Source of the DNA: Natronocalculus amylovorans
GTDB taxonomy: Archaea > Halobacteriota > Halobacteria > Halobacteriales > Haloferacaceae
Length of the DNA stretch: 64,000 bases
Direction of reading: 5' to 3'
NCBI RefSeq assembly: GCF_023638035.1
Contig: NZ_JAKRVX010000002.1
Coordinates: 496,001-560,000, forward strand
Positions within the stretch are counted from its first letter, which is position 1. Each line of letters starts with the position of its first letter. Below are positions 1-64,000 of the stretch, one piece after another. The position numbers and the translations under genes are program-made. A model generated the notes under the pieces. That model had not been told where the DNA came from and searched no databases. It saw only the letters and a program-made list of their open reading frames with translations.

Positions 1-380
1 CCCAAGACAGTGAGTCGCTCGCTCGGCAAGAGGAGTCGAGCGAAGACGGTGGTCAAAAGTGGGCTTAAACTTACGATTACCGCTGCGATCGCACTAGTAA
101 CAAGCGGATCGGTCTGTCCAATGAACAACAACGCGTGGTACGCTGCGATGAGGAAGACAGCTGCAACAGCGACCAACAGCCACTGTTCGCGGCCACGTGG
201 AATTGGATCATCAACAACCCAAAAAGCGTATCCCAACATCAACACGCCTGCGATCTCATACCGGAGTGCTGCAAACAGCACGGGTGGCAGATATTCAACC
301 CCGAGATTGATCGCCATAAACGCCGAACCCCACACTGCAGCAAGAATCAAAAAGAGACTTAGATTACGATAGGGTGACAC
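1..380 (-). CDS. EamA/DMT-family transporter, 3' end missing
   Basis: The first 126 codons of a drug/metabolite-transporter family permease; the gene runs off the left edge. The start is a GTG at 380, giving an N-terminus that goes straight into a membrane helix (LFLILAAVWGSAFMA). Four hydrophobic segments are visible, and the stretch LPPVLFAALRYEIAGV is typical of EamA repeats. It is clearly paralogous to the complete transporter at 51.8 kb, which has LPPLLFAALRYDIAGV at the same place. Substrate cannot be told from sequence; EamA proteins export or import small metabolites. No upstream in-frame ATG is seen nearby, so the GTG start is likely but not certain. Confidence 0.85.
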   Translation of the reverse strand, partial: MSPYRNLSLFLILAAVWGSAFMAINLGVEYLPPVLFAALRYEIAGVLMLGYAFWVVDDPIPRGREQWLLVAVAAVFLIAAYHALLFIGQTDPLVTSAIAAVIVSLSPLLTTVFARLLLPSERLTVL

Positions 381-485
381 ACAAACAGTCGTAGCGGCAC
401 CGGTTAGAACGTTACGAAGGCGGGTTGTTCAGCCGGATGTTGTTCCAGTTGTATCGGACACGTCTGTGTGGTATTTGTATTGTAT

Positions 486-2735
486 TTATTTTTCTTGTGC
501 GTCGACGACGGCAACACCTGCAAGATTGACGATGTCTTTGACTTCGTCACCGCGCTGGAGGACGTGGACTGGTTTGTCCATCCCAACAAGCATTGGGCCG
601 ATCGCTTCTGCGCCACCAAGCCGCTGCAGCAGTTTGTAGCCGATGTTACCAGCTTCGAGGTTCGGGAAGACCAACACGTTCGCGGGTTCATCTAGCGCTG
701 AGAAGTCGTAGGTGCCAGTGAGGATCTCTTCAACGACAGCAGTGTCAGCCTGCATCTCACCATCGACTGGGAAGTCAACCGTTGGATCATCATGTAGCTT
801 CGCAACGGCATCACGTGGCTTTGCGGTGCCCTCGTTCAGCACACTGCCGAAGTTGGAGTATGAAAGCATTGCCGCACGTGGCTCGACATTAAATCGACGT
901 GCAAGGTCTGCAGTATGTTTCGTGATCTCTGCGAGCATCTCCGCATCTGGATCCTGGTTCACCGTCGCATCTGCACAGAAGATCACACGGTTGTTGATCG
1001 TAAGCATGTACACACCAGCCGCATAGTCGGCATCGTCTGCAGTTCCAATCACCTGTAGTGGTGGACGCAGTGCGGACGGGTAGTGGTGGGTCAATCCAGT
1101 GAGCATTGCATCTGCATCACCGACTTCAACCATTACACTGCCGAGATAGTTTGTGTCTCTGCGAACAAGCTCTGCGGCCTCGCTGTGGGTGATTCCTTTA
1201 CGTTTGCGGAGTTCATAGAGCCGATCAGCATACGGTTCAAGCGATCGCTCATCCGGATCGACAATCTCCGGAGTGAATGCAAGTCCAAGCGATTCTGCAG
1301 TGCGGTGAATCGCTGTCGAGTTTCCAAGCAGAATCGGCTCTGCAATTCCTTGTTCTTGGAGCTGGTATGCTGCTCGAATCATCTTCTCGTCGGTCCCTTC
1401 CGCAAGTGCAATCCGTTTTGGGTTGCTCTTTGCTTTGTTGAGGACGACACGCATCATCTCGCGTGATTTGCCAAGGCGTGCTTCGAGCTGTTCAGCGTAG
1501 ACGTTCGTATCAATATCTTTTCGGGCTACACCGCTTTCGACAGCGGCTTTCGCAACTGCAGGTGCAACAGTGAAAAGCACTCGTGGATCGAGCGGCTTTG
1601 GAATAACGTAGTCCGGGCCGTACTGCAGTGGTTGGTCACCGTACGCTTTGACAACTGCATCAGGCACATCTTGTCGTGCAAGCTCTGCAAGCGCCTCTGC
1701 GGCGGCACGTTTCATCTCCTCGTTAATGTCGCGTGCGCGAACATCGAGCGCCCCTCTGAAAATGAATGGGAACCCAAGTACGTTGTTGACCATGTTCGGG
1801 TAGTCCGATCGCCCGGTTGCCATAATCACATCATCATCGCGGGCGGATTTTGCGTCTTCGTAGGTGATTTCAGGATCCGGGTTTGCCATTGCGAAGATGA
1901 TCGGGTTATCATTCATCGATCGAACCATCTCTTGAGAGACGATCCCGCCGATCGACAGGCCGACAAAGACATCTGCACCATTCATCGCATCTGCAAGGTC
2001 GCCCTCTGGAACGTCCTGTGCAAACTCACGTTTGAACTCGTTAACATCAGCAGCCCGTGACTCTGTGATAATTCCCGAAGAGTCACACATCGTGATGTTC
2101 TCTTTGTTCGCCCCAAGAGAGACATAGAAACGAGCCGTTGCAATCGCACTTGCGCCAGCCCCAGAAAAGACGATCTGTAGCTCCGAGAGGTCTTTATTCG
2201 TCAGATCAACGGCGTTGATCAGCGCCGCACCTGAAATGATTGCAGTCCCGTGTTGATCATCGTGGAAGACCGGAATCTCCATCTCATCTCGAAGGCGTGA
2301 TTCAATTTCAAAGCACTCTGGAGCCTTGATATCTTCAAGATTAATCCCACCAAAGGTTGGCTCCATGGCTCGTGTTGCAGCCACAAGATCGTCGACGTTG
2401 TCGAGATCAAGCTCAATATCAAACACGTCAATATCAGCGAACCGTTTGAAAAGGACGCCCTTTCCTTCCATCACTGGTTTCGATGCTTGTGCACCGATAT
2501 CGCCAAGACCCAACACAGCAGAGCCGTTAGAGACAACACCAACAAGGTTCCCTTTTGCGGTGTAGTTGTACGCCTGTTCTTTGTCGTCTGCGATATCAAG
2601 ACATGGTGCAGCGACACCCGGCGAGTACGCGAGGCTTAGGTCGCGCTGTGTGTTCGTCGGCTTTGTCGTTGCAATCTCGATCTTGCCGGGAGGATCTTCT
2701 CGGTGATACTCCCGTGCGTCATCATCCAGCCCCAT
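486..2735 (-). CDS. maeB: NADP-type malic enzyme with C-terminal phosphotransacetylase domain
   Basis: Converts malate to pyruvate and CO2 with reduction of NAD(P), linking the TCA cycle to pyruvate. At 749 residues it matches hybrid MaeB enzymes. Residues about 1-420 are malic enzyme: YSPGVAAPC (37-45), the catalytic lysine region [12 protein letters not shown] (86-97), [14 protein letters not shown] (about 132), HDDQHGTA (158-165) and a Rossmann motif SGAGASA (191-197). Residues about 430-749 are a phosphate acetyltransferase-like domain, which in known MaeB proteins is usually regulatory (acetyl-CoA sensing). The ATG at 2735 starts directly with family sequence. It stands alone, with about 100 bp to each neighbour. 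The cofactor preference is inferred from the family. Confidence 0.95.
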
Positions 2736-2837
2736 ACCTTCGAATCCGTTGGGACTCTCAAAAAGCTATCCGTATGCGTCGTGCTTTACATTCGACGATC
2801 GTCGAAATGTATGCACCAGGAGACGGACTGCAAGGGG

Positions 2838-3875
2838 TCACTCTCGTGGTTGAACTGCTGCTAACAGGTCAAAATCACGGTCTGCAAGACGGAGAACGGA
2901 GAGTTCATACACTGTAAGGTAGCTCACGACAAGGATCCGAAGCGGCAGGGCAATAAGTACGATTGCAACAATCGCAAATACAGCAACGGTTGCAAGAGCG
3001 ACAAGGATCCCGATCGACTCCATCGCAACGGCAACGCTGCCCGCAATGCCAAATACAAGAATAATACCTGCAAGCAGGGCGATTGCTGCCACAAGTCCGA
3101 TAACAACAAATAGAATCACAGATTGGGCAATACCGATCAACAATGCAAGCAAAAAGTGGACGAGAAGGTAGCCAATAAACTGTTTCCATTCCGTTCTGAG
3201 TGTTGGGGTGAACGCAGTCCACGCAGCAACAACGCCACCATCTGTGAGCGTCATAATCGGGACGACGAATTCGTCTGTAAATCGAAACAGTCCCCATAAC
3301 AGAAGGGTAGCAAGCGCCGAATAGAGGCCGAGTATGAGCAATCCGATCGCAGCGGCCGTTGATGGATCACGAATCGACACCGCGAAAAAGTAGCCAACGA
3401 TACCAACTCCAACAACAGGAGCGGCCAGTATAGCGGTTATACCGATTTTGAACCCAACAACTCGAAGCGCTTGTCCAAATCGATCAATGAACGGTGTAAT
3501 AATAGAGACCGTATTCTCACGGATACTATCGTAGAAGACAAACCAGAATGCCGCGACGATCGTCCGAAAGAGCAACCAGACTAGGAGCGCCACAACGATA
3601 ATAGCAACAACTGTCGTTAGCTCTGCGGCAGTTAGTTGGTCAGTTCCGTCTGCTACTGCTTGCTGTACGGCCGGTTCTGAAAACAGCTCTGGGAGCGCTT
3701 CGATCGGGCCACTAAAACTCACAGAGATTCCCGGTGGATTCACCGTCGAACCAACCGAGCCAAGAAAAACGACAATAACGGCGAGTTTGATCCATGCAAG
3801 AATCTTGAACGGAAATAGAAATCGACGCGTTGCATTGAGGGCGGTATCAACGCTATCGACTGCATACCACGACAT
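2838..3875 (-). CDS. Multi-pass membrane protein (haloarchaeal DUF7544-like)
   Basis: A 345-residue integral membrane protein with about seven hydrophobic helices. It opens with a short soluble segment (MSWYAVDSVDTALNATRRF) common to a haloarchaeal family I associate with DUF7544; the family number is from memory. After helix 1 a polar loop of about 40 residues is probably extracellular, followed by long Ile/Val/Ala-rich helices. No catalytic or transport motif is visible and no function is assigned. The next gene upstream on this strand, the M24-fold protein, starts at 5080 and ends 68 bp before this start, so co-transcription is possible. Confidence 0.75.
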   Translation of the reverse strand: MSWYAVDSVDTALNATRRFLFPFKILAWIKLAVIVVFLGSVGSTVNPPGISVSFSGPIEALPELFSEPAVQQAVADGTDQLTAAELTTVVAIIVVALLVWLLFRTIVAAFWFVFYDSIRENTVSIITPFIDRFGQALRVVGFKIGITAILAAPVVGVGIVGYFFAVSIRDPSTAAAIGLLILGLYSALATLLLWGLFRFTDEFVVPIMTLTDGGVVAAWTAFTPTLRTEWKQFIGYLLVHFLLALLIGIAQSVILFVVIGLVAAIALLAGIILVFGIAGSVAVAMESIGILVALATVAVFAIVAIVLIALPLRILVVSYLTVYELSVLRLADRDFDLLAAVQPRE

Positions 3876-3943
3876 ATCGATGTGAACTCAACACCACGAC
3901 AAATAACTTCTGTCACCAGTGTACCAGTGCGTTTGTATGCGAA

Positions 3944-5080
3944 TTACAGCTCTCGCTCGTATATTGCAGGACGTGAGACGATCGTCTCACCGTCGATCGA
4001 CGCTGCATCAACCGTTGGCCATCCATCGGTTTGTGTGAGCGGACGAATCTCATCGTTGGTGACGAGAACCGTTCCCTCGCTTTTTGCACCCTGCACTGTT
4101 GGGTTCCATGCGTATGCCATTGGTGTATAAACTTGCTCGGTAAGCGATGGTGTTGCGATCCACTCCCGGCCGCTGTATCCTGCTGCACCGCCTTGGTGGT
4201 GGTGTTTCCACTCGTCCGGATAGCCCACAACATCGTAGGCGTCTTGGATCACGCCAAAGACTTCGGCTGCAGTACCGTTTTCTTGAGCAACCCGTTGTGT
4301 CGCACCCAACGCAGAAACCTCAACGGTTGTAGCAGCATCATGACGATCAAACAACCACTCAGGAGCGTCAAATGCAACCGTCCGGGTAAGGCTCGCATAG
4401 AGACCCCCACGCTCAGCAGTGACAGAGATCAATGCGTAGTCACCCAATGTGTCCATTGTTGGGGTGTAGTGACGATACGTCTGTGCACGCTCGGCACCAC
4501 CGACCAAAACAACAGGTGCGTTAATTCCTTGTGCAGACAGCGATATTTGGAGTCCAGCGGCGACTTCGTGCTCAGTATCTCCCGGTCGGAGCTCTTTTGT
4601 AATCGTCTCAACAGCCCGTGCAGCGGCCATACCTAATTTCTCATACGCCTCACGATCCGACTCTGTAAGCGGCTGTCGGAGTGCTGCTGCATTGAGCTGT
4701 GTGAACCCGGCGTTGTCGAGTGGAATATCTGCATACGCAGGTGTCGGCGATCGATCGATCAGTTCCTCAGTCAGCGATTGACTGTACCATTTCCGTGATG
4801 TGACGGAGAACGCAGCCGGAAGCTCCTCATCTTGGAGCCGCTGTGTCTCAATATTATCAGTTAACACAACAAACCCATCATCAACGGTGTACCCTGCAGC
4901 AGCAATTCCAAGGTCGCTATCGCGGTCAACAACATTACTCCCGCCCGTGAGCCATGCAAACCCGTTTGGCCGTGCAAACCACACCGCGTTATGATCTGTC
5001 TCTGAAAGCAGTGTTTCAAGCCGTTTTCGGCGTGTTTGAAGCCGATCTGAAAGCTCGATCGACTCGTGCTCTGCACTCAT
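3944..5080 (-). CDS. M24-fold (pita-bread) protein lacking the metal ligands
   Basis: A 378-residue protein with the two-domain layout of Xaa-Pro dipeptidase/creatinase: an N-terminal domain (about 1-145, with WFARPNGFAWLTGG) and a C-terminal M24 domain (about 150-378). The M24 signature that normally holds two metal-binding aspartates reads ALISVTAERGGLYASLTRT, so Ser replaces both Asp. The usual His motif is HHHQGGAAGY, and the first Glu motif is replaced by NPTVQGA. It is therefore unlikely to be a dinuclear metallopeptidase. Creatinase is a known metal-free member of this fold. It may be a metal-independent hydrolase or a binding protein. The substrate is unknown. Confidence 0.8.
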   Translation of the reverse strand: MSAEHESIELSDRLQTRRKRLETLLSETDHNAVWFARPNGFAWLTGGSNVVDRDSDLGIAAAGYTVDDGFVVLTDNIETQRLQDEELPAAFSVTSRKWYSQSLTEELIDRSPTPAYADIPLDNAGFTQLNAAALRQPLTESDREAYEKLGMAAARAVETITKELRPGDTEHEVAAGLQISLSAQGINAPVVLVGGAERAQTYRHYTPTMDTLGDYALISVTAERGGLYASLTRTVAFDAPEWLFDRHDAATTVEVSALGATQRVAQENGTAAEVFGVIQDAYDVVGYPDEWKHHHQGGAAGYSGREWIATPSLTEQVYTPMAYAWNPTVQGAKSEGTVLVTNDEIRPLTQTDGWPTVDAASIDGETIVSRPAIYEREL

Positions 5081-5159
5081 ATACGAGCCTCTAACTCGTC
5101 AAGCCTTGAAACTGGTTGGATTCGATCGGAGCACCCGAGATCCGTAAAAAAATAACGTT

Positions 5160-5210
5160 GTTAACATAAAGTGGAAATATAGTAAATTAATCTCTGCAAT
5201 GGGCGGCAGA
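5160..5210 (+). promoter_or_regulatory. AT-rich upstream region of the acetamidase/formamidase gene
   Basis: The 166-bp gap between the divergent M24-fold gene (start 5080) and the amidase gene (start 5247) is strongly AT-rich between about 5145 and 5195. It includes GTTAAC near 5160 and several T/A-rich boxes (AAATATAG, AAATTAATC) that could serve as TATA elements for either gene. The box nearest the amidase lies roughly 55-65 nt before its ATG, so a short 5' leader would be expected. No transcription start can be fixed from sequence. Confidence 0.4.
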
Positions 5211-5246
5211 ATAGTTAACAGGTGACGCTGCGAAGTATGGTGTGAG

Positions 5247-6554
5247 ATGTCACAACAAGAAGTGTCACAAGAGCTGCTGGTCGATCGCTATACGCTCGGA
5301 CTCGTTGGGCCTGATCAAGAGTGGGCAGGAACCGTTGCTGATGGCGGCACGATCAAAACACACACCCCACCGGGCTGTTGGGGACCAATGGTTACGCCAT
5401 CATTTAAGGGCGGCCACGAGGTCACACAACCGATCGCAGTGGAAGGCGCAGAGGTTGGTGATGCAATCGCAATTACGATTAAAGAGGTGACCGTTACATC
5501 GATCGCAACAAGCACAGGAAGCATGCTTGAACGGGCTGATGCCTTTGGCGATGATCCGTTCGTGGATCACAAATGCCCGGAGTGTGGGACCGAATGGCCC
5601 GACAGCGTTGTTGAAGGGACTGGTGAGGAGTCGGTAAAGTGTGCTGAGTGTGGAGCAAATGCGTCTTCGTTCGGATTTGAGTACGGATACACCGTTGCGT
5701 TTGATGAGGATCGGACAGTCGGAATCACGGTTGGCGAAGATGGGGCAGATGATCTCGCAAATCGTGCAGAGGAAGCGATTGCACTGCCGGACAACTCACG
5801 GCAGCACTCTATTCTCCGATACAAACCGCATGAGATGCCGGGAACGCTCGGGCGGCTCCGGCCATTCATCGGGAACATTGGAACGACACCGCCGATCGAA
5901 CTGCCTGACTCACACAATGCCGGTGACTTCGGACAGTTCTTGATCGGGGCAGAACACGACTGGGGGCTCGAAAGCGAAGCGGAGCTCGAAGCTAGAACAG
6001 ACGGCCACATGGACATCGCACAGGTTCGAACCGGTGCAGTGTTGATCTGTCCGGTCAAAGTTGATGGCGGTGGAATCTACGTTGGGGACCTTCACGCAAA
6101 TCAAGGAGATGGTGAGCTCTCGCTGCACACAACAGATGTTAGTGGGACGACGGAGCTTGCTGTGGAGGTTATCAAAGGCCTTGAGATCGGTGGACCAGTT
6201 CTTCTGCCGAACCTTGAAGATGTTCCGTTTATTGCAAAACCGTACACTGATGCTGAGTTAGATGCTGGACGAGCACTCGCCGAACAGTACCAGACCGATC
6301 TGCTCGACGATATGGGGCCGATTCAGGTTGTTGGGTCGGGTGCAACAATCAACGACGCAACGGAGAACGCATTCGACCGGGCAGGAAAGCTACTGGATAT
6401 GTCCGTTGGCGAGGTCCGGTCACGGTGTACGTTCACCGGTGGCGTAGAGGTTGGCCGACTCCCGGGTGTTGTACAGCTCTCACTGCTCGCCCCAATGGAT
6501 GTACTCGAAGAACGTGGGATGGCCCATATCGTTCGTGAACAGTACGACCTCTGA
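5247..6554 (+). CDS. Acetamidase/formamidase family protein
   Basis: A 435-residue member of the FmdA/AmdA family, which hydrolyses short aliphatic amides to ammonia plus the acid. Family features seen: THTPPGCWGPM (38-48), GGHEVTQPIAVEGAEVGD (55-72), GRLRPFIGNIGTTPP (about 203-217), NAGDFGQ (about 224) and VGDLHANQGDGEL (about 270). A CPEC...CAEC insertion (C110, C113, C132, C135) looks like a small zinc ribbon. It is followed 7 bp later by the converging MoaD/SAMP-like gene. The likely role is nitrogen scavenging from amides. The exact substrate is not determined by sequence. Confidence 0.88.
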   Translation: MSQQEVSQELLVDRYTLGLVGPDQEWAGTVADGGTIKTHTPPGCWGPMVTPSFKGGHEVTQPIAVEGAEVGDAIAITIKEVTVTSIATSTGSMLERADAFGDDPFVDHKCPECGTEWPDSVVEGTGEESVKCAECGANASSFGFEYGYTVAFDEDRTVGITVGEDGADDLANRAEEAIALPDNSRQHSILRYKPHEMPGTLGRLRPFIGNIGTTPPIELPDSHNAGDFGQFLIGAEHDWGLESEAELEARTDGHMDIAQVRTGAVLICPVKVDGGGIYVGDLHANQGDGELSLHTTDVSGTTELAVEVIKGLEIGGPVLLPNLEDVPFIAKPYTDAELDAGRALAEQYQTDLLDDMGPIQVVGSGATINDATENAFDRAGKLLDMSVGEVRSRCTFTGGVEVGRLPGVVQLSLLAPMDVLEERGMAHIVREQYDL

Positions 6555-6561
6555 ACAAAGA

Positions 6562-6828
6562 CTACCGAGACCCACCCTGCACAGCAGGCATGATTTTTAT
6601 TGATGCATCTGATGGGCACTGGTCCCCGCTTTCGACGCGATCGCCGTTGACACTAATGCGAACGCTTGGCCGAAGGTCATTGTCTGCCCCGTACAAGTAC
6701 TGCGCTGCGCGAGGAAACTCGCTGACGAGCGTGTCGATGGCATCGTCGACTGTCCCACCCGAAAACTGAAGCGTTGTCTCTTTGCCACCGATCGCCGATC
6801 GAAGTGGGCCATATACCGTGACGTCCAT
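6562..6828 (-). CDS. MoaD/ThiS ubiquitin-fold protein (SAMP-like)
   Basis: An 88-residue beta-grasp protein. MDVTVYGPLRSAIGGKE is a typical MoaD-type opening, and IKIMPAVQGG is a typical end, with the diglycine at 85-86. These proteins carry sulfur for molybdopterin or tRNA thiolation, or act as archaeal protein modifiers (SAMPs), after activation of the terminal glycine by an E1-like enzyme. Here two residues, Ser-Arg, follow the GG before the stop, so a free diglycine would need trimming. The ATG at 6828 is preferred: a longer reading to 6900 adds a basic, Cys-rich tail that does not look haloarchaeal. No moa, samp or E1 gene is adjacent. Confidence 0.82.
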   Translation of the reverse strand: MDVTVYGPLRSAIGGKETTLQFSGGTVDDAIDTLVSEFPRAAQYLYGADNDLRPSVRISVNGDRVESGDQCPSDASIKIMPAVQGGSR

Positions 6829-6951
6829 GCAACAGCATGGATCGAGAGGGCCAAAAGAACGGTGGAATGTATTGAATTTTCGCGTACATTTGACTCTCAA
6901 TTTCTGGCGATAGAAGACAACTCTAAGTATACCGAAACCTGAGTTTAGATA

Positions 6952-7827
6952 ATGTCTATTCGTCCCGACTGGCTCACCTTTCGCCGGTTTGCGGCGTTTA
7001 CTACGGGACTCACCCTGTCGCTCATTACCTTGGGTGTGTACACTGCCGCAACCGGATCGGGCCTCGCCTGTAACGCTGAGTGGCCGCTCTGTTCAGGCCA
7101 ACTTGTGCCGGCACTGACGATCAACCCTGACTTCATCGAATGGTTCCACCGATTTATCGCGATGATCGCTGGGTTCTTAATCATCGGTACTGCGGCATGG
7201 TCATGGCGCGGTGGGGGTGGCAAAAACGCAAAAAAAGCAGCGACGCTCGCTGTGTTGTTGCTTCCGCTCCAGATTAGCATCGGTGCAGTCACCGTCACTG
7301 TGAGCGGTCTCATCCCATGGGGATACTCAGTGCCAACACACGCAGCGCATCTGCTCGTTGCACTGACGATATTCACACTCTTGCTTCTGACAACGCTTGA
7401 AGCATACAGGAATCATCACCGGCGACCACCTGGAAAGCGGGCACAGTTGGCACTTGCAGTAACGTTTGTTGGGTTAGCAATGAGTCTCCCATTCAGTCGC
7501 GCAACACCAATGCTCGTATACGATGCTGCGGGGCAGTCATGGTTTGTTACTGGATCGCTGATTGCATATGTTGGACTCGTCGCAACGATCGTCTGGAGCT
7601 GGAATACCGATCGAGTGGTCTCCACACTTGCATCAGTTGGTGTCACAGCACTCTTTGTGACGATGCTGTTTGGACGCGATATCGTCGCTTACACAGGGAC
7701 CGTCCAGTTGGTGAATCTGGTCCTTATTGGCATCATCGCTGTAAGTGTTGTTGCTGGGCTTTGGCGGACAACCGGAGGCATCACGACTGATTCCTCGGGT
7801 GGTGTGACGGTAAGTCGAAGCGACTAG
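6952..7827 (+). CDS. ctaA: Heme A synthase, CtaA/COX15 family
   Basis: A membrane monooxygenase that oxidises the C8 methyl of heme O to make heme A for terminal oxidases. The 291-residue length and about eight hydrophobic helices match prokaryotic CtaA. Heme-ligand motifs are visible in the first half: a GSGLACNAEWPLCSG loop after helix 1 (a Cys pair near residues 40 and 47), EWFHRFIAM (His about 66) and VPTHAAHLLVA (His about 129 and 132). The C-terminal half is degenerate, with fewer His residues, as is usual in archaeal CtaA. The ATG at 6952 gives a short cytoplasmic N-terminus. No oxidase subunits are in the window. Confidence 0.9.
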   Translation: MSIRPDWLTFRRFAAFTTGLTLSLITLGVYTAATGSGLACNAEWPLCSGQLVPALTINPDFIEWFHRFIAMIAGFLIIGTAAWSWRGGGGKNAKKAATLAVLLLPLQISIGAVTVTVSGLIPWGYSVPTHAAHLLVALTIFTLLLLTTLEAYRNHHRRPPGKRAQLALAVTFVGLAMSLPFSRATPMLVYDAAGQSWFVTGSLIAYVGLVATIVWSWNTDRVVSTLASVGVTALFVTMLFGRDIVAYTGTVQLVNLVLIGIIAVSVVAGLWRTTGGITTDSSGGVTVSRSD

Positions 7828-7859
7828 TTCTGCATTTTTAATATATGGTCGGTGGCTAC

Positions 7860-8936
7860 TTACGCAAACTCGGTGACAACTTCGACACCAGAGATTGCGT
7901 ACTCGTCCATTGCCCGAAGCCGATCGGAGACCGCATCAAGGGATACCTCATTTGTTACGAGTGCACCCGGATCAATGTGTCCTGCATCGATCATTCCAAA
8001 TAGCTCATCATGTCGCGTTGGTGGCATCCCACGCGAACCAACAAACGAGATTTCCCACCGTGTCATCCAGTCCGTTGGGAGCGAAATCGCTCCTTTTTCT
8101 TTTTCAGTCGTGAGCCCGAGTTGAATATGTGTGCCACCATGGCGAAGACAACGAACTGAGTTCTGACAGGTTTCCTCGATTCCAAGCGCATCAATCGAAA
8201 CGTCAGCACCGGAGACGCCACTTGGCCGATCAGTGATTGCGGAGATTGCCTCATGTACCGGTTCATTCGAGCTATTGACAGTCGCAACGGCTCCAAGCGA
8301 GGTGGCGTGTGAGAGTGCATCCGCCCGAATGTCAACCGCGATCGGCCGTGCTCCCAACGCGGCAGCAATCTGGATTGCAGAGAGACCGACACCACCACAG
8401 CCGTGAACCGCAACCCAATCGCCCGGTTGTATAGTGACACGATGTGCAAGTGCATGGAAGGCAGTCATGTATCGACAGCCAACTGCAGCAGCATCACGTG
8501 CAGAGATACTATCAGGTAGTCGCATTGCATTGTAGTCTGCGTGTGGGAGGTGGACCTGTTCTGCAAAGGCACCTTGTGCATCACGCTGAAACCCGATCGC
8601 ATACCCATCCGTACAGATGTTCCCACGGCCGTTGCGACAGTATGGGCAGGTGCCGTCACCGACGCTAAACGGGACTGCAATTCGATCGCCAACAGTGAGT
8701 GTGGATACCTGCTCACCAACTGCAGCAACGGTGCCAGCAGGCTCGTGACCGAGAATTTGGCCGATCGAAACCCGATCGTCTGCCCACTCGCCGTGCCCCT
8801 TCCATGCATGCCAATCGCTTCGACAGATGCCACAGGCCTCAACAGCAACAATCACACCGTGTGGCTGTAGCGATGGCTCAGAGACCGTTTGGATGGAGAG
8901 TGGTTCATCATATTCTGTCAAGACAGCAGCGCGCAT
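7860..8936 (-). CDS. Zinc-dependent alcohol dehydrogenase (MDR family)
   Basis: A 358-residue medium-chain dehydrogenase. Catalytic zinc residues are visible in EACGICRSDWHAWKG (Cys36), GHEPAGTV (His64-Glu65) and VGCRYMTAFHA. The structural zinc lobe reads GDGTCPYCRNGRGNIC: three cysteines, with Asp where the first is usual, a substitution also seen in some archaeal members. The nucleotide fold carries HGCGGVGLSAIQIA (about 182-195). An acidic residue after the second strand (VDIRAD) suggests NAD(H) rather than NADP(H). The substrate is unknown. It converges on ctaA with a 32-bp gap. Confidence 0.88.
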   Translation of the reverse strand: MRAAVLTEYDEPLSIQTVSEPSLQPHGVIVAVEACGICRSDWHAWKGHGEWADDRVSIGQILGHEPAGTVAAVGEQVSTLTVGDRIAVPFSVGDGTCPYCRNGRGNICTDGYAIGFQRDAQGAFAEQVHLPHADYNAMRLPDSISARDAAAVGCRYMTAFHALAHRVTIQPGDWVAVHGCGGVGLSAIQIAAALGARPIAVDIRADALSHATSLGAVATVNSSNEPVHEAISAITDRPSGVSGADVSIDALGIEETCQNSVRCLRHGGTHIQLGLTTEKEKGAISLPTDWMTRWEISFVGSRGMPPTRHDELFGMIDAGHIDPGALVTNEVSLDAVSDRLRAMDEYAISGVEVVTEFA

Positions 8937-9070
8937 GCACAGAAATCACAAAACAGGGTGAAAAATCCATAGCTAGAGGCGAAACATAGAGCGGAAACGT
9001 TTACATGGAGAACAGTGTACGGCTAGTTCACGAATATATGACATGTGATGGTAGATTGCGAGAATTCTTC

Positions 9071-9076
9071 GGAGGG
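9071..9076 (+). promoter_or_regulatory. Shine-Dalgarno site of the histidine kinase gene
   Basis: GGAGGG lies 5 nt before the ATG at 9082. A purine-rich ribosome site this clear is unusual in the window, where many genes appear leaderless. It supports the ATG at 9082 and implies a transcript with a 5' leader. Confidence 0.6.
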
Positions 9077-9081
9077 CGAGA

Positions 9082-10551
9082 ATGTCATATGAGCTAAGCG
9101 AATCATTCCCAGGTGTTGTCTATTGGTGTCTAAATGACGACTCATGGACAATGCTCCGAGCCGATGGTGGCTGTAGCGCGCTCACTGGCTATGAATGTGA
9201 TATTCTTGAATCTAGTAGTGTCACATTTGGCCATGATCTCATTCATCCCGATGATAGGAGGCGAGTGAGCAAAGACGTTCAACGATCACTTGCAGAGGGT
9301 GAGGCCTTTGAGGTAGCGTATCGGATTGAGACGAAACATGGCGACGTGAAATGGGTTCATGAATCCGGCCATGGTGTTTCCAAAGCAGGCGCAACACAAG
9401 TCCCTGGAACGACCGGAGAAATCGGGAGTACCGGATTGGACGACCAGTCAAAAGACACACCGATGCTTATCGAGGGCTATATTAGAGAGATTGCCACAGA
9501 GAGACCGCTTGCATCCGAACAGCGGCGGAAAGCGCAACTCCTCGATTCAGTATTTGATTCGATCCCAATCCACCTGTTTGTCAAGGACCGTGATGGGAGA
9601 CATCTCTACGTAAGCGAAGAGCATACCGAAGCGTATGATGGCGTGATGATCGGGAAAACCGATCTTGAGCTTTGTGGTGTGGATGAATCACACCGAAAAG
9701 AGGCATACGAGGACGACATGCACGTGATTGAAACAGGTGAGCCGATTCTCGACAAAGAAGAGTATATTAATTCATCCGAGAAGTGGAATCTCACCTCAAA
9801 AGTACCGTGGAGAGGGCCGAGTGGAGAGATTCGAGGACTGATTGGACTCTCTCGTGATATTACGGAGCGAAAACGCCGACAGGAAGAGGTGGAGCGACAG
9901 CGCGACCGGCTTGAACAGTTTGCTCGTGTGGTCTCACACGATCTTCGTAATCCACTGAATGTTGCACAGGGCCGCGTTGAACTTGCAAAACACGCAGCTG
10001 AGACGGAAGCACCAACAGCGCATCTTGAGACAACACAAAATGCGCTCGATCGGATGCAACAGTTGCTAGCGGACTTGCTCACACTTGCACGAAGTGGACA
10101 GCCAGAGTTTACATCGACGACAGTGCTCCTTGATTCGGTCGCAACCGATGCATGGCAGACCGTCCCGACAGATGGGCTTACGCTAGCGATCGAAACAGAG
10201 CAGAAGGCAATCGAAGCCGAAGAGAGCCGACTGCGACAACTCTTTGAAAATCTGTTTAATAATGCAGCCGAACATGCACAGCCAGCGAGCAAAGAGAGTG
10301 AGACGACGGTGTGTGTCGGCTGTCTGGACGCCGGGTTTTATGTATCGGATACCGGCCCAGGAATTCCAAAACCAGCGCGATCGGATGTGTTTCAGCCAGG
10401 CTATTCAACAGAGGTAGGTGGCACTGGATTTGGCCTCGCAATTGTTCAAGAGATTGCAGACGCACACGGCTGGGAAACACAACTTACCGAGAGTGAAGCC
10501 GGAGGCGCACGGTTTGAATTTCGAGATGTAAAAGTTGTTAATGGTAAATAA
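9082..10551 (+). CDS. PAS-domain sensor histidine kinase
   Basis: A 489-residue soluble kinase without membrane helices. Residues about 8-115 form a PAS_3-like domain, and residues about 150-265 form a second PAS domain ending in the PAC-like stretch GLSRDITERKR. A short coiled coil leads into the HisKA dimerisation helix with the phospho-acceptor His286 in VVSHDLRNPLN. The ATPase domain shows an N-box (ENLFNNAAEHA), a G1 box (VSDTGPGIP) and a G2 box (GTGFGLAIVQEIADAHG). It probably senses an intracellular signal and phosphorylates a response regulator encoded elsewhere, since none is adjacent. Confidence 0.92.
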   Translation: MSYELSESFPGVVYWCLNDDSWTMLRADGGCSALTGYECDILESSSVTFGHDLIHPDDRRRVSKDVQRSLAEGEAFEVAYRIETKHGDVKWVHESGHGVSKAGATQVPGTTGEIGSTGLDDQSKDTPMLIEGYIREIATERPLASEQRRKAQLLDSVFDSIPIHLFVKDRDGRHLYVSEEHTEAYDGVMIGKTDLELCGVDESHRKEAYEDDMHVIETGEPILDKEEYINSSEKWNLTSKVPWRGPSGEIRGLIGLSRDITERKRRQEEVERQRDRLEQFARVVSHDLRNPLNVAQGRVELAKHAAETEAPTAHLETTQNALDRMQQLLADLLTLARSGQPEFTSTTVLLDSVATDAWQTVPTDGLTLAIETEQKAIEAEESRLRQLFENLFNNAAEHAQPASKESETTVCVGCLDAGFYVSDTGPGIPKPARSDVFQPGYSTEVGGTGFGLAIVQEIADAHGWETQLTESEAGGARFEFRDVKVVNGK

Positions 10552-10594
10552 ACGAGTACCGTCGCGTGGTGCTCTGGAACCGGTCCTTGTCCTA

Positions 10595-12061
10595 CTAAAA
10601 AAAGTCCGATAGCCCCGCTTGCCCATCATCTGTCTCGTCGTCCGATTCGGCTGCAGCATCCTCAGCCGTGGTTGTGTTCTCAGAAACAGCCGTCTCAGCC
10701 GACGACCTCTGCTCTGTTGGCTCTTCGGCAGTCTCTGTTGCAGCAGAGGCTTCAAATGCGCCGTCGCTGTGTGCAGTCACCTGGTCTTCTCGAATTGCGT
10801 TTGCATCTTCGACGATCGATTGGACCTTGTTCGTTGTTTCACCACTGCCAGTAATGTATGAGACGTGTTTTTCATTCAGTTCATACCGAGCAGCCATCGC
10901 AACCGTCAGTTCACGCGGCTTACAATGATAGGTCATTGCGGACAGATACGGCAACACCTCTCGGCGTGCAATATCAATGCTCATTCCACCATGTTCAGCG
11001 ATGCGCTGACAGATTTCATCACCAGTTGCATCCGAGGATGGCCAAAACTGCGGACGACTGAACCGTGTCCAACCACCTTTTTTTTCGTCTCGCGCCGCAG
11101 CAACACCTGCAGCGAGATTATCCGTTGTGTAGCGCCAGTAGCTGTAGTTTTGTGTTGCTCGAACACGACCAAGCCAGTTGTCTGCATTTGCTAAGAAATC
11201 ATATGCGCGGACAGCCTCACGTGTGTCATATACTGAAAGGAGGTTGTTTTCGACCCACTTCGTCAGATCGTCTGGCGTCTCATCGACTGCATACGCAGAT
11301 TGGAGTGCGTCTTGTGCGGACTGCTCTTTCAGTACCGCATCGAGAAATGGAAACAGCCCCATCGATCGATCGCGGTCGCTTGTGACAACATCAGCAAGCT
11401 TCAAGTGTGTTTTCCCGTCGGCAACTGCTTGCAAATCGTTGACTGCACCGCGGAGGTCTCCGCTGTTTGTCTCTGCGATTCGATCCAACGCATCCTGTTC
11501 GAACTCAATTTCCTCACGGCGACAAATATCTCGAAGCACCGGGACAATTGATCGTTTTGAGACATCACGGAACTCTATCTCTTGACAGGCGTTTCTGAGC
11601 CCACGACTCATGTCATAGAACTCGTTTGCAATGAGGACGATCGGCTGGCCTGACGATTTTACCAGTCGGGTGATTGCAGACGCGCCACCGCGATCGTAGT
11701 TTCCGTGGATGTTGTCTGCCTCATCAAGGATAACGAGCTGCCGGCCAGCAGTGGTGTCACCATGTTGTTTGGCGATCGATCCATCAAGAGTTGCATTATG
11801 TGCGGCACGACCTGCAAAGCGTTCGATTACATCAGCAGTTCGTTGATCGGAGGCGTTGAGTTCGACCGTCTCCCATCCCATATCGTTTGCGAGTGCATGT
11901 GCGGCGGACGTTTTTCCAATTCCGGGACTGCCGTACACGATTACCGCTTCTCTGTGTGAATCCCACGATGTCGCCCAGTCGCGGAAGGCATCGCGTGCTT
12001 TGTTGTTGCCGCGAAGCTCCGAAAGCGACTGTGGACGATATCGTTCCGTCCAATCTACCAT
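10595..12061 (-). CDS. rfcL: Replication factor C large subunit (clamp loader)
   Basis: The AAA+ large subunit that, with RfcS, loads the PCNA clamp on primed DNA. It is 488 residues from the ATG at 12061 (MVDWTERYRPQSL, the family opening). The reading frame is open upstream to 12370, but that sequence is basic and unlike the family. Walker A is GSPGIGKT (44-51) and Walker B is VILDEADNIHG. After the AAA+ and collar domains there is an acidic, Ala/Glu/Thr-rich linker. The protein ends in QAGLSDFF, a perfect PIP box for PCNA binding. Confidence 0.96.
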   Translation of the reverse strand: MVDWTERYRPQSLSELRGNNKARDAFRDWATSWDSHREAVIVYGSPGIGKTSAAHALANDMGWETVELNASDQRTADVIERFAGRAAHNATLDGSIAKQHGDTTAGRQLVILDEADNIHGNYDRGGASAITRLVKSSGQPIVLIANEFYDMSRGLRNACQEIEFRDVSKRSIVPVLRDICRREEIEFEQDALDRIAETNSGDLRGAVNDLQAVADGKTHLKLADVVTSDRDRSMGLFPFLDAVLKEQSAQDALQSAYAVDETPDDLTKWVENNLLSVYDTREAVRAYDFLANADNWLGRVRATQNYSYWRYTTDNLAAGVAAARDEKKGGWTRFSRPQFWPSSDATGDEICQRIAEHGGMSIDIARREVLPYLSAMTYHCKPRELTVAMAARYELNEKHVSYITGSGETTNKVQSIVEDANAIREDQVTAHSDGAFEASAATETAEEPTEQRSSAETAVSENTTTAEDAAAESDDETDDGQAGLSDFF

Positions 12062-12171
12062 TATCAGATCAAGGGTAGACCCGCGTTTAGTGGTTGCGGA
12101 GTCTGTGACGACAATAATCCGAGAATCAAATGGTAAGTCCGCTTTTTTCATTCGCGCGTCGTTATCTTTGT

Positions 12172-12627
12172 ATGGATTCCCAGCAATCGGTCTCACTTTC
12201 GGAAGATGAGTTGGAGATGTTTCTTGGAACCGGTGGAACTGGAACGCTTGCATTCGGAACCGATCGATCGGAGCCACCATACGCAATTCCAGTCTCCTAT
12301 GGATTCGACAGCGAGACACGGCAGTTCTTCTTTCGGCTTGCACACGCGCCGAGAAGTGACGAACTCCCATCGAAACCGACGCAGAACCCAGTCACGTTTG
12401 TGACGTTTTCAGAAACACCGACAGGATGGCACAGCGCAATAGCATCAGGAACGCTAACTGGGATTTCAGAGCCTGCTGTTGACGACGTTGCTGCAGAAGC
12501 GCTCCGTCGAATCCACATCCCACTTGTTGACATCTACGATCACCCGACAAAAGAGGTTGAATTTGCGTTTTTCCGACTTGATCCAGAAACCCTCAGTGGG
12601 CGAAAAGAAGCACACGTCGATGATTGA
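12172..12627 (+). CDS. Pyridoxamine 5'-phosphate oxidase-like flavin-binding protein
   Basis: A 151-residue split-barrel protein of the PPOX/flavin-nucleotide-binding class. The family layout is visible: an N-terminal helix (EDELEMFLGTGGTGTLAFGT), a strand PPYAIPVSYGFD, then NPVTFVTFSE and a C-terminal FAFFRLDPETLSGRK. Haloarchaea carry many such small proteins, and the reactions are mostly unknown. The ATG at 12172 (MDSQQSVSLSEDE) is preferred over 12130 because the extra residues are not acidic. It is divergent from rfcL, and the 110-bp gap must hold promoters for both. Confidence 0.82.
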   Translation: MDSQQSVSLSEDELEMFLGTGGTGTLAFGTDRSEPPYAIPVSYGFDSETRQFFFRLAHAPRSDELPSKPTQNPVTFVTFSETPTGWHSAIASGTLTGISEPAVDDVAAEALRRIHIPLVDIYDHPTKEVEFAFFRLDPETLSGRKEAHVDD

Positions 12628-12686
12628 TTGTGAAGTGATACCATCGCTAAATCACACTTTTGTGCGCGCTGTGAGAGCATCAAGTA

Positions 12687-13337
12687 ATGTTCCCAGAACG
12701 GATTGAGACGCCACGGCTTCGCTTCGACCGGTTCGCTGAATCGAACGTCTCCATCACGCAGTTCTATTCGGTTGCTGGAGCGAGCGAGACGATCGAAGAA
12801 GAGACCACACAGCTAACGTGGGAACCGCACGAGCATCTCAAAGAATCCGCAACTGTGCTCGAACAATTTACGTCAGGATGGGAGAATCATGAGGCTGCAA
12901 CCTACGCGCTCTATCCTCGGGATGGACAAGCAGGTGCAGGTGAGCTCGCTGGAAACACTGGCCTTCACATCGATTGGGATCGGCAGCTTGGAACGCTCGG
13001 TATTTGGCTCCGGAAGCCATTTTGGGGCCGCGGCTACTCCGGTGAGCGTGCTGGTGCGTTGCTTTCGCTGGCGTTTGATCGGCTTGGGTTGGAGGTTGTT
13101 GCTGTCGAGCATGAACCCGAGAATACGAAGTCACAGCGTGCGATCGAGCAATACGTTGGCCGATTTGGTGGTCGTCACGAGGGCTACATTCGGAACAGCC
13201 ACCGATACGCGAACGGCGACATTCGTGATGTGCATCGGTACTCGATCAGCAAAGACGAGTGGAAAGAAGCGATCGAAGGCGACCCTGTGAGTGTTACATT
13301 TACAGAGACGATCGATCCAGACATAGACCCAGCGTAG
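12687..13337 (+). CDS. GNAT acetyltransferase, RimJ/RimL type
   Basis: A 216-residue N-acetyltransferase. It opens with ETPRLRFDRF, the usual RimL-type beginning, and carries the acetyl-CoA binding segment GIWLRKPFWGRGYSGERA (about 109-126), followed by LEVVAVEHEPENTKSQRAIE. This type acetylates protein N-termini, antibiotics or small amines. The substrate is not predictable here. It follows the PPOX-like gene by 59 bp on the same strand and precedes a membrane protein by 42 bp, so the three may share a transcript. Confidence 0.85.
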   Translation: MFPERIETPRLRFDRFAESNVSITQFYSVAGASETIEEETTQLTWEPHEHLKESATVLEQFTSGWENHEAATYALYPRDGQAGAGELAGNTGLHIDWDRQLGTLGIWLRKPFWGRGYSGERAGALLSLAFDRLGLEVVAVEHEPENTKSQRAIEQYVGRFGGRHEGYIRNSHRYANGDIRDVHRYSISKDEWKEAIEGDPVSVTFTETIDPDIDPA

Positions 13338-13379
13338 AACACAAGACACATCATGGTGGTGTCCAACAGCAAAACCACC

Positions 13380-13979
13380 ATGAGTTCTCAAGCAGCGACA
13401 AAACAGACGGAGCATCGCGGATCGCTTTCGAAGCGATCGGTTGCGAGTGGCGCCGTTGGTGGGGTTATTGCCGCAGTTGGTGGGTATCTTGTTGCATATC
13501 TTGCATACGCAAGTGAAGTTGAATCACAACTGCGTGGGGTGAATTTCATTGCGGATCTGTTTGGTGGGGAACCCATTCCATCATGGGTTGGCGTTGGGTG
13601 GCTACACTACAACGGCCACTTCGTAGATACACAGATCGAGTCATTTGGTGGCACACGATCGATGAATTTCATTACCCAAGCGGACGGAAGCGGGCTCACA
13701 GCACTCTATCTACTTGCCCCGCTCATGCTCGTACTTGTCGGTGCAGCGGTCGCGTATTATACCGCAGTAGAGTCGCCGCGTGAGGGTGCAACAGTAGGGA
13801 GTACTGTCGCGATTGGGTACTTCATATTTGCTGCGGTTGGCGTTGCACTACTGCAATATGAGAGCACAGCCGGATCGATACAGCCGGACCCAATCACAGC
13901 GCTCCTGCTTGCAGGGATTGTCTATCCGCTTGTATTCGGTGCGATCGGTGGTGCAGTTGCAGGAACAATCCGTGAGTAA
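13380..13979 (+). CDS. Haloarchaeal membrane protein of unknown function
   Basis: About 199 residues. A Ser/Thr/Gln-rich N-terminus precedes helix 1 (AVGGVIAAVGGYLVAYLAY). A polar region of about 65 residues with many aromatic and Gly residues (WVGVGWLHYNGHFVDTQ) is probably outside the cell, followed by three or four more helices ending GAIGGAVAGTIRE. It resembles haloarchaeal multi-pass families annotated as transporters of unknown substrate (possibly DUF7978, from memory). The ATG at 13380 is preferred over 13353. Its stop codon abuts the stop of the converging GNAT gene with no intervening base. Confidence 0.7.
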   Translation: MSSQAATKQTEHRGSLSKRSVASGAVGGVIAAVGGYLVAYLAYASEVESQLRGVNFIADLFGGEPIPSWVGVGWLHYNGHFVDTQIESFGGTRSMNFITQADGSGLTALYLLAPLMLVLVGAAVAYYTAVESPREGATVGSTVAIGYFIFAAVGVALLQYESTAGSIQPDPITALLLAGIVYPLVFGAIGGAVAGTIRE

Positions 13980-14471
13980 CTAGAGACTTCGAGCAACCAT
14001 TTCGCCCCAGTGTTCGAAGCCATGTTTTTTATAAAACGCCTGCGCACGGTCGTTTTTCCGATCGACATCCAAGACGATTCGATCGAGTGGAAGCGACTGT
14101 GCCCGTGCGGTCTCAATTGCAGCATCCAGTAGCAGATCTGCTGCGCCGCTCCCTCTGACAGCTGGATGGAGGTACAGTTCGTTGAGAATTGCAGCGTCCC
14201 AAATAAATGAGAGCGACTCCGGAAGGACAAAGACGTAGCCAACAACATCGTCCACCGAAGAAATCGCGAGGGTGACACTTCGTGGGTCTTCGGAAATACA
14301 GCGATCAACCCACCCAAGATACCGCTCGCGATACGCAGCTGTGAGCTTTTGATCGTAGACTGCCTGTTTGTCATCGCCACCAGTATTCTCTCCAAGCCCG
14401 CGTTCGAACTGTTCTTTGAGCGCCCAGAGTGCCTCTGTATCCGTTTTTGCGTCGTACGGTCGGGTGTCCAT
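13980..14471 (-). CDS. GNAT N-acetyltransferase
   Basis: A 163-residue single-domain acetyltransferase. Motif A is LNELYLHPAVRGSGAADLLLDAAIETA (about 96-122), with the R-G-x-G-A acetyl-CoA loop. Motif B is LDVDRKNDRAQAFYKKHGFEHWGEM near the C-terminus. The central strand DDVVGYVFVLPE and the C-terminal aromatic region fit the family. The substrate is unknown. Its start lies 54 bp downstream of the metal-dependent hydrolase-like membrane gene, so the two could be co-transcribed. Confidence 0.88.
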   Translation of the reverse strand: MDTRPYDAKTDTEALWALKEQFERGLGENTGGDDKQAVYDQKLTAAYRERYLGWVDRCISEDPRSVTLAISSVDDVVGYVFVLPESLSFIWDAAILNELYLHPAVRGSGAADLLLDAAIETARAQSLPLDRIVLDVDRKNDRAQAFYKKHGFEHWGEMVARSL

Positions 14472-14525
14472 ACGAGAAGGACACCATCATAGTGTGTAGT
14501 GGTTTCGGCTCCGGTGAGTCCTGTA

Positions 14526-15167
14526 TTAGTTGTCTCCGGAGAGTCGGTACTCGGCAATTCGGTAGAGAACCACGCCAAAACCAATAACGGTCAGTAAGAT
14601 CTGCTCACCAGTTTCTGCGACATATGCAATCCGCTCTGGATTTTCTGCTGGTTCAGATGCCGGCGGTTCAACAGCGGTCCAATAGTGGACGTCTGCAGAG
14701 GAGCCACGAGCAGTGGTGCTGTCTTCGCCAAGTTCAATGAACGTCTGCTCGATTCCTTGGTGATTTGAGATAAGAAGGTGTCCCGAAAGGTTGTAGAACT
14801 GGTCGTGCAACGGCCAAAAGAGGTTTGCTCCGTTGTAGAACGCATCGAGCAAAATGTGGCCAAATAGGACGGCCACAACAGTCACCCAGCCAACACGCCA
14901 CCCGTACTCACCCCACCGATCGAGCACAAATGAGTTCGATCGGGCCTTTACATCCCACGTTAACAGCGCAAGCACACCAAGTGGAAGCCAGATGTTATGG
15001 AGTACCGTTCGGTGCGCACCAGTCATAAAGACGCCAAAAAACGCATCAATATCGAGTATTGCTGTTGCAGCAAGGACAATCACAATGGCCCGGGTATCAA
15101 AATGCTCGTGAAGCAGTGCACAGGCGATGAGCCCGCCGATCGCCATATGAACCGTGGTTGGTGGCAT
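14526..15167 (-). CDS. Membrane-bound metal-dependent hydrolase-like protein (DUF457/YdjM type)
   Basis: About 213 residues with five or six helices. The family pattern is an N-terminal PPTTVHMAIGGLIACALL (His in helix 1), then TAILDIDAFFGV, GAHRTVLHN and GHILLDAFYNG; the conserved His and Asp residues are the proposed metal site. A large outer loop of about 80 residues (around 135-190) is rich in acidic residues. Homologues are called metal-dependent hydrolases, but the reaction is not established. The ATG at 15167 is preferred over the longer reading at 15197. Confidence 0.78.
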   Translation of the reverse strand: MPPTTVHMAIGGLIACALLHEHFDTRAIVIVLAATAILDIDAFFGVFMTGAHRTVLHNIWLPLGVLALLTWDVKARSNSFVLDRWGEYGWRVGWVTVVAVLFGHILLDAFYNGANLFWPLHDQFYNLSGHLLISNHQGIEQTFIELGEDSTTARGSSADVHYWTAVEPPASEPAENPERIAYVAETGEQILLTVIGFGVVLYRIAEYRLSGDN

Positions 15168-15290
15168 GTACGTACATACCAACCAAACAGCATCCATCTT
15201 TCGGCGGCTACTTCGGCAATTGTCGAATGGAGGGTTCGATACGCTTTTGCAGCGATCGGCCCGACGTAGTGGTATGAATGGGGGTTGGAG

Positions 15291-15998
15291 ATGAGCGACA
15301 CTGCACGAGAAGAGCTTGCTCGGCGAATTGCAGGTGAAATCACGTTGAGTGACGATCCAGGTGCGACACTCAGAAAATGGCGGACGGATTTCGATATTTC
15401 ACAAACCGAGCTTGCTGCACAGTTGGATGTCTCCTCTTCAGTCGTCTCCGATTACGAGAGTGGCCGCCGAGAGAGTCCTGGTATTGGAGTCATACGGCGG
15501 ATGGTCAATGCACTGTTGGCGATCGATGAGACACGCGGGGGCGGTCACATTAGACAGTTTGCCCGCGTACTTTCTGCTGGGTTTGAGAGCGACATTGTTC
15601 ACGACCTTCGTGAGTACCCGACTGCAGTGCCGCTCGATCGGTTCTATGATGCGATCGATGCCACAGAGATTACTCGTGGGAAGCGCGACTATGTGAACGG
15701 CCATACCGTCATCAACAGCATTCAAGCGATTACACGACTCTCCAGCGAGGAGTTCTACCGACTGTATGGACAGAGTACCGATCGGGCGCTGATGTTTACA
15801 GACGTTACACGTGGGGAGTCACCACTGGTTGCAATGCGCGTCGTCACACCAACCCCGAACGCGGTTGTTCTGCATGGACTGGGTGAAGATGATCTCTGGG
15901 AGCATGCGCCAGCGCTTGCAAATATTGATGGCTTCTCGCTTGCGGTAACAAACTGCGACATCGAAACCGCGCTAAATGATCTCCGGACGCTCAGCTAA
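15291..15998 (+). CDS. HTH transcriptional regulator with C-terminal conserved domain (COG1709-like)
   Basis: About 235 residues. A Cro/CI-type helix-turn-helix spans about residues 25-75 (FDISQTELAAQLDVSSSVVSDYE). A larger conserved archaeal domain of about 150 residues follows, with TRGKRDYVNGHTVINSIQAI and a C-terminal alpha/beta unit (MRVVTPTPNAVVLHGLG). It matches the archaeal regulator group COG1709 in layout; I believe this group is often found near HMG-CoA synthase, as here, where mvaB converges 46 bp away. A role in controlling isoprenoid synthesis is inference. The ATG at 15291 is preferred over a TTG at 15285. Confidence 0.82.
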   Translation: MSDTAREELARRIAGEITLSDDPGATLRKWRTDFDISQTELAAQLDVSSSVVSDYESGRRESPGIGVIRRMVNALLAIDETRGGGHIRQFARVLSAGFESDIVHDLREYPTAVPLDRFYDAIDATEITRGKRDYVNGHTVINSIQAITRLSSEEFYRLYGQSTDRALMFTDVTRGESPLVAMRVVTPTPNAVVLHGLGEDDLWEHAPALANIDGFSLAVTNCDIETALNDLRTLS

Positions 15999-16044
15999 CC
16001 TCGATCGCGTAGAATAGCTTCTGGGTACTGTAGGCGATCGATCG

Positions 16045-17388
16045 TTATTCGACGTAGTCGTAGCGGCGTTCGTTCATCCGACCCCAGCCAGTGAACACGA
16101 ACTCACCGGATGGCTGTGTGAACTCCTCAACATCAATATCGGTCTCTTTGTCGTACTCGTGCACATCGTGGACGAGTTCGTACTCGCTCCACGTGAGGTC
16201 GTATCGGGATTCAAGCTGGTCGTCGATATTGAGTCCCTCAATCTCTTCTTTCCAGCCGTCACGAACGGTTTCGGCGTGGATTTCTGCCTGTGCACCGGAG
16301 CCATAGGAGCCAACAAGCAGTTTCTGGCCTACAAGATCGGTTCCATTTGCAGCTGCATGACGGAGTGCGCTCGCACGGGCAATGTGGACCGATCCGGTGT
16401 ACCAGTTGCCAACCCGGCGTGAGAGTTCAAGTGTTGGTGCGATCGTGTCTGCATACCAGCTCTGGTAGCGATCGGTTCGTTTGAGTTCGTCCATGTGCGC
16501 GCGAATTGCTTCTTCGAACGCTTCTCTGCTCTCGAAGTCAGTTTCCCGTGGCTGGCGGCCGATCTCCGGCTCAAGTTCGTCTTCGATTTCGGTATCACGA
16601 ATCATATGCCGGAAGCCGAGCAGTCCCGCTTTTCGGACCATTCCCGGGAATGGGGTGTGGAACGGAATGTATTCGAAGTCTTCCGGATGGGTGTCCCATG
16701 CAACAGACTCAAAATCCTCAAGCGCTTCGCGCATCCGTGCGAGATACACCTGCATCGATCGTTTTCCATCAACGGATGGGAACTGTTGGTTTGGTTTGAG
16801 GAAGTCCGTCTCGTCCATGCTGCCATAGCCTTGCTCGGTTGAAAGCTCGACAATGCTTGGCTCTTCGGTAATGAGCATCGCCACCGCACCGGCACCCTGT
16901 GTCGCCTCTCCGGGGTCACCACGGGCGTAGAGTGCGGTGTCGGTTGCAACGACGAGCGCTGCACGGCCACGATTCCGGCCGGCTTTGATCCAGTTGTACG
17001 CATCGTCGATCGATTGGGTGCCAGCGACGCACGCGAATTTCCGCTCTCCCTTGTTGGCGTGTCTGAAATCGCCGTCGTAAACCTGTTCGAGGCAGCCTGC
17101 GATGTAGGTCGAAACCGGTTTTGAGTGGTCGAATGCGGATTCAGTGGCGACATCGATGCGGCCGATATCGCTTGGTTTGAGCCCCTTTCGGTCCATGAGC
17201 TGCTTTGCGGCGTTCGCGCCCATCGTAACGATATCTTCGTAGGTATCAGGGAACGAGGAGTCTTCGAGGCCGAGGCCTTTGGTGTACTTCTCCGGGTCGT
17301 CTCCCTTCACCGGGGCGAACGTGTTCGGAAGGTCAAGTTTGAGTTTGCCGGACCAGATTTCGATGGCGTCGATCCCGACTGCTGTCAT
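16045..17388 (-). CDS. mvaB: Hydroxymethylglutaryl-CoA synthase
   Basis: Condenses acetyl-CoA with acetoacetyl-CoA to HMG-CoA, a mevalonate-pathway step needed for archaeal lipids. It is 447 residues. The catalytic cysteine is Cys120 in KFACVAGTQSI, the general base is Glu83 in ATESAFDHSK, and the His motif is IPFHTPFPGMVRKAG (about 240-254). The thiolase-like fold is complete, and the C-terminal GSYGSGAQAEI closes the active site. The ATG at 17388 gives the usual MTAVGIDAIEIW opening. The companion HMG-CoA reductase is in the same window at 30.4 kb but is not in an operon with it. Confidence 0.96.
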   Translation of the reverse strand: MTAVGIDAIEIWSGKLKLDLPNTFAPVKGDDPEKYTKGLGLEDSSFPDTYEDIVTMGANAAKQLMDRKGLKPSDIGRIDVATESAFDHSKPVSTYIAGCLEQVYDGDFRHANKGERKFACVAGTQSIDDAYNWIKAGRNRGRAALVVATDTALYARGDPGEATQGAGAVAMLITEEPSIVELSTEQGYGSMDETDFLKPNQQFPSVDGKRSMQVYLARMREALEDFESVAWDTHPEDFEYIPFHTPFPGMVRKAGLLGFRHMIRDTEIEDELEPEIGRQPRETDFESREAFEEAIRAHMDELKRTDRYQSWYADTIAPTLELSRRVGNWYTGSVHIARASALRHAAANGTDLVGQKLLVGSYGSGAQAEIHAETVRDGWKEEIEGLNIDDQLESRYDLTWSEYELVHDVHEYDKETDIDVEEFTQPSGEFVFTGWGRMNERRYDYVE

Positions 17389-17460
17389 AGGGAGTGATTG
17401 AGAACAGTGACATATGGGTCTGTCGATGGGAGTTACGTCGATCGTCGATCAAAATCCGGA

Positions 17461-19158
17461 TTATGCTTGTAATTCAACTCTTGTCGAACTACCATCCTCA
17501 AATATAAGATATATCGAGACTGTTTCCCCATCCATATTGACATTTGGACTCCCCGTGGCACTTGGATTCCTAAATTTATCAAAATTAAATGCAGCATCGT
17601 TACCAGAAAGGATTGTAACAGGGAGATCTAATTGAACTACATCTGCGGAGTTTGGGCTGTTGCTATCGATGGTAATTCCACCCTCATAAACTAGATCTCC
17701 ATCAGCCTCAATCTCACCCGGGTTACTTAATTCAGTCGCAGCTGTACTTGTCTCGTTAATTCCAATCTCAGTAATAGTGACATCGGTGTCTCCGGTATTA
17801 TTCAATATGAAATTCAATTGTCCACTAGAACCCGCAGTTGCTGTTTCTCCTGATAGTTCTTGGACTTGGCCCGCTTGACCGCTTGTGTCATTCTGTGTCA
17901 CGGTCGCCTGAATTCGATCGACATCATCACCGGCTGCCGCGTAGAGCGATCCACTCCCCTCAGTTTCACCAACAGTGATGGTGAAGTTGTAATAGCCGCT
18001 AGAGTTGGTCACTCCAGTCTCAGTGAATACCTCGTCAGAGCTCTCGTTGAATAGGGTACCATTTGAGGTTGCTATATCAACTGTTGCACTCTCTACTGGC
18101 TCTCCGGTCTCTCTGTCAGTGACGCGAACGGACCCCGCAATCTCCCCTCCAGGACCCACTTCGTGGTCTCCACCTGATTCCACTGGCTCCTCCCACAAAA
18201 TATTGTACTGTGACTCCGCGGCCGGAATTGATTCATTGGCCTCCTCAGACGACTCATCAATCGTTCGGATTGAAGAGAGCTCATCTTCACCGGTGTCGCC
18301 GCCATTTAATCCGATTTTACTAACTCTGATCTTCCAATCACCCAAAATTTCATCATCAAACTCAATCGTGATATTTTCTCCATCATATGCCGCAACGCGG
18401 GCATTGTTATCGCCGAAATCGGTTCCAATAGTCTCATTCCAGATCGCTGGCGAATGGGTTGGGAGAGAAAGCGTTAATTCGCCATCTGAGTCTGGTTCGA
18501 TCGGCACGTTGATCGTCGGACCGTCGATCACAACAGGCTCCAGTGTTGTGCGCATCCCTTGCTCGGAGACATCACCTTCCAAGAGTACCAAATTAATCAG
18601 GTTGTCTCCAGTATCACTTGACCGAATTAACCGTTGATTTGAGACTGAGAGGGATCGCTCATCAAATTGATTATATAAGAGCGTGTGCTCAAGTCGTGTG
18701 GTCGGTGCTTCAGTATACTCCGAATACCGAGGCTGGTACGTCAGAAGCGTTGTATTCCGATCGGCAAGAAGTATCTCCTCTGCGCTCCCTTCAAGAGAGA
18801 TGTCGTCCGAAACCTCCGCTGTTATATTTACGCTTCCTCGGTCGGTACTAAGTGACCCAGTAGCAGGAGGCGGGTTGACACCGATAATACGAGTCGGATA
18901 CTGTGTTCCTAACCGAATTCGAGTCGGACGGAGCTCTGATGAAAACTGAGCGTCGGATCTAGGTGGGACAGTCAATAGCGAGTTTCTGTAGTCCTCTAGA
19001 TCGCCCTGAACATCTATATTATGTTGAAACTCCACCTGGTTATTCTCAGAAGGGACAACCTGTACCTGCCAGATCGACAGAAAAATAATCAAAATCGCAA
19101 ACAGGAGCACAGCACCAACCTGCACTGACTGTGCCCGATTGTCCCCAAATAAAGACAT
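17461..19158 (-). CDS. Large secreted pilin-like surface protein, AT-rich
   Basis: About 565 residues. The N-terminus MSLFGDNRAQSVQVGAVLLF, followed by a single helix, resembles archaeal class III (type IV pilin-like) signal sequences: a short charged segment, a Gln-rich stretch, then one hydrophobic helix. The rest is Ser/Thr/Asp/Glu-rich and predicted outside. About ten N-x-S/T sequons are visible, so N-glycosylation is plausible. Residues about 350-430 (VRVTDRETGEPVESATVDI) look like an Ig-like or carboxypeptidase-regulatory beta domain. The gene is clearly more AT-rich than its neighbours (about one third GC around 17.5 kb) and poor in CGATCG. Function unknown. Confidence 0.75.
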   Translation of the reverse strand: MSLFGDNRAQSVQVGAVLLFAILIIFLSIWQVQVVPSENNQVEFQHNIDVQGDLEDYRNSLLTVPPRSDAQFSSELRPTRIRLGTQYPTRIIGVNPPPATGSLSTDRGSVNITAEVSDDISLEGSAEEILLADRNTTLLTYQPRYSEYTEAPTTRLEHTLLYNQFDERSLSVSNQRLIRSSDTGDNLINLVLLEGDVSEQGMRTTLEPVVIDGPTINVPIEPDSDGELTLSLPTHSPAIWNETIGTDFGDNNARVAAYDGENITIEFDDEILGDWKIRVSKIGLNGGDTGEDELSSIRTIDESSEEANESIPAAESQYNILWEEPVESGGDHEVGPGGEIAGSVRVTDRETGEPVESATVDIATSNGTLFNESSDEVFTETGVTNSSGYYNFTITVGETEGSGSLYAAAGDDVDRIQATVTQNDTSGQAGQVQELSGETATAGSSGQLNFILNNTGDTDVTITEIGINETSTAATELSNPGEIEADGDLVYEGGITIDSNSPNSADVVQLDLPVTILSGNDAAFNFDKFRNPSATGSPNVNMDGETVSIYLIFEDGSSTRVELQA

Positions 19159-19307
19159 TACGCTAAGTGAGAACGTCAAGTGGTAAAAACAACACCCCTT
19201 CAGCACAGACCAAATTAGGCTGGAGATCAGCTATGGGATGTTGTCAGAAGATAACAGGTGCAGTCGCCCGACGGTGGAGTACTGGTACCCTGTTACGCAC
19301 CGTAGTA

Positions 19308-19886
19308 TTAGTCTTCTTCAACGACTTCCGGATCGCTCAGTGCGCTTTGGAGGCTGTCAAGTCCGTTGACCCACTCTGCAACAAGCCCGTATTCGAGTTC
19401 TTCGGCGATCGACATATCCAGTTCCTCGCCAGCAATAATCAGCGTGCCAGCCTGCACAATATAGCTCAGTGCGGCATCAAGCTCTTCGCTTGCTTCTGCG
19501 TCTGCTGCGGCTGCAATATACTCATCAACCGGTGCGTCACCGCTTTCGCCTGCGATAATGAACTCCTCTGCAGCGTAAAAGACAGGAACAAGGCTTGTCT
19601 GAACGCCATCAATAAGTATCGTCTTCTCTTCATCCTCGAATTCGACCTGTGCGAGAACGATTTCACGGATTTCTCCGAGTTTCGAAACAGCAAGCTCCTC
19701 ATCAATTCGATCGTCATCGAATGCAGTCAACACCTTGACGACAGCGATTGCAGCATCATCTTGCAGATTAATCAGCAGTCGTGCTGAGTCTTCGTTCTCC
19801 GGATCAAGCTCTTCTTCTTCGACACGGGTTAGCCAGTTTTGCCATCGTTCTTCCGAGTAGAACGTTTCGGCGGGCTCGTCACTCAT
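19308..19886 (-). CDS. DUF2150 family protein
   Basis: A 192-residue, very acidic, mostly helical protein matching the haloarchaeal DUF2150 family. Signs: the opening SDEPAETFYSEERWQNWLTRV, the middle INLQDDAAIAVVKVLTAFDD and the C-terminal EYGLVAEWVNGLDSLQSAL. No catalytic motif is visible and its function is unknown. The ATG at 19886 is preferred over 19913 because it matches the usual start. The 149-bp gap to the pilin-like gene shows no further gene. Confidence 0.85.
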   Translation of the reverse strand: MSDEPAETFYSEERWQNWLTRVEEEELDPENEDSARLLINLQDDAAIAVVKVLTAFDDDRIDEELAVSKLGEIREIVLAQVEFEDEEKTILIDGVQTSLVPVFYAAEEFIIAGESGDAPVDEYIAAAADAEASEELDAALSYIVQAGTLIIAGEELDMSIAEELEYGLVAEWVNGLDSLQSALSDPEVVEED

Positions 19887-19969
19887 GTTTTGAACGTTCC
19901 ACGCTGTACTCAAATGCCTTTCCTCTTTGCCGGTGTACGCGAGGGTGTCTCAGACACTCACTAAAACCG

Positions 19970-20815
19970 CTAGCCGAGAGTCCCCTCTGTATTGATATCA
20001 TATACCTTTTTTGGTGTGTCAATGTGTGCATTCCGCACAGCTTCATCATACCCTTCTCCAAGCAGCCATCGAACACGCCGTGGAACCGTTTTTAATCCGA
20101 GCACTGCCCCGGGGCGATCGGGATCATCAATGAAATCAGTCTCCATCAAGAACGGCGCGTCCTCGGTTGCCGCAGTCTCAATATCCGATTTGTTGCTCAT
20201 CACGCTTGGCGTAGGGCCGGCCAGTCTCCCCCCTGCGTAATGCTTGACAACTTTGTGTGGTGACAGGCCGCGATCGGCGGCCCACGCTGTGATCTCAGTC
20301 AAATCCTCCGATGCCTCTGTGTGCAGTTGCACCGCACAATCCAGCTCTGCGCCACGCTTGAACGCATGTTTCATCACGTTGTTCGACGCCTCCCACACCG
20401 CATCCGTAACCTCGTAGTGCGGCCGACCGGATTTTAGCGCAAGCGCGTCGCCACGATCGACATATGTCGCGGCAACATCGATCGCACCTCTCATGAGCGA
20501 TTCTGCATCCTCGGGTGTAAACCCACGCTCGTCGACGAGTCGAGATATCAGTCCGGGGTGTACACCAAGGACGGGCCAGCCGCGGCCTGGAAGAAGCTCG
20601 GTTGCGTCTGCGACCGCATCGATGGTGGTTTCGAACACGTGTGCAAACGCTGCGGGCTCATCAGCCTCAACACCGAGGTGCCATGATGGTTTGTTGACGA
20701 CCAACAGGTGTGTCCCACCCATATGAACGAAATCGTTCACAGCGGAGAGCCCTTGCCCGTGTTCGAGGTCAAGATGCATGTGGTTGTCCAAAACGGGAGT
20801 GTCAAGCGGTTCCAT
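19970..20815 (-). CDS. TatD-related metal-dependent hydrolase (TIM barrel)
   Basis: About 281 residues, resembling the archaeal COG1831 group of TatD-like amidohydrolases. The metal motif at the start of the barrel is LDNHMHLDLEHG (HxH). Later candidate ligands are GVHPGLISRL, CAVQLHTEASEDL, VKHYAGG and MLETDFIDD-like FLMETDFIDDP near the C-terminus. TatD proteins are often nucleases or esterases; the substrate of this branch is not known to me. It begins 24 bp after the HIT gene on the same strand, so an operon is likely. The ATG at 20815 is preferred over 20839. Confidence 0.82.
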   Translation of the reverse strand: MEPLDTPVLDNHMHLDLEHGQGLSAVNDFVHMGGTHLLVVNKPSWHLGVEADEPAAFAHVFETTIDAVADATELLPGRGWPVLGVHPGLISRLVDERGFTPEDAESLMRGAIDVAATYVDRGDALALKSGRPHYEVTDAVWEASNNVMKHAFKRGAELDCAVQLHTEASEDLTEITAWAADRGLSPHKVVKHYAGGRLAGPTPSVMSNKSDIETAATEDAPFLMETDFIDDPDRPGAVLGLKTVPRRVRWLLGEGYDEAVRNAHIDTPKKVYDINTEGTLG

Positions 20816-20839
20816 AGCTGTTGCTACGAGCGTGTCCAA

Positions 20840-21403
20840 CTATAGATCAAACGAAAAGTGAACAGCAGCCGTCGGTTCGGTTTCATCGTCTGTTACGTCC
20901 GGAACGATTGCCTCATCTAGTGCTGCGAATGCTGCATAGAGCTGTGTATACGTCTCTTCTAGCGCTTGGACGATCACTTTTGTGTCGCTCAGAACGGGCA
21001 TGAAGTTCGTATCACCGCGCCAGCGTGGGACGACATGCGTATGAAGATGGTCACCGATCGAACCCCCTGCTGCAGGCCCAAGATTTAGCCCGGTATTGAC
21101 GCCTTCTGACCCCATTCCGGACTCGATTGCCTCCAATGTTCGCTGTTGTAACAGCGCATGATCGAGAACCTCCGTTTCAGAAAGATCGGTGTACTTGCCA
21201 GTGTGTTGTCGTGGAATGACCATCACATGCCCCGGATTGTACGGATAATTGTTCAACAGAACAAAGCTATGTTCACTCCGCGCAACAATCCGGTTCGACC
21301 GGTCATCCGCTTCCTCCGGGAGGACACAGAACGGACAGCCATCGATCGGGTCGCGCTCACGCTTGATCCACTCAATTCGCCACGGTGCAAACAGCGGTTC
21401 CAT
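20840..21403 (-). CDS. HIT family nucleotide-binding protein
   Basis: A 187-residue histidine-triad protein with the active-site motif DHLHTHVVPRW (HxHxHxx) about two thirds along. It has an upstream CPFC pair (DGCPFCVLPEE, about 22-32) and LLNNYPYNPGHVMVIPRQH (about 49-67). HIT proteins hydrolyse or phosphorolyse dinucleoside polyphosphates or nucleotidyl adducts. The acidic C-terminal extension of about 45 residues is typical of haloarchaea. It precedes the TatD-like hydrolase by 24 bp. Confidence 0.9.
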   Translation of the reverse strand: MEPLFAPWRIEWIKRERDPIDGCPFCVLPEEADDRSNRIVARSEHSFVLLNNYPYNPGHVMVIPRQHTGKYTDLSETEVLDHALLQQRTLEAIESGMGSEGVNTGLNLGPAAGGSIGDHLHTHVVPRWRGDTNFMPVLSDTKVIVQALEETYTQLYAAFAALDEAIVPDVTDDETEPTAAVHFSFDL

Positions 21404-21450
21404 GTCAAACAGTTTGCAGCGGGTTTGATAGCTATTCCGTCACTGCGGGG

Positions 21451-22356
21451 CTAATCGAAGCTGTGAATCCCTGCGGTTGTGACCTCACAGCCATCCTCAG
21501 TGACAATGAGTGTATGCTCTGCTTGGCTCACAAGCTGCCCGTCATCTTCTTTTAATACTGGATAGCCTTTGACGATGTTTGCCATTTTGAGGCGACGGAG
21601 TGCAATATCCGCACGGGAGTTGTCAAGCCATCGAGCAGCAAATGGAAGGTTTTCGAATGCTTCGATCTCTTCTAAGACTTTGCGCGCGCGTCGATCGCGG
21701 ACAGAGCCGCTTCCAACCTGCTCGTAGATCTCTTCATCCGTCCCTTCAGTTACCTTCCCGCGGCCATCTGTTGCGAACGGTTCGATCGCAATCACTTGCC
21801 CAACCTCCAATTCAACGCTCCGTTCGACACCACGGTTTGGAATATTTGGACCCGTGTGCGCGTCATACTGCTGGACGCCGTGGCCAGTGAGGTTGAGAAC
21901 TGGAGTGTATCCATAGCTCGTAATGACGTCTTCGATTTCGCCACCAATGTAGCCGACTTCGACGCCCGGAGCAACCGCATCAACGGCCGCTGCAAGCGAC
22001 TCCTCTGCGGCATCAGCGAGGTCTGGTGTCCCAGAATGGTCAACGGTGACGGCAGCGTCTGCAATGTAGCCATTGACATGAACGCCGATGTCTAAACAAA
22101 CCATCTCCTCACCAAATACGGTTTCATCGTCACGCCCAGGCGTCGCGTGTGACGCTTCCGCATCAATACTGATGTTAACAGGGAAGGCAAGTCCAGCACC
22201 CTCTTCTCGGATGTAATCTTCCGCGTACGCTGCAACCTCTAAATGGGTGGTTCCCGGCTCAACCATCGCTCGGGCTTCATTCATTACATCAGAGAGGATC
22301 GCTCCTGCCTCTCTGTAGCTGTCAACTGCATCATCATCAAGCGGTCCAATGCTCAT
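21451..22356 (-). CDS. map: Methionine aminopeptidase, type II
   Basis: Removes the initiator methionine from nascent proteins. It is 301 residues from the ATG at 22356, the usual length for archaeal type II enzymes; a longer frame to 22455 adds non-family sequence. Metal and catalytic residues are seen: His70 (ASHATPG), Asp89 and Asp100 (LDIGVHVNGYIADAAVT), a His in NLTGHGVQQY, a Glu in IAIEPFAT and a Glu in SQAEHTLIV. The roughly 60-residue insert with helical subdomain that marks type II is present between the last two. All ligands are kept, in contrast to the M24-fold protein at 4-5 kb. Confidence 0.95.
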   Translation of the reverse strand: MSIGPLDDDAVDSYREAGAILSDVMNEARAMVEPGTTHLEVAAYAEDYIREEGAGLAFPVNISIDAEASHATPGRDDETVFGEEMVCLDIGVHVNGYIADAAVTVDHSGTPDLADAAEESLAAAVDAVAPGVEVGYIGGEIEDVITSYGYTPVLNLTGHGVQQYDAHTGPNIPNRGVERSVELEVGQVIAIEPFATDGRGKVTEGTDEEIYEQVGSGSVRDRRARKVLEEIEAFENLPFAARWLDNSRADIALRRLKMANIVKGYPVLKEDDGQLVSQAEHTLIVTEDGCEVTTAGIHSFD

Positions 22357-22502
22357 ATGAGGTGAATTTGCAAGAGGACGGCAAAGAAGTTGCGGGAGTT
22401 CGATGGTCTGTCTTTCAAACTCGATTTTGGTGTGGTCTATATAGACATATAACATACTCTTAGCAATTGTTTATCCATTTGAAACCCATACTGAGATAAC
22501 GA

Positions 22503-23201
22503 ATGGCGATTCCTGAATTCAGCGCAACGATCGAGTCACAGCACCAACGACTGGATCCTGACAACTGGGAGGATGTCTACATAGTCGGAGACGTACACGG
22601 GTGTCTTGATGAATTTACTGACCTTCTCGAACAGCTCAATGTAACCGCAACAGACCTTGTTGTCGTTGTTGGCGACCTCGTTCGAAAAGGTCCAGACAGC
22701 GCGGGGGTCATAGAGTTGGTTCGAGACAGTCCGAACATCTTCTCAGTTCGGGGGAACAACGAGGAGAAACTCCTTCGTGGCACAAAATCCCTTCCAGAGT
22801 TGACTACGGATGATCTGGCATGGATTCAGTCGCTTCCGGTTGCGATTTCATTTGCGGACACGTTGATCGTTCACGGTGGAATTGATCCGCGAAAGCCGCT
22901 GGCTGATCACGATGTCGATGATCTACAGAACACCCGCTCACTTGTGCCGGGCGGAAGCTACGACCGGCCATTTTGGTTCGACAAATATGCAGGCCCACAG
23001 CGTGTCTTTTTCGGTCATACCGTCCTCGAGCGCCCGATTGTGAGAGCGCATGCAGTCGGGCTTGATACCGGCTGTGTGTACGGCGGCACACTCACGGCGT
23101 ACGACTGGCGTGCTGACAAGATCATTCAGTACAACGCAACAGAAACGATCCAAGAGCGGCCAGACAAAAAATTCGTCTCGCCACCAGCACAAACGCCCTA
23201 G
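22503..23201 (+). CDS. Metallophosphoesterase (PPP family serine/threonine phosphatase-like)
   Basis: A 232-residue phosphoesterase with the complete PPP metal set: VGDVHGCLDE, VVGDLVRKGPDS, VRGNNEEKLL (Asn replaces the usual His in GNHE), LIVHGGIDP and FFGHTVLERP. This small type includes bacterial-like protein phosphatases and dinucleoside tetraphosphatases. It is followed after 13 bp by polyphosphate kinase on the same strand, so the two probably form an operon. A role in phosphate or polyphosphate balance is inference from this context. Confidence 0.88.
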   Translation: MAIPEFSATIESQHQRLDPDNWEDVYIVGDVHGCLDEFTDLLEQLNVTATDLVVVVGDLVRKGPDSAGVIELVRDSPNIFSVRGNNEEKLLRGTKSLPELTTDDLAWIQSLPVAISFADTLIVHGGIDPRKPLADHDVDDLQNTRSLVPGGSYDRPFWFDKYAGPQRVFFGHTVLERPIVRAHAVGLDTGCVYGGTLTAYDWRADKIIQYNATETIQERPDKKFVSPPAQTP

Positions 23202-23214
23202 AATACGCATCGAC

Positions 23215-25545
23215 ATGACCTCCAAAGAAGACGAAGGCGAACATGGAGACCCCGCAGACGGACAAGTAGACAATGGTCAGTTGCAGGCACAGAGAGAACG
23301 TGAGCCAGCACAGATTCCGCCGATCGTCCGTGAGTCAGACAGGACCGTATCACCTGACCTCCCGCTCGATGATTCAACATTCTATCTCAATCGTGAGCTA
23401 AGCGAACTTTCGTTTCAATGGCGTGTGCTTACGGAGGCACTCGATGAAAGAAATCCGCTACTTGAGCGGTTGAAGTTCCTCGCAATCCTCACTGGGAATA
23501 TGGACGAGTTCTTTATGAAACGTGTCGGAGGGCTCAAACAGCAGATCGCAGCCGGCGTGACAGAACAGACGGTTGATGGCCGAACACCAACTGAACAGTG
23601 GGAAGAGGTCTTAGAATTCAGTCGGCAGCTACTCAATACCCATGTGAGCTGTTTTCAACATGAGATACTGCCTGCGCTTGCGGAGGAGGGAATCGAAATC
23701 ACAGACTACACAGCCCTTTCGGCAGAGACACAGCAATCGCTTCGATCATATTTTGAGCGATCGATCCTCCCCACACTCACACCGCTGACATTTGATCCAG
23801 CTCACCCGTTTCCGTTCATTTCAAATCTGAGTCTCTCGCTTGCAGTGGTCACAGAACAAGATGGAGAGGAAACGAAGTTTTCTCGAGTGAAAATCCCAAA
23901 AAATCGCCCACGGCTCGTTCCTGTTGAGTCACCACATACAGGAGATATTTCAGAAATTGAGACGGCCCGATTTGTACCGATCGAACAGGTGGTCGAACAC
24001 AACCTTGATCTGTTGTTCCCGAACGTGGATGTTGTGGATGCCTCAACGTTCCGTGTGACCCGGAATGCGGAGGTACGACGAAATGAGGACGTTGCAGAAG
24101 GCCTTATCGAGATGATTGAAGACGTTCTCAGACAGCGTCGGTTTGCGACGGTTGTTCGGCTCGAAGTGGCCGCAGATATGCCCGAGAACGTCAAAGAGCT
24201 ACTTATCGAACAGTTAGCGCTCGATCCCAAAGAGGTGTTTGAGCGTATCGAGCCGCTTGCAGTTGAGGATTTCTGGCACCTGCTCGAACTCGATCGACCA
24301 GCCCTCAAAGTTGAGCCATGGACACCACAGCCACATCCACGGTTCAGCAGTGTCGATGAGGAGACTCCAGAGACGCTCTTTGAGGAAATCTCGAAAAAAG
24401 ATATTCTCGTCCATCATCCATATCACTCTTTTTCGACAACAGTGCAAACGTTTCTTGACACCGTTGCACATGACCCTGATACGCTTGCAATCAAGGCTGC
24501 AATCTATCGAACTGCGCCAGACTCACAGGTGGTCAACAGTTTGATCGAAGCCGCAAAGAACGGCAAGCAGGTTGCGGTGATGGTTGAGTTGAAAGCTCGG
24601 TTCGATGAGGAGAACAACCTGCGATGGGTCAAACGGCTCGAAGAAGAGGGAATCCACGTTGCATACGGAACGATCGGATTAAAAACGCACAGCAAGGTTG
24701 CGCTTGCGGTTCGTGACGAGGGCTCAGATGATGGCGTGACGCTGTACTCACACATTGCGACTGGAAACTATCACTCAGAAACGGCGAAGTCGTATGTTGA
24801 TCTTGGCCTCTTTACGGCGGACCGAGATATTGGACAAGACCTTGTCAGACTATTTAATTCATTTACCGGTCACTCCCGACAGGAGACGTATCGAAAGCTG
24901 TTGGTTGCACCGGAGACGCTTCGTGATCGGATGACCGAACTCATTCGCCGTGAACGAATGAACGCGGAGGCTGGAAAAGCGGCACGAATCACGGCAAAAA
25001 TGAATGCGATCGAGGATCCACAGATCGTGAGCGAACTCTACGAGGCCTCTATGGCCGGTGTTGAGATAGACCTCATCTGCCGTGGTATCTGTCGCCTCCG
25101 GCCAGGTATCGAAGATGTGAGCGAAACTGTGCGCGTCCACAGCGTTGTTGGGCGGTTTCTGGAGCACTCACGGATTTTCCGATTCGAGAATGATGGTGAG
25201 CCGGAACATTACCTTGGGTCAGCAGATTGGATGACGCGAAACCTGGATCGACGGGTCGAAGCCGTAACGCCAGTAACAGATCCGGAACACAAAGACGAAC
25301 TGGACGACATCTTAGAAATAATGCTCTCGGATACTAGAAAGCGCTGGGTAATGCATGCGGACGGCTCATATACACAACAAACCTCGGATGATGAAGACGA
25401 ACTGAGCACGCATGAACGGTTGATGGAACGCACACAGGCTGCCGCGCCGAATGTTGAAACAGAACCAGCACCGGACAGATCGGATCGGCGCGAGCCAACG
25501 ATTAATTTGGATGAGATATACGTCAGAGAGACGATTGATCAGTGA
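23215..25545 (+). CDS. ppk1: Polyphosphate kinase 1
   Basis: Makes inorganic polyphosphate from ATP, reversibly. It is 776 residues, with an acidic N-terminal extension of about 50 residues, then the family opening FYLNRELSELSFQWRVL. Domain order: N-terminal helical domain (FLAILTGNMDEFFMKRVGGL), head domain with PAHPFPFISNLSLSLAV, then two phospholipase-D-like catalytic domains. The autophosphorylated His is in GLKTHSKVALAV; SHIATGNYHSETAKSYVDLG and VEIDLICRGICRLRPG follow. The ATG at 23215 lies 13 bp after the phosphatase stop; the frame is open further upstream inside that gene but would be an overlap without family support. Confidence 0.95.
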   Translation: MTSKEDEGEHGDPADGQVDNGQLQAQREREPAQIPPIVRESDRTVSPDLPLDDSTFYLNRELSELSFQWRVLTEALDERNPLLERLKFLAILTGNMDEFFMKRVGGLKQQIAAGVTEQTVDGRTPTEQWEEVLEFSRQLLNTHVSCFQHEILPALAEEGIEITDYTALSAETQQSLRSYFERSILPTLTPLTFDPAHPFPFISNLSLSLAVVTEQDGEETKFSRVKIPKNRPRLVPVESPHTGDISEIETARFVPIEQVVEHNLDLLFPNVDVVDASTFRVTRNAEVRRNEDVAEGLIEMIEDVLRQRRFATVVRLEVAADMPENVKELLIEQLALDPKEVFERIEPLAVEDFWHLLELDRPALKVEPWTPQPHPRFSSVDEETPETLFEEISKKDILVHHPYHSFSTTVQTFLDTVAHDPDTLAIKAAIYRTAPDSQVVNSLIEAAKNGKQVAVMVELKARFDEENNLRWVKRLEEEGIHVAYGTIGLKTHSKVALAVRDEGSDDGVTLYSHIATGNYHSETAKSYVDLGLFTADRDIGQDLVRLFNSFTGHSRQETYRKLLVAPETLRDRMTELIRRERMNAEAGKAARITAKMNAIEDPQIVSELYEASMAGVEIDLICRGICRLRPGIEDVSETVRVHSVVGRFLEHSRIFRFENDGEPEHYLGSADWMTRNLDRRVEAVTPVTDPEHKDELDDILEIMLSDTRKRWVMHADGSYTQQTSDDEDELSTHERLMERTQAAAPNVETEPAPDRSDRREPTINLDEIYVRETIDQ

Positions 25546-25551
25546 GTAACA

Positions 25552-26457
25552 TTATTTTTGAGCAACACTAGTCTGCATCCCATCGCTGTTGAATGCACTG
25601 CCTGCGCCGGAGTCATCAAGGACAATCACGCCTGCGGATGAGCCGGTGAGTTCACCAAACTCTTCGATCGCAAGGTCTGCTGCAGTCTGTGCATCCATTC
25701 CTCGTTCGAGATGACGAACAGCACGCCGAGTGAGCGTTGTCTTTGCAATATCTTCGCCAGCGCCAGTGGAACTTGCCCCACCAGCAGGAGACGCATAGAA
25801 TCCGGAGCCAATCTGTGGAACATCGCCCACACGGCCTGCAAGTGCGAACGATCGACCACCAGTAGAGGTCGCCGCAACAAACATCGTTCCATCGTATGCG
25901 ACAGCACCAACCGTATCGTGATCAGGTGCATGTTTGTCGTGCGGTGTTGCTGTTGATCCACCCGCTTGATCTGCACCGGTACCAAACCGTGTTTCGAGCC
26001 ATTGGAGGTGCTCACGAGGTGACCCTTGCGGTGGATTTTCTTCCGTAAACCGGGCGGTTGTTTTCTCGGTTCGGAGCTCAACGCCTGTTTCAATGCCGAA
26101 ATCCGACGCGAGGTCAACAGCGTGATCGCCAGCAATGAGCACATGTGGTGTCTCTTCGAGGACAACACGAGCGACGGAGATTGCATGTTCAATACCCGCC
26201 ATTGAGGTTGCAGCGCCTGCTTCCCGATCGCTTCGCATAATACCCGCGTCAGTGCGAACGACGCCATCCGACTGAATGGCACCGCCGTAGCCAGCGTTGA
26301 ACCGATCATTCGACTCAAGCACTTTGAGTGCGCTTTCGACCGCGTCAAGCGGATCCGACGTAGCTGCACCTGCGTTGGCAGCGTCATCTAGCACCTTCTG
26401 TCGTGTGTCAGGTTCCTCAGGAATACCACCAGCACCGCCGTGTACAATAACTCGCAT
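25552..26457 (-). CDS. Isoaspartyl peptidase/L-asparaginase (Ntn hydrolase)
   Basis: A 301-residue type 2 asparaginase precursor. It opens with MRVIVHGGAGGIP, carries GYGGAIQSDGVVRTDAGIM and has the autocleavage site before the nucleophile Thr in DHDTVGAVAYDG (about residue 180). The following subunit has GGRSFALAGRVGDVPQIGSG and GEDIAKTTLTRRAVRHL. It cleaves isoaspartyl dipeptides and/or asparagine after self-processing. The ATG at 26457 is chosen because upstream in-frame sequence is basic. It converges on ppk1 with only 6 bp between stops. Confidence 0.92.
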   Translation of the reverse strand: MRVIVHGGAGGIPEEPDTRQKVLDDAANAGAATSDPLDAVESALKVLESNDRFNAGYGGAIQSDGVVRTDAGIMRSDREAGAATSMAGIEHAISVARVVLEETPHVLIAGDHAVDLASDFGIETGVELRTEKTTARFTEENPPQGSPREHLQWLETRFGTGADQAGGSTATPHDKHAPDHDTVGAVAYDGTMFVAATSTGGRSFALAGRVGDVPQIGSGFYASPAGGASSTGAGEDIAKTTLTRRAVRHLERGMDAQTAADLAIEEFGELTGSSAGVIVLDDSGAGSAFNSDGMQTSVAQK

Positions 26458-26518
26458 ACTGGAGGCACCGATAGCAATTGAATAAAAGCCACGGAACCCG
26501 GCGATCCGGGACGGGTTA

Positions 26519-27136
26519 CTACGGTTCGATCGGGACGGCAACTTCATGTCGCCGTAAGAACGGTGGCGTCCATGGCGCATTGTACTGCATCATGAACGGT
26601 TTCCCGGTCGGTCTGATACCGTTCTCTTCCAATGTTGAGAGGAGGTGGTCAGTTGCTCGTTTGATCCGATCGCCTGTTGCATACCAACTGAATTGATACA
26701 CGGCAATCTCACGTGGGGCTTCAACCGTGAGCGAGACACCGACTTCCGTTGGTGTTGGGGCAGTTTCAGGAGCATATGATGCAGGAAGATAGAACGCCAT
26801 GCGAACACCAGAGCCTGCAGACTCGGTTCGAAGCGGCGCGGTCATCTCCATGCGTTCACCTGCGGTTCGGACAGGTGCAGTCATCGCAATCTCTGTGCCA
26901 CCATCATTTGCGCCCGTAATGTACCGATACAGTCGTCTAAATGCAGTCGATCGGTCCTCAGCAGTGGTTTCAACAGTAACAAGCGCAGGATATCGACGCC
27001 GTTCAACACCGTTGGCTGTTCCAACAACTTCGTACGCTACCTGTGCTGTTGTTCGAGATGAGTAGACGCCCCATCCGACCCATGTCGCCGCTGCCGCAAC
27101 TGCCGCACCGATCGCTATTTTTGCCCCGCGTTTCAT
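26519..27136 (-). CDS. SOUL/HBP heme-binding family protein, membrane-anchored
   Basis: About 205 residues. An N-terminal KRGAKIAIGAAVAAAATWVGWGVY is a signal anchor, and the remainder is a SOUL domain (YEVVGTANGVERRRYPALV, AFRRLYRYITGAND, EIAMTAPV, FLPASYAPETAPTPTE, FLRRHEVAVPI). SOUL proteins bind heme or tetrapyrrole loosely; the prokaryotic role is not settled. The ATG at 27136 directly precedes the anchor and is preferred over 27199. It is divergent from icd. Confidence 0.85.
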   Translation of the reverse strand: MKRGAKIAIGAAVAAAATWVGWGVYSSRTTAQVAYEVVGTANGVERRRYPALVTVETTAEDRSTAFRRLYRYITGANDGGTEIAMTAPVRTAGERMEMTAPLRTESAGSGVRMAFYLPASYAPETAPTPTEVGVSLTVEAPREIAVYQFSWYATGDRIKRATDHLLSTLEENGIRPTGKPFMMQYNAPWTPPFLRRHEVAVPIEP

Positions 27137-27259
27137 AGCCGTCGTACGTCGTGGAGACACATATACCGTCGCCCTCGCTCGGCTGTGACTATTGTTCACA
27201 CATGAGACAGAGCAATAACGGCAGGCCTTTTAGGATGCCGTAAAAACTCGTGAATGTTT

Positions 27260-28522
27260 ATGAGCAACGAACTGATCGAAGTTCCTGAAGACGGCGAGAA
27301 GATCACGCTCGCTGACGAGGAGACGGGCAAACTGAACGTTCCTGACAACCCGATTATTCCAATCATCCACGGCGACGGAATCGGAACCGACGTTGGTCCA
27401 GCCGCTCAGAAGGTACTCGATGCAGCCGCAGAGGCAACCGGGCGATCGATTGCATGGATGCGTGTCTACGCTGGTGAGTCCGCACGGGAAAAATACGAGG
27501 AGAACCTCCCACAGGAGACCGTTGATGCAATCCGAGAACACCGCGTTGCGATCAAGGGACCACTCACAACGCCAGTTGGTGCTGGCTTCCGTAGCCTGAA
27601 CGTTGCACTGCGTAAAAAGCTTGATCTCTACGCAAACGTTCGTCCAACCTACCACCTCAACGGTGTCCCATCGCCGGTTACAAATCCAGAGGCAATGGAT
27701 ATGGTCACCTTCCGAGAGAACACCGAGGATGTGTACGCCGGAATTGAGTGGGAAGCGGGTACTGATGAAGTCGAACAGGTCAAAGCATTCGTTGAAGACG
27801 AGATGGGATTCGACTCAACAATCCACGATGGCCCCGTTGGAATCGGTATTAAGCCGATTACCGAATTTGGTTCGAAACGACTTATTCGTGAGGCGATCGA
27901 CTACGCGATTGCAAACGATCGCCCATCCGTAACGCTCGTTCACAAAGGCAACATCATGAAGTTCACCGAGGGTGCCTTCCGTGATTGGGGCTATGAGCTT
28001 GCAGATGAGGAGTACGGCGACAACGTCATTTCAGAGGATACCCTCTGGGACGAGTACGATGGCGAACAGCCCGCTGACACGGTTGTTGTCAAAGACCGTA
28101 TTGCAGACAACATGCTCCAGCAGCTTCTCACTCGAACAGGAGACTACGATGTCATCGCGACAATGAACCTGAACGGTGACTACATGTCCGATGCAGCCGG
28201 TGCGCAGATCGGTGGCCTCGGCATTGCACCTGGTGCAAACTTCGGTCACGGTCGCTGTCTCGCAGAGCCAGTCCACGGCTCTGCACCGAAATATGCAGGC
28301 CAAGACAAAGTCAACCCAACCGCAATGATCCTTTCGGGCCGCGAGATGCTCGATTACATGGGCTGGAAAGACGCCGCACAGCTCGTTCGTGACGCTGTCG
28401 AAGAGACAATCTCCTCCGGAAACGTCACCTACGACCTCCACCGACAGATTGAGGGCGGCGAGAAACTCGCAACCAGCGAATTCGCAGACGAAATCGTCGA
28501 AAACATCGAAAAGCTCGCATAA
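27260..28522 (+). CDS. icd: Isocitrate dehydrogenase (NADP-type)
   Basis: Oxidatively decarboxylates isocitrate to 2-oxoglutarate in the TCA cycle. It is 420 residues. Substrate residues are in TPVGAGFRSLNVALRKKLDL (about 112-131), with TFRENTEDVYAGIEW following. Metal-binding aspartates lie in NLNGDYMSDAAGAQIGG. The coenzyme segment GSAPKYAGQDKVNPTAMILS carries the Lys-Tyr pair associated with NADP use. Two in-frame ATGs (27254 and 27260) lie two codons apart; the second gives the family start MSNELIEVPEDGEKIT. It reads as highly expressed, with regular codon use. Confidence 0.96.
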   Translation: MSNELIEVPEDGEKITLADEETGKLNVPDNPIIPIIHGDGIGTDVGPAAQKVLDAAAEATGRSIAWMRVYAGESAREKYEENLPQETVDAIREHRVAIKGPLTTPVGAGFRSLNVALRKKLDLYANVRPTYHLNGVPSPVTNPEAMDMVTFRENTEDVYAGIEWEAGTDEVEQVKAFVEDEMGFDSTIHDGPVGIGIKPITEFGSKRLIREAIDYAIANDRPSVTLVHKGNIMKFTEGAFRDWGYELADEEYGDNVISEDTLWDEYDGEQPADTVVVKDRIADNMLQQLLTRTGDYDVIATMNLNGDYMSDAAGAQIGGLGIAPGANFGHGRCLAEPVHGSAPKYAGQDKVNPTAMILSGREMLDYMGWKDAAQLVRDAVEETISSGNVTYDLHRQIEGGEKLATSEFADEIVENIEKLA

Positions 28523-28535
28523 GCGGTCTACTCCG

Positions 28536-28549
28536 GTTAATCGATTAAC
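28536..28549. repeat. 14-bp perfect palindrome between convergent genes
   Basis: GTTAATCGATTAAC is a perfect palindrome in the 39-bp gap between the stop of icd and the stop of the YihY-cupin gene. It is followed on the plus strand by a T/A-rich run (ATATACTCTATTTTATTC). It could act as a bidirectional terminator or a protein-binding site, and neither is proven. Confidence 0.5.
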
Positions 28550-28561
28550 ATATACTCTATT

Positions 28562-29767
28562 TTATTCAGCCCAATCCGGATCTGTCCGAGGTGGGCTGAA
28601 GATATCGAGCCCAAACACTTCTTTATCACCACGGTTTTCGGCTCCATGTGGTTCCGCACCCGGAATTGCGTATGAGTCACCGGGACCGACAACGACATCT
28701 TCTCCATCAACAACGAATGTGAGCGTTCCTTCGATAATATACCCTGTTTGCTCGTGATGATGACTATGTTCAGGAACGGTTGCACCGGGTTCGATTCGGA
28801 AGCTTTGAACGCTCATCTCTTCACCGGCGGCGAGTTGTTGGAGGTGGACACGATCGACAGGTTCTGCTTCTTTATCTGGGTTGTACGGAAGTACGTCCAT
28901 GCCACTACGGTGTTCGGAGCGGGCAAAAATATACGGCCTGCGGCGATCGGCGGCACCAACAAGAGATAGACTGTCTTGTGCGAGCGTCCGATTGAGCGCA
29001 GCACCAAGTAAAAATACCAAACAGAGTGCGTAGACCCACGTCAGCAGGACTATTATGCCGCCCAAGACACCGTATAACTGATACTGGCCTGCAGTGCCAA
29101 CGTACCAGAGAACACCGTACCGAAGAAGCACCCAACTGATCGCAACCACGATCGCACCCGGAACCGTTGATAAGAGCCCGATTTTAATTGGTGCTAACAC
29201 CGCGTATACCGCGCTTAGTATCGCCATAAGAAAAATAGTAAAGCCAATGGCAGACCAGACCGATCCAACGGCAATCATACTCATTGACGAGACGATCGTC
29301 TCAAATCCAACAAAGAGCAAAAACACGGTGAGAACGAGCACTAACAAGAGGATACCGTCGTAAAACTGGTCTAACAGCGAGTTCTCGTGTGTTTCGCTAT
29401 AGAGCTCTCCAACACCTTTTGAGAGGCCGCGGAAGAGTTTCAACGATCCCCAAAGAACCGCAAGAAATCCAAAGAGCCCCACGCCTGTTCGACCATCTTG
29501 ATTTTGCAGCACAGATTCAAGCGTTGACACACCTGCTTCCGAAAGGAATGGCTCCGCAGCAGCAATTGCTTGCTCGACAAACTGATCTGCGCCCACGATC
29601 GTGGCCCCAATAAAAACAAGCACAACAAGCGGAAGCGCTGCTGCAAGCGCATAGTACGCAACAGCAGCGGCAACAAGTGTCAGTTCACGCTCATTCGCAA
29701 GGGTCGCCGTATCTATCACGACCGATGCGGTTGTTCGAGCAACTGAACGGCTCCACGACGTTGACAT
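28562..29767 (-). CDS. YihY/BrkB-type membrane protein fused to a C-terminal cupin domain
   Basis: A single uninterrupted frame of 401 residues. Residues about 1-270 are a YihY/UPF0761 domain with six helices (LTLVAAAVAYYALAAALPL, GLFGFLAVLWGSLKLFRGL, WVYALCLVFLLGAALN). Residues about 290-401 are a complete cupin: motif 1 GATVPEHSHHHEQTGYIIEG and motif 2 GDSYAIPGAEPHGAEN, with metal-binding His and Glu. Haloarchaea commonly encode such a cupin as a free protein beginning near the internal Met290 (28900). YihY function is unresolved (once proposed as RNase BN, later withdrawn). The ATG at 29767 (MSTSWSRSVAR) is preferred over 29788. Confidence 0.85.
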   Translation of the reverse strand: MSTSWSRSVARTTASVVIDTATLANERELTLVAAAVAYYALAAALPLVVLVFIGATIVGADQFVEQAIAAAEPFLSEAGVSTLESVLQNQDGRTGVGLFGFLAVLWGSLKLFRGLSKGVGELYSETHENSLLDQFYDGILLLVLVLTVFLLFVGFETIVSSMSMIAVGSVWSAIGFTIFLMAILSAVYAVLAPIKIGLLSTVPGAIVVAISWVLLRYGVLWYVGTAGQYQLYGVLGGIIVLLTWVYALCLVFLLGAALNRTLAQDSLSLVGAADRRRPYIFARSEHRSGMDVLPYNPDKEAEPVDRVHLQQLAAGEEMSVQSFRIEPGATVPEHSHHHEQTGYIIEGTLTFVVDGEDVVVGPGDSYAIPGAEPHGAENRGDKEVFGLDIFSPPRTDPDWAE

Positions 29768-29891
29768 AGCAGTGTCGTACAGACACACGCTTGTAGGTAT
29801 TTTTCAGGAATTGTTGACTATCGAAACAATGATACACAACCTGTGGCGTCGCAAGCAGTATCTTGAAACCCGACCATCGAAAACTGCAGGT

Positions 29892-30416
29892 ATGTACGCG
29901 GTCGTTGGCTGTAATAAGTGCAATACGATGTGGCTACTCTCTAATCCTCGTCACGCAAAAACTGCAACCTGCCCTCGCTGTCAGAAACAGCACCAGACAA
30001 AAAAGCTCAAACATTTCTTTGAATCAGACGACAGAGCCGCAGCACAGGAAGCCCGGGCGGCACTGCTCGCAAAGAAACACGGAGATTCGGAGGCGTTTGC
30101 GGACGTTGCACACACAGCAGAGTTAGAACGGCTTGTTGAGGATGCAGGTGTGGATGATCACGAATATCTCACCGAGTCGGGACTTGATGCAGACACAATT
30201 ACGGAGGCAGGTGAGATGCGAACAAGCCGATCGCGGAGCCGAAAAGAGATTGTTCAAGATGCGATCGAGACGGCTAGCGATCGGCCAACAGCAGCAGACA
30301 TTCATGAGTACGCGGCCGATCACGGCGTTCCAAAATCTGCGTCAGAAAAAATACTGGAAGGGCTTGTTCGAGCAGGGGACGTAAGCGAAACCGGCGGACA
30401 ATACCGTCTTTTATAA
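29892..30416 (+). CDS. DUF5817 family protein with zinc ribbon and winged-helix end
   Basis: A 174-residue protein starting MYAVVGCNKCNTMWLL; together with the later CPRC it forms a CxxC...CxxC zinc ribbon (about 7-37). An acidic helical middle section follows, with a C-terminal winged-helix-like segment (PTAADIHEYAADHGVPKSASEKIL, EGLVRAGDVSETGGQYRLL). This matches haloarchaeal DUF5817. A nucleic-acid-binding role is suggested by the two domains but is not shown. The ATG at 29892 begins exactly at the ribbon. Its stop is 12 bp from the stop of the converging HMG-CoA reductase gene. Confidence 0.85.
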   Translation: MYAVVGCNKCNTMWLLSNPRHAKTATCPRCQKQHQTKKLKHFFESDDRAAAQEARAALLAKKHGDSEAFADVAHTAELERLVEDAGVDDHEYLTESGLDADTITEAGEMRTSRSRSRKEIVQDAIETASDRPTAADIHEYAADHGVPKSASEKILEGLVRAGDVSETGGQYRLL

Positions 30417-30428
30417 TGATGACGCGAC

Positions 30429-31661
30429 CTATCGGCCTAAACTCTCATGCGCACTTGAGAGATGTCGAGAGCCAAGCGCTGCAAGCAATGAGAGCTCACC
30501 AGCAACCGCACCAGTCGCGATACACTCGGCGAGCGCATCGGCATTCGTTCCTGCGGGGTCACCACCACCGCGAACACCCAAGATGTCGAGCGCTTCTGCC
30601 TGTGTCGGGAGCTTTGTCCCACCGCCAACGGTTCCCACTTCCAGGCTTGCGATCGAGACGGAGAAGTAGAGGTCGCCATCAGCGGTCACATCAGCTGTCG
30701 TAATCGCATTTGCGCCCTCTACAACCTGTGCCTCGTCCTGTCCAGTTGCGAGAAACATCGCCGCAACGACATTTGCGACGTGGGCATTGAATCCAAGCGA
30801 TGCGGCTTTTGCAGAGCCAATGAGGTTCTTTCGAGTGTTGATTTCGGCGATCGCCTCCGGCGTCGTATGCAGCGAGTTTTCAACGACCGAACGTGGGATT
30901 GTTACGTCGGCCGTGACCGATCGACCGCGGCCCTCCACGGCATTGACCGCAGCCGGTTTTTTGTCCGAGCACATGTTTCCAGAGAGTGCGACAAGCGAAG
31001 CGTCAGTTTCATTTTCAATGATGTCGCAGGCGGCTTTTGTTGCAATCGTGACCATATTCATTCCCATGGCGTCTTTCGTGTCGTACCGGAATCGAAGATA
31101 GACATTGTTGCCGACGACGTACGGCGTTACGTCAAGAAGTTCGCCGTGGTTCGTTGTCTCGGCTGCAGCATCGACAAGCGCCTTGTTGTTGTCTCGAACC
31201 CACGAGACGAGCGCCTCCGCTTCAACAACGTCTCGTACGCGAAACACCGGTGCACGGGTCATGCCCGATTTGGTCACACGAGCGTTTGCGCCACCAGAAC
31301 GGTTGATGACCGAGCAACCACGGTTCACAGATGCGAGGAGTGCGCCCTCCGTTGTCGCAAGCGGCAGATACGACTCTCCCTCGAATGCGCCACCGGATAG
31401 TGAGACCGGCCCCACGACACCGATCGGCACCTGTACTGCACCGATCATGTTCTCAATGTTTGGTTCCGCAGTCGCTGCTGGGAAGCCATACGATCCGATC
31501 GTCTCTAAAGAGGCATCGGTCTCTTCGGAAACGAGCGCTCGTCGAGCCGCAGTTGCCGTGTCTGCATCCGCATGCTGTTCAAGTTCGTGAAGTCGGAGCT
31601 CACCATCTTTGACGCGGGTTACAAGTGCTGCAACGTTCGCGTCGGTCTCGGCGTCAGTCAT
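30429..31661 (-). CDS. hmgA: HMG-CoA reductase (NADPH, class I type)
   Basis: Reduces HMG-CoA to mevalonate, the committed step of isoprenoid lipid synthesis. It is 410 residues. Motifs: ENMIGAVQVPIGVVGPV (about 50-66), ATTEGALLASVNRG (catalytic Glu), DAMGMNMVTIATKAA (cofactor and substrate), SDKKPAAVNAVEGRG (catalytic Lys), ATGQDEAQVVEGAN (catalytic Asp), GTVGGGTKLPTQ and a C-terminal HLSSAHESL (catalytic His). No N-terminal membrane domain is present, as in other archaea. The ATG at 31661 gives MTDAETDANVAAL. Confidence 0.96.
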   Translation of the reverse strand: MTDAETDANVAALVTRVKDGELRLHELEQHADADTATAARRALVSEETDASLETIGSYGFPAATAEPNIENMIGAVQVPIGVVGPVSLSGGAFEGESYLPLATTEGALLASVNRGCSVINRSGGANARVTKSGMTRAPVFRVRDVVEAEALVSWVRDNNKALVDAAAETTNHGELLDVTPYVVGNNVYLRFRYDTKDAMGMNMVTIATKAACDIIENETDASLVALSGNMCSDKKPAAVNAVEGRGRSVTADVTIPRSVVENSLHTTPEAIAEINTRKNLIGSAKAASLGFNAHVANVVAAMFLATGQDEAQVVEGANAITTADVTADGDLYFSVSIASLEVGTVGGGTKLPTQAEALDILGVRGGGDPAGTNADALAECIATGAVAGELSLLAALGSRHLSSAHESLGR

Positions 31662-31714
31662 ATAACAGGGTCAACACGGCGACCGCAAAGGAATATCGGT
31701 TATCAGGTATCGTT

Positions 31715-32698
31715 CTACCCAGTGGAACGATCGTCAGAGAACACATCCATCAAGAAGGTTAGTTGATGGCCGATCGTCTGTTCGAAGTCCTCGGCAAAGA
31801 TGCTGAAATGGGTGCCGGGGAACCGGACAAATGTACTATTTTCGATCGCGTTTGCTGCGGCCGCAACGTTATCAACGGGCGTGATCTCGTCTTCGGTCCC
31901 ACCGATAAGCAGCGTTGGAGCACGAATATTGGAGGCTTGTATGATTGGACGATACCGAGCAATCCAAAGGAAGAGTCTTGCCGGTGTTTTGTTGTTCCAG
32001 TTGGATTCCCGATCAACCAGATCGAGGAACTCTCGCCGCGCACCAGGGGTATCAACAACGGCTCCAGAACCGGGGTCGCCAACAATTGGGACTGTCCGAC
32101 CGAATCCCACGAATGAACCGAGCCGATCGCGGATCCCCCGTCCAATCGAGCCCAGCAAGTATTTTGGGCGTTTGATATTGCTTTTGATCACCGATCGGCC
32201 ATCAGTGAATGGACACGTTGCAATGACTGCACTCACATCGTAGCGATCGGCGGCCGTGGCGAGGACGTGCCCACCCGAAAGCGAAAAGCCCCAAAGCACA
32301 ACCCGGTTTCCATCAACCTCGTGAAGTCGCTTGACGGCTTTAATCGCCGCTTCGTAGTCTTGCTGTTGTTTTGTTGCATCAATGAGCGATCGGGGGGCGC
32401 CCTCGCTCTCGTTGTGGTGGCGGTAGTCGAATAACAACACCGCATAGCCTGCCTTCGCAAACCGTTCGGCATATGCCGGATAGCCAAACGTTCGCCACAT
32501 TCCAAGGCCGGGAGCCATAACGATTAGCGGCGGCTTCTTCGGCCGATCGGGCAGATAGAGCGTTCCAACAACCAAATCTCGATCGTCGGGATCTGCGTCG
32601 TGTGGGCTTGGAAACTCAACGCGTCGGGTCGAGTATGCGTCTCTGGCAGGTCGTTTGAGCCGTTTCTGTGCGAAGTTCTTTGGGTTGCGTCTAGTCAC
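31715..32698 (-). CDS. Alpha/beta-fold hydrolase
   Basis: A 327-residue hydrolase. The nucleophile Ser is in GFSLSGGHVLATA (about residue 145-157). The acid is in LLIGGTEDEITPVDNV and the His is in FPGTHFSIFAED, giving a complete triad. An oxyanion region PLIVMAPGLGMWRTFGYP is present. It is closest to dienelactone hydrolase/peptidase S15-like esterases; the substrate is unknown. It starts with GTG at 32698, only 2 bp after the stop of the 118-residue gene upstream, so the two form an operon. Confidence 0.88.
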   Translation of the reverse strand: MTRRNPKNFAQKRLKRPARDAYSTRRVEFPSPHDADPDDRDLVVGTLYLPDRPKKPPLIVMAPGLGMWRTFGYPAYAERFAKAGYAVLLFDYRHHNESEGAPRSLIDATKQQQDYEAAIKAVKRLHEVDGNRVVLWGFSLSGGHVLATAADRYDVSAVIATCPFTDGRSVIKSNIKRPKYLLGSIGRGIRDRLGSFVGFGRTVPIVGDPGSGAVVDTPGARREFLDLVDRESNWNNKTPARLFLWIARYRPIIQASNIRAPTLLIGGTEDEITPVDNVAAAANAIENSTFVRFPGTHFSIFAEDFEQTIGHQLTFLMDVFSDDRSTG

Positions 32699-32700
32699 TG

Positions 32701-33057
32701 TTAGGGTTCCTCGTCTACGTGTTCAACCGTACTGATCACCTTTTCCGACAGATCTTCATCGGAGAGTCGGTAGTTTGCATAGCCTTCGAACCACGCTTGT
32801 TTTGCATACCAGGTTCCCATCGGATCGCCGGGCGCTCTGACGACGGTGGCATCAAGCCGTGTTGGCTCCCACTCGCCATCGGCTTCTAAATCAATGAGCG
32901 CATTGAGCGCACGGCCCATCTCCCAGTGGTGAATCTCAAAGCCAGGAAATGCGGTCATGTACGTTAGTTCGATGCGATCGCCGGGGTCAGTTACCTCTAC
33001 GACATCGATTCCGTAGTTTCGGAATTCGTCTTCCAAGCCAGCGGTCGCCATACTCAT
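32701..33057 (-). CDS. Conserved small acidic protein of unknown function
   Basis: A 118-residue acidic protein (116 if started at the second ATG, 33051). It has alternating strands and helices, with ELTYMTAFPGFEIHHWEMGRAL in the middle and TWYAKQAWFEGYANYRLSDED near the end. I do not recognise a catalytic motif. It is soluble, without a signal or helix anchor. It overlaps in transcription unit with the alpha/beta hydrolase immediately downstream (2-bp spacing), which suggests a linked role. Confidence 0.72.
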   Translation of the reverse strand: MSMATAGLEDEFRNYGIDVVEVTDPGDRIELTYMTAFPGFEIHHWEMGRALNALIDLEADGEWEPTRLDATVVRAPGDPMGTWYAKQAWFEGYANYRLSDEDLSEKVISTVEHVDEEP

Positions 33058-33112
33058 ACAGTACTGTTCTCCCTACGGGGATTAAATCGTTACCCGGATC
33101 GCTACCGGACCA

Positions 33113-35158
33113 CTATTGGTCAACACCGATCGCATTAAAGAGGAATGCCCACTGTTCGGCCTGCTCGTCAACGATCATCGATCGTGATTTACCAGTTCCG
33201 TGTCCGGTGTCGGTTCGAACCCGGAGCAGAATCGGCGCATCACCAGTTGTCTGTGCTTGAAGCCGCGCGGCCATCTTTCGTGCGTGGAATGGGTGGACAC
33301 GCGTGTCGCCTTCTGCGGTCGTGATGAGCGTTGCTGGATATGCGACGTTCTCTACGTTATGATATGGAGAGTATGCACGAAGGTACTCGAATGCCTCCGA
33401 ATCGTCTGGATTGCCGTACTCAACTGTCCACGATGCCCCAAGCAAGAACGTATAGAATCGGAGCATATCAAGCAGGGGTACTTGACATAGCACTGCCCCG
33501 AACAGCTCCGGTCGTTGTGTCATCGCAGCACCGACCAACAGCCCTCCATTGGAGCCGCCTGCGATCGCAAGCCGATCGGGGCTCGTGTACTCTCGATCGA
33601 TCAGCCCCTCTGCAACGGCAATGAAATCATCAAAGACGCGTTGTTTGTGCTCGCGGCGGCCCGCCTCATGCCACGGCTCGCCGTACTCGCTACCACCGCG
33701 AAGCGTTGCAAGCACGTACACCCCACCTGCTTCAAAAAATGGAAGCGAAAAGCGATTGAATGTGGGCGTTCGGTTGACGCGAAAGCCACCGTATCCGGTC
33801 AGCAGTGTGGGGTTACTACCATCGCAATCGATCGATTCGGCGTGAACAACAAAGGCAGGAATGTCAGTCCCATCTGCAGACGTAAACCACGCTTGGCTTA
33901 CTGTGAGATCGACATCTACTGAGATCGCGGTTTCTGCGATGATCCGATCGGAGTCGTCATCGAGAGTACGGAAGTGGACGGTCGTTGGTCGGTCAAAGCT
34001 CTGTACTGTATAGGAGATTTCGTCCGCCTCATCATCGGCCAACACACCACCCACCGAACAGATTGTCGGGAGGTCGATCGTTGAATCCTCAGTGCCATCC
34101 TTTTCGTGAATAGAGAGGATAGAACAGGCATCCTCGTGGTAGTGTGCAATGAGCTTTGTTTCAGTTGGTGTTACACCACGAAGGACCCCCTCGGACTCCG
34201 GGAGCACCTCAGTGAGTGTCGCTGGGTCGACGGTCGTGGAAAGAGCATGGGCAACCGGCACTGAGAGGAGCCGCGATCGAGGCGCATCGTAATCAGTCAG
34301 CAGATAGAGCGTCTCGCCGTCAAGAATAGGCATGAAACTCTGCTCGATCTCGGTTATGATCGGTGTCAGCTCAAGCGGGTCGCTCGTCGGATCGGATGCA
34401 CGGAGTGAATGAACCTCTGTGCTGTCCCACCCCTCCGAAAGCGTGACCACAAGCGTGTCGCCATCTGTACTCACTCCCGGCCAGGTTGTTTCGCCCACGT
34501 CGTCTATGACGGTTCGGTCGGTTGTGCGGTCCGTGCCAAGTGCGTGGTACTGTACTGCTTTTTGAAGCTGGCCGTCGCTTTCGTTGTCGTCATCGGCAGT
34601 GCCTGTGGTAACGTAGTAGAAGCCATCGTTCGCCCACGCTAAACTGTGTGTTCGGCCAGTCTCTTCGAGGACGTCGATCTCCTCGCCGGATGCAACATCG
34701 ATAACGTGGACATCGTAGTTCTCAGTGCCACCAGGGCTGACACCATAGGCGAGCCGATCGCCACCATCATCCGGTACGTACCAATCAACGGAGTCAGTAG
34801 CGTCACCCTTCCATTCGTTCGGGTTAACGAGCACTCGTGGTTCTGCATCGGGACTGTCTCGAACCGCAATCACCGACTGTTCCATATCCGCATGGCGGAA
34901 TCGTTGGAAGTATCGGCCATTAACGGGGTTGAGTGGGCCATACTCGTCGATCGATGCGAGCGTCTCGAATCGGTCTTCAAGCGTCGATCGGCTGTCGAGA
35001 GCAAGGAGCCGATCGGTGTACTCGTTCTGTGCATCCGTCCAGTCCGCAACGGCATCATCCTCATCTGGACGTGCTTCGAGCCATCGATATGGGTCAGTGA
35101 TCTCCGTTCCGTGGAGCAGCTCTGTAACCGGCCGACGTTCCGTCTGTGGAGGTTCCAT
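33113..35158 (-). CDS. Prolyl oligopeptidase, S9A family
   Basis: A 681-residue serine peptidase that cleaves after proline in short peptides. Residues about 1-70 and 400-681 form the catalytic alpha/beta domain; the middle is a seven-bladed propeller. The N-terminal TEITDPYRWLE is the family opening. The catalytic Ser is in IAGGSNGGLLVGA, the Asp in TTAEGDTRVHPFHARKM and the His in RTDTGHGTGKS. There is no signal peptide, so it is likely cytoplasmic and recycles peptides. The length is close to the usual 700. It stands alone, with about 55-85 bp on each side. Confidence 0.95.
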   Translation of the reverse strand: MEPPQTERRPVTELLHGTEITDPYRWLEARPDEDDAVADWTDAQNEYTDRLLALDSRSTLEDRFETLASIDEYGPLNPVNGRYFQRFRHADMEQSVIAVRDSPDAEPRVLVNPNEWKGDATDSVDWYVPDDGGDRLAYGVSPGGTENYDVHVIDVASGEEIDVLEETGRTHSLAWANDGFYYVTTGTADDDNESDGQLQKAVQYHALGTDRTTDRTVIDDVGETTWPGVSTDGDTLVVTLSEGWDSTEVHSLRASDPTSDPLELTPIITEIEQSFMPILDGETLYLLTDYDAPRSRLLSVPVAHALSTTVDPATLTEVLPESEGVLRGVTPTETKLIAHYHEDACSILSIHEKDGTEDSTIDLPTICSVGGVLADDEADEISYTVQSFDRPTTVHFRTLDDDSDRIIAETAISVDVDLTVSQAWFTSADGTDIPAFVVHAESIDCDGSNPTLLTGYGGFRVNRTPTFNRFSLPFFEAGGVYVLATLRGGSEYGEPWHEAGRREHKQRVFDDFIAVAEGLIDREYTSPDRLAIAGGSNGGLLVGAAMTQRPELFGAVLCQVPLLDMLRFYTFLLGASWTVEYGNPDDSEAFEYLRAYSPYHNVENVAYPATLITTAEGDTRVHPFHARKMAARLQAQTTGDAPILLRVRTDTGHGTGKSRSMIVDEQAEQWAFLFNAIGVDQ

Positions 35159-35243
35159 ACACTCTCTGCTCAGCGCGAGTACATCAACATCAGGGAACCG
35201 GTACGATCGCCATTGCTATGCAGAGTCACGATAACTGACTGGT

Positions 35244-35975
35244 ATGACTCGTGTCCTCGGAAGTACACAGGAGGTGCCCCCACGTGATGCTCTCCCGTGG
35301 TGGATCGCACCGGTTCCAAAAGCGATCGAAGACCTCGGGCTTCGGCTCGTATGGCTCATTGTTGCGATCAACATTGGTGGAACCGCGTTCGGATTCTGGT
35401 ACTATCGATTCCAGTTCACTGAAACGCCAATGAGCATGTGGATTTTTGTCCCCGATAGCCCGATGGCGACGCTGTTTATTGCGATCGCCTTCGGACTCTG
35501 GGCTGTTGGTCGATCAAACGACTATGTGACTGCGCTTGCATTCTTTGGCAATATTAAACTTGGGCTATGGACGCCATGGGTGCTTGCAGCCTTTTTTGAG
35601 GCGTTCTTCGGGCTCAATGGCCCGCTTATGTACGGCTTTCTCTTTGTGAGTCATCTCGCAATGGTCGTACAAGCGTTTGTGCTCCACCGAATCACTGATT
35701 TCCCGGTCAAAGCCGTCGCAGTCGCACTTGCATGGTACACGATCGACCTGACTGTGGACTACTTTATTCCGATCGTTGGACAGCCTGCAGCAGCGGATTT
35801 CCTCGCGGTACAACCACACCACACCCGGATTCCGGTCCTGTATGACACGATCATTATCGGTGGTGCAAATGCGTTTCAAATCGCAGCGTGGGGAGCGGTG
35901 ATACTGACAATTGTGCCGCTCTTTTTTGCACTCGCAACGCGGGTACAAAAGCTCGAATCCCGACAGTCGCAGTAA
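35244..35975 (+). CDS. DUF1405 family membrane protein
   Basis: A 243-residue protein with about six helices. The conserved pattern is NIGGTAFGFWYYRFQFTETP after helix 1, WIFVPDSPMATLFIAIAFGLW, and NIKLGLWTPWVLAAFFEAF. This matches DUF1405, found in Bacillus (YpjA) and many haloarchaea. The role is unknown. The ATG at 35244 gives a soluble N-terminus of about 30 residues. It is divergent from the prolyl oligopeptidase gene and is followed 41 bp later by the enolase-superfamily gene. Confidence 0.85.
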   Translation: MTRVLGSTQEVPPRDALPWWIAPVPKAIEDLGLRLVWLIVAINIGGTAFGFWYYRFQFTETPMSMWIFVPDSPMATLFIAIAFGLWAVGRSNDYVTALAFFGNIKLGLWTPWVLAAFFEAFFGLNGPLMYGFLFVSHLAMVVQAFVLHRITDFPVKAVAVALAWYTIDLTVDYFIPIVGQPAAADFLAVQPHHTRIPVLYDTIIIGGANAFQIAAWGAVILTIVPLFFALATRVQKLESRQSQ

Positions 35976-35987
35976 CAGTCACTTTTG

Positions 35988-35995
35988 TTTAAATA
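35988..35995 (+). promoter_or_regulatory. TATA box of the enolase-superfamily gene
   Basis: TTTAAATA is centred about 25 nt before the ATG at 36017, the spacing expected when transcription starts at or next to the start codon. This suggests a leaderless mRNA separate from the DUF1405 gene upstream. Confidence 0.55.
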
Positions 35996-36016
35996 ATTCC
36001 CGGCAGTATATGTTCT

Positions 36017-37075
36017 ATGGCGACCTACGACTCCCTTGCAGACCTCCCGCTCTCTCTCGAATCGATCGACCGAAAAACACAATCAGCCGATACAACAAGC
36101 GATTTTGTTCGCTGGACGACGACATTCGAATTCAGCGGCGCTGGTGTCACCGGTCGTGGTGAAGACGTAACGTATGATACACCAGATCATGAAGCGCTTG
36201 CGGATGCACCCGATACCGTATTCGATGAGTTGCATGGCGAGTGGACGATCGACACATTCTCCGCTGCAGTTTCCGAACTGAATCTGTTTCCAACGAAAGA
36301 GCCGGAACGAAGCGGCTCGGTGAACTACAGACAGTGGGCTCTTGAGAGTGCAGCCCTCGATCTAGCACTTGAACAGGCAGATACGAATCTGGGTAGCGTG
36401 GTTGCAAAGCCATACAATCCCGTTCGTTTTGTTGCGAGTACGCGGCTTGGATCGCCGCCAACAACCGATCGGCTCACTGATCTCCGGGAGGCAGTGCCGG
36501 AGACTGAATTTAAGCTTGATCCGACAGATGAGTGGGACGACGCGATAATCGACGAGATACAGGCGATCGGTGGCATCAGAATCTTCGATCTCAAAGGCTG
36601 GTACAAGGGAACCGAGGTCGATCAAGAGCCCGACCCGGTGTTGTATCAACAGCTTGTAGAACAGTTCCCGAACACGATCATCGAAGATGCTGCATTCACT
36701 CCCGAGACGACAGCACTCCTTGAATCGTATGCGAGCCAACTCTCGTTTGACTATCCGATCAACAGCGTCGATGATATCAAATCGATGCCGATCGAGCCGG
36801 AGTGGATAAACATCAAACCGTCTCGATTTGGTTCGCTACAGTCGCTGTTTGCGACGATCGACTACTGCAACGAAAATGACATCGAAATGTATGGTGGTGG
36901 GCAGTTCGAGCTTGGTGTTGGGCGCGATCACATCCAGACGCTTGCCTCACTGTGGTATCCAGATACGCCAAACGATGTGGCCCCAAGCGTCTACAACGAT
37001 CCGGATTCCGAGACGGAGCTCCCAGCGAGCCCGATCGTACCGACTGCTGAACCGATCGGCTTCTCAATTCAATAG
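36017..37075 (+). CDS. Enolase-superfamily protein (muconate-lactonizing-like)
   Basis: A 352-residue protein with an N-terminal capping domain (about 1-135) and a TIM barrel. In barrel order it shows a Lys in EFKLDP (strand 2), Asp in IRIFDLKGWYKG (strand 3), Glu in NTIIEDAAF (strand 4), Asp in LSFDYPINSVDDI (strand 5) and Lys in INIKPSRFGSLQ (strand 6). The metal ligands and general bases of the muconate/racemase branch therefore appear kept. GGGQFELGVGRDH late in the barrel fits the same branch. The substrate cannot be assigned; candidates include racemases, dehydratases or o-succinylbenzoate-synthase-like enzymes. Confidence 0.78.
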   Translation: MATYDSLADLPLSLESIDRKTQSADTTSDFVRWTTTFEFSGAGVTGRGEDVTYDTPDHEALADAPDTVFDELHGEWTIDTFSAAVSELNLFPTKEPERSGSVNYRQWALESAALDLALEQADTNLGSVVAKPYNPVRFVASTRLGSPPTTDRLTDLREAVPETEFKLDPTDEWDDAIIDEIQAIGGIRIFDLKGWYKGTEVDQEPDPVLYQQLVEQFPNTIIEDAAFTPETTALLESYASQLSFDYPINSVDDIKSMPIEPEWINIKPSRFGSLQSLFATIDYCNENDIEMYGGGQFELGVGRDHIQTLASLWYPDTPNDVAPSVYNDPDSETELPASPIVPTAEPIGFSIQ

Positions 37076-37161
37076 TATCAAGCTATTGTTGATTACTGGT
37101 GATTACTAAGAGCTTAAACTCGCTCTCGGAGCGGCCTCAGTAGCTATACACAACAAAATAA

Positions 37162-37189
37162 ACATTTTTGATAGCCGCAATAAAAATGT
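37162..37189. repeat. 8-bp inverted repeat upstream of the Tat lipoprotein gene
   Basis: ACATTTTT (37162-37169) and AAAAATGT (37182-37189) form a perfect inverted repeat with a 12-nt loop. It sits inside a very AT-rich 170-bp gap between the enolase-superfamily gene and the lipoprotein start at 37246. It could be the terminator of the former or an operator of the latter. An outer ACAA/TTGT pair extends the symmetry with mismatches. Confidence 0.5.
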
Positions 37190-37245
37190 GAATTGTCAGA
37201 CATATAGGAAAGCTTATCATTACACCTCGCTTTTCATGTTCGATA

Positions 37246-38739
37246 ATGAATCCACAGAGACCGGGCGGTGGCGAACAAGGCATGCTACATGGCAACATCA
37301 GTCGTCGCCATCTCCTTACAGCAACCGGTCTCATCGCTCTTGGAAGCATGAGCGGCTGTCTCGGCCGTGCTGCATCTGTTGCAACGAATACGGGTGCATC
37401 CCCTGCAGCGATGTTCGGGGGCGTTCGAGACGATCGCCTGACCGCGGCGACACCCAACGACACCCTGCTATTTCTACCAACTGTGCGTGTCGAAGAACAG
37501 TTTGTCTCAGGAGAGGTTGAGCTTGAAGCATGGATGACGAACACATCTTTTACGGCCAAAGCTAACGACTACAACTCGGTTCGCTCAAACAAACGAAGAA
37601 GCAGCATTAGCGAAGAGTTAATTGAGGAGGATGATGCCGACTCGGATGACGACTCGCAAACGCATCTCCGTCGATCAATTGAACGGTTACAATCGCTAAC
37701 CGGTGCGAGCGATGACGAGATACGGGCAATGTACGAGTATCTCGAAGAAGAGCCGGTGATAAGCGAGCGAACGGTTATTACACTTCCAGATGCGCGGGTA
37801 CCGCGCGGTGGGCCAACACTCGAAGAGTTGATTACCCCAGATCGAATTATCCAGTTCGTCACTGGCCGAATCGATGACGAGGGGAAAGTATACTCGTGGG
37901 GGCGAAGTCCAGCCTCAATGGCTTTCGAAGACGACGCGGACTATGACGATGCGTCTTGTGAACAGAACGCTTCTCGAGGAGGGCTCTCGAGTGCAGATCA
38001 GGTGTACTGTTGGGGATCTACCTCCAGCACGGCGATATCAAGTCCGATTCACACATATGGCAGCCTCGAAGTGATTCAAACGAACGCCGGAGTCGGTATA
38101 ATAAACACACCACCAGTAGCAACCGACGAGAAGTCAAAGATTGGCGTCACACCCGATGGAGAACAGATTGATGGTAATCGTTTAGATGAGTGGGGCCGAG
38201 AGTATGGGTCCGCATCATCCACATCCGCTTTTGTCTGTCAGGTACTCGTCCAACCGGAAGGATGCCCATGCCCGTTCCCAGCATTGCTACATGTCCAACG
38301 ACACAAAAACAACGATCAATACGTCTACTCGTGTGGATGGGTAATCGATGATTCGTGTCTGTATGAGAACTCGACAACCGTCTTAACCGCTACTCGTGGG
38401 CGGGGTGGGGGTGCAGGAAAAGCGGTGTTCGTTGACATTTCACTCTCAGATGGAAGAGATATTACCGGCGACACAATCAAGCGCTTGTTACCAGACGATG
38501 TGTTGCCCATTGGGTCACAGCTGTTCTCTGGGGCGCTACGTGATGCAGAAGAAATAGGGGTGCTTCCAGATAGTGAGTTTGCAGAAACTGTTGCTCAAAC
38601 AGCCTCAGTTCGTGATACCGATATTCACTGTGTAGCCACACCGTTCGATGGTTCATATTTACATCTCGTGGATGACGGGAATACAGCGAACACTGTAAAA
38701 TTCAAAGCGGGGGCCGAGCTATCGAAGAGCGTCAATTAA
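37246..38739 (+). CDS. Tat-exported lipoprotein, cysteine-rich, unknown function
   Basis: A 497-residue predicted surface lipoprotein. ISRRHLLTATGLIALGSMSG is a twin-arginine signal, followed by Cys (about 38) in a lipobox, so it is likely exported folded and lipid-anchored. The mature part is acidic. It carries about eight further cysteines, unusual for a haloarchaeon: SCEQ, VYCWG, FVCQ, GCPCPF, YSCGW, SCLYE, HCVA. A motif like YxWG recurs (KVYSWGRS, QVYCWGST, YSCGW). No enzyme signature was recognised. The gene and its upstream region are AT-richer than the surroundings. An alternative start is the ATG at 37282. Confidence 0.75.
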   Translation: MNPQRPGGGEQGMLHGNISRRHLLTATGLIALGSMSGCLGRAASVATNTGASPAAMFGGVRDDRLTAATPNDTLLFLPTVRVEEQFVSGEVELEAWMTNTSFTAKANDYNSVRSNKRRSSISEELIEEDDADSDDDSQTHLRRSIERLQSLTGASDDEIRAMYEYLEEEPVISERTVITLPDARVPRGGPTLEELITPDRIIQFVTGRIDDEGKVYSWGRSPASMAFEDDADYDDASCEQNASRGGLSSADQVYCWGSTSSTAISSPIHTYGSLEVIQTNAGVGIINTPPVATDEKSKIGVTPDGEQIDGNRLDEWGREYGSASSTSAFVCQVLVQPEGCPCPFPALLHVQRHKNNDQYVYSCGWVIDDSCLYENSTTVLTATRGRGGGAGKAVFVDISLSDGRDITGDTIKRLLPDDVLPIGSQLFSGALRDAEEIGVLPDSEFAETVAQTASVRDTDIHCVATPFDGSYLHLVDDGNTANTVKFKAGAELSKSVN

Positions 38740-38765
38740 GTAGAATGAGGGTTCTTAATCTGATT

Positions 38766-40556
38766 TTATTTACCCCAGAATGGGTCACGGCTGCGTTGTT
38801 TGCTGAGATAGCCCGAAAGCGCCTCCAACTCATCCGCTGGAATCTCGTCTCGAAGCTCTTGTTCAAGAATTTTTGCGTGTTTTTCAGGAAGTTCGATCCA
38901 CAGTTCGTCACCTTCGTCGATCTGGCGGCCAACAGTTGGGCCGTCGATCGCAACGCTCACACGCGTTCCTGCACGAGCCTGCGAGACGTCGTCTCCCTGC
39001 TCTTGGATTCCTGAAAGCTCACCAACACGCTGTGGCTCGTTGTTTTCGAATTTGACGACGCGCATGTTGTTTTTCATCGTCCCGGACATCACCTCGACAC
39101 CAACCACCGCTGGGTTGGACTGTCTGAAAACGTGATCTTCGAGCACTCGGAATCGTGCCGGGCGAACGATTTTGTCCAAGATTGTCTCCTGTTGGGCGCG
39201 CTTGAGTTCCTCAACAAAGCCTTCATACTCCTCAATCAGCTGGTAGATGACATCATCGTTGAACAGCCGAACATCCGAGTTCTCGAGTTCTCGCTCAGCG
39301 TTCGAGAGCACGTCCACATTGAATCCAAGAATGACTTTCTCCTCCGGCTGGTTTGCGGTTCCTGCGACTGCAACATCTCGTGGGGCAATGTCTCCGACCT
39401 CGGCACGCAGAATTGGGACTTCTGCCTCTTTTAGTGCGTTTGCCATCGCTTCGAGACTACCAAGTGTGTCTGCTTTGACAACAACACCGTTGTCTTCGGT
39501 CTCGACCTCAATCTCTGCGAGCTCGCTTTCGACCGCTTCGATAACATCCGCAAGCGGTTGGTCGCGCACAACTCGAACTGGGGCACCCGCGATCGCATCA
39601 TCGAGATCCGGTGCGGCGATCTTCACACCGGCTGCCGCGCCAACCTCTTCGACACGATCGAATCGCTTCTCAACACGGATCTCTGCGTTTGGACGCGGCT
39701 GCAAGAGTGCACGGATTTCGGTGACGATCGGCTCGTCTTTTCCACCGACAACGATCGTATCTCCCTCACGGATAATCCCATCGTAGACAACAACATCGAG
39801 CGTCGAGCCAAACCCTCGCTCCTCTTTGACCTCGAGGACAGTCCCTTTCCCTGGACCGCCAACATCGATTTCCATCTCCTCTTTCATGAACCGCTGGGAC
39901 AGCCCCATCAACACAGCAAGGAGATCGGGAACACCCTCACCCGTGAGCGCTGAAACTGGAATTACACCAATATTTCGCTGGAAATTTTGAACCCGCCAGT
40001 AGAGGTCGGCCGAGAAACCAGCATCAGAGAGCTCACCAATAATTCGGTAGAGGTTCTCATCAAGTCGCTTTCGAGCGTTATCGCTTTGCCCATCATAGCT
40101 CGGCTTGATTGGCGAGTCCGGGTTCGGATTCCACCCGGGCGTTGTATCGGCTTTGTTTGCTGCAACGACAAATGGCGTTCCAGTCCGTCTGAGAATGTCA
40201 ATTGCTTCCTCAGTTTGTGGCTGGAAGCCATCGTTGACATCGACAACAAGAATGGCGATGTCTGCGAGCGCGCCACCACGCGATCGGAGCGTCGAAAACG
40301 AGTGGTGTCCCGGTGTATCAATGAAGAGCAATCCAGGCAGGTCGAAGTCCTCGACCTTGACGAGATCGCCGGCCATCTCGGAGACAGTTTCAAGCGGTAC
40401 GGCAGTGGCACCGATATGTTGGGTAATCGCGCCGGCTTCGCCCTCGCTCACGGCAGAGCCTCGAATCTTATCTAAGAGACTCGTTTTCCCGTGATCGACG
40501 TGGCCAAGGACCGCAACGATCGGTGTACGAAGTGATGAAGATGAATTGTCGGACAT
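38766..40556 (-). CDS. infB: Translation initiation factor IF-2/aIF5B
   Basis: The GTPase promoting subunit joining during initiation. It is 596 residues from the ATG at 40556. GTPase motifs: GHVDHGKTSLLD (G1), DTPGHHSFSTLRSRGG (G3) and AANKADTTPGW (G4). Domain 2 (GGPGKGTVLEVKEERGFG) and domains 3 and 4 follow, ending QRSRDPFWGK. There is no long N-terminal extension, unlike eukaryotic eIF5B. The gene is separated from the divergent PRC-nob1 pair by the antiporter gene. Confidence 0.97.
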   Translation of the reverse strand: MSDNSSSSLRTPIVAVLGHVDHGKTSLLDKIRGSAVSEGEAGAITQHIGATAVPLETVSEMAGDLVKVEDFDLPGLLFIDTPGHHSFSTLRSRGGALADIAILVVDVNDGFQPQTEEAIDILRRTGTPFVVAANKADTTPGWNPNPDSPIKPSYDGQSDNARKRLDENLYRIIGELSDAGFSADLYWRVQNFQRNIGVIPVSALTGEGVPDLLAVLMGLSQRFMKEEMEIDVGGPGKGTVLEVKEERGFGSTLDVVVYDGIIREGDTIVVGGKDEPIVTEIRALLQPRPNAEIRVEKRFDRVEEVGAAAGVKIAAPDLDDAIAGAPVRVVRDQPLADVIEAVESELAEIEVETEDNGVVVKADTLGSLEAMANALKEAEVPILRAEVGDIAPRDVAVAGTANQPEEKVILGFNVDVLSNAERELENSDVRLFNDDVIYQLIEEYEGFVEELKRAQQETILDKIVRPARFRVLEDHVFRQSNPAVVGVEVMSGTMKNNMRVVKFENNEPQRVGELSGIQEQGDDVSQARAGTRVSVAIDGPTVGRQIDEGDELWIELPEKHAKILEQELRDEIPADELEALSGYLSKQRSRDPFWGK

Positions 40557-40666
40557 GGAACACACCCCAAAGAAGTCTTTGCTGTGTGAAAATCGGCCAT
40601 TCGAGTTAAGTGTTTCAACTCACCGGTTGTATGCATACGTATACCGAGGCAAAAATCTCGTCTGGG

Positions 40667-42520
40667 TTACTCGTGGGGATGGAATCGCCGAACGGCTTTA
40701 TTGACAGATTCTGACTGCCCAAGGAACGTGATTCGATCGCCGGATTGGATCACTTCATCTGCCGTTGGAACATGTGTTTCACCATTTCGTCCGATGACAG
40801 CAACAATACAGCCATCAGGGATCTCTGCATTTAGCTCTCTAATGCTCTGGCCAACAAGGTCATCAGCGGTAACGGTGACCTCTTGGACATCGTGGCCGTC
40901 ACCAAGCTCGTTCATCCAGTGTGAAATTGCAGGCCGTTCAATTTCGTTGTCGATCGACCATGCCGTCGCAAGCGAGGCGTCGATCGCCCGCACATCTAAT
41001 GCATCAAACGCATCTACATTATCAGGATCATTCACTCGAGCAAACACAGATGCGATATTGAATTTTGTCTTTGCGAGCTGTGAAATCAGCAGGTTTGTAT
41101 TATCATCACCGGTGACTGCAACAACGATCTTTGCGTTCTCGATCCGAGCATCTTTGAGAACGGACACATCGGTTCCATCACCCTCGATCGCATGGAAGCC
41201 ATCCGCTTGTAACTGTTCGACAACAGGGGGGTTTGTATCAACGACAACGACATTTTCGCCTCGGTTCTCCAGTCGTGTGGCAAGTGCCCGGCCGACCCGG
41301 CCACCACCGATAAGTATTGTAGGCATTGGAATCACATCAAGCCACTCTGCAATCTGTCTTGCAAGTCCAGCTTGAAGAACAACAGTTACAAAAATCAATA
41401 AAAAGATCGTCCCGACCAGTGTCTGTGCCTCTGCAAACTGGCCTGCGGCCTGAAGTTCGATCGCAAACAGCGTCGCGACGCTTGCAGGGATAATCCCACG
41501 TGGGCCGACGACGCTCAAAAAGTACACTTCATTCCGACTGAACTGTGGGTCCCGTGTTGAGAGAAAGACTGCGATCGGTCGAATAAGCAATGTCACCGAA
41601 ACGACGACCGCAAGCCCGGCAATCCCTAAATCAACCAACGCATCAAAATCAACCAAGGCAGCCAGCGAAATGAACACGAATGAGAGAACGATAAGTGTCA
41701 GATCTCGAGCAAAGCTGTCGATCGATTCTTCATGTTTGAGCCCACTGTTTCCAAGTACAAATCCACAGGCTGCAGCAGCAGCAACGCCGGTCTCAGGGAG
41801 GACACCTTCAGAAAGCCCGTATGAAAGAAGCGCACCCGCGAGGACGACAAAGCGAGCAATCTGCGGGGCATCGTTTGCAGGCATCTTGAGCCAACCAAGG
41901 AGTGATCGGACCGCAATTGCGATCCCCATGCCGATTGAGATCCCAACTGCAAGCCGGAGTAGCAGTCCGCCAGGAATACCCATGATATTTGACTCTAAGA
42001 CAAGGAACTCAAAGAGGACGATCGCAAGTACCGCAGCGGTAACATCGTTGATGATTCCCTCTGCCTCCATTGCAGTTTGAACGTGTTCACGAACCCGAAC
42101 CACATCCAAGATTGGTGTAATGACTGTCGGGCCGGTTGCAATCAATAATGCACCAATGACAAATGCAATCCCCCACGAGGTGTCGAGAAAGAACCGGACG
42201 GTGAGAGCAGTTCCAATAAGCATCCCTGCGGCACCGATCGTTGACAGCCCAATAACGGTGTTTTTTGTTCGAGCAAGTTTTTTCCGACGAAGTTGGAACG
42301 CACCATCGAAGACAATAATTGCGACACTCAATCCAACGATCGTTGACAGCCCATCGCCGAAGGTGTCGACCGTGATGAGTCCAACACCGAGTGGACCCAA
42401 TGCGACACCGATGATAATCAAAAATAGGACACTGGGGACCTGTACCCGTTTCGCGAATACTTGTGCACCAATCCCAAGTGCAAAAATGAGGGTAACGATC
42501 GGCAGTAATGATGCTTCCAC
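40667..42520 (-). CDS. Cation:proton antiporter (CPA1/NhaP type) with TrkA-N and TrkA-C domains
   Basis: A 617-residue transporter. Residues about 1-395 carry about twelve helices with the CPA core (GVALGPLGVG, IATGPTVITPILDVVR, EGIINDVTAAVLAIVLFE). Residues about 400-530 are a TrkA-N Rossmann domain (ILIGGGRVGRALATRLENRG), and about 535-617 are a TrkA-C ligand domain (VTADDLVGQSIRELNAEIPDG). It exchanges Na+ or K+ for H+, with NAD(H) or nucleotide gating likely, for ion and pH balance in high salt. It starts with GTG at 42520. The ion specificity is not resolved. Confidence 0.9.
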   Translation of the reverse strand: MEASLLPIVTLIFALGIGAQVFAKRVQVPSVLFLIIIGVALGPLGVGLITVDTFGDGLSTIVGLSVAIIVFDGAFQLRRKKLARTKNTVIGLSTIGAAGMLIGTALTVRFFLDTSWGIAFVIGALLIATGPTVITPILDVVRVREHVQTAMEAEGIINDVTAAVLAIVLFEFLVLESNIMGIPGGLLLRLAVGISIGMGIAIAVRSLLGWLKMPANDAPQIARFVVLAGALLSYGLSEGVLPETGVAAAAACGFVLGNSGLKHEESIDSFARDLTLIVLSFVFISLAALVDFDALVDLGIAGLAVVVSVTLLIRPIAVFLSTRDPQFSRNEVYFLSVVGPRGIIPASVATLFAIELQAAGQFAEAQTLVGTIFLLIFVTVVLQAGLARQIAEWLDVIPMPTILIGGGRVGRALATRLENRGENVVVVDTNPPVVEQLQADGFHAIEGDGTDVSVLKDARIENAKIVVAVTGDDNTNLLISQLAKTKFNIASVFARVNDPDNVDAFDALDVRAIDASLATAWSIDNEIERPAISHWMNELGDGHDVQEVTVTADDLVGQSIRELNAEIPDGCIVAVIGRNGETHVPTADEVIQSGDRITFLGQSESVNKAVRRFHPHE

Positions 42521-42664
42521 GGTAATACCAATTGTATATTAATTATCAGAGAAGATAAATATACGGCCAGCAGGTATCTCGGCACCAGTTGGGGTTTCAA
42601 ACGTACGTAACGATTACTGTGAGTACACGAGAAAGATTGTCGCTGCGTCAGACGGTCCATGGTG

Positions 42665-42672
42665 TTTATATA
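42665..42672 (+). promoter_or_regulatory. TATA box of the PRC-barrel/nob1 operon
   Basis: TTTATATA is centred about 26 nt before the ATG at 42695, which indicates a leaderless operon mRNA. No other strong box is seen in the 174-bp divergent gap to the antiporter start. Confidence 0.6.
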
Positions 42673-42694
42673 ATTTCAACCGAATACGCCCAAT

Positions 42695-42940
42695 ATGGTC
42701 GACATACTCGCAGAAAACCTCTCGGGGAAGTCTGTCATGGGGGCAGACGGCACTGAGCTTGGTGATTTGTACAATATTACGATGGACCTGAAAACCGGCG
42801 CGCTCGACAATCTCCTCGTCTCACCAAACGAGGGGATCATTCCAACGAATCACGGATTCTCCACAGACGAGACAGGACGGATCCAGATTCCGGTCCAGTC
42901 AGTACAGGCAGTGAAAGATTATATTGTTGTTGCTCGTTAA
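42695..42940 (+). CDS. PRC-barrel domain protein
   Basis: An 81-residue single PRC-barrel (FAENLSGKSVMGADGTELGDLYNI-like opening at residues 5-28, QIPVQSVQAVKDYIVV at the end). PRC barrels bind RNA or other proteins in RNA maturation (RimM) and photosynthetic complexes. The following nob1 gene begins at the very next base, so the pair is translationally coupled. A role in ribosome maturation alongside Nob1 is inferred from this conserved archaeal pairing. Confidence 0.9.
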   Translation: MVDILAENLSGKSVMGADGTELGDLYNITMDLKTGALDNLLVSPNEGIIPTNHGFSTDETGRIQIPVQSVQAVKDYIVVAR

Positions 42941-43399
42941 ATGCATATTCTCGATTCGTCCGCGTTTATTCACGAGTATCACACCAACGAGCCAACGGCT
43001 TCGATCCCGCTTGTTCGAGATGAGCTTGAAGGCGAACATGCCTTCCGGTTTGATGCAGATGAGGGTGCTGGAATGCACATACACATCCCTGCGGAGGGCA
43101 CTGTGGAAAAAATCGGCCGGGCGGCAGCCGAAACAGGTGATGCAGACGTCCTTTCTGACACAGATACACGGCTGTTAGCCGCAGCATTTGAACTCGATGG
43201 AACGCTCGTCACTGATGACTATGCAATGCAGAACGTTGCAGAGCATCTTGGCATCGCTGTCGAAGTGATCGCCCAGGATGGAATCGCCGAAGAGCGCGCA
43301 TGGATTTTCCAATGTGCGGGCTGTGGCCGAGAGTACGATGAAAAACACGAGCGCTGTCCAATCTGTGGCAGCGAGCTTACTCGAAAGAATCCAAACTGA
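42941..43399 (+). CDS. nob1: Nob1-type rRNA endonuclease (PIN domain plus zinc ribbon)
   Basis: A 152-residue ribosome-biogenesis nuclease that trims the 3' end of 16S rRNA. The PIN domain (about 1-110) shows the acidic residues Asp5 (HILDSSAFIHEY), Asp73/Asp75 region (SDTDTRLLAAAFEL) and TLVTDDYAMQNVA. The zinc ribbon (about 118-145) reads FQCAGCGREYDEKHERCPICGSEL. Length and order match archaeal Nob1. It is directly joined to the PRC-barrel gene. Confidence 0.95.
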   Translation: MHILDSSAFIHEYHTNEPTASIPLVRDELEGEHAFRFDADEGAGMHIHIPAEGTVEKIGRAAAETGDADVLSDTDTRLLAAAFELDGTLVTDDYAMQNVAEHLGIAVEVIAQDGIAEERAWIFQCAGCGREYDEKHERCPICGSELTRKNPN

Positions 43400-43408
43400 A
43401 CTGACGGC

Positions 43409-44149
43409 TTAGGCGACACCGATCGCCGACAGATACTGTAGCCCAAATATCACAGCGTTGTGTACCCCGTGGACGAGTGCGGGGACAACAACATTTTGCG
43501 TACGTTCATAGAGGTAGCCGAGGACAACACCAAGGAGCGTTATCAAGGCGATCGTCGCCCACTGCTGGCCAGTATCACCAACAATTGCGGGAAGGTGAAT
43601 AACGCCGAAAATAACCGTTGCCAGTAAAATTGCTGGCCACGCGCCCCATGTTTCACGAAGCCGAGTTTGGACCACACCTCGGAATAAGAGTTCCTCTGCC
43701 GGTCCAACAAGCAGGATCGAAATAACGATCATTGCAAGAAAGTAGTCAGGATTCCCGAGTCCAGCGGTAACTGCTCTGTTCGCACCGGTTGAGATACCGA
43801 TCGTATCTAATACCACCGTGAGCCCGATCTGTGCACCAAGCAGGCCGATCGTCCCTGCAATAACAATACCCCACTGGCGAGCCGTTGGTACGCCGAGTTT
43901 GAGTGTCTCCCAGCGATCGGTCGTTCGGAGATACCAGAACACAACAATACCAAACGCAAGGAACTGTACAACAGTCCCAAGCAGCTGCGAACCGGTGCTT
44001 TCCGCATCAAATATGCCTGCATCGACTGCGGTTCCTTGGATTGCGATAACTGCGATGCTCGCAAAAAAGAGCGCACCGAGGACGATTAAAATCCCCTCAA
44101 TGAGTGTCTGCGCTCGTGTTACCGTCTGGGACCCATCGGATTCCGCCAT
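43409..44149 (-). CDS. CPBP-family intramembrane metalloprotease
   Basis: A 246-residue membrane protein of the CAAX-prenyl-protease/bacteriocin-processing (Abi) family. The signature EELLFRGVVQTRL is present, with later metal-binding His motifs FGVIHLPAI and VHGVHNAVIFG. About seven helices. Substrates of archaeal members are unknown; roles in protein maturation or self-immunity are known elsewhere. It converges on nob1 with 9 bp between the stops. Confidence 0.88.
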   Translation of the reverse strand: MAESDGSQTVTRAQTLIEGILIVLGALFFASIAVIAIQGTAVDAGIFDAESTGSQLLGTVVQFLAFGIVVFWYLRTTDRWETLKLGVPTARQWGIVIAGTIGLLGAQIGLTVVLDTIGISTGANRAVTAGLGNPDYFLAMIVISILLVGPAEELLFRGVVQTRLRETWGAWPAILLATVIFGVIHLPAIVGDTGQQWATIALITLLGVVLGYLYERTQNVVVPALVHGVHNAVIFGLQYLSAIGVA

Positions 44150-44202
44150 TCGCCCGGTAGTATGTGCTGTGGCGTGTTAGCGGCTCCGATCTTTCTCGTC
44201 TC

Positions 44203-45495
44203 TCACTCAATCAACAACTCACGCTTGTCTGCAACTGCCGCTGCCTCCTCGAACTCACCGCCACCGAGCAGTCCGCGGGCCGCACGTTTACCCCACTCAA
44301 CAGCAGGCTGTGTGAACGTAGACACGTTTGCGAGTTCGCCGTACATGATACAGGCGGCCTCCATGCCGTAGAGCAGCTCACCAATGCCACGCTCGTCCAC
44401 CCGATCGATCTCGATTCGGATATTCGGCCGACCGGCTGCCGCAAGGCTTGCTTCGGTGGCCTCGAACTCCGCAGCAAGCAGCTCACCGAGCGAGGAACCA
44501 CCAAGATACGAAAGCCCATCCAAGTCAGTCTCTGGAATCTGTCGATCGCGTCGGTTACGTGGGCGGACCAATGTGACAACTTTGTCTCGCGGTCCTGCAC
44601 GGTAGAGTTGGAGTTGGGAATGTTGGTCCGTTGCACCGAGTGCCCGAGCTGGTGTCTGTCCAACGCCATCTTTGCCAAGACTCTCTGCCCATAGTTGTGC
44701 AAACCACTCCGCGAAGTACTCAAGGTCCTCACTGTACGGCATCAGTGCGTTCGTGAGTGCACCACGTTCAGCGAGTGCATAGGTTGCAGCACCATATGCA
44801 TACGCAGGTGAGTCATACAGCGATCCGGAGAGCTTGTCGGCCTCGCTTGCTGCCCCCTCGACAATTGCATCCAGATCGTAGCCTTGGAGTGCTGCAACAG
44901 CCAGACCAACGGTCGAGAGCGCAGAGAATCGCCCAGGAACGCCATCAGGGACACGAAGGACGGGGAGGTCGTGCGCATCTGCAAGGTCTCTGAGATTTCC
45001 TTCATCACCGGTCGTGACAACCGTCCGATCGCTCCACTCTACATCGGCATCAGCCATTGCCTCCTGCACGACGAGGAAGTTTGCAAGCGTCTCAGCAGTG
45101 GTTCCAGAGCGCGAGACAACATTTACAACCGTGTCTTCAAGATCGATCGTTTCGAGGAGTGCATTGATTGCCTCCGGATCGACGTTATCCAGATAGTACG
45201 TGTCTGCATGATCCGGTGTTGAAAGCGCTGCGTCGATCGTTGCGGCACCAAGTGCGCTGCCACCGATCCCAACGGTAATAATTGACTCGGGATCGTCAAA
45301 CCGATCAACGGCAGTTTTGATCTCGTCTGTATCAACGGTCTCTGGAAGATTGAGCGCTGCATAGCCGTGTTCTTCGTTTTCCATCCCTGTTTGGATACGA
45401 TCGTGTGCAGTGGCGACCCGACTGTCAAGTCGGTCAAGAATATCCGGCGTAACACCTGGTGTAGTCTCAAGAATGTTACCGAGGTCGACGTACAT
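44203..45495 (-). CDS. pgi: Glucose-6-phosphate isomerase
   Basis: Interconverts glucose 6-phosphate and fructose 6-phosphate, mainly for gluconeogenesis in haloarchaea. It is 430 residues, similar to the short bacterial/archaeal PGI. Motifs: VGIGGSALGAATIDAAL (sugar-phosphate SIS domain, about 77-93), VVNVVSRSGTTAETLANF (about 122-139), LPVLRVPDGVPGRFSALSTVG and DQHSQLQLYRAGPRDK. The C-terminal LEATEASLAAAGRPNIRI-like segment and VEWGKRAARGLL complete the fold. The start ATG at 45495 gives MYVDLGNILETTPG. A small membrane protein gene diverges from it. Confidence 0.95.
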   Translation of the reverse strand: MYVDLGNILETTPGVTPDILDRLDSRVATAHDRIQTGMENEEHGYAALNLPETVDTDEIKTAVDRFDDPESIITVGIGGSALGAATIDAALSTPDHADTYYLDNVDPEAINALLETIDLEDTVVNVVSRSGTTAETLANFLVVQEAMADADVEWSDRTVVTTGDEGNLRDLADAHDLPVLRVPDGVPGRFSALSTVGLAVAALQGYDLDAIVEGAASEADKLSGSLYDSPAYAYGAATYALAERGALTNALMPYSEDLEYFAEWFAQLWAESLGKDGVGQTPARALGATDQHSQLQLYRAGPRDKVVTLVRPRNRRDRQIPETDLDGLSYLGGSSLGELLAAEFEATEASLAAAGRPNIRIEIDRVDERGIGELLYGMEAACIMYGELANVSTFTQPAVEWGKRAARGLLGGGEFEEAAAVADKRELLIE

Positions 45496-45608
45496 ACATA
45501 ACGTGGCGTGTCGTGGTCGTAAAATGGTTTAGCCTTCCTATCAGTGTGCCTAACACCACCCAACGGAATCCCGTGGCCATTAAACGAGTTGCATACATAG
45601 AGCAGACA

Positions 45609-46121
45609 ATGGCAGACGGCTACCGTGGTCTCATTGGCGCAGTTCCGTACGCGTTCCGGCGGAGTAGCTCACGGCTTTTCAAACTGTATGTTGTTATCGG
45701 AACGCTAGCGGCGGTTGGCATTGCCGTGGTTGTCCTGTCAGGGCTTGTTGTGCTTCTTGGTGAGACCGCAGAATCACCTGGAGGGGCGCTCACGCTCTCT
45801 CGATCGCTCTACGTGCTGATCGGCCTGTTTTTGGCAGGACCACTTCTCGCACCAACACTGTATGTTGCGCGGCGACATCGACGCTCTATCGAGGTGTCCG
45901 ATCGATATGATAGCATGCTCGCAGTCACTGGATTCGTCTTTTTATTCTCGCTCTATGTTGGGCTGGTTATCACCGTTCAGCCGGTGCAACAAGAGGTTGT
46001 GACCGGTGTGCATGCGCCGATCATCGGGTTTCTCTATGCACTCCCACAAGTGGCAGGGGTTGTCCCACCAACGATCGCAGGGATTGTAATTTATATCGCA
46101 CACAAAACACTCTCAACATAA
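45609..46121 (+). CDS. Haloarchaeal membrane protein of unknown function
   Basis: About 170 residues with four helices. A conserved N-terminus MADGYRGLIGAVPYAFRRS precedes helix 1 (VVIGTLAAVGIAVVVLSGLV). A helix pair and a cytoplasmic basic loop (ARRHRRSIEVSDRYD) follow, and the end PQVAGVVPPTIAGIVIYIAH is conserved in my recollection of the family. No function is known. The ATG at 45609 is preferred over 45513 because the extra sequence is basic. The DUF5812 gene follows on the same strand. Confidence 0.78.
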   Translation: MADGYRGLIGAVPYAFRRSSSRLFKLYVVIGTLAAVGIAVVVLSGLVVLLGETAESPGGALTLSRSLYVLIGLFLAGPLLAPTLYVARRHRRSIEVSDRYDSMLAVTGFVFLFSLYVGLVITVQPVQQEVVTGVHAPIIGFLYALPQVAGVVPPTIAGIVIYIAHKTLST

Positions 46122-46176
46122 GGTGCGGTTCTTCCGCTCCGAAACGCCCAAACATTTTGCTGCCCAAACGCTGTCA

Positions 46177-46656
46177 ATGACTGCAGAGGAATCAAAAAAA
46201 GAGAGCACGTTTCTTGTAACCCATGCAGATGCAGATTCTGCCGTGCTCAAAGACGTCCATGACGGACAGGTACACACGCTCTCAACAAACCCGGGTATTG
46301 CTGTCGATGATGCCGTCGAAGGGGTTGTTGCGCCAGATCCACCGCTTGAGGTCTCATGGCAGCTTGTGGACGTACAAGAACGCCGATCGCTCTCGATTGC
46401 CGAAAGCGAGGAACCACCGACACAACAAGAACGCGAGCTTGCAGCTGAGCAAGCTGTTGGCGAATTAGCGCGAGAACCGCGTGCAGGGATTGGCGAGCTA
46501 CATGTGTTGACCGTCCCTGAAGAGACAACTGACGAGGCCGTTGCAGATGTAGTGGACGATCGAGAAGGAACGCTCTCTCGTGCAGCTCGAATCGGTGTCA
46601 ATCGTGTTGAAGTTCGATCGGAGCCTGGCGTTGTGAGTATCCGATATCTACCGTGA
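46177..46656 (+). CDS. DUF5812 family protein
   Basis: A 159-residue acidic soluble protein matching haloarchaeal DUF5812. It starts MTAEESKKESTFLVTHADA. An N-terminal beta domain (TFLVTHADADSAVLKDVHDGQVH) is followed by a helical section (QQERELAAEQAVGELARE) and an alpha/beta end (GELHVLTVPEETTDEAVADVV). It has no enzymatic motif and the function is unknown. It is 55 bp after the membrane gene and 123 bp before secF. Confidence 0.82.
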   Translation: MTAEESKKESTFLVTHADADSAVLKDVHDGQVHTLSTNPGIAVDDAVEGVVAPDPPLEVSWQLVDVQERRSLSIAESEEPPTQQERELAAEQAVGELAREPRAGIGELHVLTVPEETTDEAVADVVDDREGTLSRAARIGVNRVEVRSEPGVVSIRYLP

Positions 46657-46748
46657 TCTAACAGGTGTGTAGCTTCGGACGTGTATTCTCTAATGTAGCG
46701 TCACAATAGCGATGAAAAGTGGGCGGTTTCTGCCGAATACATGAGAAG

Positions 46749-46755
46749 GCTTATT
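46749..46755 (+). promoter_or_regulatory. TATA-like box of secF-secD
   Basis: GCTTATT is centred about 27 nt before the ATG at 46780. The position supports that ATG as the true start and a leaderless secF-secD mRNA. Confidence 0.45.
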
Positions 46756-46779
46756 CAACGCCCACAACCACCGAACTGT

Positions 46780-47649
46780 ATGGTTGAGTTTGAGGTACCG
46801 GAGATTGATTATACCGACTACAGCAACCGGCAACTTGCGGCGGTGCCGCTTGCCGTGCTTGCAGTTGCCCTTCTTATTATTGGTGGTTGGTATGTCGCAA
46901 CCGGGTATCCGGTGAATCCGGGATTGGAGTTCATCGGCGGAACAGAGCTACGAATTGACGTCGAGGACGGCGATGCGCGCGCACAGATCGATGAAGCATT
47001 TGCAGCAGAGCCAGACTCGGTGAGACAGGTTGCAAGCGATGGCTCATACATTATTACGTTCCGGGCAGGTGATGCTTCAACGAGCGAGTTGGAATCCCAA
47101 GCGAATGATGCAGGGTTTGAAGTCCGGGCGATCGATTCGGTTTCACCGAGCTTCGGCTCCGATACGCAGTTCCTCGCACTTGGTGGGCTGTTAGTTGCGT
47201 TCACTGGAATGAGCGTGCTTGTATTTGCCATGTTCCGAACGTTTGTCCCATCCGTTGCGGTCGTTGCATCGGCATTCTCTGACGTGATGGTCCCGCTTGC
47301 AATGATGAATCTGCTTGGGATTGAACTGACGCTCGGAACCGTTGCTGCGTTACTGATGTTGATTGGTTACAGTGTGGACTCCGATATCTTGTTGAACAAT
47401 AGCATTCTCAGGCGAACAGGTGACTTCTATGAGTCAACAAACTGGGCGATGCGGACCGGTGTCACGATGACCGTGACGTCGATCGCAGCGATGACGGTGA
47501 TGACGATCGCAGCATGGATCTTTGGGATTGGTCTCCTAACGGCGATCGGGATCATTCTCGTTATTGGCTTGCTGACTGATCTGATGAACACATATCTGCT
47601 GAATGTCAGCCTGCTTCGCTGGTATAAATACGAAGGGGTGAAACGATAG
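46780..47649 (+). CDS. secF: Protein-export membrane protein SecF
   Basis: A subunit of the SecDF complex, which uses ion motive force to pull proteins across the membrane after SecY. It is 289 residues. Helix 1 lies at about 22-42. The first periplasmic domain contains NPGLEFIGGTELRIDV. Helices 2-6 include AFSDVMVPLAMM and LMLIGYSVDSDILLNN, the RND-type proton/ion pathway. The ATG at 46780 (MVEFEVPEIDYTDY) is preferred over 46741. secD follows with no intergenic base, the usual haloarchaeal order secF then secD. Confidence 0.95.
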   Translation: MVEFEVPEIDYTDYSNRQLAAVPLAVLAVALLIIGGWYVATGYPVNPGLEFIGGTELRIDVEDGDARAQIDEAFAAEPDSVRQVASDGSYIITFRAGDASTSELESQANDAGFEVRAIDSVSPSFGSDTQFLALGGLLVAFTGMSVLVFAMFRTFVPSVAVVASAFSDVMVPLAMMNLLGIELTLGTVAALLMLIGYSVDSDILLNNSILRRTGDFYESTNWAMRTGVTMTVTSIAAMTVMTIAAWIFGIGLLTAIGIILVIGLLTDLMNTYLLNVSLLRWYKYEGVKR

Positions 47650-49203
47650 ATGTTCGAGAAAATCAAGGAAAACTACCGTGTGACGCTGCTCATCATCATT
47701 TGTTTACTGGCAGCGTTTGCACTGTTCTCTCCAACGATGGCGCCAGAGGCTGGTGTCGGGGGTGAAGATGCGGATGCACGACAAGGAGTGACTAACCTCC
47801 AGTATGGGCTTGATCTTGCTGGTGGAACCCGAATCCAAGCGCCATTAATCGGGATGACTGCAGATTCGGTTGATTTTGGTGGTGATAGTGAGGCAGACGT
47901 TCCGTCGAACGTCGCAGACGAACTGGAGGGCATAGAGGAGACCGATGTCCTTGCAAGACAGGAGTTTGAAGACGAGCCAGGGACAGTTGAGGTTGTCAAT
48001 GAGAATGTGACAGAAGAGGAGTTCGCAGCTGCAATGGATGCTGCTGGATACGAGTACGGTGACATAAGCACAGGCGTTACCCAACAAACTCGGAAAGAGG
48101 CAATCAGCGTTCTTGAAGGCAAAGTCAACGAGGCAGGGCTCTCAGGGAGTACCGTCCGTGAGGCCGGCGAGTTCTTCATCATGGTTGAAGTCCCTGGTGA
48201 AGGTCGGCAAGATGTGATTGACCTCATTCAAGAGCGAGGGTCAGTGCGAATTGATATTTATTATCAGGATGATGACGGCGAGTACGTCACTGAAACCGCT
48301 GCACTGACACAGGATGATTTCCAGACGATCGGAACTGCCCAACAAGATGACCAAAGCGGCCCGCACGTTCCAGTGACGGTGCGTAGTTCGGTGGCACCGG
48401 AGTTCGAGCAACTGCTTGTTGATACTGGTGTTGCACAAGCGGGTGGCTCTACCTGTCGATATGAGGAGAGTCCAGAGAACACCGACCCATGTCTCCTGCT
48501 TGTTGTTGATGACAATGTGGTCAACTCATTCGGAATGAACCCTGGACTTGCAGACAGCATGCGATCGGGCGAGTGGTCACAGAGTCCAAACTTCATCCTC
48601 ACCACCGGTGACTTCGAAGATGCACAGCGTGTTGCGGTAAACCTCCGCGCAGGTGCACTTCCAGCACCGCTTAATATTGAAGCAGGAACAACCTCGTTCA
48701 TTTCGCCAACACAGGGTGAAGAGTTCCGAACGAACTCTCTGATTGTTGGAATCGTGGCCGTGTTTGGTGTCGCGGGATTCGTCTTCTTACGCTACCGTGA
48801 GCCAAAAGTTGCTGCCCCGATGGTTGTAACAGCGCTTTCCGAGGTGTTTATTCTCCTCGGATTTGCTGCTGCACTTGGCTATCCGCTGGATCTTGCAGTC
48901 ATTGCAGGATTCATTGCGGTGATCGGTACCGGCGTGGACGATCTGATTATTATCGCTGATGGGGTGATGGCCGAAGGCGATGTGCATAGCCGGAAGGTGT
49001 TCGACTCACGCTTCCGGAAGGCCTTCTGGGTCATTGGTGCGGCTGCCGCAACAACAATCATTGCGATGTCACCGCTTGCGATCCTTTCGCTCGGTGATCT
49101 TCGTGGATTCGCGATCTTTACCATCCTCGGTGTGCTTGTTGGTGTGCTTGTCACCCGTCCAGCGTACGGTGACATTCTTCGGTACCTGCTTACCGATAAG
49201 TAA
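47650..49203 (+). CDS. secD: Protein-export membrane protein SecD
   Basis: The partner of SecF. It is 517 residues: helix 1 at about 11-28, a large extracellular domain (about 30-360) with YGLDLAGGTRIQAPL and TVREAGEFFIMVEVPGEG, then five helices with EVFILLGFAAALGYPLDLAVIAGF and VIGTGVDDLIIIADGVM carrying the transmembrane aspartates used for ion coupling. The ATG directly follows the secF stop, so translation is coupled. The extracellular domain is acidic, as expected for exposure to high salt. Confidence 0.95.
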   Translation: MFEKIKENYRVTLLIIICLLAAFALFSPTMAPEAGVGGEDADARQGVTNLQYGLDLAGGTRIQAPLIGMTADSVDFGGDSEADVPSNVADELEGIEETDVLARQEFEDEPGTVEVVNENVTEEEFAAAMDAAGYEYGDISTGVTQQTRKEAISVLEGKVNEAGLSGSTVREAGEFFIMVEVPGEGRQDVIDLIQERGSVRIDIYYQDDDGEYVTETAALTQDDFQTIGTAQQDDQSGPHVPVTVRSSVAPEFEQLLVDTGVAQAGGSTCRYEESPENTDPCLLLVVDDNVVNSFGMNPGLADSMRSGEWSQSPNFILTTGDFEDAQRVAVNLRAGALPAPLNIEAGTTSFISPTQGEEFRTNSLIVGIVAVFGVAGFVFLRYREPKVAAPMVVTALSEVFILLGFAAALGYPLDLAVIAGFIAVIGTGVDDLIIIADGVMAEGDVHSRKVFDSRFRKAFWVIGAAAATTIIAMSPLAILSLGDLRGFAIFTILGVLVGVLVTRPAYGDILRYLLTDK

Positions 49204-49228
49204 CGCTGCGGTCTGCAATACCCCTATT

Positions 49229-49594
49229 TTACACGGTGAATAACAGCCAGAGATTGGAGGCTGTTAAAAATACTCCAACGAGCGTCAGTACGATCGGTGG
49301 GAAATAGTACAGAAACCGATCGTGGTCGCGCGAGCCCAACAGACTCACCCAAATGAGAATCATGAATGCAGCGAGTTTGATCGCAACGAGTCCTTCGATA
49401 CCATACGCACTCATGGCCCATCGAACAAGCGGATTTGCTTCACGAAGTTCGGAAACAAAGTCAACGAGTGCAATCGTCGTAACGATGTCACCGACGCCGT
49501 ACGTCGAAGTTGCTGCAATCCACAGCGAATAAAACTCTCGCTGACGCGATCGATGAAACGGAGGGTCTACCGGAGTGGAATCAACACTCGTCAC
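49229..49594 (-). CDS. Small membrane protein, unknown function
   Basis: A 121-residue protein with three or four helices (FYSLWIAATSTYGVGDIVTTIAL, GLVAIKLAAFMILIWVSLL, FPPIVLTLVGVFLTASNLWLL) and the motif REANPLVRWAMSAYG between helices 1 and 2. It starts with GTG at 49594. It resembles short haloarchaeal proteins of unknown role. It lies downstream of rnhB on the same strand (48 bp), so it may be the last gene of the pus10-rnhB unit. It converges on secD. Confidence 0.72.
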   Translation of the reverse strand: MTSVDSTPVDPPFHRSRQREFYSLWIAATSTYGVGDIVTTIALVDFVSELREANPLVRWAMSAYGIEGLVAIKLAAFMILIWVSLLGSRDHDRFLYYFPPIVLTLVGVFLTASNLWLLFTV

Positions 49595-49642
49595 AGACGT
49601 ATGAGTACGACATCAATATATAAGAGACAATGGGAGGTTGAT

Positions 49643-50305
49643 TCAGTCAAAATCACTCAACCCTGACTGTGAGGCGGCCGCCAACAAGTCATCACACGTC
49701 GCCCACGATCGGCGCGCACATGCTGGTACATCACCGTGGGTAGCAATGTATGTCTCAAGGAATGATCGCGTATTTGGATCACTCGGGTAGCCGCTTCCAA
49801 GATCACCAAAGTCAGCATACTCCGCTTTGAGCGTCTCAATTCGACGATCGCGTTCAACCTTGGCAACAATCGACGCTGCAGCAACGAGTGGATACGTCTC
49901 ATCAGCACGATGTTCAGAGACAACAGTCACTGGCGTTGAAACCCCATCAACAATTCGATTCCCAAACCGTTCTGCAGATACATCTCCCGCATCAACAACG
50001 ACCTCATCAGCTTCGTTGACGACTGCGTTGATCGCCCGCACCTGCCCACGTACAGTGAGTGAGTTCATATCCGTCTCTGGATCGTCGATCTCTTCGACCG
50101 TAATGATACCAAGACCAATCTCGATCGATGGATCGGCAACAAGCGTCTGTGCGATCGATTCGCGTTTCGTTGGGGTGACCTGTTTTGAGTCGTTGATACC
50201 GGAGGGGAGTGCGGTTTCATCTGCACGAACGCACGCAGCGACCATCGGTCCAATAACTGGTCCTTTCCCAGCCTCATCAACGCCACATCGAATCTTCGCT
50301 GGCAT
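49643..50305 (-). CDS. rnhB: Ribonuclease HII
   Basis: Degrades RNA in RNA-DNA hybrids and removes single ribonucleotides. It is 220 residues. The catalytic acids are in CGVDEAGKGPVIGPMV (Asp9, Glu10), VVVDAGDVSAERF (Asp about 103) and, further on, the conserved KVERDRRIETL segment with a final Asp. The length is normal for archaeal RNase HII. It starts 8 bp after the stop of pus10, so the two are an operon. Confidence 0.95.
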   Translation of the reverse strand: MPAKIRCGVDEAGKGPVIGPMVAACVRADETALPSGINDSKQVTPTKRESIAQTLVADPSIEIGLGIITVEEIDDPETDMNSLTVRGQVRAINAVVNEADEVVVDAGDVSAERFGNRIVDGVSTPVTVVSEHRADETYPLVAAASIVAKVERDRRIETLKAEYADFGDLGSGYPSDPNTRSFLETYIATHGDVPACARRSWATCDDLLAAASQSGLSDFD

Positions 50306-50313
50306 ATGTGTGA

Positions 50314-51600
50314 CTACTCCCCAATGAAGAACTCTTCGCGTTCAAATGGCTCCGCTACGCCCTCGACACCGGTAACATCGAGTGCAGTGACAACTGCTGA
50401 GACATCGAGCAATCCAGCAAGGCTTGGTTCGGTTCGCCCATCATCACCGGAGATGAGTTCTTTGATGTAGAGTCCACCTTCACCGTGAATTTCAACAATC
50501 GCATGCCGATCGTCGACATGTTCTGCAGTTGCAGTCAGTACCTCTCGGACACGGGTGAGTGCTGCACGACGATGGTCAACCCGCTGCGGCGTGTACTGTT
50601 CGATCGTCGCCCCATCAAGCGTCTCAATAGCCGATTGGAGTGCATCCGCAGAGATATCATCACCAAACTCAACCTCCGCTCGGTATGTCTTTGAGGCGTC
50701 CAACTCTTTCACCCGTTCGACCATATCGTAGCGAGCCAGTCGGAGCCCTTCAACCTCGACTGCACCGTCTGCAAAGGCGTTAATATCACCTTCTAGCTGG
50801 TCAACATCGATCATCCGTCGCCGTGGTTCCATCACTTCAACAACGAATGGGCGGCCAGTTCCAAGCATGAGTGCATCAACATCCTCTCTGCCTGCACCGT
50901 GGAACGTCGCTTCCGTTCCATCCATGACATCCTCAACGATCGGTGCAGTGTAGCTCTCAACGCTGTCGTCATAGAGGTAGCCAGAACCACCGCAGTGGTC
51001 GCAGGACTGTCGTCCGTTTCGTCCGCTCGCATGACACTCTCTACATGGCCAATCAGTCTGTGGGATATCTCGTTCGAGTTTCCGATAGCGTCCATAGACA
51101 AATGCGGAGTTGATGTTCGTGTCAATCCGATCAACCGCAAGTTCGATCGTGAACTGGACATCCGGCCGGGTGAAATCAACGTCGGTCCCGGTCAGTGCGC
51201 CAATACGTTTCCCAACTTCACGGTTGAATGCGGATTTGAATAGCTCGCCTGCATCCGGATCGAGCCCAGCATCTTCGCGGAGGAGCACATCGTTTTCTTC
51301 AATGAGCGGTGGTGTTCGAGTGCCGACTTGGTACGTTCCAAACTCAATGTCTGCAACCGCTGTTGCTGCTCTTTCAGCCCATTCATCATAGGTGTCACAG
51401 TGGCCCTCACAAACCCAACACTCCGCCGGGGAAACTGGTTCATACGGCTCATCGTCATCCAGCGCGACGGCTGTTCGAAGCCCTTGTCCTCGGTGTTCGT
51501 TTGTCAACCCAAAGCTTCGATCGGCAAAAACCCGACCGAGACAGCCATCGCACACAGGACCCGCATCAATAACAGCCTGTGCGTCCGCGAGAATACCCAT
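50314..51600 (-). CDS. pus10: tRNA pseudouridine synthase Pus10
   Basis: Makes pseudouridine at tRNA positions 54 and 55. It is 428 residues. The N-terminal THUMP-like region holds zinc-binding cysteines (CDGCLGRVF at 17-25; CWVCEGHC at about 61-68) and a second set CRECHASGRNGRQSCDHCGGSG (about 186-207). The catalytic core includes GAGREDVDALMLGTGRPFVVE with the nucleophile Asp. The C-terminal IVEIHGEGGLYIKELISGDDGR is the family end. The extra Cys cluster between the domains is unusual but fits the archaeal type. Confidence 0.95.
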   Translation of the reverse strand: MGILADAQAVIDAGPVCDGCLGRVFADRSFGLTNEHRGQGLRTAVALDDDEPYEPVSPAECWVCEGHCDTYDEWAERAATAVADIEFGTYQVGTRTPPLIEENDVLLREDAGLDPDAGELFKSAFNREVGKRIGALTGTDVDFTRPDVQFTIELAVDRIDTNINSAFVYGRYRKLERDIPQTDWPCRECHASGRNGRQSCDHCGGSGYLYDDSVESYTAPIVEDVMDGTEATFHGAGREDVDALMLGTGRPFVVEVMEPRRRMIDVDQLEGDINAFADGAVEVEGLRLARYDMVERVKELDASKTYRAEVEFGDDISADALQSAIETLDGATIEQYTPQRVDHRRAALTRVREVLTATAEHVDDRHAIVEIHGEGGLYIKELISGDDGRTEPSLAGLLDVSAVVTALDVTGVEGVAEPFEREEFFIGE

Positions 51601-51658
51601 ACCGACACATCCAAGCGAACGAATAACTGTCTTGCCCTTCTGCGGAGCAAGATCTGTG

Positions 51659-51672
51659 GTATGGTACCATAC
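51659..51672. repeat. 14-bp perfect palindrome between pus10 and the EamA gene
   Basis: GTATGGTACCATAC is a perfect palindrome about 58 bp upstream of the pus10 start and about 130 bp upstream of the EamA start. It is flanked by T/A-rich sequence (AAATATAT). It looks like a dimeric regulator site, probably for pus10, but no regulator is identified. Confidence 0.5.
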
Positions 51673-51799
51673 TGAAATATATCGATTATTCGAGCTTTAC
51701 TGCCAAATGAGTCGTGTGGGTTGCTAGCAGAACTCCGAGAATACTTTTGTTTAAGCCCCTCATACGTGTTTTCCACGACAGACACACGATACATAGATA

Positions 51800-52819
51800 A
51801 TGTTTATAAATCTGATACAATATAGAAATACGATCCTGTTTGCACTGCTTTCAGTTCTGTGGGGAACTTCATTTGTAGCCATCTCTGTTGGGCTTGAAGC
51901 GCTTCCACCGCTGTTGTTTGCGGCACTCCGGTACGACATCGCTGGCGTCCTCTTATTAGCGTATGCCGCGATCGCAGCAGATCAGTGGCGACCGCACGGG
52001 AAAGATGAGTGGCTTCTCGTCTCCGTTGGAGGTATCCTTGTGATCGGCGTCCACTTTGCATTCTTATTCATTGGACAGACCTACGTGACGAGTGGAATTG
52101 CAGCGATCGTTCTGAGCACGGCACCAATCCTGACACCGCTTTTTGCATGGGTGTTGCTCCCTGATGAGCGCGTTGGGATCTCCGGTGCGATCGGCATTCT
52201 GCTTGGACTCGTTGGCGTTGCACTCATCGCCTCACCGGATCCAAGCGCGGTTGACGGAACCGCCGTCGGTGTCCTCTTGCTTGTGCTCTCTGCGGCGAGT
52301 TTTGCATTTGGAGCTGTTCTTGTCAAGCGGCTCCCTGCTCGGATGGAGCTTATTCCATCACAGGCGTGGATGATGCTCATTGGCGCTTTTAGCCTGCATA
52401 TTGGAAGCCCGCTCCGTGGCGAGGCTGGGATCTCCACGGTTGTTTGGAACATTGAGACCGTCATCTCGCTTCTGTACTTGGCAATCGTCGCCGGTGCGAT
52501 CGGCTTTGTGATCTACTTTGATCTGCTTGAAGAGATCGGTGCGATTGAGATCAGCCTCGTGAACTATATTGTCCCGGTGGTTGCAGCAGTTTTCGGCTGG
52601 CTGATGTTATCCGAATCGATCACCGGACAGACCGTTTCCGGATTTGCAGTCATCTTCGTTGGGTTTGTTTTATTGAAGTGGGATACCGTCTCCTCGCAGA
52701 TTATTCACATCCAAGCGCGCCTCAGCCGTGGGCATAGCGTTGAAAACGAGTATGTTGATATCTCGGCGATACAGTCCGAAAACCAAACGCAGCGTCGAAG
52801 CTATCCCGCAGACGACTAA
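51800..52819 (+). CDS. EamA/DMT-family transporter
   Basis: A 339-residue permease with ten helices in two EamA repeats. The first repeat has SVLWGTSFVAISVGLEALPP and LFAALRYDIAGVLLLAYA; the second has GAIGFVIYFDLLEEIGAIEI and VNYIVPVVAAVFGWLMLSE. A hydrophilic C-terminal tail of about 45 residues is cytoplasmic. It is paralogous to the truncated gene at the left edge. The substrate is unknown. The ATG at 51800 is in an AT-rich setting. Confidence 0.88.
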   Translation: MFINLIQYRNTILFALLSVLWGTSFVAISVGLEALPPLLFAALRYDIAGVLLLAYAAIAADQWRPHGKDEWLLVSVGGILVIGVHFAFLFIGQTYVTSGIAAIVLSTAPILTPLFAWVLLPDERVGISGAIGILLGLVGVALIASPDPSAVDGTAVGVLLLVLSAASFAFGAVLVKRLPARMELIPSQAWMMLIGAFSLHIGSPLRGEAGISTVVWNIETVISLLYLAIVAGAIGFVIYFDLLEEIGAIEISLVNYIVPVVAAVFGWLMLSESITGQTVSGFAVIFVGFVLLKWDTVSSQIIHIQARLSRGHSVENEYVDISAIQSENQTQRRSYPADD

Positions 52820-52831
52820 TTTTGAGTCGGG

Positions 52832-53155
52832 CTAGCGATCGGGAAGGCTATCTTGCTGTTGGATCCGAACCTGTTGTGGTGAGACACCAAATCCAGATGC
52901 AAGCCGCGCTGCAACAGCATCGCTCGTCGAATCCTCGATCTCGTCAATATCGTCGGTCAACAGCTCTGCATGTGCCTCAACCGTCAGATCGTTTAACCCT
53001 GGTTGGAGACCACAGAGCGTGAGCGATCGGACTGAGACGCCAGCGATTCGCTCGAGCTGTCGTCGAACGCCAGCTTCGAGATCGCCAGGTGCATGGCGCG
53101 AGATCGTCACGGTCAGGTCGGCTTGTACCGTCAGTTTGCAGATTGTGACTGACAT
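52832..53155 (-). CDS. Small acidic protein of unknown function
   Basis: A 107-residue protein starting MSVTICKLTVQADLTVTISRH at 53155. It has an alpha/beta pattern, with LEAGVRRQLERIAGVSVRSLTLCGLQ, LTVEAHAELLTDDIDEIED and FGVSPQQVRIQQQDSLPDR. I do not recognise the family. The frame is open up to 53365, but the extra 70 residues are very basic and Arg/Cys-rich, so the shorter form is chosen. It converges on the EamA gene with 12 bp between stops. Confidence 0.68.
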   Translation of the reverse strand: MSVTICKLTVQADLTVTISRHAPGDLEAGVRRQLERIAGVSVRSLTLCGLQPGLNDLTVEAHAELLTDDIDEIEDSTSDAVAARLASGFGVSPQQVRIQQQDSLPDR

Positions 53156-53371
53156 AACGCTTCCATCGTGAGTCGAACACGTCGAGAGCAACGGCGACCG
53201 TGGCCAGTTGGCCCGCCGTCTCGCCCCCAGGCAGCGCCTGTGGAAGCGGATCGGTCGGTTCAGTTTCAGTTTCGGGTCACGGCTCAACGTGTCGCTGCGC
53301 AGGAAGAAGGATAGACGGTCGCACCATCCCATGCGGCATCGAACCGCGTCCCGCGCAGTGAACAAGTTATG

Positions 53372-53533
53372 TTATGCCGCGAGGGGAGTGAAGCGACCAG
53401 TAACACCAGCTGCCGCCCCATATGGAGCCGCAAGTGGTGTTACACGTACAATGACCATCCACGCCCCTTTGATCGCAGCCGCCACACTGTGAGGATTCAC
53501 AGCGGACCGATTGCGAGAGGGTGTGGTGATCAT
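53372..53533 (-). CDS. Possible 53-residue small protein (weak)
   Basis: An ATG-started frame with a basic N-terminus and an Ala/Gly/Val/Pro-rich remainder in which TPLAA occurs twice (VRVTPLAAPYGAAAGVTG, then RFTPLAA at the end). It is not acidic, unlike most proteins here, and has no recognised family. The frame overlaps the inverted repeat noted for this gap, so the sequence may instead encode RNA. Listed only so that it can be checked. Confidence 0.2.
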   Translation of the reverse strand: MITTPSRNRSAVNPHSVAAAIKGAWMVIVRVTPLAAPYGAAAGVTGRFTPLAA

Positions 53534-53697
53534 TGTGGTGTGAGTGCGTTGGTGAACAACGCCGTACCTGAGCTATCTGGTGGATTTATCATAAACGTTT
53601 TCCAACCATGACACACGGTGACACTATATCTAAAGATATGTTGTATATGGAGCTCTCAATAGTCCTACGTACCAAATTCGGCGTTTGAGTCAATACG

Positions 53698-53703
53698 TTT
53701 ATT
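53698..53703 (+). promoter_or_regulatory. TATA-like box of the ArsC-like gene
   Basis: TTTATT is centred about 27 nt before the ATG at 53728. This favours that ATG, and a leaderless mRNA, over the in-frame GTG at 53713. Confidence 0.5.
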
Positions 53704-53727
53704 GGGCTTGTTGTGAAATCTATCGCT

Positions 53728-54189
53728 ATGTCAGAATCCCACGCGTCGGAGTCGAACGACGCAGAGACTGCTGGTGATACAACACGTCTCGCATTCGTCT
53801 GTGTCCAGAATGCAGGCCGCAGCCAAATGTCTGCAGCGTTTGCAGAACGAGAGGTTGAAAGACGAGGGCTAACCAACGTCGAGATTCTTACTGGCGGTAC
53901 ACACCCTGCTGGACACGTCCATAAGGGCGTTGTTGAAACGATGTCCGAGCTTGATATCGATCTCTCAGAAAAAACACCACAAGAGATCTCAACAGAAGCG
54001 CTGGAGTCGTGCAATGTTGTCGCAACAATGGGCTGTTCAACGCTCGAACTGGACGCAGATGACGTGGACGTTCGTGACTGGGCGCTTGAAGATCCGGATG
54101 GCAAAGATCCAGAGCGCGTTCGAGCGATTCGCTCCGAGATTGAAACAAACGTACGCGAACTGTTCGACGAGCTGTTTGACGAAGAGTAG
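53728..54189 (+). CDS. ArsC-like reductase/low-molecular-weight phosphatase
   Basis: A 153-residue protein of the low-molecular-weight tyrosine phosphatase fold. The phosphate loop is CVQNAGRS (Cys25, Arg31), the CX5R pattern with Asn-x-x-Arg-Ser typical of thioredoxin-linked arsenate reductases. A further Cys pair (Cys95 in LESCNVV, Cys103 in TMGCST) could complete the arsenate-reductase cysteine relay, and the acid is Asp122 in WALEDPDG. It therefore reads as arsenate reductase more than phosphatase. No arsB, acr3 or arsR gene is adjacent; an ABC-2 transporter follows. Confidence 0.83.
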   Translation: MSESHASESNDAETAGDTTRLAFVCVQNAGRSQMSAAFAEREVERRGLTNVEILTGGTHPAGHVHKGVVETMSELDIDLSEKTPQEISTEALESCNVVATMGCSTLELDADDVDVRDWALEDPDGKDPERVRAIRSEIETNVRELFDELFDEE

Positions 54190-54241
54190 CACTCACTGTT
54201 GTTTCGCGCGTTTTAACCCGCTCAGCGCCGATTTTCATACA

Positions 54242-55249
54242 ATGACAAACGCACTGGAGATTACCAATCTCCGAAAATCATACGGGGACGTGCAGGCACT
54301 GGATGGTGTCTCACTAACCGTCCCTGAGGGGAGTTTTTTTGGTCTTCTCGGTCCGAACGGAGCAGGAAAAACGACATTTATTAGCATTCTTGTCGGTCTT
54401 GTCCGGAAAAGCGGCGGTGAGGCGCTCGTCTTTGGGCACGATGTTGAAACAGACTACCGTGCAGCCCGTGACGCGATCGGCCTTGCACCACAGGAGTTCA
54501 ACGTCGATCGGTTCTTTCCAATTCACGAGGTGTTAGAACACAAGGCCGGCTACCATGGGATTCCGGCTGCGGAGGCACGCGTCCGTGCTGCAGACGCACT
54601 CAAACGGGTTGGTATCTACGACAAGCGAAACACGCGGTTCGACTGGCTCTCCGGCGGAATGAAGCGTCGATTTATGATCGCACGCGCACTCGTCACCGAG
54701 CCGGAGCTGTTGATTCTTGATGAACCAAGCGCTGGCGTTGATGTGCAACTGCGACGTGATCTATGGGATCTCGTCACCGAACTCAACGAACAAGGGACGA
54801 CGATTCTCCTCACAACACACTATATTGAAGAGGCAGAGCGGCTCTGTGATGAGGTTGCGATTCTTGATTCGGGACGCGTTGTTGCAGTCGCAAGTCCGGA
54901 AGCGCTGAAAGGTCGCGGTGCGGACCATATTACGATCCACCTCCACAACGCCCCACACAGTCGGCCACAGCTATTGGTGGGTGACGATCGCGTCGAATCG
55001 ATCGAGTGGAACGATGACCAACTCATCGTGACGGCACGAGAGGGTGGCCTGATTGCGCCGACACTGGTTCGAGAGCTTGACCGGGAAGGCCTTGAGATCG
55101 TGGATATGGAGATTGCTCGAACCTCGCTCGAGGAGATTTTTGTTGAGATGACACATTCGGGTGTCGATCGAACACCGTCGGACCAAGACGAGAAAGAGCA
55201 CGCAGCACCGATCGCAACGGATGGCGGACACGGAGAGCGTACACAATGA
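54242..55249 (+). CDS. ABC transporter ATP-binding protein (ABC-2 type)
   Basis: A 335-residue ATPase. Walker A is GPNGAGKT (37-44), the signature LSGGMKRR, Walker B LLILDEPSAGVD and the switch His in TTHYIEEAERL. A C-terminal domain of about 100 residues, ending in an acidic His-containing tail, follows the core. It pairs with the permease that overlaps its end by 4 bp (ATGA). It resembles exporters of the DrrA/NatA/Nod type. The substrate is unknown. The ATG at 54242 is the family start; an upstream open frame overlaps the ArsC-like gene and is not real. Confidence 0.93.
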   Translation: MTNALEITNLRKSYGDVQALDGVSLTVPEGSFFGLLGPNGAGKTTFISILVGLVRKSGGEALVFGHDVETDYRAARDAIGLAPQEFNVDRFFPIHEVLEHKAGYHGIPAAEARVRAADALKRVGIYDKRNTRFDWLSGGMKRRFMIARALVTEPELLILDEPSAGVDVQLRRDLWDLVTELNEQGTTILLTTHYIEEAERLCDEVAILDSGRVVAVASPEALKGRGADHITIHLHNAPHSRPQLLVGDDRVESIEWNDDQLIVTAREGGLIAPTLVRELDREGLEIVDMEIARTSLEEIFVEMTHSGVDRTPSDQDEKEHAAPIATDGGHGERTQ

Positions 55250-56055
55250 GCGCGATCGATCGGCTTGCAGCGCGGACACCGCTACCTGTTGGATTTTATA
55301 CGCTCACAAAGCGTGAGATTCTTCGGTATGTCCGACGACCCAAGAATACGTTTGCACCGCCGCTCATCACGAACATTCTCTACTTTTCGGTGTTCGGGGT
55401 TGTCTTGGGTGCGCGGGTTGGTGAGATTATCGGCGTGCCGTATATTCTGTTCATTCTGCCAGGATTGATCGTGTTGGGTGCGATCTCAAACGCATTCGAA
55501 AATGCGTCGTTTTCGATTTTCCACGGCCGATGGAACGAGTATATTCATGAAACGCTTACATCGCCGCTATCGTACACACAGATGGTGTGGGCGTACATCA
55601 TCTCGGCTGCGTTCCGTGGGCTGTTAGTTGGCGTGATTATCGCAGCAGTTGGGGTAGCAATTATCAGCTCGCTTTATCAACCAGTGCCCGTTGAGAACCC
55701 ATTCTATCTCATGGCATTTATGATCGTTATCGTGTTGCTCTTTGCAAGTCTTGGCGTTGTCGGTGGGCTGCTTGCGACTGACTTTGACGATCTGACGATG
55801 ATGAATCAGTTCATCCTGCGGCCGCTGGTGTTCTTCGGCGCGGTCTTTTATTCGCTGAATGATCTGACACCACTGCTTCGAGATATTTCGCTTCTGAACC
55901 CAATGGTGTATATGGTAAACGGAGTTCGATATGGATTCTTGGGCGTTGCAGAGGTCGATCCAAACCTTTCGCTCGCCGTTTTGGCCGGTGCAACCGTTGT
56001 CGTTGCATCGATCGACGTGTGGCTGTTCAAACGCGGCTACGGATTGACTGACTAA
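55246..56055 (+). CDS. ABC-2 type transporter permease
   Basis: A 269-residue permease with six helices and the ABC-2 pattern: an N-terminal cytoplasmic helix (YTLTKREILRYVRRPKNT), then FENASFSIFHGRWNEYIHETL, a conserved coupling segment LTSPLSYTQMVWAYI, and TMMNQFILRPLVFFGAVFYSL. The final LFKRGYGLTD is cytoplasmic. It forms the membrane half of the exporter with the ATPase whose gene it overlaps by 4 bp. Confidence 0.92.
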   Translation: MSAIDRLAARTPLPVGFYTLTKREILRYVRRPKNTFAPPLITNILYFSVFGVVLGARVGEIIGVPYILFILPGLIVLGAISNAFENASFSIFHGRWNEYIHETLTSPLSYTQMVWAYIISAAFRGLLVGVIIAAVGVAIISSLYQPVPVENPFYLMAFMIVIVLLFASLGVVGGLLATDFDDLTMMNQFILRPLVFFGAVFYSLNDLTPLLRDISLLNPMVYMVNGVRYGFLGVAEVDPNLSLAVLAGATVVVASIDVWLFKRGYGLTD

Positions 56056-56112
56056 ATCAACTCGCTTGCTTGGAAGCGAACGGTTTTGTGTGCGTCCCGG
56101 ATTGTCACACGC

Positions 56113-57306
56113 ATGTACCTTCTCCAAAATGGACGGATTCAGACTGCAACGGATACGGGGACCGTTGAGGGTGACCTACTCATTGAAGATGGAGTAATTA
56201 AAGCGATCGAGCCGTCGATCGAACCACCAACTGACGCAACCGTAATTGACGTGGATGGAAGCTACGTCACGCCGGGACTCGTCGAAGCCCATAGCCATGC
56301 GGGGATGGCTGAGTGGGGTGAGCCAGAAGATGGCGATATTAACGAGGGCTCAGATCCAGTGACGCCGGAAGTACACGCACTCGATGGCTTTCACCCCCGA
56401 GATGAGGAGCTCAAGCATGCGTTCCAAAACGGGGTGACAACGGTTTCTGCGCGGATGGGATCAGGGAACGTCATTGGCGGTGTTATCTGCTCGATGAAAA
56501 CGTATGGCCTCACGGCTGATGAGATGTTCATCCAAGAGGATGGAATGAAGGCGGCATTAGGTGAAAATCCCAAGCGGTTCCATGGAAAAGAGCAGAACAG
56601 AGCCCCAAAAACCCGACCGGGTGTTGCAGCACTTCTCCGAAGCGCACTCATGCAGGCAGAGGATTACGTTGAAAAGCGATCGGCTGCAGATAAGAACGGT
56701 GAGCCATTTGATCGTGATCTCGGGATGGAGCATCTGTCACGGGTGCTGACAGATGGGTTCCCGCTCCGAGTACATGCACACAGAGCAGACGACATTATGA
56801 CCGTGTTCAGGATCGCAGATGAGTTCGACCTGTCGGACCTCTCGATCGAGCACGCAACCGAAGGCCATCTCATTGCAGAGGAGTTCCGCAAGCGAGACGT
56901 GCCAGCAATCTGTGGCCCATCACTCTACTCCGGTGCAAAGTATGAGCTCCGAAACATCACCTTCGAGACACCAGCGATCCTTGATCAAGCAGGCGTGAAA
57001 GTTGCAATCCAAACCGATGCACCAGTGCTCCCACAACAGCACCTTGATGTCTGTGTCGCACTTGCCGTGCGTGCAGGCTTCCCACAATCAAAGGCGCTTG
57101 CGTCAGTCACCCGATACCCCGCAGAGATTCTCGGGATCGACGACCGGGTTGGAACATTGGACGTCGGAACTGACGCTGATATTGCAGTCTGGGACGGGCC
57201 GTTCTACCAGTTTGATAGCCAAACTGAGCATGTGTTTGTTGATGGCGAACACGTGTTCGACAGAGCGCAGGACACGGTAGACCCACGCGAGGAGTACGCG
57301 TGGTAA
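56113..57306 (+). CDS. Amidohydrolase, imidazolonepropionase-like
   Basis: A 397-residue metal-dependent amidohydrolase. It has a beta-sandwich at both ends (MYLLQNGRIQTATDTG; DADIAVWDGPFYQ) around a TIM barrel. Metal ligands: His60 and His62 in VEAHSHAGM, a His in LRVHAHRADD, a His in LSIEHATEGH and an Asp in IQTDAPVLP. No carboxylated Lys is evident, as in imidazolonepropionase-type members. The substrate could be a cyclic imide or dipeptide. The pcp gene follows after one base, so the two likely act in the same peptide or amide degradation unit. Confidence 0.88.
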   Translation: MYLLQNGRIQTATDTGTVEGDLLIEDGVIKAIEPSIEPPTDATVIDVDGSYVTPGLVEAHSHAGMAEWGEPEDGDINEGSDPVTPEVHALDGFHPRDEELKHAFQNGVTTVSARMGSGNVIGGVICSMKTYGLTADEMFIQEDGMKAALGENPKRFHGKEQNRAPKTRPGVAALLRSALMQAEDYVEKRSAADKNGEPFDRDLGMEHLSRVLTDGFPLRVHAHRADDIMTVFRIADEFDLSDLSIEHATEGHLIAEEFRKRDVPAICGPSLYSGAKYELRNITFETPAILDQAGVKVAIQTDAPVLPQQHLDVCVALAVRAGFPQSKALASVTRYPAEILGIDDRVGTLDVGTDADIAVWDGPFYQFDSQTEHVFVDGEHVFDRAQDTVDPREEYAW

Positions 57307-57307
57307 G

Positions 57308-57952
57308 ATGACGGTTCTCATTACGGGGTATGAGCCGTTTGGCGAGCATGAAAAGAATCCCACTGCGATGATCGCAGAGCGGCTTGACGGTGAGACGATC
57401 GCTGGTGAGCAGGTTGTTGGCCGGGTGTTGCCGGTTGCGTTTGACGTTGCAGGCGAGCAGCTTCGAGCGTATCTATCCGAGTATACACCGTCAGTGGCGA
57501 TCGCATGTGGGCTCGCCGCGGGCCGATCGGCAGTGAGTGTCGAACGGATTGGCGTGAACGTAAATGATGCAGTGACAACACCGGATAACGCTGGCAACGA
57601 TCCTGTTAATGAACAAATTGCTGTCGGTGGCCCGGCCGCATATCTGTCCACACTTCCGATTGAAACGGTAGTCACCGAACTGCTGGATGCATCGATCCCA
57701 GCGTATGTCTCGAATACTGCCGGAACACACCTGTGCAATAATGCGTTGTACACGCTTGGTTCAGCGATCGAAGACGGTGGATACAACACGAAATTTGGAT
57801 TTCTGCATCTTCCACTGACGACTAAGATGGCAGCAGAAAATGCACACGAAACAGCCGTACGTGGTGCATCCGCAGAGCCAAGCCTACCGCTAGAGCTACA
57901 ACAACGGGCAGTAGAGAGTGCTATTAAAACAGCAGTCACATCAACTGTATAA
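57308..57952 (+). CDS. pcp: Pyrrolidone-carboxylate peptidase
   Basis: Removes N-terminal pyroglutamate from peptides. It is 214 residues with a complete Glu-Cys-His triad: Glu79 in AAGRSAVSVERIGVN, Cys143 in SNTAGTHLCNN and His167 in FGFLHLPL. The N-terminal MTVLITGYEPFGEHEKNPT is the family opening. It is joined to the amidohydrolase by one base, consistent with translation coupling and a shared role in peptide recycling. It converges on a small winged-helix gene with 2 bp between stops. Confidence 0.95.
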   Translation: MTVLITGYEPFGEHEKNPTAMIAERLDGETIAGEQVVGRVLPVAFDVAGEQLRAYLSEYTPSVAIACGLAAGRSAVSVERIGVNVNDAVTTPDNAGNDPVNEQIAVGGPAAYLSTLPIETVVTELLDASIPAYVSNTAGTHLCNNALYTLGSAIEDGGYNTKFGFLHLPLTTKMAAENAHETAVRGASAEPSLPLELQQRAVESAIKTAVTSTV

Positions 57953-57954
57953 GG

Positions 57955-58218
57955 CTACAGTTTTCGTGGCTGATCCGTGAGCGCCTCAAGTCGCTCAATT
58001 CCCTGGTCAGTGATTCGATAGATTATCTCCCCGCTTACCGCTTCAATCAGTCCGCGCTGTGCAAGCGTCTGGCAATGGCGTTCAACAAGTGGAATGTGGA
58101 GCCCGGTGTTGCTAGCGACAAGTGCGGGATACTCCGCTCCAAAGTCTCGCAAGTGTATCAGGACGCGCCGATCGGCATCGTTGAGAACACCTCCGCGCTT
58201 GTCACCATCTATAGACAT
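57955..58218 (-). CDS. Winged-helix transcriptional regulator (PhiH1 repressor-like)
   Basis: An 87-residue winged-helix protein: LNDADRRVLIHLRDFG, then ALVASNTGLHIPLVERHCQTL as the recognition helix region, QRGLIEAVSGEIIYRITDQG as the wing. It resembles the many small haloarchaeal regulators related to the phage PhiH1 repressor. The gene is divergent from the M28 peptidase gene, and the 116-bp gap holds promoters for both. The target is unknown; self-regulation or control of the peptidase is an inference from position only. Confidence 0.85.
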   Translation of the reverse strand: MSIDGDKRGGVLNDADRRVLIHLRDFGAEYPALVASNTGLHIPLVERHCQTLAQRGLIEAVSGEIIYRITDQGIERLEALTDQPRKL

Positions 58219-58334
58219 ATTGTGTCTATTGGTAACACACCTAAATGATCCTTACGGCCTTATACACATCAAATCGGGTTAACATCCACTTCCGGTTTCC
58301 GCACGTTGATACCAGCAGGGATACAGAATGTGGT

Positions 58335-59684
58335 ATGGTTGCACTTCCACCGAACGTTATCGGTGATGCACAGACTAGCACGTTTGCGTGGGACACCCTT
58401 ACGTCGCTAGTTGATGTCGGCGGGCGAATGGCTGGTCAAGACGGCGAAAGGCGTGGTGCTCAGGTTATGAAAGCTGCCTTTAGAGAGGCCGGACTTCGCT
58501 CACCAACGATTGAAGAGTTTGAGATTCCGGGCTGGTGGAGAGCGTCTTCGTCACTGACGATCGACACACCACACGAACGGACACATACTGGAACGCACGA
58601 TGTTATTTCGCTTCCTGGCTCCCCATCCGGCTCCGTTACGGCACCGCTTGTTGATGTCGATGCAGGTGGGTACGACAGTTTTGAGATCGCAGGAGACACG
58701 CTGGAAGGAGCGATCGTCATGGCCTCAAGTGAGACACCAGAGACTGCCGATCGATGGATCCACCGGATGGAAAAGTATTCGAACGCAGTCAACGGAGGCG
58801 CGATCGGATTTATCTTCAGAAATCACATTGATGGCTCATTGCCTCCAACTGGTGAGGTTGGCTACAACAATCGGCCGGGGGCCATTCCAGCGATCGGTGT
58901 CAGCGCAGAGGTTGGAAAGCGGCTGGCGCGGTATGCAGAAACCGATTCGACAACGGTGACGCTGACTACGGAGTGTCGAAACGAGCCAGCATACTCACGA
59001 AATGTTGAAGCACAGCTTGGGCCCGAGTCGGGAGATGCGGTACTGCTTACAGCACATATCGACAGCCACGATATTAGTGACGGAGCCGCAGACAATGCGG
59101 CAGGCTCCGCGATCGTTGCAGAGGTCGGGCGGTTACTTACTGCCGTTGAGTCCGATTTGAAACGTCCAGTGCGATTCATTACGTTTGGAGCCGAAGAGAT
59201 TGGCCTTCGCGGTGCCTACCAGTGGGTTGAGACACACGACCTCTCTGATGTCTCGTGTGTGATCAATATCGATGGTGCAGGCACCTCACGGAATCTCCGG
59301 GTGTATACAAACGGCTTCTGTTCGCTCCAGCGGCTGTTCACTGATGTTACGGACTCGTTCGATGCACCGTTATCAGTGAACCAAACAATCTCACCACACG
59401 GCGATCAGTGGGCATTTGTCCAAGAAGGCGTGCCTGCTGTTATGGCAGGGAGTACCTCAGATGCAAGCGGCCGTGGGTGGGGTCACACCCACGCCGATAC
59501 GATCGATAAACTCGACAGCCGAGATATCCGTGATCTGGCAACATTAGTTGCGGATGCAGTGTATCGAGTGGCAGTAACGGATTGTGAGGTTCCACACAAA
59601 CCACGCGACACAGTTCGTCAACAGATCGATGATGGATATGTCACAGAACTAAAAACAGGTGGTCGGTGGCCGTACGAAAAGTAA
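58335..59684 (+). CDS. M28 family zinc aminopeptidase
   Basis: A 449-residue peptidase. Residues about 25-75 resemble the N-terminal part of PA-domain-containing members, about 100-230 a PA-like insertion (AIVMASSETPETADRWI), and about 235-449 the M28 catalytic domain: HIDSHDISDGAADNAAGSA (two metal ligands), FGAEEIGLRGA (general-base Glu and ligand), VINIDGAG and WGHTHADTIDKLD (His ligand). No signal peptide is seen from this start, so it is probably intracellular. The ATG at 58335 is preferred over 58245 because the extra 30 residues are basic. Confidence 0.88.
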   Translation: MVALPPNVIGDAQTSTFAWDTLTSLVDVGGRMAGQDGERRGAQVMKAAFREAGLRSPTIEEFEIPGWWRASSSLTIDTPHERTHTGTHDVISLPGSPSGSVTAPLVDVDAGGYDSFEIAGDTLEGAIVMASSETPETADRWIHRMEKYSNAVNGGAIGFIFRNHIDGSLPPTGEVGYNNRPGAIPAIGVSAEVGKRLARYAETDSTTVTLTTECRNEPAYSRNVEAQLGPESGDAVLLTAHIDSHDISDGAADNAAGSAIVAEVGRLLTAVESDLKRPVRFITFGAEEIGLRGAYQWVETHDLSDVSCVINIDGAGTSRNLRVYTNGFCSLQRLFTDVTDSFDAPLSVNQTISPHGDQWAFVQEGVPAVMAGSTSDASGRGWGHTHADTIDKLDSRDIRDLATLVADAVYRVAVTDCEVPHKPRDTVRQQIDDGYVTELKTGGRWPYEK

Positions 59685-59778
59685 TATACGCTTAGGTAGG
59701 CCACCCTGCGTAGATTCGATATCAGATTTGATATTTTCAAAGGAGGGGTTTAATATTCCAACCTTATGACTGCCGTAC
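59685..59778 (+). promoter_or_regulatory. Promoter region of transducer 1 with an element shared with transducer 2
   Basis: The 11-mer TGATATTTTCA (59729-59739) lies 39 nt before the ATG. The same 11-mer lies 38 nt before the ATG of the next transducer (62193-62203). A T/A box (GTTTAATA, about 59749) sits some 27 nt before the ATG, suggesting a leaderless mRNA, although AGGAGGGG (59741-59748) also resembles a ribosome site. Confidence 0.55.
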
Positions 59779-62169
59779 ATGCAAAATAACGAGGGCGGTG
59801 AGAATGGGGTTCGCCGCCTCTATGACCAGTTGCGCGGGAGGTATATTTTCAAGATTGCTGCAGCCGTACTGGTTATTGCGACACTGTTGCTTGCGGGGAG
59901 TGCATATGCATTCACACAAACGCAAGCAGAGATTCAATCTGACGCAGAGCAAACGCTGCTGACAGCAGCCGAACGGGAAGCACAAGGGATCGATGGCTGG
60001 ATTTCCGACCGGAATAACGATGTCGTCGCGATCGGATCAACGTTCGATGTTCGATCGGGGAGCGAATCAGCAATCCGATCCACGCTATATCAGTACCAAG
60101 ATGTGCTACCGGATCATGTACGATCGATCCACTACTACAATATGGAGACCGGTGAGGTCGAACTGAGTACACAGCAGAACCGAGAAGGGTTCAATGCAGG
60201 AGACACCGATCGACCATGGGCTGTTGGACCAAACAGCTTTGCTGATGACTCTCATGTGCAGTCATTCGAGCCATACGAGGCGGATGGCGACAAGTTGCTT
60301 GCATTTATGAGTCCAGTTGAGGGACAGGAAACCTATGCTATTGTTCTTATTACCGATCTATCTGCCCGTGGGGGACTGCTTGCCTCACCGATCGATGGCT
60401 CAGTAATGGAGGTAATGTCAACCGAAAGCGGGACCGTCACCATTGCAGAAGATGAAGATGCCATTTTACGCGAGTACTTTGCACTAGATGCACTCTCGCA
60501 TCTACAGTCAGACGTAACAGAGACACGTATTGATACCGTCACAAACGATCACGAACTGATTGATGATTCCGAAATGGTTGTTGCGTCCGTCCCGATCGAA
60601 GAAAAGCCATGGGTCGTAACGATCGCCGCACCACAAAGCAGCATTTATGGAACTGTTGGGACAGTCACACAGAATATTCTATTGTTAGTTGGGATCTCGT
60701 TGGTTGGCCTTATTGTACTTGGGGCAGTCGTCTCTCGTGACATAAACACGTCATTAACAGAGATGACCGGCTACCCGACAGAGATCGAATCCGGGAATCT
60801 CGATGTCAATATTGATCAGTCACGAACCGATGAGTTTGGGCAGCTTGCGGTACTTTTTGTTCGAATTAGAGAGACACTCAAAGAGCAGCTTTCCGAAGTT
60901 GAAGCACAAGCACAAGCCGCAGAAGAAGCAAAATCAGACGCAGAAGGGTTTGCGGCGCATCTTGAAGAGAAGGCCAAAGCGTACGAATCGGTCATGGATG
61001 AGTGCCGCGATGGTGACCTTACCCGGCGGCTGGATCCAGAGTCGGAAAGTGAGGCACTCGAACAGATCGCACAGTCATTCAATGGGATGCTCGAAGAGTG
61101 GCAAGAGACAATTATCTCTGTGCAACAGTTTGCGACAGACGTTGAATCGTCAAATCAGACGCTTGTCTCAAACATCAATGACGTGAACGACAAAAGTACC
61201 GAGGTTGCGTCGTCGATCGATGAGATTGCACACGGTGCTGACGAACAGCAATCGAACCTTGATCAGATTGCCGGAGAGATGAACAACCTTTCTGCAACGA
61301 TTGAAGAGATTGCCTCCTCGTCGGAAGCCGTTGCGGAAACGTCCGAAGAGGCGGTTTCGTCCGTCGATTCAAGCAAAGAAGACGCTGAAGCGGCAATTGC
61401 AGAAATCAGAGGGATCAAAACACAAGCGGACGAGACCGTGGATGCGATCGAGAGACTTGATCAGCGTGTAACCGATATCGGCGACATTACGGACTTCATC
61501 AGTGACGTTGCAGAGCAGACGAACATCCTTGCACTCAACGCATCGATCGAAGCCGCACGCGCAGGTGAGGCCGGTGCTGGGTTTGCGGTCGTTGCAGATG
61601 AGGTCAAATCGCTGGCTGGGGAAACCCAAGAAGCAGCCGATGAGATCGAAGCAATTGTCGATGACCTGCAAGCGCAGACGGATCAAACAGTCCAAGAGTT
61701 CGAGACTGTCCACACGCGCGTTGAGCGAGGAATCGATGTTATTGAGAACGCCAACGATTCACTTGAAACAGTGTCCGAACACGTTCGGGAGACGAATTCA
61801 AACATTCAAGATATTAACCAGTCAACCGAAACGCAGGCAGTCTCGACCGAAGAGGTTGCGTCTACGGTTGATGATGTCGTGACGATCTCTGAGGAATCAA
61901 CAGCCGAGGCTCGATCGGTTACATCCGCAGCCGAACAACAGCGAGTGGTACTTGATGATGTCGTAGATCGAACTGCCGTGCTTTCCGATCGGGTTGCAGC
62001 ACTCGGCGAGCAACTCTCGCAGTTTATTGTGGAAGAGAAACCGGAGCAGGAGTTGACAGAGAGCACCGAGGTATTGCCTGTGGGGGATGTGGACGAACAG
62101 AATGAACAGCATGGATTAGGCCCACAAACGGCCTCAATATCAACAGATGGTGGGACCAAAAATACGTAG
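59779..62169 (+). CDS. Methyl-accepting chemotaxis transducer (Htr), sensor domain type
   Basis: A 796-residue transducer. Helix 1 lies at about 23-45, a Cache-like extracellular sensor domain at about 50-290 ([41 protein letters not shown]), helix 2 at about 295-317 and HAMP at about 318-372 ([21 protein letters not shown]). A second linker leads to the signalling hairpin, whose conserved tip [20 protein letters not shown] is at about 574-593. Methylatable Glu/Gln heptads flank it. The acidic tail has no CheR docking pentapeptide that I can identify. It senses an outside signal, unknown here, and controls CheA. Confidence 0.94.
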
Positions 62170-62241
62170 TCACTGTGTGTAAATATCGCACATGATATTT
62201 TCACCCACGGGCTTATTGGTATTCTGTTATCCTGTTTCGAT
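62170..62241 (+). promoter_or_regulatory. Spacer and promoter of transducer 2
   Basis: A 72-bp gap after transducer 1. It contains TGATATTTTCA (62193-62203), identical to the element before transducer 1, and a GGGCTTATTG box (about 62209-62218) roughly 27 nt before the ATG at 62242. The second gene therefore probably has its own start site. Confidence 0.5.
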
Positions 62242-64000
62242 ATGGCTGCTGATGAGGAATCGCCGACCGCTGCTCGGCGGATATATGACCGGTTACGTGG
62301 ACGCTATGTAATTAAGATCGGTGCTGCAGCGCTGCTTGTTGTCGGGGTACTCCTTGTTGCGGGGGCATACACCGTTGTTGAGACCCAAGCAACCATTGAG
62401 CAGGATGCAGAGCAGACACTGATTACCGCTGCAGAGCGTGAAGCACAAGGGATCGAAGGGTGGATCGATGATCGAGAGAACGATATTGAAACAATCTCAC
62501 GATCGAGTGAAGTAACAGACGGCGATCCCGATGAGATTCAACAGCTTCTCTTCACTGACTTAGATATTCTACCGGATCATGTACGGTCTATTCATTACTA
62601 TGATATGGCCGAAGATGAGGTTCTGACAAGCACTGACGAGTCCCGGATTGGATACAATCCAGAGGCAGATGGTGCAGAATGGGCCCGTGATTCATCAACG
62701 TTCTACAGCGTTAATCACGTCCAAACAACGCACCCATACGAAGCAGATGGTGAAAAGCGAATGGCGTTTATTAGTCCCGTGGGTGGTGACTCCAGTCGCG
62801 CAATCGTCATTGTCACTGATCTTGCTGCTCGCGGAGAGTTGCTTGCGACACCGATCGATGGTTCAGTTGTCGAAGTCGTTTCACACGCGAATGGTGAGGT
62901 CGTTATTGCACAGGATACCGGTGCGATTTTGAACCAGTACTTTGGGCTTGACCGCCTCCCGCATCTCAATAGCCCCGTTTCTGAACCACGGGTCGATACC
63001 GTTTCGAATGATCACGAACTGATCGATGACACCCAGATGGTTGTCGCCTCTGTACCAGTTGATGGTGAGCCATGGACGGTGACGATTGCAGCACCTGAGT
63101 CCACTGTCTTTTCAGCAGTCGGTGAAATAACGGAGAATCTGTTTATTCTCATTGGCATTGCATTCCTCGGGCTTGCAGGGCTCGGGGTGGTGATTTCGCG
63201 GGATATCAACAACTCATTGGACGAGATGACAGGCTATGCTGAGTCGATTGAGTCAGGCAATCTCGATGTCAGTATCGACCGCTCACGAACCGACGAATTC
63301 GGCCAATTGGCTGTGCTTTTTACACGGATACGAGATACGCTAAAAAAGAGGCTCACCGAGGTCGAAGAGCAGGCAACACAAGCAGCACAGGCACAGTCCG
63401 AGGCAGAAGCGTTCGCAGACCATCTCGAAACCAAAGCCCGCGAGTATGAAGAGACAATGGACACGTGTCGAGACGGTGATCTAACCGCTCGACTTGATCC
63501 GCAGTCAGAGAGTGAGGCACTTGAACAGATTGGGACCTCATTCAATTTGATGCTTGATGAGTGGCAAGAGACAATTATTGAAGTCCAATCATTCGCTGAG
63601 CAAGTACACGCGTCGAATGAAGCGCTCGTAGCGGACGTTGATGAGGTTGGTGACGCAAGCGAGGAGGTTGCACAGTCGATCGACGAAATTGCACAAGGAG
63701 CAGACGAACAGCAGTCAAATCTCGATCAGGTGGCAAACGAGATGAACAGCCTCTCTGCAACGATCGAAGAGATCGCTTCTTCTTCGGAGGCAGTGGCAAA
63801 AACCTCCGAAGAGGCCGTGACGGCAGTCACTGAGAGCCAAGATGCAACGGACGAAGCTATTTCGGAGATTCACGACATCAAACAGCAAGCAGATCAGACC
63901 GTTGAGGCGATCGACGCGTTAGACGAGCGAGCGGGCGATATCGGAGAGATTACCGACTTTATTAGTGATGTTGCTGAGCAAACGAATATTCTTGCACTCA
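62242..64000 (+). CDS. Methyl-accepting chemotaxis transducer (Htr), 3' end missing
   Basis: The first 586 codons of a second transducer, cut by the right edge exactly at the conserved hairpin tip (ends at NILAL). It is collinear with transducer 1: helix 1 (KIGAAALLVVGVLLVAGAY), the same Cache-like sensor (SIHYYDMAEDEVLTST, ADGAEWARDSSTFYSV), helix 2 (LFILIGIAFLGLAGLGVVIS) and HAMP ([20 protein letters not shown]). The sensor domains differ more than the HAMP and signalling parts, as expected after duplication with change of ligand. The start ATG gives MAADEESPTAARRIYDRL. Confidence 0.93.
   Translation, partial: MAADEESPTAARRIYDRLRGRYVIKIGAAALLVVGVLLVAGAYTVVETQATIEQDAEQTLITAAEREAQGIEGWIDDRENDIETISRSSEVTDGDPDEIQQLLFTDLDILPDHVRSIHYYDMAEDEVLTSTDESRIGYNPEADGAEWARDSSTFYSVNHVQTTHPYEADGEKRMAFISPVGGDSSRAIVIVTDLAARGELLATPIDGSVVEVVSHANGEVVIAQDTGAILNQYFGLDRLPHLNSPVSEPRVDTVSNDHELIDDTQMVVASVPVDGEPWTVTIAAPESTVFSAVGEITENLFILIGIAFLGLAGLGVVISRDINNSLDEMTGYAESIESGNLDVSIDRSRTDEFGQLAVLFTRIRDTLKKRLTEVEEQATQAAQAQSEAEAFADHLETKAREYEETMDTCRDGDLTARLDPQSESEALEQIGTSFNLMLDEWQETIIEVQSFAEQVHASNEALVADVDEVGDASEEVAQSIDEIAQGADEQQSNLDQVANEMNSLSATIEEIASSSEAVAKTSEEAVTAVTESQDATDEAISEIHDIKQQADQTVEAIDALDERAGDIGEITDFISDVAEQTNILAL

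Follow-up and report, generated by a model that had tools for sequence, protein, structure and literature searches.

A rare fusion of neighbouring yihY and cupin genes in Natronocalculus amylovorans, best read as preserving an internal cupin promoter

The YihY/BrkB family of membrane proteins (PF03631) is the closest described counterpart of the first domain of the protein considered here, and for the second domain the proteins of known structure with similar sequences are Sthe2323 (4e2g), the cellulose oxidative enzyme (CelOCE, 9bwf), KdgF (5fq0) and BacB (3h7j). Among the papers searched, none covers both YihY and cupin. With regard to haloarchaeal transcription, a study of Haloferax volcanii (PMC4983044) gives 72% of the protein-coding transcripts as leaderless, finds a downstream gene behind 144 of 1153 internal starts and describes the haloarchaeal TATA motif as TTWT.

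In Natronocalculus amylovorans the two domains are encoded by a single open reading frame. In the window, that is the whole stretch of 64,000 nucleotides analysed in this work, this frame occupies positions 29767-28562 on the minus strand, starts with the ATG at 29767, ends with the stop codon at 28564-28562 and comprises 401 codons plus stop, with no internal stop codon. A preliminary description of this DNA had put forward one uninterrupted 401-codon frame of YihY and cupin, and coordinates, length and both Pfam domains agree with it: PF03631 is found at residues 26-265 with 131.4 bits (cut-off 33.7; profile positions 2-258 of 259) and Cupin_2 (PF07883) at residues 323-390 with 72 bits (cut-off 27.2). 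The frame is real, and the presence of two domains in it is more than chance. Its YihY part (residues 1-276, 28940-29767, minus strand) ends about where the aligned YihY proteins of relatives with separate tandem genes stop. It shares the whole family domain and differs from the family by the C-terminal cupin and by its score for TIGR00765 (yihY_not_rbn, NCBIfam), which at 64.4 bits narrowly misses the cut-off of 73.15 and therefore leaves the protein outside TIGR00765. A search of the PDB sequences with the YihY part gave no match up to E = 1. The cupin (residues 290-401, 28562-28900, minus strand) begins with Met290 (ATG at 28900-28898), the position at which the cupins of relatives begin (MERLSLSD.. 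or MEVVPYHT..), which bears out the earlier proposal that this internal methionine corresponds to the start of a free haloarchaeal cupin.

An AlphaFold model of the complete protein (pLDDT 84.7, pTM 0.64) predicts a helical membrane domain, made up of six long membrane-type helices, an N-terminal helix and one short helix, followed by a cupin barrel. All 50 matches listed in a fold search were cupin-sized alignments. Sthe2323, the cellulose oxidative enzyme, KdgF and also TM1459 are among the fold matches to the modelled cupin, with identities of about 22-36%, and its HxHxxxQ stretch aligns with those of 4e2g and BacB. The likeness to KdgF, BacB and CelOCE is distant and concerns sequence and predicted fold only. 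Residues H334, H336, Q340 and H374 (28646-28768, minus strand), the presumed metal ligands of this Cupin_2 domain, are conserved in all 30 cupin rows of alignment A3, and the presumed metal site is as complete as had been claimed. A search for a second copy in the same genome yielded distant cupins only (27-38%).

Residues 277-289 (28901-28939, minus strand), which link the two domains, are best read as the cupin's own promoter translated in frame. This reading is based on the position of a TATA-like box, on the rank of Met290 in a promoter matrix and on the place of the yihY stop codon in two relatives. The box, TATATTTTT (28925-28933, minus strand), lies at -33 to -25 from Met290, and the cupin thereby carries a TATA-like box about 25-33 nt before its start codon, just where 53 other cupin genes have one. 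The underlying set of upstream regions, from which the window was excluded, contained 91 rows, of which 2 were skipped, 61 were distinct and 53 non-redundant; in these 53 regions A+T peaks at -30 to -26 of the ATG (0.62 to 0.91), the sequence being GC-rich elsewhere. With a matrix derived from them and spanning -37 to -18, Met290 scored 7.11, the top value of the positions scored in the reading frame and within the training range (median 6.4). Against the background of the window, 50 of the 127,874 positions in the window and 2 of its 1953 ATGs attain the score of Met290; when the upstream composition serves as background, 127 positions and 4 ATGs do so. When the genomes of group g12, the nearest relatives by cupin, were left out of the matrix, the corresponding numbers were 62 positions and 3 ATGs with the window background, Met290 still being top in the frame, and 138 positions and 5 ATGs with the upstream background, Met290 then being third. 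Finally, the aligned stop codon of yihY in L006 and L007 falls at about the place of the window's TATA box.

Two further properties of the linker carry little weight. Its G+C content at codon position 2 is 0.64 versus 0.40-0.43 in the flanks, with 14 codons being too few to weigh, and it coincides with the one region of the model with pLDDT below 50 (271-287), which suggests disorder but is weak evidence, since low confidence is to be expected where few alignment rows cover the sequence. As the linker appears to be the cupin's own start switch, free cupin is probably still made. An AT-rich stretch upstream of yihY, GAAAAATACC (29796-29805, minus strand; -38 to -29 from the yihY ATG), is a possible candidate promoter for a long transcript.

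The genomic setting, as established by tblastn with the neighbours in the window, is a conserved arrangement of hmgA, DUF5817, cupin and icd, in that order, to which an asparaginase gene is often added. Here the DUF5817 gene (29892-30416, plus strand) is the divergent neighbour and icd for NADP isocitrate dehydrogenase (27254-28522, plus strand) the convergent one; a gene for a SOUL heme-binding protein (PF04832) is located between the asparaginase gene and icd (26519-27133). DUF5817 and cupin were found within the fetched stretch at 47 distinct loci, the stretches having been picked from good matches so that the following counts are not unbiased frequencies. YihY is situated between the two genes at 10 of the 47 loci, the window included, and is absent from this place at 35, DUF5817 and cupin being head-to-head and at most 200 bp apart without YihY at 25 loci and separated by a longer gap without YihY at 10 (hmmsearch of ORFs in the gap). 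At the remaining two loci they are not head-to-head. DUF5817 and YihY are divergent neighbours at L135 (3-1358, G067), with no cupin match within the 2.2 kb fetched, and YihY at this locus is therefore not always paired with cupin.

Separate, tandemly arranged yihY and cupin genes occur in seven relatives, namely in 5 of 5 genomes of group g5 (L006, L007, L008, L013, L119) and in 2 of 2 genomes of the Halegenticoccus group g88 (L038/L114, L113). Locus, gene order, strand and position of the cupin promoter are as in the window, and the difference is that a stop codon parts yihY from the cupin gene. The distances from the yihY stop to the cupin ATG are 30, 30, 57, 40, 40, 68 and 134 nt; yihY is thus a separate gene that ends shortly before the cupin start and, in two cases, right at its TATA box. 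Both genes lie in one frame with a single TAG between them at L006 and L007 and with two TAGs at L008, and in different frames in the tandems of G394 and G395 (134 and 68 nt apart). In G398 and G379 YihY is located farther from the cupin. The cupins of group g12, from SHRA6 (L035) and Halalkalirubrum salinum (L036), share 77-79% identity as well as start methionine, promoter and neighbours with the cupin of the window, but yihY is lacking at their locus. These two loci possess an extra 290-aa open reading frame with a lipoprotein-like start between cupin and icd (L035 4431-5303, L036 4428-5300), which by eye resembles family 16 glycosidases.

Full-length searches for the fusion covered 391 genomes belonging to the class, 388 of which gave some match, and 170 belonging to the family, 163 of which matched at 1e-20; together these are 426 distinct genomes, the family adding 35 to the 391 from the class. 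Among the matches listed, which reach down to about 141 and 128 bits, an unbroken match over both domains was present in one of the 426 genomes, the window itself. A true fusion should top such a list because both domains add to the score; a strongly diverged one could escape, since the matches listed end near 141 and 128 bits. The longest matches after that of the window are those of L006, L007 and L008 with one or two TAGs inside, and among the matches listed from the 426 genomes, in which the genus is represented by a single genome, no second species shows the fusion. The long open frames of up to 631 codons listed next to matches of the cupin are stop-to-stop frames. In a scan of named genomes covering 58 loci only L038 had a YihY match as well. 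Of the two arrangements proposed for a genome search in the preliminary description, the fused one was found in the window only among the matches listed, and adjacent but separate yihY and cupin genes were found in the seven relatives.

Taken as a whole, the locus is best read as a rare fusion of neighbouring genes with a preserved internal promoter. We consider it rather probable that the fusion is specific to this lineage and arose through loss of the yihY stop codon, with the cupin keeping its internal leaderless promoter. A tandem yihY would have lost its stop in the lineage of the window, and the frame would have stayed open by chance through the 13-14 codons of the promoter. Such an open junction would come cheap once the stop had gone, as by our estimate the frame would fit in about one third of cases and 13-14 codons would be free of stops in about one half of these. 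The internal TATA box would still start a leaderless mRNA for an ordinary metal cupin of 112 residues, and the yihY promoter would give a longer mRNA, leading to a membrane protein with a flexibly tethered cupin as passenger, which would be cytoplasmic if the C-terminus of YihY is cytoplasmic. The cupin would keep its usual, probably enzymatic, job and would not gate YihY. Judging from sequence, free cupin is the probable product of the locus, perhaps together with some fusion protein. Counting against this reading are the lower rank of Met290 with the upstream background when g12 is left out, the two changes needed in the 31-row tree described below, the very long branch of the YihY half and the lack of YihY at this locus in g12, the nearest relatives by cupin. 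It is conceivable, but somewhat unlikely, that the locus represents a nested gene with two outputs, a membrane-tethered fusion of 401 residues and a free cupin of 112 residues made from a leaderless promoter within the linker, so that promoter choice would divide one cupin between membrane and cytosol.

The YihY half retains 35 of 48 columns with a conservation of at least 90% across 29 other YihY rows, which themselves keep 37-47 of 47-48 such columns, and is thus the least conserved row; its branch, with 2.0-2.3 changes per column versus a median near 0.1, is the longest among the YihY rows compared. Both observations indicate that the YihY half evolves fast, under constraint that is either relaxed or altered. 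In three trees, built from 31, 28 and 25 rows, it groups with YihYs adjacent to DUF5817 and apart from the second YihY of the same genome, its exact place being unsure because of the very long branch. The syntenic label requires two changes rather than one in the 31-row tree; once long rows are taken out and L139 is included among the syntenic ones, a single change suffices (91/99), and the same holds when L126, L135 and L139 are also removed (98/99). A horizontal origin was considered and set aside: among 246 genomes from the phylum, the copies at the syntenic locus in G019 and G022 match best after the protein itself (36%), a result that lends a foreign donor no support, and the long branch may still leave some room for one.

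It is conceivable, but in our view somewhat unlikely, that YihY is simply decaying under relaxed constraint, with tail and stop codon drifting, only the cupin mattering and little or no fusion protein being formed. This explanation overlaps in part with stop loss between neighbours. The long branch, the loss of conserved columns compared with all other rows and the absence of the gene from the locus in group g12 are in line with decay; on the other hand, 288 codons without a stop, a PF03631 score of 131 bits, 35 strongly conserved residues kept and confidently predicted helices speak against it. An assembly artefact, in which a base error removed the stop codon of what are truly tandem genes, was raised in the preliminary description and is improbable: L006 and L007 show a like arrangement with one in-frame TAG and the genus is represented by one genome only, but the context is ordinary within a contig of 701 kb and the genome is 99% complete. 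Least convincing, and very unlikely, is a selected functional fusion in which binding of a ligand or metal by a cytoplasmic cupin would gate or regulate the membrane domain, as the preliminary description had surmised in taking the fusion as a hint to YihY function, because against the frame open over 401 codons, the retention of every presumed metal ligand and the recurrence of the tandem in seven relatives stand its occurrence in one of 426 genomes, the 35 of 47 loci with a cupin lacking YihY, DUF5817 and icd as the usual neighbours of the cupin, a linker that is best read as promoter DNA and is disordered in the model, and a YihY half that is the least conserved of the rows compared, with 13 of the 48 conserved positions gone; gating of YihY by the cupin is without comparative support.

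Read as a loss of the stop between neighbouring genes, the locus illustrates one way in which gene fusions can come about, the former promoter being still recognizable in the protein as its linker. It is at the same time a warning against inferring function from a domain fusion present in a single genome: the fusion says little about the function of the membrane protein. Should both products be made, the locus would serve as a simple model of how promoters can control the tethering of a protein to the membrane.
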